Of a DNA stretch of 64,000 nt, positions 1-64,000 are shown piece after piece. Position numbers and translations under genes: made by a program. Source of the DNA: Dipodascopsis uninucleata var. uninucleata (taxonomy: Eukaryota; Ascomycota; Lipomycetes; Lipomycetales; Lipomycetaceae); contig JAJLTO010000009.1 in assembly GCA_030568195.1 (NCBI GenBank), forward strand, positions 62,001 through 126,000. The letters are read 5' to 3'. Within the stretch, counting starts at the first letter, position 1, and each line of letters opens with the position of its first letter. Under the pieces are notes generated by a model, which saw only the letters and a program-made list of their open reading frames with translations, ran no database searches and had not been told where the DNA came from.

Positions 1-1262
1 GCAACAGTCATGTCACCCTGACTATAGAGTCTAGTACCCTGCCAGAAACAAGTGGCATCAACACCATATCCTAAGAACATAGTAGCACCTGCTTCAAATC
101 CTCCAATGCATCCACCAATGATTCCAGATTTCTCGGACAGCTCCAATAGCCTTCTATAGAGGCTGACCATGCTCTCCTGGATACTAAACGCCTGGACATT
201 GCGGACGCTAGACAAGCTTTCCTCTGCAATACTAGCACCTTGAGAGTATCCTTTCTGAGCTTTCTGAGCGTAGTATGTGGCAAACTTAGCACAACCATAA
301 GTGACAGAAATAATGAGAAAAACATCACCAAGCATAATTGAAGTCAATATATAAGACTGAGTATACGCTATAACTATACATCCAACGAAAGTAGTAAAAT
401 GTGAGATAACATATGAAACCTTCTCAGACATTGCGTCCTGAATGAGACTCATATCAGAACCAATGCAAGTCGTGATTTCTCCAGCACCTAGATTGTCGAA
501 AAACCCTACATTCTGGCTCAGAATAGCGGCAAGGTAACGCTGTCTGATTCTACCGGCCAAGATCTCTGCTCTATCGATGAAAATGTATGACTTGATCCAC
601 GTGAGAACAAATATTCCAATACCAATGATAAAAAGATATAATGAATTTCGGGACACACTAGCTACGAATCGATCTGCCGCCATCTGATAGTCAATCATGC
701 AATCAGATGGATTATAACAATAGGTAGAGTTATAATACGAATAATAAAAGCCGCTTTCATTTGTGTATGTGTAGTAATCATCAATGCCAAACGTCTTGTT
801 CATTATCCATCCTGACCAAGTTGTGTTCTCAAAGTTATAAAGCATTGTGCCCGGCATAAAATCTGTAAAATCTTGTGATGCGTATCCAAACACAATAGCC
901 ATAAGTGGCTTCATCAGACCCTCCAAAATCGAGGCCACCAGTCCGATAGAATACCATACAAGATCATTTTTGTCGGCATATCTAAATAATCGTAGAAACG
1001 ATGGAGTAACCGATGGTACCTCTATTTGACGACGTAAAATCTCAATCTCTTCATCCGAATATCCAAGTCCGTTCAAGTCGAACCCATTGAGAGTCGCATA
1101 ACTTTTCTCTTTTGAATCTTTGATCAAAGATGTTTTTTCGGATACCTCTCCGCTCGACACACTATCTTTGTCGCTGCTCAAGCCGCTACTTGAGACTGAA
1201 ATCTTGCTGCGGTCAGCGTCATTCTCAGACTCTACCTTTTTTCCGAATCCAAGTCCTGCCAT
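1..1262 (-). CDS. ABC exporter, ABCB/MDR-Ste6 type (C-terminal part beyond the left edge)
   Basis: About 420 N-terminal residues are visible, read leftwards from an ATG at 1262 with no stop before the edge. A charged Ser/Lys/Glu-rich cytosolic tail (residues 1-95) is followed by the first transmembrane domain of a type I ABC exporter. TM1 is followed by a long external loop with four N-glycosylation sequons (NTT, NKT, NES, NST), the arrangement seen in P-glycoprotein-like full transporters. The later helices contain the family-typical stretch with GFFD, GE and the ASIAEESLSSVRNVQAF-like coupling region. The nucleotide-binding domains are outside the window. Expected role is ATP-driven export of lipids, peptides or drugs at the plasma membrane or vacuole. 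Whether it is an MDR pump or a pheromone exporter cannot be decided here. Confidence 0.88.
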   Translation of the reverse strand, partial: MAGLGFGKKVESENDADRSKISVSSSGLSSDKDSVSSGEVSEKTSLIKDSKEKSYATLNGFDLNGLGYSDEEIEILRRQIEVPSVTPSFLRLFRYADKNDLVWYSIGLVASILEGLMKPLMAIVFGYASQDFTDFMPGTMLYNFENTTWSGWIMNKTFGIDDYYTYTNESGFYYSYYNSTYCYNPSDCMIDYQMAADRFVASVSRNSLYLFIIGIGIFVLTWIKSYIFIDRAEILAGRIRQRYLAAILSQNVGFFDNLGAGEITTCIGSDMSLIQDAMSEKVSYVISHFTTFVGCIVIAYTQSYILTSIMLGDVFLIISVTYGCAKFATYYAQKAQKGYSQGASIAEESLSSVRNVQAFSIQESMVSLYRRLLELSEKSGIIGGCIGGFEAGATMFLGYGVDATCFWQGTRLYSQGDMTV

Positions 1263-4104
1263 AATTTTTATTTACTGGCAACAAACACTTCAATTCAAAA
1301 TAGAATAATTTTTGCTAGTGTACGCAACAGAAACATCTTATATAAAATACGTATACAGCTGGAAGTTTCATTGCACAGACCATGAAATAGCTTCTTTGTA
1401 CTCGTGTTTCTTTATCAGTTGCTATTTTCTTGGAGCTTAAGGTACGCCACAATAACTCTCTCCTTCCTCGAATTGGTAAAAATAACCTGAATTTGAGCTC
1501 TTGTTCAGCTAATCGGAGTCAATTCCAGTCTCCATCGTACTTAAGCTTTACACATCGACATTAATTCTGTATTCTTTTTCCTAGAAAATATTTTAGTTAC
1601 CTTATCATGAGCTTTTTTCATTTCCAATCCCAGATAAGCGCTCGCTTCATATCTCGAATCTACTTAAATATCAAGCGCATGTTGACTTTGCAGCGCATAT
1701 ACATTACAATTTTCTATTTACGCCTTATTCCCAACAGAATTTGGCATTTCCTTTTGTTTTCACGTGACTAGAAGATTGAGCTCCACTAAAATGCTTGTTT
1801 ATACCAGGAAAGGTAGTGTAGATTTCTATGAGTATCTGTAGTGTACATAAAAAATGATATAGCTCAGATATGATATCCTATACATATCCAGTAGAAGTGA
1901 TATTGCTAGTATTTATGATAATATGTGGGAGATGCGTTGTGGTATTTACAGATTGAATATCTGGATCATAGATTATTTGATTCATGTAGCGACTCAGTGA
2001 GTACTGAAATCGGGACATGACTAGAAATCTTAAGATAGCCAATCTGAATAATAATGCGAGATAGAGTGTGACTTTAGTTATATAGTGAGTAAGCAGAGAT
2101 GAACTAGCATTGCCTCAAAATTCTGTTTCGCTCTTTTTTCTATCTACAGAGATGTGGGAAACCTTCATGAAATGCTTAAAGCCGGATACAATAAAAGTGA
2201 ATAGCTCTCTTAGAACTGTCAAATTCCTCGTAAATTGGACCTTTTTGAAAGAGTTGAACCGAAATGATTTCAGGCTGATATAAAGATTTACGAACTAATT
2301 GGCTTGTGCGAAGTAAGTGCGCTATTCCCTATACTGGATATGTCATGGTGGCACTGCGAGTTTCACTATAGTTTGATGCAGGGTTCACGATCTAATTTGA
2401 AGCTAAACGAGGGTTTTTCTACACATAAATGCCGCCATCCGAAATACGACCTGATGAAATTTACACCACATTATTGCACCCAATAGATTTGGCAGTATAG
2501 AGTAAAGAACTTAGAAGGCTAGAATGGCATATCTCACTTTACAATCATAGGCGATGTATTTAGTATTTAGTCTCTTCAAAGTGTTACGTCCAAATATGAA
2601 GCGATATACTGCGGTAAAACAGATTATATAGAGAAGAAATAGTGCCTAAATGCTGATTGCATGCTGATTGCATTATATGAAAGGTTAGTATTTAAGAGAA
2701 ATGCGCACTGCTCTGTTGTACTCACTATAAACATAAGTTCGCGTCTTCTACGAGACTGCTTTTAGAGACCAGAAATAATGAGTGAATGAACGGCGTTCCT
2801 CAATATTCTAGTGTGACGGTCCAACTTTCCATTCTAGTAATTTTTCTGAGAGTTACGCCTTTCTTCATTCACTAGAGACCTAACTAACTCAGGTGCATTG
2901 ATTCTAAGGGGGTTATTGCTGCTCAACTTTGAGAACTTGATATATCTGCGAGAGTATTACACCAAACCACCGTGTTATCAGACTGATGCGTCATCAAATT
3001 TAAACTACACCTTCCATAAAAATCAACGCAAAGTACTATTGTGATGCACGTAGTATTTGATTCATACACCACGTCAAACACAACCTTCAAAATGGCCCTT
3101 AGTCATGAATATGTGCTTTGTGATTATATCTTAAAACAGATAAACTATGAGTAACTGCAAATAGAAAACAATGTAAATACATTGAGTCTGCGCGAAATCG
3201 AGGTCGCCTCAATTCCAAATAGTACTAATATAATTGCAATACAAGGTATAAGGCACTTGATCAAACTACTGCTCTGCAACATCTAAGTGGGCGACTACTG
3301 CCTCGTGGCTGTCTATCGACGAAGTATTCACGTGCCCGCAAGAAGGACGTGTATGTGTTCAAAGTGGATGGTCCTCCGATAAGATATACATACTAATTCT
3401 ACTTTCCCATACCCCATGTCTTCGAATCTTGTATACTAACATGCAACTGTCTATTAACCTATTGGAAGGTAATGTCTAATACAATGAAGCACTCCACAGA
3501 AAATACACAAATATGCCTGCATTGTAATCTTGGCAGCTTGATGCAGTAAATGACAGCTTCCTTAAATCGATAATACGAGCGGAAGAAAATCCGAATGCAA
3601 GAAAAACAAGGCAAAAAGGACGAAGCTTATAAACAATAGCTACATAAACCCTACTGCTATATAAAAAGGATGGATGAACCTGAGCTCTTGTATACTCTTA
3701 AAACTGTATATATCAAATGCAGAGAACCCTTCATTATAAAACGGGCAATTAGATTAGCCCGAGCCAGTAAACGCAAGTCAGCGGAAATACTCATTATCTG
3801 TGGCATATGGGATTAGATAAGTACGAGACATGCAGAATTTTGAATGTGTATATTTTCAATGAAAGCAAATTAATCCTATAGCAAGAGATCCGAAGTCCGT
3901 TAAGCATCAGTATCTAACTTAGCACAGTAAAGCTGCACTTATGTATCTTGTTCCTGGAACGACCCTAAGTTAGCATCACTGGTAGACAAGATTATGATTG
4001 AAGATATCGTAAACGCCAATTATGTATCTATTGAATGGCCATGTGCAAAAGTAGTTGTAATTTTATATGTCTATTGTTATATGTGAATGACTAGCTAGAG
4101 AGCT
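1263..4104. other. Gene-free interval, 2.8 kb
   Basis: Only short reading frames (the longest about 60 codons), none with recognisable protein character, and no intron-joined gene could be built. It holds the promoter of the ABC exporter on the left and the 3' end of the NUDIX gene on the right. An E-box-like TCACGTGAC lies at 1760-1768 and a tandem 11-bp duplication at 2650-2671. No tRNA B box, rRNA or transposon signal was seen. Confidence 0.5.
1760..1773 (+). promoter_or_regulatory. TCACGTGACTAGAA motif, copy 1
   Basis: A 14-nt stretch centred on the palindrome TCACGTGA, about 500 bp upstream of the ABC exporter start. The identical 14-mer occurs again at 4759-4772, near the NUDIX gene. 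CACGTG cores are bound by basic helix-loop-helix factors of the Cbf1/Pho4 type in fungi. The functional assignment is inference. Confidence 0.4.
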
Positions 4105-4644
4105 CTAATACTTTGTATTCGGAAACAGCATCTGCTCATTTGATCCGTCTTTAAGCAATATTTGTTGCAAATCTCCACTTTCCGAAAAAATAGTCTCGAA
4201 CAAGCATTGTTCACCACATTTAAAAAGTAAGCCATCCTTCATTATTGCCTTGACATTAGGAACAATGCCAGTGTTGTCTATGTGAAGGGCCCAGTCAAGA
4301 GTTTTCCAGTCCAATATGCCTTCTCGATAGCCGCGAGGTGTTTCGTACTGCTCTTCAATGTCTGCAGTGTAAATGTACATGCCACCAAGACTCGTGAGAG
4401 GCCCATCTTTGTTCTTTTTATACCACGTCATGATTCCTCGACAACTAAAGCTTTCAATTGGCAAATCAAGTTCAGTTTCTTCCTGAACCTCGCGTTTAAT
4501 GCATTCTAAGGGGGTCTCATTTTCGTCAATTTTACCACCAACACCATTCCAACGACCCATCCACGGCGCTTTCTGTCTATTAAGTAACAGAACACTATTG
4601 CCTCTCTTTATAAAGCATATGGTATAGATTAATTTGACAGTCAT
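4105..4644 (-). CDS. NUDIX hydrolase, MutT/MTH1-like
   Basis: A 179-residue single-exon protein with a NUDIX box at residues 37-59: G37, E43, R51-E52, E55-E56. The glycine usual near the end of the box is Glu58. A GRWNG segment at 30-34 just before the box resembles MTH1 and bacterial 8-oxo-dGTP diphosphatases. The family hydrolyses nucleoside diphosphate-linked substrates with Mg2+, often cleansing oxidised dGTP from the nucleotide pool; the exact substrate here is inferred. The start ATG at 4644 begins with a typical MTVKL beta-strand. No targeting signal is evident, so the protein is probably cytosolic. The gene stands alone, divergent from the DUF1275 gene. Confidence 0.85.
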   Translation of the reverse strand: MTVKLIYTICFIKRGNSVLLLNRQKAPWMGRWNGVGGKIDENETPLECIKREVQEETELDLPIESFSCRGIMTWYKKNKDGPLTSLGGMYIYTADIEEQYETPRGYREGILDWKTLDWALHIDNTGIVPNVKAIMKDGLLFKCGEQCLFETIFSESGDLQQILLKDGSNEQMLFPNTKY

Positions 4645-5120
4645 TGCTTTCTCGCCAGTTTCTCAAACTAGCACAATCCACTGTATTTATTGAGCTTTTT
4701 TGTGATTTCATGCTGCCAACTTTATATTCTACCATTCTCGTCTCCATCTTCAAATTTATCACGTGACTAGAACTGCGTTCTAGCGATTACTCAGGAAGCT
4801 AATTCCAGTGACTAATTTTTTTTTACAAAGTTCAAGCCTTGGAACTAGCCGAAATAGACGATAAATGACGACGATGGCGACGATGGCGATCTTCACAAAC
4901 CAAACGACTAGCAATGTAATAGAAGAGTAATTTTCAGCAAATTTAGAACAGTTATTGCAGTCAAAGATATCGATATATGAAATGTTAGTGATATAGTGAA
5001 TTAGATGCTTGCGCTGAGGGTAAATACATAGTATATTAGTCATACTTTAGACGTTAATTTTGAAATAGAGAGTAAGTATATTTTTGGAACGATCGGAAGA
5101 GCAGGACCAGTAAAAAATAC
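4645..5120. promoter_or_regulatory. Divergent promoter between the NUDIX and DUF1275 genes
   Basis: A 476-bp interval between two outward-facing starts. It carries the second copy of TCACGTGACTAGAA (4759-4772), about 115 bp from the NUDIX start. An 87-codon minus-strand frame at 4780-5043 encodes one hydrophobic segment but resembles no family I know and is treated as chance. Confidence 0.4.
4759..4772 (+). promoter_or_regulatory. TCACGTGACTAGAA motif, copy 2
   Basis: Identical to the 14-mer at 1760-1773. The palindromic TCACGTGA core suggests a bHLH (Cbf1-like) site; the shared ACTAGAA flank extends the match beyond the core. Confidence 0.4.
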
Positions 5121-5888
5121 ATGGCTTCTGCCCCTATACATGACGAGAAGCCCTACTATGCGAGCTGGAGAAGGCATTTGACGCGCGAGGCTATCCTGGC
5201 CTATTTGACAGAGGACGTGGGTATAAGCGTTTTTCTCGAGAGCCAACTGATTTTACTCGGCTTCGCTACTGGAGTCCATGATGCAATCACTTACCCATAC
5301 TACCAGTGTTTTATGTCCAACCAAACTGGTAACACGATTTTTTTGGGTATCGGCATCGCCAATATTGATCGTGATAAGTTTAATCTAAGCAATTGTGGAC
5401 TCAGTCTGGGCATGTTTGTCGCAGGTGCTTTGACTCTTGGCCAGCTGGGCAATGTTGCAGGGACGCGACGACGGATCTGGCTGATTTTCTCGTCACTAAT
5501 CCAAACAGCCCTTGGATTTGCCTCTGCCGCTATTCAAGCAAGCTTCGAAGATCTCAATCAACGTACTCTAAGGTTTGCTGTAATTGCAATGCTTTCATTT
5601 GCATCTGGCGGACAGGTTGGACTAGCTCGAGGTGTGAAAATTAGTGAGATTCCAACGGCAGTCGTGACATCAGCTTATGTTGATTTCTTGATTGACCCTA
5701 AGCTTATAAGCTTGCATAATCGCTCTAGAAATCGACGCTTCTTCTTTGTATTGGCATTATTCGTTGGTGGCCTTTCCGGTGCATTTGCTTATAAGCAGCA
5801 TAGTCCTGCCTTCGCATTTTTTATATCTGCCATATGTCGCTTTATCGTGATGGTTATGTTCTTTTTCACACCAAAGCTAAAAGATTGA
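5121..5888 (+). CDS. DUF1275 (YoaK-type) family membrane protein
   Basis: A 255-residue single-exon protein with about six hydrophobic segments separated by short loops. The N-terminal part has the family pattern of a helix containing GxxDAITY followed by the MSNQTGNT(I/V)xLG segment, here near residues 60-80. DUF1275 proteins occur in bacteria and filamentous ascomycetes and their biochemical role is not established. Arg/Lys-rich loops after segments three and five suggest cytosolic faces. The start is the ATG at 5121, giving a short hydrophilic leader. Confidence 0.82.
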   Translation: MASAPIHDEKPYYASWRRHLTREAILAYLTEDVGISVFLESQLILLGFATGVHDAITYPYYQCFMSNQTGNTIFLGIGIANIDRDKFNLSNCGLSLGMFVAGALTLGQLGNVAGTRRRIWLIFSSLIQTALGFASAAIQASFEDLNQRTLRFAVIAMLSFASGGQVGLARGVKISEIPTAVVTSAYVDFLIDPKLISLHNRSRNRRFFFVLALFVGGLSGAFAYKQHSPAFAFFISAICRFIVMVMFFFTPKLKD

Positions 5889-6535
5889 TAATATGTGATA
5901 CCATTTTTATAGATATAATAGATATATATGTGCTATATATATGATTTTTGCTTCTAATTACGATGATTTGATTTACCTTATAGTTCATTGGCCATCAATA
6001 TTTTATATCTCATCTTTGTGCGCATAATGCTAAAAGCCCACGCCACATTTTAACTTCTGTCAAAAATTATTGATGTTGACTTGGCTCTCTTGGCCAATAT
6101 ATCAAGATATACTCCGGCAAGACAATTATACTATAGGAGCATTTTTTACACGTACAATCAATGAATACTAACTTTAACGTATGATTAACTCATATGATTA
6201 GATACTGGAAAAATGATTAAAAAGCAAATCATAGTACCACCAAACTATCTTCCAAAATACTAGTAATAGAAACGTATAAAGACTTCTTTTTACTCCTGCA
6301 CAAAATGAAACATTACAATCCTGGGCTTCGCATATGCAACTGTCAAATTACAGAGAATAGCAAGATAAACAAAATTTGGAAGCATGAAAAATAAGGGAAA
6401 CCAAAAGCGCAAAATAGCAACATGGAAGCGAACAAAACACAGCAGTTTTAGAACAAACATAACAGCAGACTGAAAAAAAAAAGGAAAACTAAAATATATA
6501 ATATACTTCAGGACAATAATTATCCGCAAGTCTTT
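5889..6535. other. Convergent 3' interval between the DUF1275 and CCC1 genes
   Basis: Very AT-rich sequence between two converging genes, expected to hold both 3' untranslated regions. The hydrophobic 79-codon minus-strand frame here is T-rich low-complexity sequence, not a convincing gene. Confidence 0.4.
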
Positions 6536-7441
6536 TTATTCTCCCCCAATCCTTGCGTTAAACATTCTGACTACGAACATAGCTGAGCCAGCAGCAGCAC
6601 TGCCAACTACGACCATCTGTACTCCAGACGAAACGCCAGCATAAACATTTCTGCTACCTCTCCAGCCCGAAACAGCACAGGTCTTAGTGTAGCCGAAGGC
6701 GAAAAGTGTGATGATCATGATACCAATAGACCAAGCCAACCCTTCGCTGATAGACTGTGTGAAGAAATATGGCAACAGAGGAATCAGTCCACCCAAAAAG
6801 TAGCCAAGAGCAATAGTGATGGCACAGTAGATAGCATGAAAGTCCGACGGTTCGGGCATTGAGTGAACAAATGTCATCATGAATTGCACAAGCCGTGGAG
6901 ACTCGTACAGATAGACAATCAGCTCGTCAATTATAGTCTTTGGAATACCATATGGAGTGAACACATCGATGACTGAAGTGGCAACATCACCAGGCGATAG
7001 CTTGGTCAGCTCTCTTGTTTCCTGGAGAACAGCTTCGTATGAAGCCCTAGGACTCGTTAGCAGACTACTTCTTATTCTCATCCATTCTCTCTGGCAGTAT
7101 GTCTTATTCCATCGACGTACAAATACAATTCTGTCTACTTCTGTCACTCCTCCTATAATATTCTTCTTCCTCCGCTCTTCGTACTCTGCTTTGCTTTGCT
7201 AATCCTCTCTTTCCTAACCATTCATCCCTAGAAAATTGTAAACTTACTCTTCGCTCTTCGCTCCTAGAAATCCGCCGAGACCCATTGATATAGCACCTGC
7301 AATGAGCTCAGCTAAACCACCATAGATGACGACGTTCTTGTCGCCAATAGCAGACAGTCCAGCGGTAAGCGCAAATGGTACCGTTAAACCGTCAGAAAGG
7401 CCAACGACAGCATTGGAAATCAATCTAGGATCCACTTTCAT
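6536..7441 (-). CDS. CCC1: Vacuolar Fe2+/Mn2+ transporter, CCC1/VIT1 family (two exons)
   Basis: Exons 7441-7248 and 7046-6536 give 234 residues. The N-terminal part has the family signature GLSDGLTVPFALTAGLS, then GGLAELIAGAISMGLGG and GAKSEE. The C-terminal exon holds the cytosolic helix region (ETREL, FTPYGIP) and the last three membrane helices. The 201-nt intron uses GTAAGT, a GCTAAC branch site and CTAG. This acceptor is chosen because it restores the E-[AE]-SYxAxLxETR continuity known in filamentous fungi. CCC1 proteins store iron and manganese in the vacuole. An in-frame stop lies just upstream of the ATG. Some relatives have a longer N-terminus, so an unseen upstream exon is possible. 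Confidence 0.88.
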
Positions 7442-9440
7442 TTTCCCTGATGTATTCTATTGTCAATGAGTCGTCTATATGAGTATGAGTGCACTTGTAT
7501 TTGTATGTTACAGATATATGAAGATAACAGAATGCAATGGAGAAAGGAGGTGTTCAAGTTATATCTTAGATATACCTATGTGACGCTAATTGCACGCTAT
7601 ACATGTAACTATAGTTGTGGAGCACTCTTGCTAAAACTGAGAGACGTTAATACAATGTATTTCCAGCAAGCTCTCAACTTGGAATTAACGACCGATTCCT
7701 GGACGATCCAAACCTCTGATGACGGGATAGACACTGGAAATTGAAAGATATTGAAGCACTAAAAGATTTTTTTCTGCTCAAAATATCACAGGATCAAACC
7801 AGTGAGTGATATGGAGGGACTATGTATTAGGCTGGATTCGAAGAAAAATAATCTCTCTCCACCAGTCGAACTCCACCAGTATGTTCACTAACTACCTTAT
7901 CGCAGGCCAACAGCTCGTTTCTGCCAGTGTGCTTTCGTCAAATACGCACACAGCGCGTCCAGTACCGGTTTTCTACTAGTGTCACGGGTATCCACTCATG
8001 GACAGTCTTGCTCTTGCCCAATTCTGCCTTGCTTGTTTTCTATCTAGTTGAATACATTCCATGATAGTCATAGTTCGTGAAAAAGTCACAGCAAAGGCGA
8101 ATAAAAGTTCAAATTGTACATATAATGTCAAGCCTAAAGCGAGCTGCATAATATCATTCCTTAGCACTCTGATTGGTCCCAGCCGTGCACATGTCACGAA
8201 CTGGTCGTCTATGGCGACGAGAGGTCCTGGAAATAGCGGAAAAGATGGCAAGTTTAAGCTTCTCCAGCTTATGACAAGAATCTTGTCAAGTAAACCAACA
8301 ATAAGTGCACGTGTATAAGGTCGAAGTCCTAAACCGTCATAAGCGGCTTATTAAAGTGAAAGACACGGCAATAAAAACCAAAATACGGAACGTATAAAGT
8401 AGTAAGGTTTGTATTTAACGTTTACACTAGTACGAACCCTTTATTTGTCTTTGGCGTGCATTTAAAGTGCAGCAAGCTTTCATTGATGCTTAATTATGTA
8501 CCCTGCATAGGGTCAGGCACGCGTATTGGCGACAAAGACTGCGTGGTTCAATAATCGAGGGCTTAATGGTCAAGTCCATAAAAACGAAATTCCGCGTCGA
8601 TACGCTGCTGCATCTTGCGCGATTATATTTCTCCTGGTCCTGCGATGACGACGCGCAGCTTATCCTTGAATCTGAGACAGATCTCGAGCTGTCTAGGTCA
8701 GTATGCTACAGACCATGGAGTCGAAGCTTACGTGCAAGATACTTGCCATGCAGTATCGCAATATAGCCCCAGATGCCTTTTCCGGCTGAGTTAGAAACAA
8801 TTAGTAGATGATAGTCTGTTCAAGCACTGCTTTCTAGTTTGGGATTTAATTGAATGGGTGTACATGCCTGTTGACTAACGGTAAGTCTTGCTAATTCTCC
8901 TTTACGAGCAACAGCATCAATTCGGACGCTGTCACGCGAGTTGGACCGTATAGGCCTGCGCTCAGCTTACCTGCTACCTCATCTACTGCTTCGCTAATGA
9001 TTCCCCGCAATCGAGATGCCGCATTGCAATAAGACTTACGTGTTTTCGAGTTGGGACAATTGAGTCGAATAGGACGCTAATCCGTCTTGTATTCTCCAAC
9101 AAACTTCTTGCTTGGAGACGTCATGATACCACTTATCAATTTATTTCAGATTTTTATTCACTCATTCTTTGGTAGTGCTTCATTATCAGAGCTGCAGCAC
9201 CCAAACTTAACTTGAAGCCAGAATCCAGACCTTGTATCGGTTCCTGTTCAATTGGAGGCATATCTAAAGTATCTGTCACTTCCTATAATAAATGAGGGAC
9301 ATACATACCCAACTAGTATTGTTCCGCTCTTCCTCTCCATGGTTATATATTGAACAATACTCCCTCCCTTTACTTCCAGTACGAAGTCTAGTAGCTCCTT
9401 ACGTAAGTAGCACATTCTGCCCTCTCTGTAACTAGTTCCA
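7442..9440. other. Gene-poor interval upstream of CCC1 and the secreted phosphoesterase
   Basis: A 2-kb interval between two diverging genes. Reading frames up to about 94 codons overlap on opposite strands and show no family resemblance. A CACGTG lies at 8308-8313 and an isolated ACGCGT at 8519-8524. A CT-rich stretch just before the phosphoesterase start resembles the pyrimidine-rich core promoters of strongly expressed fungal genes. Confidence 0.4.
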
Positions 9441-10853
9441 ATGCGTTTCTTTGTTGCTACTGCTGTCGGTTTGGCCCTTGCCAGTTCTGCCACTGCCGTC
9501 CCTTTCCCAAGTCAATCCAAAGATGATGTCTGGAAAGATCTTCGTGGAAAGATCACTCATGTTGTCTACCTTATGATGGAGAACCATTCCTTCGATAACA
9601 TTGCTGGCTTCTGGAAGTTTCGTGATGATATTGACAATTTGGTCCACACACCTCATTGCAACAACTATAACAATGAGAATTATACGATCTATGGTGAACC
9701 TCTTCTTATCTGTGCTAAGCCATATGAGCAGGAGGTACCTCTCCATGATCCTGATCACAACTTTGCTGGTACAAGCTTCGAGCTGTACGAGAAGTGGGAT
9801 CCTACCTCTGACGATGTCCCAACAATGGGTGGCTTCGTCAATCGTGAGTCGGATAAATACTCTTCTCCACCAGGACAAGCTGCCTTCGTCATCAATGCTT
9901 ACGACGAAGAAAAGACAAAAACCTTGACATATATCGCTAAGAACTTCGCGTTCTTCGATTCTTACCACGCTGAGCACCCGGGTCCAACCAACCCCAACCG
10001 TATGTTTGCTACCTCTGGATCTACTTGCGGCTATGTCGACAATACTGATGCTCAGTCTACTGGCTGGTTCTCCAACGTTACTGGCATAGAGTGTGCTACT
10101 TCCATTTTCGAGTCCCTTTCGAAGAAGGGTATTTCTTGGAAGAATTATTATGAATCTGACATTATTGACTCTTATATTTACAAGTATGTCCAGGATCACG
10201 ACATGGATCGTATTGTCCATGCTGATCAGTTCTACAAGGATATTCAGGAGGGCACTCTTCCTCAATTCTCCTATATCAATCCTGAGTGCTGTTCGGTTGA
10301 CTCTATGCATCCTACTTCCAATGCTGCTGCCGGCGAGCAATTGATCAAACATGTCTATGACGCAATCCGTAACTCCAAATACTGGGATACCACTCTCTTC
10401 ATTCTCAACTTTGACGAGCACGGAGGATTCGCTGATCATGTTCCCCCACCAACTAACATTCCAAAGCCTGAGGATGGAATCACGTTCTCCGGTATCTCTG
10501 ATGACCATAATGTCACATATGACTTCTCCCGTCTCGGTGTTCGTGTCCCTGCCTTTGTTATCTCCCCATGGGTCAAGCCAGGTACTCTGATCCACGATAA
10601 AGGTACTAGCTATGCCAGCGACTCTGCCTACACTCACACTTCCTTCCTGCACTTCTTGCAGAACCTCTGGGAGCTCGAGGGATTGAACAACAGAGTCCAG
10701 TGGGCCAAGACCTTTGAGTACATTTTTGAGGACAAGATGATCAATGCTCCAAAGCAACTACCTACTCCCGAGTGGGTTGGTGACAACTATGATGTCCAGC
10801 CAGCGGCATTCTATAAGCTTAACCAGCCATACTCTTACTACGCTAACCTCTAA
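9441..10853 (+). CDS. Secreted phosphoesterase, phospholipase C / acid phosphatase-like (PF04185 family)
   Basis: A 470-residue single-exon protein. Residues 1-19 form a signal peptide (hydrophobic core VATAVGLALASS, cleavage after ATA). The alkaline-phosphatase-superfamily core follows: YLMMENHSFDN near residues 35-45 holds the metal-binding Glu and Asn, AEHPGPTNPNRMF is the family motif around 175-187, and FDEHGGFADH near 325 holds the metal-binding Asp and His. Such enzymes release phosphate or cleave phospholipid head groups outside the cell. Codons are more biased (TCT, GTC, ATC, AAG) than in neighbouring genes, suggesting high expression. Several N-glycosylation sequons fit secretion. 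No C-terminal anchor is seen. Confidence 0.88.
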   Translation: MRFFVATAVGLALASSATAVPFPSQSKDDVWKDLRGKITHVVYLMMENHSFDNIAGFWKFRDDIDNLVHTPHCNNYNNENYTIYGEPLLICAKPYEQEVPLHDPDHNFAGTSFELYEKWDPTSDDVPTMGGFVNRESDKYSSPPGQAAFVINAYDEEKTKTLTYIAKNFAFFDSYHAEHPGPTNPNRMFATSGSTCGYVDNTDAQSTGWFSNVTGIECATSIFESLSKKGISWKNYYESDIIDSYIYKYVQDHDMDRIVHADQFYKDIQEGTLPQFSYINPECCSVDSMHPTSNAAAGEQLIKHVYDAIRNSKYWDTTLFILNFDEHGGFADHVPPPTNIPKPEDGITFSGISDDHNVTYDFSRLGVRVPAFVISPWVKPGTLIHDKGTSYASDSAYTHTSFLHFLQNLWELEGLNNRVQWAKTFEYIFEDKMINAPKQLPTPEWVGDNYDVQPAAFYKLNQPYSYYANL

Positions 10854-11402
10854 ATTTTTTGTTGCGTCTTCTAATTTATCGTTTGTTTTGTCTGAGTTCG
10901 ATGTGAAGCTTTAGTTGTAATAAAGCTATCCGAATTTGTTATAATTGGATATAATATATAGATTGTGCAATTTATCTAATACCTTTTTTCCGGTGTATTC
11001 TATTAAGATTTAGGAATTTTCGAACCAAGTAGATAATATTGTTTACAATCATCGTATCACTCAATGGCGTAGTTTTGTAAGAATCATAAGTAATAATTGT
11101 CTTTAAAGCTTGGTAAAAGGAACTGTATAAAATGTGATAGACGTTTTTGAATACCAGAATTACTGTACTATTGAAACTCTAAATAAACTAGTGGTGCACT
11201 ATAATTTAATTTACAATCGTAATCCGCATAAGCGGTATTAAAAAACTTTACTACTATTTGTAAAAGCCAAGATCAAAATTATAAAGCCATCTTAGCACTA
11301 CCATAAAAATATGACATCTTACTGTTCCATAAACAGATCCATAATAGAAAAAAATCATCATGCATCAAGAAACATTGATCTTCGGTTATTGCAAAGAACT
11401 AT
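10854..11402. terminator. Convergent 3' interval with an AATAAA signal
   Basis: T- and A-rich sequence between the phosphoesterase and MFS genes, with AATAAA at 10919-10924, 66-71 bp beyond the phosphoesterase stop, a plausible polyadenylation signal. No further gene was seen. Confidence 0.4.
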
Positions 11403-13028
11403 CTAGACGGCTTCAAGATGCTGACTCTTAAGCTTTTCCTCCGCAAGTATTTCTCTGTTTTCATGTTGCTGCTGGGCAAGCTCTTCCAATTGGCGTTCAA
11501 TCTCTTGCACGAACTGTGGATTAACGGAATCTTTCACAACTCTGAATATGGACGGTCGCTTGCCATCACGGTCTCCAAAAAAGAGATCGACAACTTCCAA
11601 ACGTCGCTTTGAAGTCTCAGGATAGAAATAGTAGACGGTAGGTACGGCCAAGAAATTCAAGATAGCAAAAATTATGTAAGATTTGTAACCAATATTTTCA
11701 ATCATAGGTGGAGTAACCTCGACCACGAGGAACGTGAAAACCCACTGAGATGTCACGGCTAACGAGCCACCTCGTAGACGGAGCTTCATAGGTAACAACT
11801 CAGAAGGATAAGCCCACAGATTGGATTGCCATCCGAGAGTAAAGCATGTTTGGTAAAGATACAAGAAGACAACAGCGCCATATGCACAAGATTTACTGCC
11901 AATTCCAACCAGAATAGCAGACATCGTCATGCAAATTCCCATGCCAACAGACCCAATCATAAAGAGCTTGCGACGCCCAAATATATCAATTGTATACCAC
12001 GGAATCAAGCTACTCAGAAAATAAAATACCTGGAGTCCACCCGAAACAAGCAAAGAATTATAATGACTAAGCCCAATGGAATTTTGAAGGATATAAGGTC
12101 CAAGAGATGACATTACGTTAGAACCGCAGAGCTGTTGGATAGCATTTGCACTCATTGCAATTGCAACTCTAGAAAAACCACTAATACCGTTATCCTTCCA
12201 AACATCAGACCAAGTTCCGACATCTTCAGACTCAACAGCTAGAGCATACTGAATTTGCTGGATTTCCTTGTCAATTTCTGGATGATCCGGATAGCCTGCT
12301 CGAAGAGCTGCAAGGCAATGAGTGCCCTGCTCAATTTTTCCAACTGCAAAAAGATATCTTGGTGACTCTGGTAAGAAAGGAATGTAGCAAAGAATAATAA
12401 GACAGAAGACGATCTGAAAGGCACACGGAAATCGCCATGAGATAGAGCCACTGTAGCTAGCCATACCATAATCAAGCCAATTAGAAATAATTAGTCCAAG
12501 GATGAGATTCGACAACTGCATAGCCATCATTCTTCCTCGGCTCTTAGGAATCGTACACTCGATCAGCCAAACTGGGACGACGGTGACCATCGCACCAAGA
12601 CCAAAACCAGCTACAATTCGACCTACTAGAAACTGAGCCAGTCCATAAGAAGTAGTCTGCAAAACTGCTCCAATGATAATGATACTGGTACCCAACAAGA
12701 TACCGAATTTTCGGCCCTTACGATCACCAAAGAAGAACTGGAATAAAGATCCGAATAAGCAACCAAGCTCGTAAGCTGATACCATGAATCCCAGCAACGA
12801 TGCATTTGGGTAGTCAAACAAACGCAAAAACTCATCTGAGGTCGTAAGACCGCCCATATAGCCAAGATCGTACCCCAAGAGCAAAAATCCAATGGAGCTA
12901 CCAAATGTGACAGCATATACGAGGTTCTGACCCTTGAGCTTCAGAAACGTTGGTGAGCCACTACTATCATTGTGAGCTGGTCTTTCGCTCACAGCAGTAG
13001 ATTCAGCTGCTACCTTTGACTCTTCCAT
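11403..13028 (-). CDS. MFS sugar-porter family transporter
   Basis: A 541-residue single-exon protein with about twelve membrane segments. Sugar-porter marks are GYDLGYMGG after TM1, GDRKGRK between TM2 and TM3, GRIVAGFGLG in TM4, PESPRYL after TM6, FGRRK in the second half, and PETSKRRLEVVD after TM12. The long Glu/Gln-rich C-terminal tail is cytosolic. The substrate cannot be read from sequence; hexoses, disaccharides and sugar acids are all transported by relatives. It diverges from an SMP-30/gluconolactonase gene about 1 kb away, which would suit uptake and breakdown of a sugar-derived lactone or acid. That link is inference. Confidence 0.88.
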   Translation of the reverse strand: MEESKVAAESTAVSERPAHNDSSGSPTFLKLKGQNLVYAVTFGSSIGFLLLGYDLGYMGGLTTSDEFLRLFDYPNASLLGFMVSAYELGCLFGSLFQFFFGDRKGRKFGILLGTSIIIIGAVLQTTSYGLAQFLVGRIVAGFGLGAMVTVVPVWLIECTIPKSRGRMMAMQLSNLILGLIISNWLDYGMASYSGSISWRFPCAFQIVFCLIILCYIPFLPESPRYLFAVGKIEQGTHCLAALRAGYPDHPEIDKEIQQIQYALAVESEDVGTWSDVWKDNGISGFSRVAIAMSANAIQQLCGSNVMSSLGPYILQNSIGLSHYNSLLVSGGLQVFYFLSSLIPWYTIDIFGRRKLFMIGSVGMGICMTMSAILVGIGSKSCAYGAVVFLYLYQTCFTLGWQSNLWAYPSELLPMKLRLRGGSLAVTSQWVFTFLVVEVTPPMIENIGYKSYIIFAILNFLAVPTVYYFYPETSKRRLEVVDLFFGDRDGKRPSIFRVVKDSVNPQFVQEIERQLEELAQQQHENREILAEEKLKSQHLEAV

Positions 13029-14074
13029 GGCTTGCCCTCTTAAAGATAAGCAAACTTGAAAACTGAGATCCTAGTTTACTTAGATCTCCTATAACTTGTT
13101 CCTTAGCTGGTCTCGACCAACTTAAGTTGTGAACGTTGTGGAACTTAGACTTATTTGCTGGCAGTCTTTGCACTTTCAAATGCAAGATCTCTAGTCAGAT
13201 AGCGTTTTACCACTATGCAATCTTGTTTGGTGAACTTTCTTGGAAGGCAGTTCTACTGGTATATATGTCTCTGTGACAGATGTATTGATCCAAGAATTAC
13301 TTTCTAGTCGCATGTTCATTTCCAGTACCAGCTTTTACGACGACTTGTTCCCCTCTTATATACGGCACGGTACCATACTATCCCATGACACTATAATACA
13401 ATAAAATCCATTATGCCGGCTGTCTGAACTTTGCCTTTAGACTTCCGTATTGTTCCTCTCCACTACTCCACGCCATATACCCCAGATTCCCACTTTGAAC
13501 CTTTCGGCATCCCGTCAGCATACTCGATTAAGCCTGTAGCTCTAATGATTATTAAATGACTAATACAAAATACTCAACAAGCGTACCAGCCTGTGTCGGA
13601 AAGACTGCAAACTATAGCTTAGAACAGGTTCTTAGACTATTACTAAATAAGAGGCTGAAATAATACCGGTAATAGATGGAATTATGAGAAAATTGCCAAT
13701 CCCGAGTTCGGAATCGGGAAGGGCAGCGTCGCTGGATGTCCGTGCTGATAAGTTGGCGGTGAAAATACCGAGAGCAACACTAGCTAACTCTACACGATAG
13801 TCAGCGTATGCCCTAGAATATTTTTAAAAAGAAAATTCCAGTAGCCTGCGAGAAATATCAAATCAGGCGAAGTGAGCGAAATAATTTAACTGAAAATGAA
13901 ATCCGTAAGGATACTGCTAGAGATATAATTTGCTTATTCTCCGCAGCTAGTACAGGTCACTTAAGTCATTCATATATGGGAATGCAAGCCATACCAAATC
14001 AATAGGCAGACTAGTTAATCAATTATTCAATTCACGTCTGAAAGTACGACAAAATTATCGCTTAAATCGCTACA
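13029..14074. promoter_or_regulatory. Divergent promoter region, MFS transporter / gluconolactonase
   Basis: A 1,046-bp interval between outward-facing starts, without convincing genes. It contains the palindromic CCCGAGTTCGGAATCGGG at 13701-13718, in which CCG-N4-CGG (13702-13711) resembles sites of fungal Zn2Cys6 factors. Confidence 0.4.
13701..13718. promoter_or_regulatory. CCCGA-N8-TCGGG inverted repeat with inner CCG-N4-CGG
   Basis: A GC-rich island in AT-rich DNA, lying between the two divergent starts (374 bp to the lactonase ATG). The CCG/CGG half-sites match what binuclear zinc-cluster regulators recognise, so it is a candidate joint operator. Not tested. Confidence 0.35.
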
Positions 14075-15136
14075 ATGATCGCCTCAGCGGAAACAGTCGT
14101 GGTCGTCGACAAAAAGAAAGCTGCAGTGGACATTGAATACGCAAAGTCGGTGTATGCTAATCCAGGATTCGTCGCTTACGATGAACGCTTCCAGCAGGTC
14201 CTGGGAGCCACTCCCCAAATCAAACTCGTCGAGGAGCGCCCCGAAGGCGATCAGTTTGCTCACGAAGCTGGCGTCTATAACAAAGCAACAGATTCAGTCT
14301 ACTTCACAGCTAACTTCCAAACATCGGATCCTATAGAGCTCTACAGCGTGAACTGCAAGACGCACAAGGTCGAAAAGCTCGACTACAACATCCCCCAAGC
14401 TAACGGTGCGTGCCAATACAAAGATGGTATTCTATACTGTGCTCAAGGTGACAAGACTACAGTGTCTGCTTTAATCCATGTTGATCCTGTTACCAAAAAA
14501 GAAACTACAGTGATAAATAACTTTCAGGGTCGGCCATTTTCGTCTGTAAACGACGTTGTTATTCACCACGAGACGGGTGATATCTGGTTTACCGATCCCC
14601 TCTATGGTTATATGCAAGGCTTCCGTCCGCCTCCCGACTTGCCTATCCAGGTTTATCGGTTTAGTCCCGATACTGGCGATATCTGGGTTGTAGCGGACCG
14701 CTTCCACCAGTGCAACGGCCTATGCTTCAGTCCGGACTACACAAAGCTCTATGTTACCGATACAGGTGGCGTACAGTCACACAAGGGAGTTGGAGATGGG
14801 CATCAGATGTTTCTTGATCCGGTATATCCAGCAACTATCTACGTTTACGATGTCATTGACAAGAAGACGTTAGGAAGCAAGCGTACCTTTGCTTACAGTG
14901 ATTCAGGAGTTCCCGACGGTATCAAGTGTGATGCCTATGGTAACGTTTACTCTGGCTGTGGCAATGGTGTCCATGTGTGGGCGCCTGACGGGACTCTTAT
15001 CGGCAAGATTGTTGTTGGCTCTGTAGTCGCTAACTTCTGCTTTGTTCGCGGAGGCATCTGGATGTTTGCCGAGCAAGGACTTTACTTCTGCACATTGGGA
15101 GCCAAGGGAGCGCTGGTTTCTATAGAGTGCGAGTAA
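14075..15136 (+). CDS. SMP-30/gluconolactonase-like beta-propeller hydrolase
   Basis: A 353-residue single-exon protein of the six-bladed SMP-30/gluconolaconase/LRE family. Expected metal ligands are visible: the early Glu in HEAGVY, Asn in SSVNDVVIH, Asn in QCNGLCFSPD and Asp in GVPDGIKCD. Blade repeats end in motifs such as GDIWFTDPLYGY and KLYVTDTGG. The family opens lactone rings (gluconolactone, aldonolactones) with a divalent metal. No signal peptide is seen, so it is probably cytosolic. The 5' part uses more GC-rich codons than most of the window. It sits divergently beside a sugar-porter gene. Confidence 0.87.
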   Translation: MIASAETVVVVDKKKAAVDIEYAKSVYANPGFVAYDERFQQVLGATPQIKLVEERPEGDQFAHEAGVYNKATDSVYFTANFQTSDPIELYSVNCKTHKVEKLDYNIPQANGACQYKDGILYCAQGDKTTVSALIHVDPVTKKETTVINNFQGRPFSSVNDVVIHHETGDIWFTDPLYGYMQGFRPPPDLPIQVYRFSPDTGDIWVVADRFHQCNGLCFSPDYTKLYVTDTGGVQSHKGVGDGHQMFLDPVYPATIYVYDVIDKKTLGSKRTFAYSDSGVPDGIKCDAYGNVYSGCGNGVHVWAPDGTLIGKIVVGSVVANFCFVRGGIWMFAEQGLYFCTLGAKGALVSIECE

Positions 15137-16291
15137 GCATTTTGCATACTCTATCTAGTTCCTCATGAGCTCCACCATTTGTTCTATACGTAAAATGTAT
15201 TTCCTGTTATACAACGTATTTTTCTCTGCATCTAGATTTTATTTTCGTTGCATTTCATTGAGTTCTAACAACTCGAATCAATTGAGTTCATAGGATACTA
15301 TTGTGTCGCTTATATCTCCGATATTCGCTGCTTCTCCGATTTTATGATGTTTTCAAGAAGACTCAACCCCTTAGAAATTGCATTACTTGGTTCTATCTTA
15401 TTTTCTACCTGCAAATCTGGCGGTATTAGAATTAGTAAGCCTCATTATACGCGGCTGCGGTCAAAAGCCTGTGGCTTATTCCATAATACAAAACTGTTCG
15501 GCGAATTTGCGAAGCTAAAGAATGTATTTAATGTTATCCAAAGTGAATTAAAATAAAATAAATAGTGTAGGTTGTTGCAACTTTACTTGGAATATCATCC
15601 TTACTGTAATATGATAAATAACACGTACTGAGGACTGTTAGTTTGTGAGATCTAAGAGCAATCTGCAATATAAAAGGCTCATAACACTCGCGGAATATAA
15701 GTCAGACTTTCTTCTGAACGATCCACCCTGTACTAATAAACAAGAAGCATGTTTGCACTGCAAGATCGAAGAAAGCCACAATTATTATAGTCTGAAGGCT
15801 ATCAATGGAGTTCGAAGGCTAAGGGAAGAATTATTAACTAATTATAGCTTCTGTACGCTAAATTAAAACTACAAGTATCATCCCATGTATCTGCTAGCAG
15901 AAACAAGCGTGAAGACTCAACAACAAATCTAAAGGGGGAATTCAGGTGCTAATGCGGGGGCTTAAAGGCATTAAACTGGCCGTAACTAGAAAAATAGGGA
16001 AGAGCCTTCATTTAGTAGACTGCCCAGCGAGCCTGCGGATAAGAAAAATCAAAATCAAACAAACAAATTCTCGTGTTCAATCATCATAGTATGAGATAAG
16101 AAAAATGTAGTAATAGTCACTGGAGTAGTGGACACTCGAGAACACAACAGTAGCATGATATCGTTAAGTATGACGTAGATATTTGGCCACTTGTATATAA
16201 AAAGCTAAGCCTGCTAGCCTGCTGGCGAGAATAGAGAGAACGAAATTCACGCATTCTGATTGAAAAACCGCGAAATAAAATAGAAACGTTT
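15137..16291. other. Convergent interval, no supported gene
   Basis: A 1.15-kb interval between the converging lactonase and GTPBP1-like genes. Two short plus-strand frames (70 and 73 codons, the second without an ATG) show no family character. Confidence 0.4.
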
Positions 16292-18212
16292 TCAAATACC
16301 ATAAATAATCTCTTTAACAACTCCGAGTCCCCGTGTTCGACCCTCCCTAAACAACAGTTTCTGGCCGACGTGGATGTATTCAGGTCGATTCATAAACCGA
16401 AATCGTACAGTCGCTCTGTCTCCAGTACGAATATATGGTCGATCAATGTCTAGAATACAGCATGTCTGTGCAATGGCACCTACATGAAGCATAGCTTGAT
16501 ATCGGACCTTGATAGTCGTGGCGTTCTGTAGAATGAGCACTTCTGCTACAAACTCACGTATTGAGCGCGGGATTTGTTCAGTCTTGGGTAATATCACCAT
16601 TCCCTTTCGTACATCTCGCCGACGAATCTTCTTTATAGCAAAGCTGACAGATTGTCCTGCCCTTGCAACCTCAACTCCTGTGCGCTTGCGCTCAATAGAT
16701 CGGATGGAAGTCACGGCGAACTGGCCAACTGAATCTGGTCCTATGTACACACTATCACCAACTCTCGCGGTACCAGAAGTCACAATACCAGATACGACAG
16801 TGCCTACGAATGGTACGGAAAACGTATCATTGATCTCGAACTCAAAAGGTAGAGACTCATTGAACTCACTGTGATGTGGAAGTAGGTTAAGAAACGTTCG
16901 CACATAGTCCAAGCCCTCTCCAGTGACATTGGAGACTTGAAATATTGGACAAATGCGTTGCGTAGTAATACTTGTAGCAGCCTCTACAACATCCTCAAAA
17001 GAGTTAATGAATAGAGGCATCTTTCTACATGCCGATGATCTTAATATTTTGCCGAGTTGGGCAACGGTTGCCTGTAAAACATTCTGTGGGCACTGTTGTT
17101 ATCTGTTAGCATATATATCCATATAACTTAACTAGCACGCCACGTCAGCTTCATTTGAACAGGAAAAACATACCATATCAATTTTCGTAACACATATAAA
17201 TACAGGAACGTTAAGAGCGAGAGATACACCCAAGTGCTCCTTGGCCATTCCAATCATGCCCGCATTTGCACCCACCATAAGCATCACAAAGTCTAGCTGC
17301 TAGTTAATTACTACCCTATAAGCTATACAAGAGCTACAGCAGGCGCATATTTGGAGATTTTGACTTACCTGGTGAACCGCCCATGAGACCAAAAATTGTA
17401 GTCTTAAGATACTTCTCATGACCTGCTAAATCGATGAAGCTGATAAGCTTCCGGCTCTCGGCCACAATATCTTTCCAGCTCGCCCTACGCATCCCGTCAC
17501 TAATGCCTACGACTCTACCGCGCTCGTCAAAGCCAATAACCTCCATTCCTACGCTTGAAGTTCTCCCAGATTCCACCTCATGCTTGTGTCTGAACAGATT
17601 CACCCGAGCACTTCCTCGGCCATCATCAAGACCACCTTTGGTGAGTACGCCCAGCAGGGTAGACTTACCTGCGTCTACGTTGCCCACCACCGCCACTCTA
17701 ATTTCAGCGAGATCTGACACTGTATTCATCTTCTGTCTAACCAAGACTGCTCCATACTTAGTACATTGCTTGTCAGCTGTTCGTGACGGCTTAGAGGGAT
17801 CGTTCTCACGAGAACTCGCACTGGCGAAAATCTCGGTTACCTCGCAATCGAGCTCCGGCTCATCACATATCGATTTCAGCCGTGCTACCGCAGAGTCATA
17901 CTCTTCTGGGGTTAAATTTAGCCTCGTCTCTGGGTTTATAGGGTCATTTGTTAGTGACAATAGATACTCGCTTCCATTCTCTTGTAGCAGTGCTTGTAAT
18001 GTTGACTGTAGGTGGTCTGCCTTATCAGCTGCAAGTAGACACTCTCTGAAAGGAACCACTTTCTGTTCCTCAGATCTTGGCTTATCCAGACTCAAGCTCT
18101 CAAGTGCGTCCAGCTCCGATTCAATGAGTTGAGAAACATTTCTCGCCCTCGCCTTAAGTTCTGAGTTCGCTCTCGACTCGACATACTCTGCGAAATCGTT
18201 CAATGATGTCAT
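16292..18212 (-). CDS. GTPBP1/GTPBP2-type translational GTPase (three exons)
   Basis: Exons 18212-17369, 17292-17174 and 17092-16292 give 587 residues. G1 is GNVDAGKST at 177-185, G3 is DLAGH at 261-265, and G4 is TKID at 317-320. The G2 region [18 protein letters not shown] is typical of the GTPBP1 branch of the EF-Tu/eEF1A superfamily. C-terminal beta-barrel domains include [28 protein letters not shown] and RMF-like [16 protein letters not shown]. Relatives act in ribosome rescue and mRNA surveillance. The first acceptor (GCTAG) is chosen because it restores the conserved [10 protein letters not shown]; introns are 76 and 81 nt. Saccharomyces lacks this subfamily to my knowledge, so its presence is informative about lineage. 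Confidence 0.88.
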
Positions 18213-18803
18213 TAGCTACGATTCAATATCACTATCTGTAACTGATCCTAATGGACCTGTTTATCTGATTATGTTTCCGTAAGCGACTAAACTATTTATA
18301 AATAGTTAATATATCACCTCTACTGCAGATTAGCATTGCTCTGCGTATGGATAATGGATCCGCTGGTTAAATATATGCTCCGGTGCATATGCAGTTTAGG
18401 TGCAAAAGTTGATTGACGGCTGATCGATGCTTGGTTGCTCATTGGGACATTTTAATCAAGTATTAGTCTTTGTTTACAGTGCACGGCAACTTTCGAAATG
18501 GCCTCTACTTATAGGCAGCTTTAATACCTCTTCTATGCTACATGACAATGACAAAGGATCAAAATACCATACTGTATATGACTGTATAAATGAAAATGAG
18601 TCATTAAATTGTGACTATAGTTGTATGGCTCTTGCTGCATATAGCAAGAATAACATATACTGCAACGGCGTACACAACCTGCTGATAGGCGCCTTAAACC
18701 GTATCTTCTTGTGTCTTTTGCTTTACATTCATTCTCTATTTTTCAATGTTCCTCTTTCCTATTCGTACATCTGCAGAAGATACCTGCACTAAGTAAAATC
18801 GAT
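18213..18803. other. Interval between the GTPBP1-like gene and LSM3
   Basis: A 591-bp interval holding the GTPBP1-like promoter and the LSM3 3' end. A plus-strand frame of 121 codons (18427-18792) starts with ATG but matches no family and runs against both flanking genes, so it is not called. Confidence 0.4.
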
Positions 18804-19306
18804 CTATGACCTGGAGGGTGGACTGAGAAGTACTACAGCATCCCCGCGCACAAAAAGCATTTCACTCTGTTTCTTTGTAGTCTTATAATTATTAATGGTT
18901 AACATATGACCTTACTCTTAAGCTGCAATCACTTTGCACTTACCTGAACCTCATCCGACTCGTCTACAAAATAGACAGTCTCCTCTACGTCTCCCAACAC
19001 TAAGTTACAGTGAGAGTCATAAGCCTAAATGATTCATATTAGCATCCTTGAGTCCAGATTGCTCTTTAGGTAGACCATCCATCATTTTAACAGTCAGATT
19101 TATTATTGAAAATGGCATTTAGGCATACTGACAAGTTGTATGCTACCAGAGGTATCAGCTTTACTTACGTGGAGACGGCCTTTTAGTTCACGATCGCCCT
19201 TTAACTTCACGTAGACTCGTTCATTCAGTGATAGCCGAACCAAATCCAGTGGCTCAATAACAGCAGTGTCATCCAACTGATCTACTCCTCCAACGGTGTC
19301 TGACAT
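18804..19306 (-). CDS. LSM3: LSM3, Sm-like protein of the U6 snRNP and cytoplasmic Lsm1-7 ring (three exons)
   Basis: Exons 19306-19169, 19024-18944 and 18881-18804 encode 98 residues. The Sm1 motif spans exons 1 and 2: [40 protein letters not shown]. The Sm2 motif [14 protein letters not shown] is in exon 3. LSM3 is part of the Lsm2-8 ring bound to the U6 snRNA 3' end and of the Lsm1-7 decapping activator. Intron 1 (144 nt) and intron 2 (62 nt) begin GTAAGT; intron 2 contains TTAACC as a probable branch region. The ORF length is normal for the family. Exon 3's acceptor (TAAG) is chosen to keep the [14 protein letters not shown] context. Confidence 0.9.
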
Positions 19307-20302
19307 ATCTAAATTACTTTACTTCGCTTCGTTTTCTTTTGCGTCAGTATATAACTATAAAGTAGCTTCCTCTCACGCACTCTCTTACCCGAGAGAAAAA
19401 TCTTGTGTAGAATTTTACTTTATTATGTGATGTTAGGGTTTATACTAAAATCTCATCAGAACTTCATACTGGAAGCGAGCAAATGACGACAGATAAGAAC
19501 TATATGAGCAAATACAAGCAATTTCATGGACTACAACGGATATAGATAAAGCAGGAATATAGAGAATATACCTATTAATTGTAAAAGTAGTATGGAGATT
19601 GATACTAAGATTATATCATGTATGCCCCAAGTGAACTTACAGCAGTTCGCAGAATATACGATATAAATTACAATTTATGAACTCTGCATATAATTCAAAG
19701 TGAACTTGCCGACACTTTTTTATTCATTCACGAAATATCAGAGAATAACTACATTAGATATAGTCATTCTCTTAAACTCAACTACTCCCTTCCTCGCACA
19801 TATATTATCATCCAACCAACTAGCCGATCAAAAAGTCAATATTTTCATGTTATAGCTCTCCAGTCAGTATACCTTTTCCATTGTCACAGGTAAGATTAGA
19901 CCTCTACATGAACAAGGGGAGATTGCTTCTAAAAAGAGCCTAGCTGTATATAAGTCCAGCATAAACAGGCTAAATGCAATGGACACATAGCGCACAAATA
20001 TACATAGATAATGAATTTATTGCCGCCATATGATGAGAACGTAAAAGAAAACAGTATCCCTCAAAGAATTCAAAATATAAATAAACAGTATCAGAAGATA
20101 AGGCAGTTGAAATAAAACATAGAACGTATTAGGAACAAAAATGAGACAATATATAACGAAATAACAGTAAAAAACATCTTATCAATTTATACTACTAAAA
20201 TTAAAGACTATGAAAAGACAATAAACTGTTCCTATAGACTGCCCCATTTCTTTTCATCCACCTTCTCTATCTGCGTAAGAAATCATGTTAACTTAACTGC
20301 AC
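19307..20302. other. Interval between LSM3 and MVP1
   Basis: About 1 kb of AT-rich sequence with no supported gene. It holds the LSM3 promoter and the MVP1 3' region. Confidence 0.4.
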
Positions 20303-22895
20303 TTATGAAGCTTGTGTGGGAACCTCACTGATCTCGTTGCTAAGGACGCGCCAGTTCTCCGCAAAGAGCTCAGAATACTTCAGACGTTCTTGTGCATAGT
20401 CTTGGAATAGTTTAGCGACTCTGTACTTGGTCTGCTGGAAATATGCCATTTCATCTCTCATGCATTCTTTGATAAGCCATGATCGTGTAGTTTGCTCCTT
20501 GATCATTTCTTTGTCCCGAGCGACACTATGAGCAACTCTGTCGATTTCAGATATCTTGATGTCACTGCGGTCACGCATCTGCTTCAATCTATTCTCATTG
20601 TTGTGGATCCGACGCTCGAGATATGGGATATTGTTCATGTCCAATTTCTCCTTTCGGTCAAATAACTCCTTGACACTAATAAGTATATCACGATGACGCT
20701 TAAAATCTTCCAGAACACCAATCTCCCAACCACGAGACTCATCTTCCAACAGAGTCTGCGCATTTGAAAGATATTTAGAGACGTTTTTTATGCCATCCTG
20801 TATAAGAGACAAATCATTTGTATCTACGGAATACGTCTTTTGAGTAGCATCATTCAAAGTATTGAGCGACTGCGAAAATCGCTGATGATCAGATGCAACC
20901 GATTCCTGTCTCTTCTCCATTCTATCAATCAACAAGCACAGATCTGTGTAAATTTCAGCTTCCATCTTAATTCCCTCCTTCACATCTTCCCATCTCTCTG
21001 CTTCAGCATTGTCCCACGACTCGATTAAACCGTCAGGTAAAGCTCGTCCAGTGAACTCATCCTCCACTGAGACAGAAGCCTGCTTACGCCAAACGGCCAA
21101 CTCAGTTGGAACAGAAAGGAACATGACGACAAGTTGCTCATGATTCAAAACAGGATGCTTGACAAGCTCATTGATAAAACGCGAAAGGCCACGTCGTCGT
21201 CTCTCAAGAAAGAATTCATCAGAAGATAAGTAGTGGCCATTAACAGCAAATCTCTTTGGAGGCAGAAGAGGCAAAATGCGGAAAGGATATCGTTTCAAAA
21301 GGCAGTTAAGGAGCCAAACAAAGTCACTGTATCGTCTAACTACTCTATATCCTCCACGAGAAATTGTTCCGTCTGACCCTGGAACTGCCTGGCCCTCTAA
21401 AAGATAATTAACATGACGGAACATGAAGACCCCTTCCTTTTCAGGTATTATGCTAACTCTGATCTTATCTTGCTCATGCGCATCGTAGTATGGTTGAGCA
21501 CGAGTGTATGGGAAATTTGGAACAGCTGGAGTGTAGTTTGGATCATCACTATTCACTTCTTCCTCTTCTTCGTCAGAGTCGTCATCCTCCACTATGTTCG
21601 CCTGAGAGGACGACGTCGGAATAACAGGAGGATCAAGGAAGAGTCTATTGTTAGTTCGTGCAAGCTCATTATAATCCGCACCAAGAACAGAAGAATAATT
21701 AGAGTTGTATTCATTATTATAGTCATTTGTAGATGAATACCCATTGGCATTAGAATAATCGTTAGATGAATACCCGTTGGTGTTAGAATAGTTAGATGTG
21801 CTGGAGTTATAAGTTTGCTGACCTCCGCTATACCCAATTGCATCATCGTCATCATCTTCAACGCCAGTAGCCCATGGATCTGGCTCGACAGAAACACTGG
21901 GAGCTCCAGGAGGAGATGACGGTGACGGTGGCGTCATGGACGTTGGCGGGATGGCAGACCTATCAGTCGACAGTGGTGGAACAGACACTGGCATAGTTGG
22001 TGCCATCTGCGACCTCGACTGGGGAGCATAAATATTTCGTGCAGGCTGTTGTGGAATAGATCTGACAGGCTCACGACTTGCCTGAACCGCTCTTGACTTT
22101 GACTTGAATGGAAAAGTCACTTTAGATACTGGCTGCACTGGCGCTTGCTTTCGCTGCTGGGGCTTAGCATTTCTCTCAAGCTTCATTCTCACTTCTGGAA
22201 GACCTAGTAAATGAAAGTATACGCATAAAACATGCGAATAATTGTTAGCTGTCTATCATCTATCATACGGTCCAATTTAAAAATCTCCCTTTTAATCACA
22301 TTGCCTCTCCTCCCTTTTAATACCAGTAACAGCCCACGTTGACCACTCAAATTAACACTTCCCATATATATCCGTCGACTTTCATCATCTATTGTCATCA
22401 CTTACTGTATCGTCTGGAGTCAACAGCATCCAAGCCAAGATCCTCCTCGCCTTCTTGCATAAGACCGATAAGAGCCATAGAAACACACCAGGCACCGCGG
22501 TCGATTCGATTATCTGGCTTGCTGCGGATCATCAAGTCCATCAAATAATCAGCGCGTGGACTGTTTCCGAGTCCTGCACGGTCCATCGCACGGCGTACGC
22601 TCTCAAGCGTCACATATCCGTCAACTGGTTCCTCATTATCAAATGCATCGTTGTAGAGCTTAGGGACCTTGCCTGGGTCCAGCAATGTCGAAATTGTCGG
22701 CTTCTGTGATACCTTTGGTGTTGGCAGCGACCATGGGTCTGCCTCGTCACCATCAAACAGCCGACTGGCACCTGATGACACTGTCGAACGTGTTGTAGCC
22801 AATGATGACCGAGGCGTAGACTCTGCTTCTCCAAAGAGCGACGACCGAGTAGCTATTGACGAAGTCGTGTCGAAGTCGTCACCAAACAATGACAT
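20303..22895 (-). CDS. MVP1: MVP1/SNX8-like sorting nexin (two exons)
   Basis: Exons 22895-22406 and 22203-20303 encode 796 residues. The first exon has the small N-terminal helical region of Mvp1 (LPTPKV, PKLYNDAFDNEEP, VTLESVRRAMD) and ends after DSRRY; the second begins SLPEVR. A low-complexity Ser/Asn/Tyr-rich linker lies around residues 290-340. The PX domain follows at about 410-535, with RRYSDFVWL, PPKR and RRRGLSRFINEL. A C-terminal BAR-like coiled coil fills 570-790. Mvp1 binds PI3P on endosomes and makes retromer-independent recycling tubules. The intron (202 nt) starts GTAAGT and ends TACTAG. The ATG at 22895 is preferred; the upstream in-frame codon is GTG. Confidence 0.9.
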
Positions 22896-24630
22896 GGCCA
22901 CTCTAGTTATTCTGTGGTTGCTGTCTTAACTTTTGTTTCTATAATTTTTCAAGCACCACCGCGAACTATACAGAGTGCACTATCTTCTAGTCCTACAGGC
23001 TTCAAAAATATCCTGGTGGCTATAAATTTTCTCTTATTTCTATAATCCACTCACGACTAAAGCTGCAGTTTCCAGCTTTCCACGAGGTCAACCCGATTCG
23101 GTTACTTTTCGCCTGTTATCAATGTCTTGTGTCTACCAATAGGGTTTGCTGCGGCTATCTATATCTAATACCCTTACCCTCTTAAGTAGACTTCCTGATA
23201 TCGAGGATAACGAAGTAAGCCAGAGCTATGAGTAATGGAATGAAGCCTATTCAAGCCGATCAGGGCGAAAACGAGAAGAAAGCAGATATAAAGAGTAGCA
23301 ATTACTTGATTGTTTCGATTAATTTGGTGCTGAGACGTAATGTATAATATTGTACCGGAGCCTTTCAAAATATATGGTGTTCGTGAAGAATTCCTATGAC
23401 TGTAGATAGAACCTGTAGCAAAATTGCAAGCCGTTTCAAAATAAATGCTCACGCGAACTGTTTGTTCATGGGAAAGATACCATTCGAGAATTACCCAGTG
23501 ACCGGAGGCGCCTGGTGAATATCTGGCGGCAAAGCACCTAGTAAGAGTAGCACAAGCCAAGAGCCTACAGATTCTGACCTGGTGTCTAGTGCTATATATC
23601 TTCAATATAGAGACTTATTCCACCGTTGACAAAATGATTTCAAAGCTATGCTAAAACTCGACTCCGTAATAGCGTAATAGCAAGGCGTGAGTTCGTTATA
23701 ATGTACATGGGATAGACGCATGTGAGATGTAGGATATGCGACGTATAATAGTGCTAGCAAGCTCTGCAGTACGAAGTGATCTTGTTACTATATTTTAGAA
23801 GTGACACTTTAATATATACGCATATCGTCGATATCATAGTAAAACCTCGTGAGCTGATATTGCTTGTTAGCCGTAACGGATATTCTTTTTCTGGACATAC
23901 GTTTCTGTGTGAATGAGGTATAAAACATGTCTTCAATTGAAATCAGTGATGTTCTTAGCAAATGGATAACTGATAGTTTTGTATGCATTCAGCACAATTT
24001 TAATTTGAATCGACACTTCTAATTATACTACGATAAATCCTCTTAGATGTATGACTTGTATCCAGACTATTAAAACTATACAACGCATATAATATACTGA
24101 AAACGCTAGAGTAGTCTGGTACTCCACGGTCAGTAACAGCCATCAACTATCTATACCAGCACTAGCACTACAGTACTGAGCAATGTCGAGCAATTCTGAA
24201 CCATCGCCCACGATGTTCCTATTATTTCGGGAATGTAGTAAAATATGCACTAGCTTCTAATTCCTTAATCAAGGGCTCAATCGCTAAATAAGAGCTCTCT
24301 CGTCCGTTCTGGACGAGCAGCTCTATTAGATGTTTCCTTGAGTTACATCCGGAATAGGGTTTCGCGTTTTGGATATCTATAGTATTTGGTTTTAAGTAGG
24401 ACGCGTTTTTTTTTGTTTGTAGAATAAGCAGCGAATTAGTGACAAAGTAGAGCTGCTAGATACATTTTGTTCATGAGATACGCGTTTTTGGATTGAATTT
24501 GGCACGTGAGAGTGCTAGTTTGATTCAATAGCTGCAAAGCATATAGTTACGGCTGGGCGCATGCATATACGTCTGGCACGTATCAGCACGGTTGTCCAGT
24601 AGCGCAGGACAGAGCGACAGTTGACTGTAT
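22896..24630. other. Divergent interval between MVP1 and ELG1
   Basis: A 1.7-kb gene-free stretch serving as promoter region for both genes. A 143-codon minus-strand frame (23174-23605) has no ATG and no family resemblance. A perfect 7-bp hairpin (CTCGTCC / GGACGAG) lies at 24299-24317. ACGCGT boxes near ELG1 are listed separately. Confidence 0.45.
24401..24485 (+). promoter_or_regulatory. Two ACGCGT (MCB) boxes upstream of ELG1
   Basis: ACGCGT occurs at 24401-24406 and 24480-24485, about 150-230 bp before the ELG1 ATG; both are followed by a T-run (ACGCGTTTTT). A near-match, TTCGCGTTTT, sits at 24361-24370. MCB boxes bind the MBF complex and drive G1/S transcription of replication genes in yeasts. 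ELG1 acts in replication, so this fits known biology, but binding here is inferred. Confidence 0.6.
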
Positions 24631-27590
24631 ATGGCTCATAAGTGCTCTTATATGATGCTGAATTTGAACCCAGTTGTTCGTGCAACTGTATCTGAAGGGC
24701 ACTGTATCATGGGCGGTGATCATAATGACTACAGCCTCGAATCTGGTCTCCATCGCCAACAGGCGGATTTGAATCTAGAGAACACTAGGCAAATCACCCC
24801 AGACTATAGTCTCGCTGATCGAAATGATCAATCTGATGAATCGAACCAGGAGAATACTTTTGAGTCAAATGTATCTAGTGAGTGTGATGTAGTCATTGAA
24901 GGTCTCGAAAAGGCGCGGTCTCAAGATTTAGGTACTCGTGGACGTGGTCGGCGCTCTACCAAGAACGATAGCTGGAAGCAGAATACTTTATTTAAGATTT
25001 GGAAGCGAGATACTCCTCGAATAGTAGCAGAGCTTCCTTCTTCGCCGTTGAATAATGTGACTGATAGTGAGCTGTTGAGTAAGGCAGATGATTATTCTCC
25101 TGACAAGAGTCTAGTCGTCACTCTTAAGATTGAGCCTAGTCGCCTGAAATGCTTGCTGGAGCTTTCATCCACTACGAAAATTGATTCTCCTGAAGAACAG
25201 GCTATCAATGATGGGTCCGGTACAAGTAGCTCTTCTAATAGCACTGCCTATTGGATTGACGAAGATGACGATTTCTCGGGTATGCCACAGCGTGTCATAT
25301 CAACGATTCCAGTTTCTACTGAGGTTCCAAGATCGTTATTTCATAGAGTGGGTGATCCTATAGAGCCTAGTAACGATACTAATATCTCTTCAGCTACGCC
25401 TGCTTCCTCCTCCTCCTCCTCGAAAATACCTCATTCATTTTTTCAAAAAAGAAGCAACATTCCTTTATCACAGAAGCAAACGCTAGCGAGTAGTGGTGCA
25501 ATATCAGACAGTAAGGGGCTTCGCGCAAATTTATCTATACCAGGTAGGAGTGCACATCCATTCTTTGACAAGGTAAAGAAAGTTTCAGACTCTCCATATA
25601 GCTCATCAAGCGAGGCAGAAAATTCCTCTACTACAATCAATAATAAGGCTGGGGAGCTCGCAAAAGTTTGTGATACTTCTTTTAGGAGCAATAGAGGTCT
25701 ACCTTCAGCAATGTGGCCCAGTCTTACAGATAGACATGTCAAATATCCAGACAAAACGTTTGATGACCAATTATCTATCTGGCAAAAAAAAAAGACATCA
25801 TTCACGCTGAGAGTTCGGCGGGATAAATACAAAGTGATTAATATTCCGCCCGCGGAAAATGTTATGCTTAGGTCAGTTCGTGATTGTTCTGATATGGTAC
25901 CTTCACCACAAAGGGTCAATCCACAGCGACTGCTATTTACTACGCCTGATCTACAGCGCTTAGCCATTAAAAATGTCGATATCTCTCGACATGACTATTT
26001 ACAATATTTGTATCATGACTGCTTACATAGGCCAACGGCATTCGATGTTGGAGATTACGAGAGCCAAATGTGGTCGTCGAAGTATGCTCCGATTGCTGCA
26101 TCGCAGATTAATGTGGTTGATGACAGTGCCTTGATTGTTAAGAAATGGCTGCTAGCTACAGTTGACAAAGCAAACAGAAAAAAGAAATCTCAGTTGTTAA
26201 AATCTAGAAGACTACAGAAAAGACCGAGAAAAAGTACAGATAGTCTTGACAGCTTCATATGCTATTCTGATGATGAAACTGAAGTTGACAACGATCCTAT
26301 ATCATCATCGGAAGAAGATTATTCGGAACGACTTACTAATGATCATGAAGATTCTTCTTGTGAGAGCCCAGTTGAGGAACTGGCGGTAACGATTGTTAGG
26401 CACAGACGATTACGAAAAAGAAAATCAGCGGAACCTCCATTAGATACAAGGTCTGACCAACGAACATCGCGTCTTCGACCACGATTAGAACGTCCTTGCA
26501 GGAATAGCAATTTCCTCATATTATGTGGACCACCTGCAAGTGGTAAGACTGCTGCTGTATATGCTGCGGCTACAGAGCTAGGATATTATGTGTTCGAGAT
26601 ACATGCCGGATTGCGGCGAAGTGGCAAGAATATTCTAGACCAAGTTGGGGAAATGAGTCAGTCACATTTGGTTCATAGTAATCATCAGCAAAATGCTTCT
26701 CAAGGATTTAAACAAAAAAGCCTTCTCCTAATAGAAGATGTCGATACTGTTTTCGAAGAAGACAAAGCATTTTGGCTAACACTATTTCGGCTAATAGAGA
26801 CATCTAAGCGTCCGATTATATTGACTTGTACAGATGCATCGTTCATTCCTCATCAGCTTCTCCAATCTAACCAAAGCAATCTCATTAGGTTTCAAAGATC
26901 GACCTCTAATGTTGCAGTTGATATGTTATGGCTCACTGCGCTTTGCGAAGGTCACCTTTTAAGAAAGTCAGACGTAACTAAGCTCTTTGAGAGTGTTAAA
27001 GGTGATCTTCGTTCAGCTTTAGCACATTTACAGTTTTGGTGTCAGATGGCCGTTGGTGACGACTTGAAGGGCCTTAATTGGGTTCTTATTAAAAATAGCG
27101 AAGATCCGAGAATCAATCGTGTGATCAGTGAACATACATTCGATCAAAGCTTTCTACCCTTATGTTTCGATATGCAAGTTAATACTGCTCCTGATAGTGC
27201 ACTGCCTCAATCTGAGAATAACGATGAAACTGAAGGATCAAAATTGTCGAAACTAAAAGCCTTAGATTCTATTTTGGACGCAAGGTCTTGTGCTGATATT
27301 TGGCGCTCGAATTCCCACAGCGTGTATAATGTACATTTTGTGAGTATTGAATCAAACTTGTAGAAACTATGCAAAATGCTAATCTGAACATAAAGATGCC
27401 TGATTTTGAAGAACCGTTTACGGAGATCGTCACCCAAAAGGATGTTATTATTGGTTGCCCTACGACAAATTTGGAGCCACATTCTGTTAGAGATCCATTA
27501 GATTTCGAGTTCAACCCTGGAACTGACAATGTGATTTCTACTTTGTCTAAAATTATGCTGAATTCTTGTAATATCACCGATAGAATATGA
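24631..27590 (+). CDS. ELG1: ELG1/ATAD5-type PCNA unloader, RFC-like AAA+ subunit (two exons)
   Basis: Exons 24631-27339 and 27396-27590 give 967 residues. A long disordered acidic/Ser-rich N-terminus (1-400) is followed by a linker and the AAA+ module. Walker A is CGPPASGKT near residue 632, then the family-specific FEIHAGLRRSGK, and Walker B LLLIEDVD near 700. Elg1 replaces Rfc1 in an alternative clamp loader that removes PCNA from replicated DNA. The small last intron (GTGAGT, GCTAAT branch site, AAG acceptor, 56 nt) is inferred: without it the protein ends 24 codons earlier, and with it an acidic C-terminal exon (MPDFEEPF...) joins in phase 0. The sensor and collar regions are weakly conserved. 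Confidence 0.87.
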
Positions 27591-28057
27591 TTAATTCATG
27601 CTATCAAAATGTATTCCATAAACATGTGTTGTTAATGTCTCCTGCATTTCAATTTAGACTACCTATTAATATTCAGTTCTGTCTGGTTGATACTTTTTTG
27701 ACGCTATAAATGTAATGGAGGCAAATGTAGTGCTTATTTATTTTCTATTTGCATATTTTCATAGGAGTTAGTTCAATGTCAACAATTATAGTGCATTTAC
27801 ATATGGCACAAGATTAAGTTGTAAATATTATTAATAGTGCCAAAATAAAATGAATAACGTTAACAAAGCACAGTCATATCAAATATTGAATCAAATGCAT
27901 CCAAATGAAGTTGATTAATAGTCATGAGAAATAAATGAAACCCCATAAAGCCTTTATGCAAGATATAAAACACCGAAACCAAATAGACCAATAAACTATG
28001 AATGACCCGAGATTCTGTGAACTAAAAAGACAGAAAATGAAACCTGAGTAAATACAA
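27591..28057. other. Convergent 3' interval, ELG1/TUL1
   Basis: AT-rich sequence between converging genes, containing their 3' untranslated regions. No other gene was seen. Confidence 0.4.
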
Positions 28058-30440
28058 TCATAACGGTGGAAGAGCATTCCTACACGTCGGACATTGCAGT
28101 TTAAACCTCATCCAGGACTCCAGGCACGAAGAATGAAAAATATGTCGACAAGGAGTTACCATATATGTCCGACGTGCAAGTATTGCAGATGCAGTAGAAG
28201 GATGTGAAATGCCAGAACTGCCACCATTTTCATCATTACTCTCATTGTTGGACATAAGCTCGCGCGGTATTTCGATCGGTTGCATGCAAATGGCACAATC
28301 AATAGGGCCAGCAAGAATAACACTTCCATTTACTCCATTTGATACTGTCGGTTGATCAGCGTTCGTCAAGCCCGACTCAAGATCAGGAGCAGCAATGATT
28401 GGATGATAGTCGTATGAAGGTGGCAGCAAGCTAGACGGGACAAAAAACCTTGGACCCAATATCTCTTGACTTACTAAAACACATAACTGCATCCATACCC
28501 ATCCAACAATTATCATGGCCCATAAAGGGTCCAAATCGTGTAGAATAATGTTTCCTGGGAAAAGATAGAAATAGAGCATAGGTGCTAGTCTAATGATGCT
28601 CATTCCAAAAACAAATTCCCATCGGAAAGCACGACGGCAGCCTCGTGTTATATTTCTATAAATTTGTGGGACCCAATAAGAATTAACAGAAAAGAAAAGT
28701 GTTCTCTGGAAAGCATTTCTAAGTGGCTTGGGCCATGTAGACGCATTCAATGTAGCGAAAATAACAGCAAGCAAGATAAAATAGAATCTAGAGTAGAGCA
28801 AACTGAGATCACTCCTACTATCGTCCTCCGGTTGAGTGCCTAAGTTAGGTGTCGCTATCTGAGGTATAGCTGTTACTGGTAATGGTAAAGTTCCGGGTTG
28901 AAATTGTCGTTCTGCTTGTTGCTGTTGTTGCTGTTGCTGTTGCTGTTGTTGCTGTTGCTGTTGTTGCTGTTGCTGTTGCTGTTGTTGTTGTTGCATCCGT
29001 CTTTCAGGTCGCTGAATACGGTATATAAGCACAACATAGCGCATCCCAAAAACAGAAACCAATAAAAAGGAAAGGAAAGCCACAGACATAAAAGGTAAAA
29101 ATGACGCTTCAATAAAAATAGCTGCTGTCAGGTAGCCCATGCAGAGATAGCCATCGACTAGCGCCATCATACCTACCGTCCAGAAGCTAAGTTTTGACAC
29201 AGTTGACGGGGTGTTTGTATCATTCATTTGTCGTATAAGAAGCCATATTTGAATCAACGTCAACAATGCGCCGATGACGGCGGCATTGTTGGCTCGTATC
29301 CAGTATCGTTCTATCTTATCACCAATTGCTGATCGACTTTCTATACTAATTCCACAGTTTGGTGAGTATAGAAAAGAAGTTAATATAACCTTAGGAATAT
29401 CCTGGTGTGGTTGACCTGTGGGAAAGCGGAGTTCGTGTTCTATTATGGATAACTCTTCTGCAGAAACATCACTCCTATGCACTTGTAAATAAACGATATA
29501 TTCGCAACTGTCAGATGATCCTGTAGGGCCCCCAGAAGGAGGTGTAACATCATGCTCAAACATTTCATCCAAACCAGCGATTGTTGAATTAATTTTTCCT
29601 AGAACAGGAGCTAAAGACTGATTATACATAGCTTCGTTCAATGTGAAAAATGGAACACCGAAGATACCCGCAAACCTACATAAAAGCTGTTAGAATCAGT
29701 CTCATCATATAAAAGTCCTATCATCAAACATACTTCCTAGAAGTACTACTAAGAACGACGTTCCCGGAATCCACAAAATGAACTCCGCGTAATGGAATGT
29801 CATGGGAATTCAGTCCCTTACGGTCCTGGACGTTGATGTTGGCCTAAAAAGTATTAATACTGTTAATCAGTACGGCCAAAAAATGATAAATAGGCTCCTC
29901 GCAGCACAACAAATGATTTCCAGAATCACTCACCTCAACCAAATGGACTGGTCCAGTACCACTTTCATTAATATCAATTGCTATGAAACCCTCGCTGTCC
30001 GTTATATTACGATTATCTTCCGTTCCATCCCATGAATTACCAATAGTTGCAGTATCATTGCTATGATCTCGCTCACGATATTCACTGCTGTGCGGAAGTT
30101 CCATGGGAGCCAGACCCAAATCGATCACATTCCATTCTCCTTTCATGAACCCTGTGATATTTCTGTAGAACGAAATATCATTTTTGTCATCAGCTAGAGA
30201 CTGAGACGACCATAGTTCCTTAACTTTCTTCTCGACCTCTAATGGAACTACAGGATTACTTATTCCTTCGAAGTCTAAAGGACCATTTTCATAGGAAGAG
30301 TTCATCAATAAGTCTCGCCTATGCTTTTGTACCTCTATAAAATCATAAAATGCCTTTCTTTGAGTAGGCGACGAAGATTCTGGAGTCAAAAGCATTATGA
30401 CCAGCAGGAAGATCAGTAGAACGACCCGCCCAGAGTCCAT
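28058..30440 (-). CDS. TUL1: TUL1/Dsc1-type transmembrane RING-H2 E3 ubiquitin ligase (three exons)
   Basis: Exons 30440-29934, 29843-29734 and 29675-28058 encode 744 residues. An N-terminal signal segment (RVVLLIFLLVIMLL) leads a lumenal domain with LRGVHFV and GIFGVP. A set of membrane helices follows. A RING-H2 finger ends the protein: CAIC, then CRHIFHSSC and CPTC, with the last residues NALPPL. Tul1/Dsc1 is the catalytic subunit of the Golgi/endosomal Dsc ubiquitin-ligase complex that degrades membrane proteins and, in fission yeast, activates SREBP. A run of 26 glutamines interrupts a cytosolic loop. Introns are 90 and 58 nt, with GTGAGT and GTATGT donors. The start is the ATG at 30440; a TTG three codons upstream is not used. 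Confidence 0.9.
28916..28993 (-). repeat. CAG/CAA trinucleotide repeat encoding 26 glutamines in TUL1
   Basis: A mixed CAG/CAA array inside the TUL1 membrane domain, between the helix ending VYRIQRPERRM and the segment AERQFQPG. Interruption by CAA codons is typical of polyglutamine tracts kept at protein level. Length variation between strains is likely. Confidence 0.9.
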
Positions 30441-30861
30441 ATCGATCAACTATCGCCACTAAGTCGCTGATACGAGTAATTGTCACAGGGAATGCAAGGT
30501 AGGAAGCTTTGTTCCTTACTTATGTTAATATTAAAAAGATAATTCCGATTTTTAGCTATATACAAGATCTTGAAATTCTCTGAAGTTTATGGCCCATCAA
30601 TCTTCAATTTTGTTTAAAAGAATGAAGGGTATGTATGCTGTGGACATATTACAAACTCTCTCACTTTTTAAGTATCACCAAAAGCGTTGGGATGTTTTTT
30701 GACTAGTTATTCTGCACAAGTCAAAACAGTAGGCTTTAATAGTCTATAAAGGGCTATTGTATACCCCAATAAGGGGACTACAGGTTAATTCTAGTTGAGC
30801 TCCTCTTTCAACATATATAATTTTGGTGAACGATAGATGAATTTAAGCTACAATCATAGCC
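30441..30861. promoter_or_regulatory. Bidirectional promoter, TUL1 / FHIP-like gene
   Basis: A 421-bp interval between two outward-facing start codons, with no reading frame of note. It probably holds both core promoters. Confidence 0.45.
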
Positions 30862-33800
30862 ATGTCTTTCTGGACACGCTGGCGTCGACAACCGAAAGAT
30901 AATTCGGTTAATCAAAATAGAAAGCCCATTGAGCGGGCATGGCTGTCGTTCGTAGTAAGTCTACTATGTGAGACAATATATAATAATATATTTGTACTAA
31001 TAAATGTATATGTTTATAGGAGGAAGAAAATCTGCTGAGAAATGATAAGGAAAGCCTTGACGGCCAAGGCAGGGTCGCCAAAGCAATATCAGATATTGTT
31101 CAGATTATATCACACGAAGAACAGAGCGGCGCTAGAAGAGAGTCATTGCAGTATGCTCTGGATTATGGCTTGTTTACAAAAATAGCTCACACTACCAGAA
31201 GGTATAGACCAGTGTTTATTCGTGAGGCGCTCGCTGCATTTGAGGTATTGATAAAGAGCGACGAAGATATTATGAGTAATCCTCAGGTCGTGCAAAGCGT
31301 CAGCCTATTCTTGTCAGAGCTCTCTAATGCAAGAGGTAATAGAGAGTTTGAGGAACAGTTTACAGAAATGCTATTTCTAGTAGCTTCGCGTCTTCGTAAG
31401 GAGCCTCACAGCTGGAAATACTGGATACGATCGTCCGATTCTTCTTCTGGAGTGCATACTCCAGAGCAGGGAGAAATCGACGCAGAAGCTTTTTTCGAAA
31501 CTCCAATACAAAAAACTGAAGAAATCGCTGAAGAGGATATGCCAGAAATGGTATTTGAACTACCCATTGACACGTCTGCTCTATCTACTGAAGCCACTAA
31601 TACGACAACAGCAACCTCAGCTACTACGCGCAGCGAAGAGCTGGTCGCTGCTGGTGAACAGAGTTTGCATAACGAAGCAGAAGCTTTTACCCCGGTAAAG
31701 ATCTCTAGAGAAGTATCATTCTCGAGTTCAGCTATGGAATATACGAGCCTACAAGAAGTCAGTTCTTCAATCATTGAGAACTCTACTCAATCAGATAATA
31801 ATACTGAACAAGCGACCAGAAATAACCAACCTCCTGAAACGCAATCAGGAATTGCTGTTGAGGTGGATAACAGCAAAGATGAGTCTAATACACGTAAAGA
31901 TGACACACATATAGACAGTACCACATATGATAGGGCTGCTGCGCTTGATAATGTATTCGCAGATATACCTGACACACCAGAAAGAAAGCCTGATTTGCCT
32001 TTGTTTTTTTATCTTCTTGATTTCATTCATCAAGATGGTAGATCTGGCGAATTCGCTCGAACTGGTCTTCTATGTATCTTTGAATCTGCGAGCCCGGGTA
32101 CCGTTCTAGAAAGTTGGATTCTTGAGAGTGACTTTGCAACTCTGATTGCCTCTGGACTAGGTGCATTATATAGCCAACTCAGTCGCACAATGATTCGGGC
32201 ATTCCAGACAGATATGGAGCCTAAAATTGTGACCATGGCAAGAGAATCAGAAAGGAAAGTACTTCCGTCCTTTTTGAATCAAGATGATAGCGAAGATCCG
32301 TCGGAGATCGAAAGTAATAGAGCGCATTTAAGAATGTTTCTTTCTTACCTGGAGTTTCTTCAAGACATTTTTAGTCATTGCAAATCAGAGCACATTAAGA
32401 GAACGCTCTTAGAAAACTTTGATACTCTATTTCTACATCAACTTCTTATTCCTTCTCTTTCTGAGAGTACAGAGAATGAAACCGCTAAGGATGATACTGT
32501 AATAGCAGTATTAACGTATATAAGGGCAATATTTGAGTCATTAGAGGAGCATTTTATTCTTGATTTGATATTGCCATCACTTATTAGACCATTAGAGCTG
32601 GAAGACGAGAATAAAGATCATTATTCTGATTTTTCTAGCATTGCTGAGAAGAACGCAATGAATTCTAGTGGTGTTTTGTTTAATAAAACTTCTTTTAACT
32701 TAACTGAATTAATAATACGGTCTCTAGACTCCCATGCGCAGCAAGTTGTTTGTGCTGCATTACGTCTGATTTCAACGCTTTTACAGAAACACTATCCTTA
32801 TCTTTTAAATACTCTTTTTCAAGTGGATACTATTTCTGAGAAGTTCAAGCCGACTATTACACCTCTAAATGTTTACATGAGAGAAATGGATTTTTTTCTT
32901 TCTCTTATGCCTGATTATGATACAGACATTTTGAAGAGCCAGCAGTATGAAAGCTATTTAAAAGATTGCCGCTATTTTCTTGAGTCTCATCGTTATTTTC
33001 CGGCTTGTCTTTCATATACAGGGCTAGATGAGTCTGAATACATGGACATGGAAGTATCAAACATGTTTAGTCATAAATTAAAGCCAGATGACTGTGCTTG
33101 GCAGAGGATTTTACTATTGCTTCGCTCCTTTTTTAGCAATAGTGTTGAATTGAATCTCGTCCTTACGAGAGTATTTGTGGATCTTATGAGCTGCGGATGG
33201 ACATCTCTTAGAGGTTGGTTTCTTATTAATGACGGCGATATTCAAGTACGTTCTAGGAAAGATGCAAGCACTGGAAATTCTATTACCCAGATCAATAGTT
33301 TGATTGATGACAACGACGACGATGATGATGACGACGACGACGATATTCAGTTGTGCTCTAAAGATCTTGATCAATATAATAGTGATCTGTCTGATGACGA
33401 GTATTGGTTCGCAAAACCTAGTGATCGATACCTGGAGACCTCGTTCAGAAATCTGTCTCCGATGATGACGACCTTAGAGTATCTAAAGTCAAGACTAGAT
33501 GAATATAAATCGAAAGTCTCCAAATTTGATGAAAAACTTTTAGAGAGAAGAATGATGCTGCAAGACAACCAAGATAAGGTTGTCATAGCCGAAGACAGCG
33601 ACTCTATCAGTACCAGTGATAAAATAGATATTACTGTGGAGAATTCTGTATATCCATTGTCTCCTGGGAATACTCAGCAACGAGCTGAATTGTTGTTCAT
33701 GTCGAAGTCAATGGGTCAAAGTGCTACAGGATCTGTGAGACAGTCCTCTGATCACCGTCGTTCTGGTTACTATGGTCAAGTACGATACGCGAAGTCTGTT

Positions 33801-34540
33801 TCCGCTCTATCGCCTGCGGCTCAAAAAGGATATCATTCTAGTATGTTTGGTGAGTCATATTCTCTGAGGAAAGGTGCAGAGGAGATTGGACATCGAAGAT
33901 CTGCGTCAGTTAGTACAGAGCAGAGGCAAATACAGGCTACGTCAAGTCCCTTTGAATATCGGCTTCCTACCGCACCTATGCAGACACGTCTCTCTAGGCC
34001 CTTAGTAAGGAAAAATGACACATACTCCCCTACGAAAAATCAGAGTTTCGATTTTGAGTACGATATGACTTTTGAGAATTCGAATAATTCATTTGTTGAG
34101 TTTGCCTCTTCTCTAGGAATGAATGATGACATCCGCGAATTCAATATGGATAACGATGACGACAAAGGTAATGATAAGGCTAAAGATGAGCGTTACAATC
34201 GCAACGATGATGGTAATGCGGATCCATTAGTATCTATGAATAGAAAGTCTTCAAAAAGACTCGATACTGGTATTGAGATGGATGAGATCGTCACGGATAA
34301 TTCGTATATTCCTGCTATTATACAGGTTGCTAGTGCTGATTCAGGTAAAAGACATTATGTCAGTCTCACTCATCTACTGGGTAATGTTATTGTGTTTGAG
34401 GTAAGTGTATCGTTAATGTCATAGGCTAATGAGAAAGCCTAACATTATGGCTTTAGGAATTTCTGAAAGAGATTTTGGCGATGATCCAGACTCGAAGTAC
34501 ACTCATGGACCAGATCGACTTTGGCTACCAAGATAAATAG
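30862..34540 (+). CDS. FHIP/RAI16-like protein (three exons)
   Basis: Exons 30862-30954, 31020-34400 and 34457-34540 encode 1,185 residues. Exon 1 gives the tryptophan-rich MSFWTRWRR start. The alpha-helical core shows FHIP features: YRPVFIREAL in the first repeats, then LFFYLLDFIHQDGRSGEFAR and SGLGALYSQLSR around 305-360. The conserved C-terminal helix EFLKEILAMIQTRS lies in the last exon. In animals and filamentous fungi FHIP joins Hook and FTS to link endosomes to dynein. A Ser/Thr-rich insert (about 120-290) and an Asp run (about 750-760) are disordered. Introns have GTAAGT donors and clear TACTAA and GCTAAT branch sites. No Hook or FTS gene is in this window. Confidence 0.8.
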
Positions 34541-34871
34541 TCAAATACCAGTTGATATGTATTAATTAATTATGGTTCCTCTAGTACTACTGCATATGCG
34601 ATATATCAGCCGATAATAATAACCCTCATGTATAATACAGCATTAGAGTAATTGGCATTTTCGTGCGTTAGCAGTATCAATTAGTAATATATAATGTAAT
34701 AGAAATTTACTTAACATAGATGAATACAAGGGTTTTGTGTAATTTAGCATCTGCTTGAAATAAAAAAATATAAACTCATCCTTTTATCGCATCTCACTTC
34801 TTTGTATTTTCACGACATTATTTCTAACAGAACATACTGCTTCTGTACATTTCTATATTATATATTAAAGG
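34541..34871. other. Short interval before LEA1
   Basis: 331 bp of AT-rich sequence containing the FHIP-like 3' region and the LEA1 promoter. No gene was seen. Confidence 0.4.
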
Positions 34872-35638
34872 ATGAAACTGACGGTTGACTTGATCAGCAG
34901 CGCTCCTTCGTACATAAATCCTTTGAAGGACCGAGAATTGTTATTGCGAGGTAACTTTTTTTTTATACAAGGGGCAGACTACAGTAGGATGGAAGTCAAT
35001 GAGATCATAATTATTCAAGATCGTTAATCGCTGACTTGTATTCAAATATAGGACATAAAATACCAGTTATTGAGAATCTGGGTGTGACTAAGGTTTGTCC
35101 CAGGATATTATAACGATATCAAACTGTGAAACTAACCAGCGTCGTAGGATCTCAATGATACTATTGATTTCACAGACAATGACATTACGCATTTAAACAA
35201 CATACCAAGACTGCTACGTCTTCAAAGACTACTCTTCTCTCGAAATAGGATTTCATATATATCACCCGCTCTTTCACGATCAGTACCGAATTTGACAACT
35301 CTGGTACTGACAGCTAATGCACTTTCTAAATTTGAAGATCTGGAGGGCCTACGAGGTCTGAAACGATTGGCCTATCTAGTCTTACTAGGTAATCCCATAA
35401 CCAATAGAGAGGTAAGATTTAATAAGTTATATATCCTCATTTATCAGGCTGCTAATGATTTGATTTGTTATGTTTTCAGAATTACCGTCTTAAAATCATA
35501 CACATGTTACCCAGCGTAAGAATTCTCGACTTCGAAAAAGTTAAGCAAAGTGAAAGAGATGCGGCTATAAAATTGTTCGGTACACAGGAAAATGACGATG
35601 ATGATGTTTTTTGTAATGAGGAGAATGATGAAAAATAA
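34872..35638 (+). CDS. LEA1: U2 snRNP A' protein, LEA1 (four exons)
   Basis: Exons 34872-34950, 35052-35092, 35148-35411 and 35480-35638 encode 180 residues. The family opening is clear: LTVDLISSAPSYINPLKDRELLLRGHKIPVIENLG. Leucine-rich repeats follow (DFTDNDITHL, LLFSRNRISYI, LVLTANALSKFEDLEGL, LVLLGNPIT), then the LRRcap segment NYRLKIIHMLPSVRILDFEKV. U2A' pairs with U2B'' and binds U2 snRNA stem-loop IV. Introns are 101, 55 and 68 nt; donors include GTAACT and GTTTGT, weaker than elsewhere. The protein is shorter than usual (about 240). After the TAA the same frame stays open for 25 codons, so the C-terminus may be incompletely modelled. Confidence 0.9.
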
Positions 35639-35915
35639 GCGTTTGGATATCGGACAGATCAATCTCCTTCTATTGACATAGACACATTGTACGATGAGTT
35701 GTACGATAATGGCTGAATGTATTATTAGCAAGTTCAAAAAGGAAAGAATTAAAATTAATTTTACATAAGAACATAGCTTCCCCTGACGCTGATTACATAT
35801 TGATTGCGATAAGCAACAGTTGACTAAAACGGAGCTGTTCTGTTTTAATATATGTTTGAATTTAAAATACAGTAATTTGAGAGAAATATTACTAGGATTA
35901 GAATAATCCGCTATT

Positions 35916-37702
35916 CTAGACTGAAATCGCAGCTCCAATAATAGCTGCGAGAGTAACGACGCTTATCGACTTCAATGGGATTTGTATGTTACTGGCAAAG
36001 TTCTGGTCGTTGGTACTAGCACTGGTAGTTGTTCTGGTATTGGTGCTCGTAGTTGTGCTGGTAGTTGTGCTGGTACTACTAGGAATTAAGATAGATGCTG
36101 TAGATGAGTTACTTGAATCTGAACTGCTATTGGTTGGAGATGGGCTATTGCTGCTGGAAGCCACGGTAATAGACTAGAAATATTCTGTTAGCTGGATTCC
36201 TAGTTTGTTGAATGATATTTTAATACCTTATCTGTGATCTCGTTGCCATCTGTGTCGTAGATAGTATAGCTTGTCTCGTAATTGGTAAGGTCCACTAATT
36301 TACCAATGTTGTTATTCCCGCTCCCGTGGTTAAGCATGTCTGTAGCTGGACAATCAGGGAGATCGAGGCTACTGTTAAAATTAGGGTACATGCTTGTAAT
36401 AAGAGTACTATTGCACTTTGGAGCGGAAGAGCCGCTGAAAGAAGAAGTCTCGAGCCAGCTCGTATAGTTCATGTCTTCATAGGCTCCCTGCAGATAACTG
36501 TAGTCTTGCTTGAGAGTAACAGAACCATTGCTAGCGATCTTAACCAAACCATACTGATTGCTTTCCTCCGAATATTCGTACACAAGACCACCATCAATAA
36601 TTCCTAGCAATCGGTCACTATAGACGCCACCATCAACCTCGTCAAAGGTACGTGGGGTTTTATAATTGCATCCGTACTCAGAAAAGAGAATTGGAATGGA
36701 AGATCCGTTGAAGGCAGTTGCAATAGCTCCATATCCAGATGTCTGGTACTCGTCTCGACCAGAGCACCATTGATACGTGTTGAGACCATAAAAGTCCGAC
36801 CGTGAAATATCGGTAGCATTCTCGCCAGTAGTGCACTGGAGATATTCCCAGCCGGCTACACGGATTTGGTTATCGTCGGCAGCGGAGTATCCTACAGGAA
36901 TAGTTCTATTTGCGTGCTTGGAAATGTAATTTTTGATATCACGCTGAACAGCACGAATGTAAGGAGGAGATACAGATGATGAGACCGCATCATTGAATAC
37001 CTCATTACCTGCAAAGAATCCAAGGATATTTGGATATCCTTTGAAAGCATCAATAATCGAGAAGACGCGTTTCAAGTAGTTCTCATTGTAAGATTCCCAT
37101 GGATCGTTACGATGAATAGATTCTCCAGGCAGAGGACTGTTAACATCCAAAATGACATAGATTCCGACTGCATTGAAGATAGACATGCATTTATCGTGAT
37201 TCAACCAAGGACCTGAAAATATTATTAGTGTCAAAAATTATAACATTTTTGCTAAATTCTCTGCTGTCTACAACGACGCGACCACACTGACTATCCGGGC
37301 CAAATTAACGTATCAGAGTTCTTCATTCCGTATCAATAATAATAATTGCACTTACTAACTGTATATGTCTATATAAAGAAGTAGCACATGTTAGGAACTC
37401 AATTGCAACTGTTGTCTAGAAAATTCGAGGTAATGAGCAAATATATTACTTACGCGAATGGTGTTTACTCCTAGTTTCTGCAGAAGAAAAGCATCTCGCA
37501 GGCAGACATCTTCGTCACTCAAGACATCGCTACTAGCACTATTTGAATATCCAGACGATCCTCCTGGTTGATAATCCACGCCTACGATGACAAATGGATC
37601 GCCATTCGAGTCCACGAACGCATCTTCCTTAACTGAAATCGGTTGAAGAGCTGCCGCAACTGCCAAAATGCAGCCTGCCACTGCTAAACTTTTGAAACGC
37701 AT
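35916..37702 (-). CDS. GH72 beta-1,3-glucanosyltransferase, GAS/GEL family, GPI-anchored (four exons)
   Basis: Exons 37702-37454, 37368-37356, 37212-36227 and 36173-35916 encode 501 residues. A signal peptide (1-19) is followed by the GH72 domain: FVIVGVDYQPGG, TIRTYTVSPWLNHDKCM, acid/base Glu158 in FFAGNEV and nucleophile Glu266 in LFSEYGC. There is no CBM43/X8 cysteine domain, so it belongs to the GH72-minus group. A Ser/Thr-rich stalk and a C-terminal hydrophobic tail (SVVTLAAIIGAAISV) predict GPI anchoring. The enzyme elongates cell-wall beta-1,3-glucan at the surface. Exon 2 is a 13-nt microexon, needed to restore the conserved TIR(V/T)YTV(N/S)P motif. Introns are 85, 143 and 53 nt. Confidence 0.9.
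37356..37368 (-). other. 13-nt microexon of the GAS-type gene
   Basis: The sense sequence ACATATACAGTTA lies between a TATATAG acceptor and a GTAAGTG donor. It encodes Thr-Tyr-Thr-Val plus the first base of Ser, exactly the residues missing from the GH72 core between exons 1 and 3. The upstream intron has a CCTAAC branch site and the downstream one has ACTAAT. Confidence 0.85.
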
Positions 37703-38907
37703 GATTAGGATTTCTGAGCAGATTGTCTATTGAAAGATACTGTCGCGAATATTTGTTATGGATTTCCGATTCTTTGTTCGAACGATACAAGAAGATGAGT
37801 CCAGTAGTAACAAGAGTGAGAGAAAGTATACAATAGATAGTAGAGGTAGTAGAGTAGGCAAGTAATTTATATTAATAGAAACCTTACGCCAAGACAGCTT
37901 GAGAATATAATCTATACTAACAGTAAATCCGCGACTACAAAGAAACTACAGTGAATAATGATTCTCCTTGTTCTTATCCTTGACTTTGCATTTATGATCT
38001 AATATCTATTTGATAACGAGCAAGCAAGCAGCTCCGAATATTAGGGTAAAATAACATTAATTTCGAAATCTTATTAAATATTTAATATACGTCACGCTAA
38101 CTAGACTAATTGTAAAATGCTTCTATACTGAAATCATGCACAAGATCAGACGATGATTGCACTAAGATCACTAAATATTGGGCTCCAGATGCCGTTCGCG
38201 CGAAATGCAATCAGTCTTACTTTGGATACCATCGCATATATCTAGATAGTGCAAATTTGTTAGTCATATTTTGCTTTACTATATTATCGGATTATAAATG
38301 CGTAGTATATATTTGAATATTCAGAGGTATTCATTGGTATTTTGACTGCTTATATCTTCTTTAAGTTAGCCAGAACTTTTGATGTAGTCCGCAAAAAAGT
38401 AAATCCCAGTCCATATACAAATATTCTATTTGGTATTATTTTCTCTAAACGAAGTTTTTAGAGATTTTTGGCTACTAAAGGTCGTTGTATGTATATTAAT
38501 TATACGACTAAACACATGCCATACACAAACACTATTTAGATAAAAATACTTAAACTGAAATGCAATAATATCGATAAACTTGATTAAGCACCATTTAATA
38601 GCAAAATTATTCAATTCAAACATAACTGAGGAAAGACATATAACATTAACATTCAAATTATATATATTACGAACAATTGATAAACTGAAGTACATAACCA
38701 CACTTTCGTGGCTGATCCTATAAAGTAATTTTAGTACAGGTGAGTCGCTGCTGAACTATTTCCGAAGAAATGCAAAGAGCGCGCGCATGATGAAAATATG
38801 ATATAAGAATCAAGTCATTTACTTTGGTATATATCTATGAATACATTCCAAATAGTCATCTCGACGACAAGTATTTGTTATTCTAACTTCCCGATTCGCA
38901 ACCACAA
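37703..38907. other. Interval upstream of the GAS-type gene
   Basis: 1.2 kb of AT-rich DNA with the promoter of the GAS-type gene and the 3' region of the SLC33-like gene. A 91-codon minus-strand frame is Phe/Ile/Asn-rich low-complexity sequence and is not called. Confidence 0.4.
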
Positions 38908-40716
38908 TCAACTTCTGTCCACCCGCCACTTACTGAGAGAGAGAGTCTGAACATACTGGATCTTGTGGCGGATCCATCCAAAAAATAGCAAAGCACCCAA
39001 AGTGACACATATAATATTTGTAATATAATATCCGTCCGATTTTATATCGCAACGTCCACCAACCTTTGTACATTGTTGGCGCTCCGTCTCTTTAGAACAC
39101 GAAAACGGAGTAAACATCTCGATCTGTTCTGATGTCGCCTTATCGGTGTCAAGAACGCAGTCAGCTTTCGTGAAATAATCTACTGCAAATAGTACTAGTA
39201 CTCGTGGCCACTGTCCACCAAGATTGGAAATTGTATTCAAAGTTGTCATATAGGTTCCACCGATTGCAGGGTCAGCAATCTGAGTATGGAATGCGTTGAT
39301 TGAAACAAACTGAACTGTACTCATGAATGATCCTAAGACATGAACCAAGATGATCAAAAAGAGGTAAGATGTTGAAGCCCCAGTACTAGGGAAACATATA
39401 ACAAGCAGCTGTGCAAGAAGCGCCGAACCAAGTCTTCCAACAAATGCCCATAGCCATGGTTTCAGAGGCCTGTTACCTACAGACCACTTGGCCGCATAGT
39501 AACCAAAAATAATCTCGAACGGAAAATCTATTAGAACTGTCACCGCAAGATCTTCTTTCGAGAGCCCTTTTTCAAGAAGCTTCAAATTAGTAACGGCATC
39601 ATTAGCTTGAAATCCAATTTTAGCTACAAGAAGAACCAAAATAAACAATTGAACGTTGGAAAGCTTGACTATCTTCCACATGGACCTATAGACATCCACA
39701 AGGCCATTACGGCTTCCTTTAGATTCTCTGGTCGGTTCTTCCGTCTTGAATACGAGTAGACAGACAGTCATGAAGAGATATGTCCAACCCCAAAATGTAA
39801 GATATGCTCGCATAGACAGTAAGCCATAATCAACAGGTTGAGCTCTGAAATACTTATTTGCGAACTCTGGAGAATTCAGTGCAAGAAACACAGTAAAACT
39901 CAAAAAATAGCCAGTATTAAGCCCAATTGTCTGTGCTGTTGACGCATAGGACAAATTAGGATGTGACAAAAGAGTGAGAGCCCAGCCATCAACTGCCACA
40001 TCCTGGGTCGCACACAGAAGAACAAGAATGAAAAATACAAAGGTAATAAAACCCAAGTTTGTCTCTGCATTTTCTAAAAGTGTATCTATGTTTCTTCCAA
40101 GCCAGAGAAGCATAAATGCACTGACGGTCTGAATTGGAATGATCCAGCTCTTTCTCCGACCAATCTTTCTAGAATAGACAGCATCGACAATAGGACTCCA
40201 CAGCAGTTTCATGCTATAAGGATATGATGCTAGAGAAAATAGGCCAACTTGTCCATAGCTCAATTTGCTCTTCAATAGAAATGGTATGGATCCCATACCG
40301 AGTCCTACTGGGATGCCTTGTAATAAGTAGAGGATGCAGAGAAGGATAAAGTTGCGGAAGTCAGCTGGTGGAAGCTTGAGTAGTGACGAGACTGCGCTGC
40401 CATCTTTTTCAGAATCATGAACCTTCACATCACTGTTTCTCCTCGACTTCTTTAATGGACTTCTCCGATCCAGGTCGTAAGTAGGTAATCGGTTGCTGCT
40501 CGACCTTTGTCGAGGCGGAACAGAAACGTGATGTTGGCCATCAAAGTTGGAAGCTCCCAAGTCTTCGAGCTCATAGAGGCTGTCTTCGTCTTCGTAGTAA
40601 TCACCATCTCTACTTCCAAACATTTTCCCCTTCTTCTTAGTAACTGAGCCAGTCAAGTGTTTTCGAGCTCGAAGAGGAGTCTGTTCTAGCGTTGGGTTAA
40701 TCTTCTCTTTGCTCAT
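38908..40716 (-). CDS. SLC33/ACATN-type acetyl-CoA transporter-like membrane protein
   Basis: A 602-residue single-exon protein. A hydrophilic, basic/acidic N-terminus of about 115 residues precedes about eleven membrane segments of the acetyl-CoA transporter (Acatn, MFS-like) family. Family motifs include YLLQGIPVGLGMGSIPFLL, LWSPIVDAVY followed by GRRKSW, ATQDVAVDGWALTLL, and the late GGTYMTTLNTISNLGGQWP. Animal SLC33A1 carries acetyl-CoA into the ER; yeast YBR220C is the uncharacterised relative. The start is the ATG at 40716; the in-frame TTG seven codons upstream is not used. A cysteine-rich lumenal loop near the C-terminus (CSKETERQQCTKVGGRC) is a family trait. Confidence 0.87.
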   Translation of the reverse strand: MSKEKINPTLEQTPLRARKHLTGSVTKKKGKMFGSRDGDYYEDEDSLYELEDLGASNFDGQHHVSVPPRQRSSSNRLPTYDLDRRSPLKKSRRNSDVKVHDSEKDGSAVSSLLKLPPADFRNFILLCILYLLQGIPVGLGMGSIPFLLKSKLSYGQVGLFSLASYPYSMKLLWSPIVDAVYSRKIGRRKSWIIPIQTVSAFMLLWLGRNIDTLLENAETNLGFITFVFFILVLLCATQDVAVDGWALTLLSHPNLSYASTAQTIGLNTGYFLSFTVFLALNSPEFANKYFRAQPVDYGLLSMRAYLTFWGWTYLFMTVCLLVFKTEEPTRESKGSRNGLVDVYRSMWKIVKLSNVQLFILVLLVAKIGFQANDAVTNLKLLEKGLSKEDLAVTVLIDFPFEIIFGYYAAKWSVGNRPLKPWLWAFVGRLGSALLAQLLVICFPSTGASTSYLFLIILVHVLGSFMSTVQFVSINAFHTQIADPAIGGTYMTTLNTISNLGGQWPRVLVLFAVDYFTKADCVLDTDKATSEQIEMFTPFSCSKETERQQCTKVGGRCDIKSDGYYITNIICVTLGALLFFGWIRHKIQYVQTLSLSKWRVDRS

Positions 40717-41460
40717 TACTGAGCCTGCTGATGACAAAGAGTTCTGCCTGCTTCAAGTAACTGTAGAGCTCAAATTGCTTAGCAATCAACCACCGAAATA
40801 TTTGAATTCGCTTAGAGCACGAGTGCGACAGTTATACCTTGAAATTATATCCTTTCTTAAGTATTGCTGCTGCTCTACTACTACTGATACTATCTTTATA
40901 GATCGTGCATGTGCTACCTTTATTCTGATCTTGATTTCTATGCCCAAGATGACTTAACTCGCTATAACTCTATCAATGTTAAGAGAATAAAATATAGATA
41001 TAATATTGTCTCTATAGACTAGATAAAACTATTAAAATTCAACTAATATGATTTTACGAGAAGCTTGTAGTGTTGAAATACGAAAACTAGAAAATCAGAC
41101 ACACATATCTATCTATATATGTTTCTCGAGAACGCTTGAAAGAGAGGCCTCAACTTTAACTGCCAGGTGGTCTTCGCGTCTGGTCGGTTGATCTTAAAAG
41201 CACAAATGTATACATCAAAGATGTTTGTGGATTAAACGGCTAAATATAGCACTTATGTGGCATTTTTACAAATCTACTATTTGATTATGTTATGTCTTAA
41301 TTTAGATTACTAAAAAGAAAAGTAAACAAAAGTAAGGTGTTCAACTCTACATTCTTTCTTTTTGTCACTCGAAGATCACGGGTGATTAAAGGACTATTAG
41401 CTCATGAGAATCTTTGAATTTTGTTCTGTCTGTAATAGTGTATAAGTAAAGACTCAAAGG
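40717..41460. promoter_or_regulatory. Divergent promoter, SLC33-like gene / CENP-O
   Basis: A 744-bp interval between outward-facing starts. The 82-codon plus-strand frame at its left end overlaps the SLC33-like start antisense and is not called. Confidence 0.4.
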
Positions 41461-42535
41461 ATGGCTTCGTCTGCTCAAAAGTATAGGGTAGATCTTGAAT
41501 CTCTTCATTCAGAAAGTAAGTAGGAAGCATGTGTCATTGGTCCAATGGACATGTATGGTCGATAAATTACAGACAATCTAACTATTCGATAATATGTTTT
41601 ACAGTGATGCTTCTTCAGAGAAGGCGTGCAGAGTTGTCAGCAAAACTTGAAAAGTTGCGAACGGAGAAGACGTTAAATCAACGTCTAAAAGAGTCACAAA
41701 ACCAAAGCATCCTCGATCAGGTAACGAAGAACGATCAGGAACGAGGAAGAGATATTCTTGCTCATATATCATCTAAATATGGTGTCCGAAAGAATATCCA
41801 GACGGAAAATCTCTATCGCATGGCAGGGATTACTGCATTTAAGATCAATGACCCAGCATTCAAGGGTTATGGCGAAGAGCTATTAGGTGTGCGAATCGAG
41901 TACTTCGCTCTGGGTAAGCTTATTCTACCACTTCATATGCTTTCTAATACGATGCTAACGTTCAAGTGTGCTCCTCAAGGGACGTTTGCTTCTCCTCACT
42001 ACCTGATAATTGCTCGTGATGAAAAAACGAACGATTATTTCATATACAAGCATACGATACCATTACACATTCCACTAGAGAAGATATGCAAGCTGTACCT
42101 AAACAAAGACTTAAAGGTGAGACGAGCAGTTCGGATTTTTATAGTAAGTTTTTGAGTGCTCTATTCATGTCACTAACGCGGGATCTATAGTATTTTGTTC
42201 GTGTTGTGAGAAAGCAGTTAATATTAGATCACCAGAAAAGATCTTATCTTTCAAGCTTGCCATACGTTGAGGCGATCGAGGCAGACGATAGTTGTGAACT
42301 TGTCAAACTGGAGTTTGATATACCAAAATATGGTATTAGACATGCTTATGTGTACTGTGATTTAACATCCATTAAGAAGGCCGTAGTTTTAGCCAAGTCT
42401 ATCGACCTAGAAAGTGAGGAAGATGGACAAGGTGAAGAACAGCGAGATAGTAAGCTAGAACAGATAATGCTCGGCAACATAAATCAATTACATGAAAGAT
42501 TTAGCTCTCATCTGAATAGTGTAGCAGTGTCATAA
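41461..42535 (+). CDS. MCM21: Kinetochore protein CENP-O / Mcm21 / Mal2 (three exons)
   Basis: Exons 41461-41515, 41605-42143 and 42191-42535 encode 312 residues. A coiled coil (about 20-70: LLQRRRAELSAKLEKLRTE) precedes the RWD-like CENP-O core, with YRMAGITAFKI, LLGVRIEYF, GKLILPLHML and the strongly family-like HTIPLHIPLEKI. The C-terminal part has YFVRVVRKQL. CENP-O is a component of the COMA/CCAN inner kinetochore complex together with CENP-P, Q and U. Introns are 89 and 47 nt with CTAAC branch sites. The 47-nt one is the shortest in the window. Exon 1 holds only 18 codons, so the ATG at 41461 depends on this splice model. Confidence 0.85.
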
Positions 42536-42690
42536 TTTGCATTGCACTTATATTTTAAATATTATATTTAAATCTGGTTTATGTATTTCAACTATGTACA
42601 AAATGAATATGACTTACAATACAATATATCCCAAATATATCCCGGTCTATTTACAATACAGCCTCCCACAGCGCGAAGCACCTATCGTAC

Positions 42691-43228
42691 TTATCTTTTA
42701 TCATCCCCATAGGATATTCCGGAGAGCATGTCTTCAATTGAGTCTTCGAGCTCTTTGGTTTCCGGATCTATAGTCTTCGCTCGCTCTCGTTCTCTTTGAG
42801 CCCCACCAAAAACGTTTTTCATATAATGGTTAAACTCCACAGGATTATGAATATCCAATACTAGACAAGTTCCAGTTACACCCATTCCAAATATTGAGCA
42901 AGACAGTAGAGTCGAGATAGTAACCGCCTGAATTGCATCACGATACCGATTAAACATAGGGGGACTGTTATTATGCTGGAAAAGAGTTGGAATATCTGAT
43001 AATAGGTATAATTAGTTTGTCTGCACTGCTTTTCGCGTCACAAACTTGTGATCACGTCTTATCCTTTCTCTACTTACATCTTCGACTAAGATATGATCGT
43101 TTAGCTATCATCACGGATAAATATGAAAACGTCGTGGCGAGCAGGAAGTTTTGTACTAGCTTCTTTCTCTCGGGCGTAAGTCGTTCCCGAAAATTAGCAG
43201 CCTTTTCGTTAGTCGCCTCGGCCATCAT
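42691..43228 (-). CDS. AIM11: AIM11-like inner-membrane mitochondrial protein (two exons)
   Basis: Exons 43228-43078 and 42995-42691 encode 151 residues. Two hydrophobic segments (FLLATTFSYLSVMIA and ISTLLSCSIFGMGVTGTCLVLD) flank the AIM11 hallmark RRYIPTLFQHNNSPP, which is created only by joining the exons. The tail (EFNHYMKNVFGG, ELEDSIEDML) also fits. AIM11 is a fungal mitochondrial protein of unknown molecular role whose loss affects mitochondrial genome inheritance. The 82-nt intron has GTAAGT, an ACTAAT branch site and CAG. Two tandem ATGs (43228 and 43225) are possible starts. AIM11 is restricted, as far as I know, to ascomycetes, which supports the lineage call. Confidence 0.83.
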
Positions 43229-43527
43229 TTTTCTCAATATTACTTAGATCTTAAAACAATTAAGGAGAAGAGAATATGATATGGCTATGTTAAATCTATG
43301 TCTATCGTTCTATATCTAATAGCTCTTTAGTGTTGCGGGAAAATGAGGCGATTCTGAGTGAACTAAAAAATAGAATAAAAATTTAGTGGGTAGATGATCC
43401 AAAATATGAATTGGGATCATCTTAAATTTCAGCCATAAAAGGTTCACTAGAATAACTTGGAGAATGTAATACGAGATCTTTATCATCCAATTTTCTTTTA
43501 TCAAGTTAGTTACAGAACTACAAGAAA

Positions 43528-44292
43528 ATGGCAGATCACGAAATGGACGATGGCATTGAAATACCAGTATCTTTGATTGCTCCTATCACTACTAAGACGG
43601 CGGATCATTCGAATTTAGAAACAGAGTCTGACTCAACGGAGACGAGTTCAGCGGATACTGGACGATCTCTCGCGGATGAAAGTATTACTGAAAATGATGA
43701 TAACGACGATAATGCTTATGGAAGCGAACATAGCAATGACGACGAAGATGGATTTGGAGGCTCATACGAGGAAGATAGTGATCAATTATCGAATCGCACA
43801 TTATCAGCAGACATCCTTCGGCTCAAGAGAGAACACTCTCAGCAAGGCTACATTGATGGAATCACGGCTGCTAAGCCGTCATCTGTCCAGCCTGCATTTG
43901 ATGAAGGCTATCCGATGGGTTCAGCATTTGGAATTGTAGTAGGAAAGATACTTGGTTTATTCCAAGGTTTGAAAAGCTATCCATCAGAAAATATATCGCT
44001 TGACAAACTGGTCGATCTTGAGCGACGAGCACGGGCGGATCTTTTAAATATACAAGACATATTTGGAGAGTCTTTTTGGAAGGTAGATGAATCAACCGGT
44101 GATATACAGCCTTCTTGGACAGTACCTGCTGATGAATACGAGGGATCTTCGGATCGATCAGTGTCGAAGTCTCTACCCCAGGAATATATAATGGCTTACC
44201 ATCCCGTCGTTAAGAGATGGTCAAATGTCGTAGAGAGCTTGCTACAGGATATTTCTAAACAAAAGGCTACTACGCCTGCTCCTCCGTTTTGA
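43528..44292 (+). CDS. YAE1: YAE1, cytosolic Fe-S target-complex adaptor
   Basis: A 254-residue single-exon protein. An acidic, disordered N-terminus (1-95) precedes the deca-GX3 motif at about 105-150: HSQQGYIDGI, FDEGYPMGSAFG, VGKILGLFQGL. The C-terminus has YHPVVKRWSNVVESLL, as in Saccharomyces Yae1. Yae1 with Lto1 links the CIA targeting complex to the ABC protein Rli1 so that Rli1 receives its Fe-S clusters. The acidic extension makes it longer than budding-yeast Yae1 (about 140). It diverges from AIM11 over a 299-bp shared promoter. Confidence 0.9.
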   Translation: MADHEMDDGIEIPVSLIAPITTKTADHSNLETESDSTETSSADTGRSLADESITENDDNDDNAYGSEHSNDDEDGFGGSYEEDSDQLSNRTLSADILRLKREHSQQGYIDGITAAKPSSVQPAFDEGYPMGSAFGIVVGKILGLFQGLKSYPSENISLDKLVDLERRARADLLNIQDIFGESFWKVDESTGDIQPSWTVPADEYEGSSDRSVSKSLPQEYIMAYHPVVKRWSNVVESLLQDISKQKATTPAPPF

Positions 44293-44658
44293 ATTATAGG
44301 ATAACATTGCTCTCACGGCTATATGGTGTATAACAGAAGGATATGCATAGAACACTGCATTTCAAAAGGCAAGTTGAACCAAAACTTGCTCAGCATTATT
44401 TGGAACAATTGGATATATACTATTTTTAGATTATAATTGTACATATATGTATTAGCTGAAAAATTCTTGAAGAACATGAACTGGAAATGGCAAATAAACT
44501 GAAGGTAATAAGCCTCTTGAAAATGTAAACCACAGGCAAAAGAATTCTCTCATAAATGGAGTAATAGTAAAATTTAGCTGTATCGAATTTTTTATCAAAA
44601 GAAATGATTCAAAACGTTAAAAACTAAAGGCTAAAAACTAAAGAAGAAATTTACCAAA
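44293..44658. other. Convergent 3' interval, YAE1/TOR
   Basis: 366 bp of AT-rich sequence between converging genes. No gene was seen. Confidence 0.4.
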
Positions 44659-47600
44659 CTACCAGAATGAACACCAGCCAATGTAATGCTGACAAAGATT
44701 TTCAACCGAAGTAGCTTGCTGAATCAATTTGTCAACTTGATGCGGAATATCTAGCTCTTTAGGATACTTGAAGTCATTTCCTGTCAATTTGTCAGAGATA
44801 CGCTTCAATATAACATTTGCACGGGCATTTCTACTTTCAAGCTGATTATGTAACTCCAAATTAACTACTTCCTCCTCATCAACCTGCGGCCTTCTTCGGT
44901 CAGGCCCACTGGCGCTGTTTACTTCTGTCGATCCGTTGGGAACAGTTCGCATTAGGCTGTTCCTTCTAGCAGAAGCAGAGGCGGAGAGTTGTTGCGGACG
45001 AAGTTCTCCCATAGTTCCATCATCAGTTGCGGAAGATGCACCCGGGATATCAGAGCTTATGTGCGCACTTCCACCTGCTTGCGACTGTGATTGAGTTGGC
45101 AAATTAAATCCCCAGTTAATCAAGGGATCGTGCGCAAATGCTTCGAGAATTGCCATCAAAGATTCCTTGTTATCTCTAAGTACCCTCATAACATTTTCGC
45201 ATGTGATTCTGAAACTTCCTTCAATACCGGAGACCTCCATTGCATATGTTAACATTCTCGTTAAGCGGAAAGGAACCTTTTCGGGATATTTCTCACGAAG
45301 AATAGCGGCTTCGAAACAATCACCAAAATCGATATGAACAACCTTGCCTGTATATCTATCAAGCATAAGATTTGAAGGATGACGATCTCCCAGACCCAAA
45401 ATATAGCCCACCATTGACATAACTGCCAAAGACCTTGTATACGTAGTTCGTCTATCGAGCCACGCTTCTGAAGACCTACTCTTCAGCCATAGAACGCGAT
45501 ATAAGTCCTGACCAGTTGTATTATCTAAGGCATACATGAAAACTTCGACTTTTTGGATAAGCGTCAAGTGATCATAATCAGGTGCCATCTGTAGCATGAT
45601 TCGATGTTCAATGTTTAGAAGGATTTTTCTACTTTCACGATACTCTCGAATAAGAATATGGAATGTATCACTATCTTTGACCCATCCTAATAAACCGGAT
45701 TTCGGCGAAAGTGGAATCGCTGGATACTGTTGAATGCTGAGATGTCTCTTGAAACACTCCGAATCAGCTGTCAAGAGTGTATTTACTAGTCCGAATAACT
45801 GCATAACTAAGCTGTCTTGTCTAATATCTTCATGTCCCTTTAATACATACTGGTAGTCTTGTCCATCCGACCCTTTAATAGTTAATCTTCTTGGTCGTTG
45901 CTTAGAAGAAATGACAGTGAACGTATGCTCAAAGCTCATGATTCTAATGACTGGTTTGCCACTTGCGTATGTACCAGGAACTGCTAACTCAAGGTCATGA
46001 CATTCAAGCAAACTAGGAGAAACATACTGAAGATCCAGAGTTTGGAGTTGAGGAAGCTGTCTAGTGATTCGACGAAAGACATTATAATAGACATCCCAAG
46101 CCTGGTTTAAGTGGGTCATATCATTTGTACGCTTGAAACTAAGAACCCATTCATATGCTTCACGGAGATCGCGACCAAATGCTTGTTGAAACGATATTTC
46201 ACGAAGAGTCTGAGGACCTCTTTCAAGCATTTTGTGTAATGGTTCAAGGGTCGCAAACATCCTTTCGATATTATGATCCCCGAAGAATAATCTTGAAGCA
46301 TCTTCCAAACCTTCATGCCATTGCTCATGCCATAAAACTGCTATTCGAATAAGCTCCTGTATTACAATTTCTGCGTGCGTCACAAGAGTAGCGGAATGTG
46401 CTCGCATCTTATCCATAATCGCCGCAGCTGCTTTCTGGCGGGTAACACTATCCGATTTGATTGCTACAGTAAGAGGATAAACAAGAGCCTGAGGATGTGC
46501 GCGACCTAAATCAGAAAGTAAATTATGCAGTGACTTCCTAACAACGGTGTTTGGCTGATGAATACGTGCGATCAACTGTGGGATAACTTCCAGCCATGTA
46601 TCAATACTGACAGTCGTAAATCCCTCATTCATTGCTTTTGAAGGTTCCGGAAGACCACCATATCTGAACCATAAAGTAAGCAATCGCAGAGTGTCTTGTA
46701 AGGAATTTCCACTCGAAAGATAAATGGACTTAAAAAAACCTTTAATAGCAGGTAGCACATAACGTTCAACTATCTCATTAACCGGCGTTGGCACCGTATT
46801 TAACGATGGTGATACTCCTTGCGCACGATTACCAGAACCGTCAGGTTTATCAAGTGACGTGACGACTTCGAAGTTTGCAAGTGCCCAGTTATGCCATGCC
46901 TTGTACCAAGTCTTATCAAAGTATGTAGCAAGCAAGTAAGCTCTAAGGATAGGTTGAGCAGCTTGTCCATTTCTCCAATTGCTGTGCAAAGCTATTTGCC
47001 ATTCGCCCTGTTTTAAAAAGCAGCGAGCTAAAAGTCTTGTATACTCTTCCGCACGCTTCTTTACGATAGAAGTGCCAGCTACTCCGCCAGATGCTGCTGC
47101 AATAGTTGCTGCTGCTGAGGAAACTGAGACAGCTGGTGAGGGCATCATCGAAGAGCTATTACCATTAGCTGTACCATTTTGCAACCTAGACCCAAGGGTC
47201 AAATTCATCAGCGATGATGTTATTGAAAGCTCGCTATTTGTGTTCATGAGCTCTGTAGTATTTAGACCCAAGTCCTGCGACATCTTTGATGTGAACTCGC
47301 ACAAATGATCCAGAGCCTCAGTCTGGATACCAGTTGCCCACATATACTTCAGTTGAGCATATACCACTTGTGGCGGTGCTCGTGAGTAGGTAGGAGATGG
47401 TGATAATGGATCTGGCTCATCTACCAGAGAATTTAGAGATTTTTCAGCAAGACCCATTCTACCCGACTTTCGGCATAAATTAGCAAATTTGATCCACATC
47501 TCCATATCTTGTCTAGGTTTCACCACAAGCGCTCTGACTTTGAGCATACGTTGCCAAATATCTACATTACGTTGACAGCCTTTGAGTCGTTTAGTCCACG

Positions 47601-50600
47601 TCTTACGCATGATTCGTTGTTGTTCCGGATCGTCAGCTGCCTTTTTGTAAGTGATAATTTCCTCTAATTCAGAAAGCATTTGAACTCGAACGACGACACC
47701 ATAAGCTCTATTATAACTTTCGCCAACAAGTGCGGTCAATTCTGTGATAAGCAAATCTCGCGCTTTAACAATATGCTGAGCGGATTCTTCGAAATGATTT
47801 CTATGTAAAGAGAGAATTGCATTGAAGAAAGAACGATCTGGGGACTCTTGCTTCATGACATGAATATAAGTATCCATACGATCCCATTGTCCAAGACCCC
47901 AAGCCGCTGCTGCAGCTAATGGCGCGATAGATCGTCGTATATCATTCGAAGAATGAGTCCACTTATCATGAGCTAACTGAGAAAGTAGATCCCATTCACC
48001 AAGGGCATGCAGGCATCGCATCTTGCCCATTGTGATATCAAGCGAATTAGGATCATCTTTTTCACGCCGATTGTAAGCATCAAGTGCATCTTCCCATCGT
48101 TGAAGCTTTTCATACCAGGTCTCTTTAAGTTGTAGATCATGGTGCTGTTGAGCATGCTTTAAGATTCCGACAGCTGCGTCACTTTGCTGAAGCTGATTAT
48201 TGATACTGATAAGAGCTTCTATCGTTGGTGTGGTAGGCTCCTGGATAAACTCAAGCTCTTTATAGTGTAGAGCCTTGGCATAGGCATGACATCTCGTGGC
48301 ATACTGACCAAGAGTTCTGATATCCATTGGTAAAGCCTTGTCATCGTGCTCCATGAACTCCGCTAGATTCAATAGTGTCTGGAGAATCTCTGGTGGGATC
48401 TTTGGTGACATAAGCGCCATTTCAATCGCTCGCACAAGTTCGTCTTGATACTGATCGTACAATTCTGACCAACATGACACAAAGCTGACATTGAAAAGAT
48501 CTTTAGCAAGTGGATAATAGACACCAGCAAGAGAAGCACAAGCCCGTAAAGCATGTGAAGGCGATTCCTTCAATAACTCTACGGAAAGTCTTCTAATCCA
48601 CTCCTGCCAATCATCCCTAGTGGACTTCTGGGATGCTTCCCATGCAGACTTGAGATGCTGTTGATTCACTGGGAGCTTCTTCACAGGCGCTTTGGCTTCA
48701 GAAACTTCATCAATACCACTGATTGCATACTTTCTGTCAGACTCTGTATCCAGTTTCTGTGGAAAAGGCTCCTTCTTTATCATCTTTGACACCAGTAACT
48801 CATACTGAGGATGATAAACTTTTGAAGCAACAACTGTTTTGTTCACTATCGGAATGAAGACAACCACATCCTCACGTAAATAATATATCATAGCCGTGAT
48901 TAGTTCCATTGCCGCTTTACGCACATCATCATTAGAAGTTGAAGAGAGGACTCTAAGTGTAGGATGCATAATTCTAGACACCATATCCGACATATTCACG
49001 TTTTTGCACATCTGACCAGCAGTTTCCATTGCTGCGATTTGAAGAATAGCAGGATTCGAAGGTTCGAACATACGAACGACAGACGGAAGAACAAAGTGTA
49101 TGTATTCTTCTACGTTTGAGCCAAATGCTACAAACGAGTGTAAGACCTTCTGCGACGGGTTTCTCATAGCTGATCGATCATTATCAAATACCTGTAGCAT
49201 GAGAGGTAGTAACATTTGAAGATACATCTTGAAATCGCCATCAAGAGCTCTCGAAACCGATTCCACGAGAGTAAGTATTGTCACCTGCAAACTAGCGGAT
49301 TGATTAAAGAAGTCGCGTACCAAAGCAAATATATCAGGCAAAAAATTACGAATATGCTGCTTAACAATTGTGACCATAATACCAAGCTGCTGAAAGTAAA
49401 AATCAAGAATACTAGTAGAACAAGACCGCATAACTGAAAGAAAACATGGGATGATCTGGGGTAGGAAAGAAACACACTTGAGTCCCAAAGTCTTGAATAT
49501 ATACATAATAGCCTGAACAACAGCTGTATGATGCGTTCCCAGTGACGGATCCCGTAAAATGTTCAATAAAATGTTGATAACTACGGTTGAGTAATAGTCG
49601 TCTGATGATGGATTTATTCCTGCCATCAAAAGCGAAACATCTGCTGCTGCTGCAGAAGCTCCTCCAGTATTACCACCATTTGCACCTCCCGCTCCAACAG
49701 TACCAGCAAGGCCCAATCCAGATCCAACAGTACCAACCTCACCAGCAGAACTTCGCTCTACGATTTGATGCTTATAAGGATCCAATGCACCAAGAATACC
49801 GATAAGTTTGACTGTCTGACGCTGAATTGGTAGAGATTGCTCAGATTTCAAAATTGACACCAGTACACCCAGAAGATTTGGATAGTCGATTAATGGATCA
49901 ATAACATAACCAGATGAATTGGCTAATTGTCCTAAAGTTCTTAAAGCGGCATCTCTCTTTAAAGGAGAGGACTGATCTTGCAAGACATCCAAGATTAGTG
50001 GCATCAGTGATTTGATGTAAGGAATAAGCTCTTCACCACCAACACGAGAAAGTTCGCCCAAAGCGGTGATGACAGATGCAGAAGTTGCGGTCGAAGGATC
50101 TCGAGCTTTTGGTAGTAATACTTTAATCATAGGATTTACATAAGGCTTGATAAGACCTTTAGTGGAACGAACTAAGATTGCAAGCAATTTTGCTGACTCT
50201 TCCTTGGTTCTTGAACTTGTTGAATATTCTAATTCGGTTAATAGCTGAATCAAAGTCTTTCGAAGAGGTGGCATAACATATGCAGGATTGATGTTTGTTA
50301 GCCTTCCAATTATTTGAATGGCAACCTCTCGAACTCCAAAGACCTCATCGTTCAAAGCAGTAAATAGTAATCTTACGTTATCTGCCTGAGAAAGATGCGA
50401 GTCGAACTTCGTGTCAAAAGCCCGAAGAACTTCTAATCGAATTTCAGGAACGGGATCTGCAATAGCAACAGCCAAAAGCTTTTCTAGGACATCTGAGACA
50501 ATTCTGATAGCGTGAGCACTTGTGTGAGATATAATTGGATCTTGCAAGAAAAGATAGCATGAAGCAAGAGCAGTAGACTTTCGCACTTCTGGATTCTCAT

Positions 50601-52116
50601 CGTCAACATATGTAACAACGCAGTTTCTAACAAACTCATTGAACGCATAACCTGTAAAATCGAATGTACCAAGAATGCGCATAGACAAAGCTATTAGGTC
50701 TGAGTCTTTGAGATCACTACCAGCTGGGCCATCTTTTGAAAGCATGTTCTCGCGATATTCACGAGCCACATCAGGAAGCATCGGAAGATTAGAATCTGGT
50801 GAACCTGGAACTCTGAAAGGCCGTCCAGAGAGGGCCATTGATATTATAGTTATCAACCGTTCTTGAATTGTCCTCAATAGTGGTCGGATGTAGATCGCCA
50901 AGTCCACTAGAGTCTTTCGCAAGTGTTCTGATAGTCCACAAGCAAACATGAGATCCAAAATATCAAGGTTTAAATTCTTTGTCAATGCCTGTCCAACAGC
51001 TGCTGCTAGCATAGAAATACACTCGAAAATCGCCTTTTCTTGGTCCTTTCTCGCTCGACCCTTCTGACTAAGACCATCTTTGATATTTGTCAAAATAGCA
51101 TCAAGATAAGGACCCATAGAGGCACGTACAGCATCTGCAATCTGACCTATTGATCTTAATACCAAGTTTCTTTCTCTGTCCTTTTTTAATTGGCCGAGTA
51201 AATGAAGCATGCATTTATGAAGATATTTCTCTGTAAAGCCAGGTGGATTATAGTTTGCGAGAGTTGGCATCATAGCTAACACGGTTCGACGCACTAGAGC
51301 ATCCCGGTTGTCCTTATATTTCAGTACTGTATCACACACCTCAGCATAGTTTTTATGCATATACATTCCAGCCTGTAGAAGAAGTTCTCGATATGCAAGT
51401 AAAGAACCATGGATAGCATCAGCAGAGCCAATCTTAAATCCCTTTTGAGCTTCCTCGTATATTTTCGAATACCATTGTTGTCTCAACTGAGAGTCGCGCT
51501 GATAAATAATTTGTAAACAGGCTTTTAGAGCGTCTTCAGCGTCATTGCGAATCGCTACCTTTGGATCTCGAAGAGCAACCCAAATCAGGTCGAAAATTTG
51601 AGGCACATATGAATACAAAATGGTGGGTGAGTTCTGTGCAAGTTCATATATGATGAGCATCGCCGCTTGACGCCGAGACTCCTGTCGATCAGACTGTAGC
51701 CATTCTAAAGCACGCTTTACCTCGAACTCCACAAACTCAACAGTCAGAGTACCTCCTGGAATTGCCAGTCGACCCAGAGCCTTAGCAGCCAAGCGCATTG
51801 CATCCACGTCGTTTGACGGGATCACAGCCCTCAAGTAGTTTGCGAATCTCGTAATTTTCGTTGCATTTTCTTCTGATCCATCAAAATCAATCAGTCGATC
51901 AATAGCTATGATGCCACCCAGCCTATCTGTTGAATCTGTAGAATGAATAAGCTCGAATATTCGCTTATTTATATCACTATTGTAGCGTGCGAACTGGTCG
52001 ATAGGAAGCTCACGAACTACCAGCTGAAGATGTCTCTTGAGATCATCTGCTGCCTTAGCCCTGACTTCGGGCGACTTCGACCGCAGGTCACTGAATATGC
52101 GATTCACTGTATCCAT
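44659..52116 (-). CDS. TOR2: TOR serine/threonine kinase (intron-free, 2,485 residues)
   Basis: Full-length target-of-rapamycin kinase. HEAT repeats fill roughly 1-1,200, the FAT domain about 1,270-1,830, and the FRB domain about 1,935-2,035 ([10 protein letters not shown] to [13 protein letters not shown]). The PIKK kinase domain follows, with catalytic loop [10 protein letters not shown] and metal-binding HIDFGDCFE near 2,240-2,265. The FATC domain ends in [12 protein letters not shown] couples nutrients to growth as TORC1 and TORC2. The FRB serine (SRLFFG) and tryptophan (QAWDVYY) that contact FKBP-rapamycin are kept, predicting rapamycin sensitivity. Two inserts, a Gly/Ala/Ser-rich one after [11 protein letters not shown] and a Ser/Gln-rich one before FATC, are low complexity. 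Whether the genome has a second TOR is unknown; the symbol is provisional. Confidence 0.95.
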
Positions 52117-52705
52117 TCGACTATCTACTAGAAGGTTTTAAACAGAATAGCCGGCTCGCTGGTAGATATGGTGGCTATAACAAATATAACAAAGGCTACT
52201 CAGATGATGAGAAAGCGCCCAGATAAGTTCAGAGAGACGAGATGAAGCACTAAATACCCATCAGCAACTCCTCTTGCAATAATACAACTCTGTAGCGTCG
52301 TCCTTCTACTTCAATAAAATCACTATCGTAATAACGTAAAAGCGAAAAAACTGCCTTACACACGGATCTCGATCGATGACTTCTCTCTACTGGGTTCTGA
52401 CCACGAACACCTCTTTTTAGAGCTTGATTTTTCTTAATAGCAAGTCGAAACCAGACCTCTTCTCATTGCATTATTACATGGGTTAGGTCTGTAGTTCGTG
52501 AAAGAATTAAATAAATTGATGTTAGGGCTAAGATTAACACTATTATGTATTATATAGAGAATGCGATGATGTACAGTCAAAGAAGGAGGAAAAAAGTATC
52601 GACAAAATGGCCAACAAAGAATAGAAAAAGGAAAAGAATAAAAAGATGATGTAGAGAATAATAAATAAAAATAAAAGCTATCTAATGCGCATCTATGGAT
52701 ATTTA
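52117..52705. other. TOR promoter interval
   Basis: 589 bp between the thioesterase stop and the TOR start, both on the minus strand. It holds the TOR upstream region. No reading frame of note. Confidence 0.4.
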
Positions 52706-53504
52706 TTACTTCTTAAGCGGTGCTCCTTCGAGGTTGTTAAGCTGGTTATATATTAGTAAAGTACTAGATAAATGCATGGTCTAGAGAGCCAACTCTAAAT
52801 GAGAAAGAGGAGTAATGAACTGAATTCAAAAACCGTAACAATTGATCGACTTACATCTTTCATGGCAGCAGCAATATACTTGGTATGAGATCCGCGAGCA
52901 AATAGAACGTCATCGAGTGTGTAAAAATTGATGGATGTGAATGCCAGCGTCTTGCCTATTCTATCACACGAAGCCAAGATCTTGATTTCAGAGCCAATCT
53001 TGCCACCTGAAGAAATATAGGATACATTTAGGTCGGTGGACACGCCGGTAGCAAAGAGACCATGTGAGGCTACAGCGAGAGAGCCACCCAAATCAACGAC
53101 CGAGGCGATAAGACCACCGTGCAGGATTCCTAAACGATTCTAGTATGCATATACAAATCCAACGATGTCAGTCTAATATGCTTCTCTATACACACACTAC
53201 ATCAACACAGTCTATCCAGTAGTTTTTAAGGTCTTTTGCTTCTTACAGTGTGGTCCTTTTCGATCTGCAATGACATCTCTACTCTGCCAGGCGCAGCAGA
53301 GAGAAGTTTGAGCTGGTTACATTAATAAGTAGTTAGCACAATTAGACAACTCAACTGCCAGCAGCATTCGTCACTTCTAATAGTTGTATGGTGTTCTTTT
53401 GTTCTGTCGCACGCTGTTTATTAACTTACTCTAGGTATTAAAGCTGGTTCGAGACCTGACGTGGACAGGAACGATGACCACACTCCTCTGACAAACGGCA
53501 ACAT
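52706..53504 (-). CDS. Hotdog-fold acyl-CoA thioesterase, ACOT13/PaaI-like (four exons)
   Basis: Exons 53504-53430, 53312-53247, 53139-52855 and 52741-52706 encode 153 residues. The hotdog signature ILHGGLIASVVDLGGSLA holds the catalytic Asp, and DLNVSYISS is the next strand, as in human ACOT13/Them2 and fungal thioesterase-superfamily proteins. Ahead of it are the APGRVEMSLQIEKDHT strand pair and a short MLPFVRGVWSSF N-terminus, which may be a weak mitochondrial signal. All three introns (117, 107 and 113 nt) are phase 0; the last exon adds only LNNLEGAPLKK. Relatives hydrolyse medium- and long-chain acyl-CoA. The last acceptor follows an ACTAAT branch site, which supports the model. Confidence 0.87.
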
Positions 53505-56500
53505 TTCGTAAGCTCCACTAAATATATATTATCACCTGTAAATTATATTGCTTGTTCTCTGACGCGTATGTCGTCGAAATCTATTTGAAAGATTAAAGAT
53601 GACGTACGGAAGCTGTGCTGGTTCTTTCACTCAAAGCTACGAGACACCGTTATATTCAGGTGGACGCGTCCAAAATAGCATCGCGGAATATACTAAGGTT
53701 TTTGTACCGTTGGTGAGAAGTGCACATCTGCTGGAAAGGAATATTAAGAGTATGGTGGCATTTCATTTGACAGTAACTTGAAGGGAAATAGTGATATTAC
53801 AGTAGCATCGACATTTAGCGGTCAGCATAACAGTAGTAGCAGCCATATCAGGAACTACCAAGATTTTAATTTTAACTATATAGATTTAATTACTGAGCAA
53901 CTACCATTGTGCGTGATGCACCATGATCGATGTCGCAGGATCATTTATACTAGTCTTGTCTCTCAAATAACTAATAGAATGGATAAGTAATACATTTGTT
54001 TGTATTTGCTGACAAATATGCCAGATACCATATCAAAGCACTGTAGATATGCTTAACTTGGTAAATGCGATGTACTTTGATTTGCGACTATACAACTTAT
54101 CTGACTAATAATTAGGAGGTTTGTGGGTAGTACGGGATATGTTCTCGCACAGAATCATGGCGCTTCACAATATACCGTAATGCAGCATTGCGCATATCAA
54201 TAATTTTTTAGAGTATTAGGGAGATGTGCTGTAGCGATGACGAGCCGTAGATACCACAAAGAGTAGTTTACCTGTACCCATTATAATGAGCCAGAATTAC
54301 AGCAGTGGCGCAGAGCGGACTAACTGCCTGGGGAAGTTGACACTAATGTTAATGTTAACAACGAACATATAGTCTAATATCGTCCAGAATCGCTCCAGAA
54401 GAAACATCTCTAACAGGATGCGACCTATTCGTATACATTAAGTGATATTAGACAGCCTACCGATGATATCTCGTACCCCATTCATATGTACTCTGACGAC
54501 AGCTTTGTGCTTTGCGAGCACTGCACGTTTCTGAACAGGCAGTCTGCATACGCCTGAGCTCGCAAAAACGTAATGGAGCGAACATTCTATCGACTTCGGA
54601 GAGTCGTGATACTTTAATGCACATGCATGTAATATATACGTATTCATAGGCGACCGATTCTATCCCTCGCTTTCATTGCTTGTTTCTCTGGATCTGAATA
54701 AGGCCGGTGTGGCTTCCCACCGCATAGTCTTCACCTGTGGTATAGAGTATCACATATGAGTGAGATCGTTGAGAGCTCATTGATAAGAAATCCACAAAGT
54801 CAGTGATCAATGTTACCAGCGATGCGTGGTTCAGACGCTCAATCACGAACACAAACGAAATGAAACTTCATACGCTGGCGGATCAGACAGCTTTGCTAGT
54901 GCAAAATATATGCAGCGGTACTTTTAGTGTTAGTATGCGATTGCGCGTTCTATAAACGCACCAAGTTAAAATGGAAAAGCAATGGTAGCCAGTCAGGGGT
55001 TGTTCAGAGGATAACTTGAAAATCATCATAGAATTGTAACGGTATATCATACCTGGAACAATCCAAACAGTTCGACTGTGTATCTACTGTCGCCTGCGGC
55101 TGCCAAATAAGCGTAGTCTTCGCGGTAGAGATGCAGATACATTCGAGCCGCGTCTGCTCTTTTGGCAAATTTTCACAGTGCTACACTCTTTCGACTAAAA
55201 TGGAGCCTGCTCAGTACATACTACACTCTCTAAGTTGACCTGCGTACAAAGCATCGATTAAAATTGTAAGATGCGAAATGGAGTAACTCAGAATGTACCA
55301 GAACAAACATGCATCAGCCAGCCGTATCCCGCAGTAACTACATGCACTCGTTATATTCATGCATCTACTAGCGTCCATATCCATTTATCCTCGATCTATT
55401 CCTTCATCCCTCTCGCTGAGCCACTGCTTATGTGCCGACTGATTGATGCCTCTTGTTCTGCTGCTTTGATCTTGACTGCGCGCGTCAGATGCATGGCAAG
55501 CCGGCCTGTTTAGTTTTTCAGTATTGGTATTGAGTTTGTCCTCATCGTCCTGAACGCGCGTGATAGCGCGCGAGATCCAGTAATGGGTCTCCACTATTGG
55601 CATCGCCCTAGTCACATCAGTCAGCACCAAATGCAGCACGCCCAATTCAGATACTATAATGATTTTGGCTTCTTGTTGTCCATAGCAGGGGCAACTCGAG
55701 TGCCACTAAGACCAATACAATGCGTGCAAGCCAGTGAGCGTTCGCTATATGTTCGTCCACTGTTCGTTCACTCTAGCTAGCATATATTACACCAGAGATG
55801 GCAGAAGGCAATGCGCCCTTATTTATCCACATACAAAAATAGGCGAAAAATATATATATTGAGTGGTCATTATACTGAATTACATTTTAATTGCCTCTAA
55901 TAGGTCTGTAATTAATTATTAGCTTCCTCCAGTAGAGCTTAAACGATATATTCCGCGAGAATGCTGCTGACTGCAACTCGACAGGGAGAGTGCCGCTATG
56001 CGGAACGTCCTCTAAGCTGCAGCTTGGCGTCATTGCACCTGAAGCCCCACTGTCCACAATATTGCAACCGCAACAGGGCAAAATGGAGCTTCCTAACAGT
56101 GCAGTATCAGCACGGAGATAAACAATCCTCTTGAGAGCTCCAAGCTATAACTAAAAGGAAATCTGCACTGCAATACGAAGTGACTGTTCAGTTCTTGTTA
56201 GGCACGACGAGCTCTACGATGACTGCGGAAGGCAAAAAAAAAAGTAAAATGTGTTTAACATGTTTCGCAATTGCACGCGCATTAAATTAAAATCTCCCCT
56301 GATCGACGACTTCTGGGATACATGCGCCACTAACTAGCATCGTTTGCTCTCTGGCGGAAGTAAAGCTACTTCGTTTTTTCAACTGTAGCATGTGACTCTC
56401 GCTCGATGCCGTTCAGAGTTCCTTGCGTGTCTTTGCTTCTTCGCTTGCTTGAGAACTAAACGTCTCAGTTAGGTGATTACCGAATATGTCAGGCGGAAGT

Positions 56501-56542
56501 TGTCAGTCAGCACAGATTTACCCGCCCTTTGCCGCGTTTTAG

Positions 56543-56570
56543 ACGCGTAGAAAACGCGTAGAAAACGCGT
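56543..56570 (+). promoter_or_regulatory. Cluster of three ACGCGT (MCB) boxes with exact 11-bp spacing
   Basis: ACGCGT occurs at 56543-56548, 56554-56559 and 56565-56570, each pair joined by AGAAA, so the unit ACGCGTAGAAA repeats with about one helical turn per box. A near-match (GCCGCGTTTT) precedes it at 56531-56540. Tandem MCBs are the classic MBF-binding arrangement for G1/S genes. The nearest downstream gene on the plus strand is the homeobox gene 1.5 kb away. Confidence 0.65.
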
Positions 56571-57323
56571 CTCGCACGCTCGGCAACACTAAAATCGCGA
56601 TGTTTGATCTTCGCAGTGAGTAATGGCATCCGAAGCTCATTTACTGCAGCATACGGTACCACGATTTTAGTTTAATTCGGTTTATCACATCTTGCAATTG
56701 ACTTTTTTGCATTTTTAGTTTAGCACTCTTTTGCCCAACGGACGCATTATAATTTTTTTGTTCTCCTCTTTGCTTTTTTTCAGTCGTCCTCATCTAGATA
56801 TATGTCCTAGCACTAATCCACTGGTCGCGCAATATCTGTATAACATATAACTTGCCCATTTTTATAGTCCTGCGTTCCTTCTTCTTTTCTTTTCCTCATT
56901 TTATCTTCAATTTCTCTTTCTGCAGTCTTCTTTGGGCCTGCATATTCGTTATCCTACTTTTCTGAGAGTGATAAGCAAGTACACCAATATAATTTGATAC
57001 GCAAGCTCGTATATACATAAAAATAAGGTATGTATATGTTCTATACATTTTAATATATATAAAGATTATATAAACGTATATTTATATATATTTATATATG
57101 TGTGGAGGCTTCAGACTATACAAGTTTATTAGTATAGTATTGTTTATTAGATGTATGTGTGTGGGTATACATGAAATATATATATTTAATTTTACATTTA
57201 TATTTATATTCATATTTGTTTTACAGAATGTATATTTATTGTTATAAACATGGCTAGGCTGGGCCTATTTGAGTACTAGGCCTGCGTTCTAGTCATATAT
57301 ATGTCTATATATTACTATATTAC

Positions 57324-57345
57324 TATATATATATATATATATATA
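57324..57345. repeat. (TA)11 run
   Basis: Uninterrupted TA dinucleotides inside the AT-rich leader region of the homeobox gene, one of several TA-rich tracts between 57.0 and 57.9 kb. Confidence 0.9.
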
Positions 57346-57784
57346 CAGTAATATTATTTACGTTCTCATATATGCTACCACATATACTGAACCGGAGCTC
57401 CGTGAGCTGTATCGCATCTTTGTGTTTACAGCGTCCGTCATAAAGACTACTGCTCGCTCCATATTGTACCTGGTCATACATTGGAAAGCAGTTGCAAGCC
57501 GCCTGATATATTGGTGATATATTTATTACCTCAATATACGGGATACGGGGTTTCGGCTCAGAGCTTGAATGTTATTTGATATATATATCTATATATCTAT
57601 ATATCTATGTATATGAAAAATATATATGTACATATATAGGATAAAGAGATAAAGAGATTTGATTTTTCTAATTTCTGATTATATCTGTATGTACGTCTAT
57701 ATTTATCAATAATTTAATCGTCTAATGTATATAATAGATATACGTTTATAAGATATATATGTGTATATATATGTGTACATATGT

Positions 57785-57808
57785 TATCTATATATATATA
57801 TATAGATA
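57785..57808. repeat. TATC-(TA)8-GATA palindrome
   Basis: A perfect 24-bp self-complementary stretch able to form a cruciform or RNA hairpin. It lies 284 bp before the homeobox ATG. Confidence 0.85.
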
Positions 57809-58091
57809 TATAGTCTGTATGTGGGTGTAACTGTGGTAACATTATCTATAACAATATTGTTGTTCAGAGCTGAAAAGTTCTATTATAATCAATGACTAAC
57901 TTCAGATCGAGATATTTCTAGTTAGAAAATTTAACAGGCAGTCATAACTTACTTGAGGGATTTCGGTGCTGGCTATTCATTCTTAATAGTTCTTTGATTC
58001 GCGATTCAAATATTTGATTTCACGTCTTTTACGTTAAAAGTGCTAATCGAGAAGCTACGGCTACTTTTGCATTACTATTCCTAATCATCAA

Positions 58092-59174
58092 ATGACTGCT
58101 GTTGTCTCCTCTTATTTGCCTTTTCCTGGATCTAATACAACAAATACTACTACCGGTCCTTCGAACGCGTCATCTTCAGTTTCTGGAAGAATTCAGAGAG
58201 AATATACGTACGCTGACGAGAACGTACAATCTGTTGCTCAGCAGTCTTCTAACCAATCAAGCAATCAGCAGCAACAGTCTTCCAAACATCTGCAACGACA
58301 GCATCAGCGACAGTACCAGCAACAACAAGAACAACAACAGCGACAATTAAACCATCTCCAATTCTCAGTTTCAGCACCAATGCATATGATGCCACAAGTA
58401 TCAATGTCGCAAATGCCACAAATATCACAGATTCCCCAGGTAAATCCTGCTACACAGTTACCCCCACAGCTCCAGCAATTGCCTTATTACCATTTGTTTT
58501 CTCAACAATCAGCGAATCCATCAGGTGGATACGCCACAGCATCCTCTACAGCATCTCTAGCTCCTAACCCACCACCATACTATTACTTGCAGAGACCTCC
58601 AACACCAGCATCTCCTCCTCCTTATACCAAAATGCGCAGATTTAGGCTTACTCATGCTCAAACACGTTTTCTACTTCAAGAATTTCAGAAGCAGCCACAT
58701 CCTGACGCGTCTTTACGTGAGCGCTTAGCTGCTGAGATTCCTGGATTATCTGCACGTCAAGTTCAGGTGTGGTTCCAGAACAGAAGGGCAAAGCTTAAGC
58801 GTCTCTCAAATTCTTCAGGCTCTAAATTGCCTCTCACACCATTGACAGCATCTAATACCAATACCAATAATGGATCAGCATCAAGTGCTAATAGCTCATC
58901 GTCTGTTTCATCAACATCATCGTCGTCTTCTGCATCATCGATTCCAACTTCTACATTACCTCCTCTTTCAATGCCTCCGCCTGCTAATATGGCCTCTTTT
59001 TTACGGGCTGCAGAAAATTCTAATATCATGAGCATGCATTCACTTACGTCTCACTCACAAAACGGTCATTCTCAGATTTCAGCGCAGAATCATGGACAGA
59101 CACACGGTCATCCTCATTCGCATTCCCTTTCTCATAATTCCACATCGGCATTTGATACCACTAATGTCAGATAG
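58092..59174 (+). CDS. Homeodomain transcription factor (Yox1/Phx1-like class)
   Basis: A 360-residue single-exon protein. The homeodomain is at about 179-240: MRRFRLTHAQTRFLLQEF for helix 1, and recognition helix VQVWFQNRRAKLKR. It is a typical 60-residue homeodomain, not the TALE mating-type kind. The N-terminal half is Gln/Ser/Pro-rich, with several QQQ runs; the C-terminal part is Ser/Thr-rich and ends with a His/Gly/Ser-rich tail. Such low-complexity flanks are usual in fungal regulators. Assignment to the Yox1 or Phx1 groups is inference from the domain class and the upstream MCB cluster. Upstream lies an unusually long AT-rich leader. Confidence 0.85.
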   Translation: MTAVVSSYLPFPGSNTTNTTTGPSNASSSVSGRIQREYTYADENVQSVAQQSSNQSSNQQQQSSKHLQRQHQRQYQQQQEQQQRQLNHLQFSVSAPMHMMPQVSMSQMPQISQIPQVNPATQLPPQLQQLPYYHLFSQQSANPSGGYATASSTASLAPNPPPYYYLQRPPTPASPPPYTKMRRFRLTHAQTRFLLQEFQKQPHPDASLRERLAAEIPGLSARQVQVWFQNRRAKLKRLSNSSGSKLPLTPLTASNTNTNNGSASSANSSSSVSSTSSSSSASSIPTSTLPPLSMPPPANMASFLRAAENSNIMSMHSLTSHSQNGHSQISAQNHGQTHGHPHSHSLSHNSTSAFDTTNVR

Positions 59175-59822
59175 TTATGATGTCAATTGCTTAATTTTTG
59201 TATAATTAGTCGTCATATCCAAGGTATACTTTTATTACCTGCACGTGTATATTTATGTATGTTACTATTATCTAACTTCAAAGTTGGTTCTGTGTCTTAT
59301 TGTATGGTATTTATATGATTTTTTTATTACCCTCTAATTATATTGTTTGCCTGATTTTTCGTATCCCTACTATTCCCGTTTGCAGGGACCGACATACATA
59401 CATGGGTATATGTGTGTGTTATATATGTATGACTACAGTCTTTAATTTGAATAATGTTTGTTTTACAAATTCATTTATCGATATTGCCGTTATTTTTATT
59501 GATATTTGAATCTTATTCGTCGTATTCCTATTATCATTTCACTGAATTGTCTTCTTACGGTTACGCTATATATTTTATGTTATTACTGAAGTCTTTCTAG
59601 TCAATGTTAGTTACTATTAATTGATCGTATTACTTACAATGGATCGCTCTCCGCTTTTTTCTGATTTACCACATTTTTCACCGCCATAGTAAATCAGCCA
59701 CTATTCGTGGCGCAACTATTATCTATGCGAGATAGTTTTTGGCTCTACTGTCCCTGGATTGAGCTTCAACTAACTCGAGCTCAGGTATTCTATAGAACAC
59801 CATTGTTTCGAGGATATCAGAA
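59175..59822. other. Interval between the homeobox gene and beta-tubulin
   Basis: 648 bp of T-rich sequence holding the homeobox 3' region and the beta-tubulin promoter. The 90-codon frame starting at 59707 overlaps tubulin exon 1 out of frame and is not called. Confidence 0.4.
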
Positions 59823-61536
59823 ATGCGTGAAATTATCTCAATTCAGTGCGGTCAGGCAGGTAAGTTCGAATAGTTTGAAGAATAGGAGAAATGATGGTTC
59901 TGGGAGACTCGCTAGATGCAGTATTATGAGCATTATGCAGCAAAGGTCAATAGTACTAATTTTTACGTGCTCTCTTTGATATAGGGTACGTTCACCGAAT
60001 ATGTCAATCAAGATAGTATAATGCTGTCTTGAAGGGTGTTGATGGTCGAAACCAACTAGATCGATAGGAATCATGATGATATACTAATGTTTGACTTTTT
60101 TTTGTAGTAACCAAATTGCATCTGCTTTCTGGGAGACCATTGTAGCTGAACATGGACTTGACAACACCGGACATCTCATCAAGAAAGACAGCGTCCGCTT
60201 TGATAAAATAGACGTCTTTTTTCGAGAGGCATACAATGGAAAGTATGTACCTCGATCAGTTGCAGTAGATCTGGAGCCTGCAACGTTAGATAATATTCGT
60301 TCAGGACCACAGGGGGAGTTGTTCCGACCTGATTCATTTGTCTTCGCACACTCAGGTGCTGGCAACAACTGGGCCAAAGGATTCTATACCGAAGGTGCTG
60401 AACTAATCGAACCAATACTTGATGTCATTCGTCGTGAAGCTGAAGGAACTGAGTCTTTACAGGGATTTCAGCTACTTCACTCGTTAGGTGGTGGTACTGG
60501 ATCGGGTCTTGGTACTTTGTTACTCTCGAAGATTAAGGAAGAGTATCCTGACAGAATGATGGCTACTTACTCAGTTTTGCCATCAGCAAAAGTTTCTGAT
60601 ACGATAACTGAGCCGTATAATGCAGTTTTATCTTATCATCAACTAGTTGAATTTGCTGATGAGACCTTTACATTGGATAATGAAGCACTATATGACATCT
60701 CAATGAAGACTCTTAGGATCAAACAGCCTGACTACAATGACTTGAACAAGCTCATTTCTCTTGTAATTTCAGGCGTTACAACATGTTTGCGATTTCCCGG
60801 TCAATTGAATTCCGATCTCAGAAAACTGGCTGTTAATATGGTTCCCTTCCCTCGTCTTCACTTCTTCATGGTTGGTTTTGCTCCTCTCTTCGCTGCTGGC
60901 ACTCGTGATTTCCACAGCTTAAGTATTGCAGACTTGACGTCACAATTGTTTTCACCCTCTAATATGATGGCTGCTGCAAACCCTCTTCACGGTCGTTACT
61001 TGACTGCCTCCACTATTTTCCGTGGAAAGTCAATTTCAACCAAAGAGGTCGAGGATTCAGTCTACAACATGAGAACTAAGAGTTCTGCCTACTTCGTTGA
61101 GTGGATTCCAAATAACATTCAGACCTCTCTATGCGATATTTCGACTGCTAATCTGAAGACTGCCGCTACCTTTATTGGCAATTCCACTGCTGTTCAAGAG
61201 CTTTTCCTGCGATCTTCTGCCCAATTCTCTGCTATGTTCCGTCGAAAGGCATTCTTGCATTGGTATACTGCCGAGGGTATGGACGAAATTGAATTCACTG
61301 AGGCCGAATCAAACTTGAACGATCTCATAGCTGAGTGTAAGTTTCATCTATTTACTTTTTGTCGTGTTTTACTGTTTATTCCCAACTTCTTGTGGCGAAG
61401 TTTTCCACGTGTCTGCTGACGCTGAGTTTCTTATTTAGACCAACAATACCAGGAAGCTGGTGTAGACGATGATGTGTACGCTGATGAGAATGGTGAGTAT
61501 ATTGAAGGGGATGCTGAGGGTGAAATCCTTGAGTAA
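59823..61536 (+). CDS. TUB2: Beta-tubulin, divergent, with a one-nucleotide exon (four exons)
   Basis: Exons 59823-59859, 59985 (one base), 60108-61336 and 61439-61536 encode 454 residues. Beta-tubulin marks are the MREI start (mRNA autoregulation motif), GTP-binding loop [12 protein letters not shown] at 140-151, [79 protein letters not shown], and an acidic tail. It polymerises with alpha-tubulin into microtubules. Several usually fixed residues differ: Cys12 is Ala, Cys127 and Cys129 are Thr and Ser, Gln94 is His. At benzimidazole-relevant sites it has Ala165, Tyr167, Glu198 and Phe200. Introns are 125, 122 and 102 nt. Gly13 is split over exons 1, 2 and 3. Confidence 0.93.
59985..59985 (+). 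other. Putative single-nucleotide exon (G) of beta-tubulin
   Basis: Upstream is a complete intron (GTAAGT at 59860, TACTAAT at 59954, ATAG ending at 59984). Downstream is another (GTACGT at 59986, TACTAAT near 60082, GTAG ending at 60107). Only the single G between them keeps frame and yields the invariant G-N-Q-I of all beta-tubulins. Joining exon 1 directly to exon 3 shifts the frame; the next in-phase donor would insert about ten residues into the nucleotide-binding loop. Confidence 0.8.
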
Positions 61537-61674
61537 GATTATCGGCGTACATATCCTTCGTAAACAATTTTCTAGAAAAAATGAAGCTGTATTTTATTTT
61601 CATTTATTCTTATAATATTTTGTGAGCTTTTAATCTTTTTGGTATGTATTGTCGTCTCTTCGTATTTATTGTCG

Positions 61675-61730
61675 TTACTACTACTACTACTATTACTATT
61701 ACTATTACTACTACTATTATATAATTGAAA
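61675..61730 (+). repeat. (TAC/TAT)n trinucleotide repeat
   Basis: An imperfect run of TAC and TAT triplets in the 3' region of beta-tubulin. On the opposite strand it reads as valine/isoleucine codons, which explains a spurious frame there. Confidence 0.85.
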
Positions 61731-62347
61731 TTGTTTACTGTTTTGTTTGTTTGGAAAATTAGCAGAACAGATCCTTGAATTTTCTCCTTTCCCGCTATTT
61801 TAAAATTTGTTGCTTTCAAAGAGCTCTATAACTGTTTAGTATACGACAGCCGGAGATATATACTGTTACTGTTTCGAAGGCTGTTGGGGTCCATATGCTA
61901 CTTCATTGTATTCTGCAAATATTTATTGACATGAAATCTCGGTAAGAATACAACGGCTTTACGAGGTTATTGAATGTAACTAAAGAATCACTTAACATAT
62001 ACTTATTCTATGAGATCCTCTAAATATTATAGTTCTCTATGCTGGGTTGTTCTTCCTTTCGTATATTGACGGCCAAAGAGATTGGTCATTCGCCAGGACT
62101 TATCAGTCCAAATATTACGTACTTCTTATTATATAGTATTTGTAACTCGTGAGTCATCGTGACTAAGTATACTGTTGCGCTATGCCGCGTCACACCATAT
62201 ATAGTGCATATATGCATACACGGTAATATACCATTACAACGAATTTACTGGAAATCTCTTAAAGCTTATGTAATATGCTGGCAAACAGCTAACTAAAAAA
62301 ATTACATCAATAAATTTTCCACTTTAAACATACTAGCGAGGTTGTCG

Positions 62348-62426
62348 TTGTGGTGAATTTTTATCGAGACTTTCCTTCTTTTACCGGGGAAAATTTTTTA
62401 ATCGGACAGCTCGTAATTCACCACAA
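62348..62426. promoter_or_regulatory. 12-bp inverted repeat in the LETM1 promoter
   Basis: TTGTGGTGAATT (62348-62359) and its exact reverse complement AATTCACCACAA (62415-62426) flank a 55-nt spacer that contains ACCGGGGAAAA. It lies about 240-315 bp upstream of the LETM1 start. It could be two copies of one protein-binding site in opposite orientation, or a stem. Confidence 0.5.
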
Positions 62427-62663
62427 GAGGCTGGATATTTTTGGATTGTACTTCAATCAATTGAAAGTAGCTGAATAGATTCAAAATATAAGGTCTTGAT
62501 AGTGCACAGTTTGTCTTTTATTAGAACAAGCAGGCACTAGAGGTTCTAATTATCGTATCCAGACACAAGTAAAGTGTTCGGTAAAGAACAGCTGGTGGAA
62601 ATAAGGTCTAGGAATTAAGTGATTTGAAAGAAAGGATTTCAGATAAATTACGGAAGCCAAAAT

Positions 62664-64000
62664 ATGATTAGAATTGAATCACAAAGTAGTGCTTTGGCTC
62701 TACGTAGACTGGTGGTCCAGGGACCTTTGCGACTACAGATGAGAACGAGTAAATTTAGACCACAAGGACTAGTTTTGCAGCCTGTGGGAGGTTTCCGATT
62801 CAATAGTTCCCGGATCAATTCGTCGCCTAGTGCTGTTAAAGGAGAGGCGAAATCGGAAAGCAAAGATGAGAGTGGAAAAACAGAGGCAGATAGTGCTGCG
62901 GTTTCCAGTGATGTAAAGCCTCCAGTGATGCAGGTTAAGTCGGAAGACAAGAAGAAGACTCTAAAAGAAAAAATTATTGCTTCGGTTCGTCACTTTTGGG
63001 ATGGAACAAAGCTTTTGGTATTTGAAGCGAAAGTTTCGACTAAGCTGACAATGAAGATGATGGCTGGCTATGAACTTACGCGCAGAGAAAATAGACAACT
63101 TCGCAGAACGCTTGAAGATATTATGAGATTGGTTCCTTTCTCTGTATTTGTTATCATTCCATTCGCGGAGTTACTCTTGCCAGTTGCTTTGAAATTGTTC
63201 CCAAATATGCTGCCATCCACTTACGAGTCACCAACTGAGATGGAGAAGCGTATGAAGAATTTACGAAAGACCCGAAAGGAAGTGTCAGCTTACCTAAAGA
63301 ATACAGTCACTGAGAGCGGGCTTCGTCTACCCCACACGTCGTCCAATGACCAGCGAGATTTATTTGCGGAGTTCTTTAAAAAGGTTCGCTCATCAGGAGA
63401 ATCTCCCTCTCGCGAGGAGCTTCTTAATGTGTGCAGATTGTTCAAGGATGATGTTGTCCTTGACAATCTTTCTCGACCTCAGCTGGTCGCTATGGCCAGA
63501 TATATGAATCTTCCTACTACATTTGGTAACGATCTTTTATTACGCTACCAGATTAGAAGACGTATGCGTCAGACGAAAAAAGATGATCGAGCTATTGATT
63601 ATGAGGGAGTTGATTCACTTTCAGTTCCCGAGCTTCAGTCAGCTTGCCAGTCTCGAGGAATTATGTCTCACGGTGTTTCGCCGGCAAGACTTCGTGATGA
63701 TCTGCAAACATGGCTTGATTTGCGACTTCGTCAGCGGGTTCCAAGCACCTTACTTGTCCTATCAGCTGCATATCGTTATAATGACGTATCTAAGTCAATT
63801 GAATCTCATTATGATGCACTGATGGCAGTCTTAAGTTCCATTCCTGATGAGCTGTATCATGAGGCTGAGCTTGAGGTTCATCACGCTGAAGGTGCTGCAA
63901 CTAACAAGCAGCGATTGGAAGTCCTGAAGGAACAAGATGAGCTTATCAAGGAGGAAATTCTTCAGGTTCATCAGGGTGGAAAGGTTGTCAAAGATGATAT
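62664..64000 (+). CDS. MDM38: LETM1/MDM38-family inner mitochondrial membrane protein (cut by the right edge)
   Basis: 445 residues are visible from the ATG at 62664 and the frame is still open at the window end. The N-terminus is Arg/Ser/Gln-rich without acidic residues after the first few, as in a mitochondrial presequence. One membrane helix follows (about 155-185: LVPFSVFVIIPFAELLLPVALKLFPNMLPSTYES), the LETM1 hallmark. The ribosome-binding-like domain then follows, with LSRPQLVAMARYMNLPTTFGNDLLLRYQIRRR and the SVPELQSACQSRGI motif. The family handles K+/H+ (or Ca2+/H+) exchange and supports membrane insertion of mitochondrially made proteins. Yeast has two paralogs, MDM38 and YLH47, so the symbol is provisional. 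No intron was seen. Confidence 0.92.
   Translation, partial: MIRIESQSSALALRRLVVQGPLRLQMRTSKFRPQGLVLQPVGGFRFNSSRINSSPSAVKGEAKSESKDESGKTEADSAAVSSDVKPPVMQVKSEDKKKTLKEKIIASVRHFWDGTKLLVFEAKVSTKLTMKMMAGYELTRRENRQLRRTLEDIMRLVPFSVFVIIPFAELLLPVALKLFPNMLPSTYESPTEMEKRMKNLRKTRKEVSAYLKNTVTESGLRLPHTSSNDQRDLFAEFFKKVRSSGESPSREELLNVCRLFKDDVVLDNLSRPQLVAMARYMNLPTTFGNDLLLRYQIRRRMRQTKKDDRAIDYEGVDSLSVPELQSACQSRGIMSHGVSPARLRDDLQTWLDLRLRQRVPSTLLVLSAAYRYNDVSKSIESHYDALMAVLSSIPDELYHEAELEVHHAEGAATNKQRLEVLKEQDELIKEEILQVHQGGKVVKDD

Follow-up and report, generated by a model that had tools for sequence, protein, structure and literature searches.

A probable one-nucleotide exon completes the codon of a conserved glycine in a Dipodascopsis uninucleata beta-tubulin gene

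Which base completes the codon for Gly13 in the beta-tubulin gene of Dipodascopsis uninucleata, a yeast of the Lipomycetaceae? In the window, the whole stretch of 64,000 nucleotides that we analysed, the first coding segment of this gene ends GCA-G and the segment that takes up the conserved frame again starts T-AAC, one base short of the motif QAGNQI. The original prediction supplied that base from a middle exon consisting of a single G at position 59985. Its exon and intron coordinates, and the one-base deficit itself, proved exact on re-checking, and the two signal sets that it described around the G (GTAAGT, TACTAAT and ATAG before it; GTACGT, TACTAAT and GTAG after it) were found with every element unbroken. 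The features are collected in Table 1.

Table 1 Features of the beta-tubulin gene around and beyond the Gly13 codon, in window positions; transcript features are predicted.
Feature	Position	Strand	Remarks
Beta-tubulin gene	59823-61536	+	contig 9 of a 25-contig, 16.2-Mb genome
Exon 1	59823..59859	+	from ATG to first base of codon 13; ends GCA-G
Intron 1, 125 nt	59860..59984	+	donor CAG/GTAAGT, acceptor ATAG
Intron 1 branch site TACTAAT	59954..59960	+	branch A 25 nt before intron end
One-nucleotide exon G	59985..59985	+	middle base of Gly13 codon G-G-T
Intron 2, 122 nt	59986..60107	+	donor AGG/GTACGT, acceptor TTTTTTTTGTAG (ends GTAG)
Intron 2 branch site TACTAAT	60082..60088	+	branch A 20 nt before intron end
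Exon 3	60108..61336	+	starts with last base of codon 13: T AAC CAA ATT
Intron 3, GT-AG, near 3' end	61337..61438	+	
Exon 4	61439..61536	+	runs to stop codon TAA

With G 59985 included, the coding sequence is 1365 nt long, giving 454 codons and a stop, and the QAGNQI motif is intact; skipping the G shifts the frame and leads to an early stop. The product matches the Pfam families Tubulin (200.8 bits) and Tubulin_C (114.2 bits), both above cut-off, and is identified as a beta-tubulin by these two domains together with its beta-type N terminus. In the single alignment shown for 6tis_B, the best-matching solved beta-tubulin, there is no gap across QAGNQI. The G at 59985 is thus required for the conserved reading frame, is flanked by AG and GT, and has a complete intron on either side. 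We consider it very probable, from the arrangement of the sequence, that the beta-tubulin gene of D. uninucleata contains a one-letter exon completing the conserved glycine codon. Just upstream of the tubulin gene and on the same strand lies an open frame (58047-59174, +) whose translation has stretches rich in Q and in S and matches the Pfam homeodomain (PF00046, 63.1 bits).

Other ways of splicing the interval were enumerated. Single introns with GT-AG, GC-AG or AT-AC ends were considered wherever the donor lay between 59826 and 59959 and the acceptor no further than 60199; none of those enumerated yielded QAGNQI, and every option with an open frame added or deleted residues. For middle exons, the donor at 59860 and the acceptor ending at 60107 were kept fixed, and an exon was accepted if it measured at most 60 nt, was flanked by AG and GT, contained no stop and had the length modulo three that the frame requires. 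Seven such exons were found, two of them a single G (59985 and 60035). Of the readings enumerated, only the exon at 59985 leaves QAGNQI uninterrupted while both introns have a GTANGT donor and carry TACTAAT 20-25 nt ahead of their AG, which supports the original claim of a Gly13 codon drawn from three exons. The enumeration also brought up two alternatives that the original prediction had not considered, the G at 60035 and a single intron with its donor at 59864, which inserts one Asn.

The first of these uses a second AG-G-GT, at 60033-60037 inside intron 2 (AAG/G/GTGTTG), and it too restores the frame, giving a protein identical to that of the 59985 reading. Its donor would be GTGTTG. Between 59860 and 60107 CTRAY occurs nowhere but in the two TACTAAT, and the closest one upstream of this exon, at 59954, lies 75 nt before the intron ends, with none in between. 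As this choice would also leave the strong site at 59985 unused, we regard an exon at 60035 as highly improbable.

The rarity of the pattern was assessed by 20000 rounds of dinucleotide shuffling of the interval 59860-60107 (248 nt). A bare AGGGT appeared in 3792 shuffles, AGGGTRNGY in 225 and CTRAY-N5-35-AGGGTRNGY in 21, and the strict form TACTAAY-N5-35-AGGGTANGT, a motif defined only after the site had been seen, in 1 of 20000. Across both strands of the 16.2-Mb genome the strict form occurs at 2 places (reversed control 1), and with A, C or T as the middle base at 8 places together (reversed control 6). The second genomic place, C14:288824-288857, falls outside the listed open frames (at least 70 aa; L030); it was considered as another one-nucleotide exon and taken as chance. 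The strict pattern is rare, yet it shows no genome-wide excess and does not constitute a genome-wide class.

Public proteins bear on whether the missing base might be an error. Among 120 proteins listed after 8000 candidates had been scored, the highest identity (99 percent over the whole query) was found for P0010, a 455-aa protein of Dipodascopsis uninucleata, which differs from the window protein by one inserted residue and otherwise at 2 of 454 positions (F44L, S338N); the contigs that carry the two genes also differ in length (621142 versus 620541). The two come from the same species or very close ones, and from different strains or assemblies. P0010 reads GQAG-N-NQI, a sequence reproduced if exon 1 is continued through GTAA and an intron beginning at 59864 is joined to 60108, giving GGT-AAT-AAC. 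If a base had been lost from the assembly beside 59859 or 60108, the interval would really hold just one ordinary intron, in phase 1 and about 248 nt long, and one extra G before 60108 would indeed create an ordinary acceptor, TTGTAG/GTAACC. P0010, however, has the same deficit at codon 13, which argues against sequencing error, and a second signal set inside the interval would then be a chance event of the order seen in the shuffles (1 of 20000). We therefore judge an assembly or sequencing error very unlikely.

P0010 also represents the second alternative from the enumeration, a single intron at 59864-60107 whose donor, GTTCGA, lies four bases inside GTAAGT. This reading keeps an open frame and reproduces the public protein's N terminus, with the extra Asn (GQAGNNQI), and relatives carry one-residue inserts at the same place. 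Donor use in the genome was compared by counting how often each hexamer has a TACTAAY 25-55 nt downstream; its counts at 200-230 nt and a reversed-pattern control served as yardsticks. GTAAGT gave 261 pairs at 25-55 nt and 67 at 200-230 nt (reversed control at 25-55 nt, 74); GTACGT gave 54 and 28 (reversed control 47); and GTTCGA gave 37 and 28 (reversed control 59). GTAAGT is enriched by both yardsticks, GTACGT by the far-spacing one only and GTTCGA by neither. The donor of the single intron is therefore near chance and overlaps one that is strongly enriched. GTACGT is itself barely above chance under the reversed control (54 versus 47), which counts against the one-nucleotide exon; GUACGU is described as a functional donor in Lipomyces starkeyi (PMC7138796).

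A noisy intron-signal profile anchored on TACTAAY-like sites (264 kb, 305 anchors) gave observed and expected counts of 23 and 7.3 for GTAAGT, 5 and 3.4 for GTACGT, and 6 and 5.4 for GTTCGA. Density-based expectations from the same 264-kb sample (44, 21 and 33, respectively) are probably too low, because as many as 67 GTAAGT pairs are counted even at 200-230 nt, and the far-spacing counts of the same hexamer were therefore preferred. GTAAGT-TACTAAY pairs spaced as in intron 1 (75-105 nt apart) numbered 83, against 81 in the reversed control, and those at 200-230 nt 67 against 66. Introns this long are thus not a common class in this genome, whether the interval is read as two introns or as one.

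The inserts in relatives allow a further comparison. In the first two homology searches (122 proteins listed), the seven-residue motif was ungapped in 109, carried an insert in 4 and was lacking in 9, whose N termini are missing or altered. A third search added P0123 from Nadsonia fulvescens, with an insert, and P0124, which is normal. The inserted residues are N in D. uninucleata, I in Nadsonia, YISSS in Limtongia smithiae, T in Lipomyces tetrasporus (representative read from a cluster of 17 sequences) and M in Geotrichum candidum TBB2 (representative read from a cluster of 22). In a tree of 21 chosen rows, four of them ordinary beta-tubulins set against the rest, all insert-bearing rows fall within one clade of 17 (5 with insert, 11 normal, 1 partial). 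Of these five, three belong to the Lipomycetaceae half, which has 7 rows, and two to the remaining half, which has 10. Lipomyces arxii, L. japonicus, Kockiozyma, D. tothii and Trichomonascus are among those that read normally.

Four of the five insert rows fit a four-base slip of the donor, since N, T, I and M can all be encoded as A-N-N: taking GTAN/GT from GTAAGT, GTACGT, GTATGT and GTATGT, and adding one base of the downstream exon before AAC, would give N, T, I and M, respectively. Read as such slips, each of these four genes may be one base short, its donor being in phase 1 and its acceptor in phase 2. Further points speak against a genuine single intron at 59864-60107: the inserted residue varies by lineage in a manner that resembles donors and not a protein loop, and an insert is absent from 110 of the 124 listed proteins (present in 5, motif missing in 9). 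Such an intron would also leave the internal TACTAAT-ATAG-G-GTACGT without purpose. We consider this reading, the public model, unlikely. It predicts the junction GCAGGTAATAACC, with the extra Asn; the one-nucleotide exon predicts GCAGGTAACC, without AAT, and does not predict the further form GCAGTAACC.

The one-base deficit may accordingly be old, if the protein inserts of relatives reflect the same missing base. The broader proposal is that the QAG-type (TUB2-like) beta-tubulins of Saccharomycotina inherited a one-nucleotide exon at codon 13 from their common ancestor, that this exon pre-dates the split between Lipomycetaceae and Nadsonia/Geotrichum, and that it has been mis-annotated in several yeasts through the GTAN/GT slip, with false N, T, I and M residues that include the one in UniProt Geotrichum candidum TBB2; we give this an even chance. 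The 11 normal rows among the 17 of the clade may lack the introns, through loss, or be arranged differently; alternatively, the deficit may be confined to some members. The YISSS of Limtongia could reflect read-through of AG/G-GTAYAT or other causes and is not counted as support. The start of P0072, MLTAFFCRNQV, could be read, with guessed codons, as CTAAC ... TGYAG/R-AAC, again with one base before AAC. If the insert pattern holds, public tubulin sequences contain false residues beside the conserved GQ[AC]GNQ, and the exon has persisted through a deep split among yeasts.

Further observations concern individual sequences. In P0064 (UniProt TBB2_GEOCN) the Met inserted at residue 14, in GQAGMNQV, may be a similar annotation artefact. 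For D. uninucleata Phaff 50-6, annotation with the JGI pipeline followed transcriptome sequencing (PMC11024372); if P0010 is the JGI model of this strain, RNA did not lead the pipeline to the one-base exon, which would count against it. The other beta-tubulin of the present genome (L003, on contig C2 and like P0095) has codons 5-16 in one continuous stretch, hence no intron at its codon 13. A further tubulin-family gene, L001 (G000:C9:367968-371588), lies on the same contig as the window and shows about 33% identity to beta-tubulin over codons 3-423; an intron may split its Gly codon before QCGNQI.

How might a single base be retained between two introns? We propose that the Gly13 codon, GGT, is assembled from three exons with G 59985 as the middle one, so that the mature mRNA would join as GCAG-G-TAACC. 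Each intron, having its own donor, TACTAAT and AG, would be recognised across the intron, and removal would be sequential, in either order. Both introns are complete, so neither requires prior removal of its neighbour. Were intron 1 removed first, the donor of intron 2 would stay in the context AGG/GTACGT, formed by the CAG end of exon 1 and the G; were intron 2 removed first, ATAG/GTAACC would remain, an ordinary phase-1 acceptor. Excision of 59860-60107 as one intron would shift the frame and lead to an early stop. Simultaneous removal on either side of one base would be unlikely, by the argument made for APC11 (PMC4674806; on splicing mechanism, see also PMC12403724). The original prediction also suggested a likeness to recursive splicing or a near-stwintron. 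Neither comparison fits: a recursive splice site, with its zero-length exon, would be AG-GT, whereas here it is AG-G-GT and the G is needed for the frame; and neither intron interrupts a splice element of its neighbour. Stwintrons proper, where an internal intron disrupts a donor, branch element or acceptor of the external one, are known from Lipomyces (PMC7138796); in the present gene all six elements (donors, branch sites and acceptors) are unbroken and a base is retained in the predicted mRNA, and we hold this explanation to be extremely improbable.

As to origin, the authors of the Fusarium CYP621A study (PMC12940212) suggest that a base was lost at an exon edge and a cryptic AGGGT then came into use. 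That scenario fits here too, because one more G before 60108 makes an ordinary acceptor. A duplication relating intron 1 to intron 2 was also considered: their global alignment score of 15.5 was reached by 20 of 1000 shuffles and their local score of 18 by 198 of 1000, in a test whose shuffles preserved six bases at the start and three at the end of intron 2, but not its branch site. The signal is weak and no duplication is claimed.

One-nucleotide exons as such are already known, and the beta-tubulin case adds to them. If it is true, this is the second nuclear fungal gene with a one-nucleotide exon, after Fusarium CYP621A, and its yeast host makes the handling of a one-base exon and the order of intron removal directly testable. 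In the open-licence literature, surveyed mostly by listing, we found no report of a one-nucleotide exon in a tubulin, in Saccharomycotina or in any yeast. The original prediction was right to name APC11 as a precedent, and the Fusarium P450 gene, plant VPS55 and fungal mitochondrial group II introns have to be added to it. In Yarrowia lipolytica, 47 genes have a first coding exon that consists of the A of ATG (PMC2911113); we would expect those exons also to carry 5' untranslated sequence.

The closest parallel is CYP621A, a nuclear P450 gene of Fusarium whose one-nucleotide exon was described with RNA reads in 2026 (PMC12940212). There, as here, the arrangement is AG-G-GT, its central G provides the second base of a conserved Gly codon, and the boundaries are phase 1 upstream and phase 2 downstream; nearly all public models of CYP621A are wrong at the exon. 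The gene family differs, and the RNA confirmation is on the Fusarium side. The plant exons of APC11 (PMC4674806, PMC8831610) and VPS55 (PMC8831610), both conserved across land plants, likewise place a lone base between two complete introns and were missing from annotations. They belong to another kingdom, the Arabidopsis APC11 base is A, and they are supported by RNA-seq and RT-PCR and, for APC11, by constructs (PMC4674806, PMC8831610). The fungal mitochondrial cases share a neighbouring intron pair with one exon base between, but concern group II introns of a mitochondrial rRNA gene, with no spliceosome and no codon (PMC12308204). The complex introns [D4,5], [D6,7] and [D7,8] of a reticulon-like gene in Lipomyces (PMC7138796) come from the same yeast family and also put two introns at one position, with stepwise removal and a GUACGU donor in L. 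starkeyi; those introns are nested, whereas the two in beta-tubulin are consecutive, with one base retained between them.
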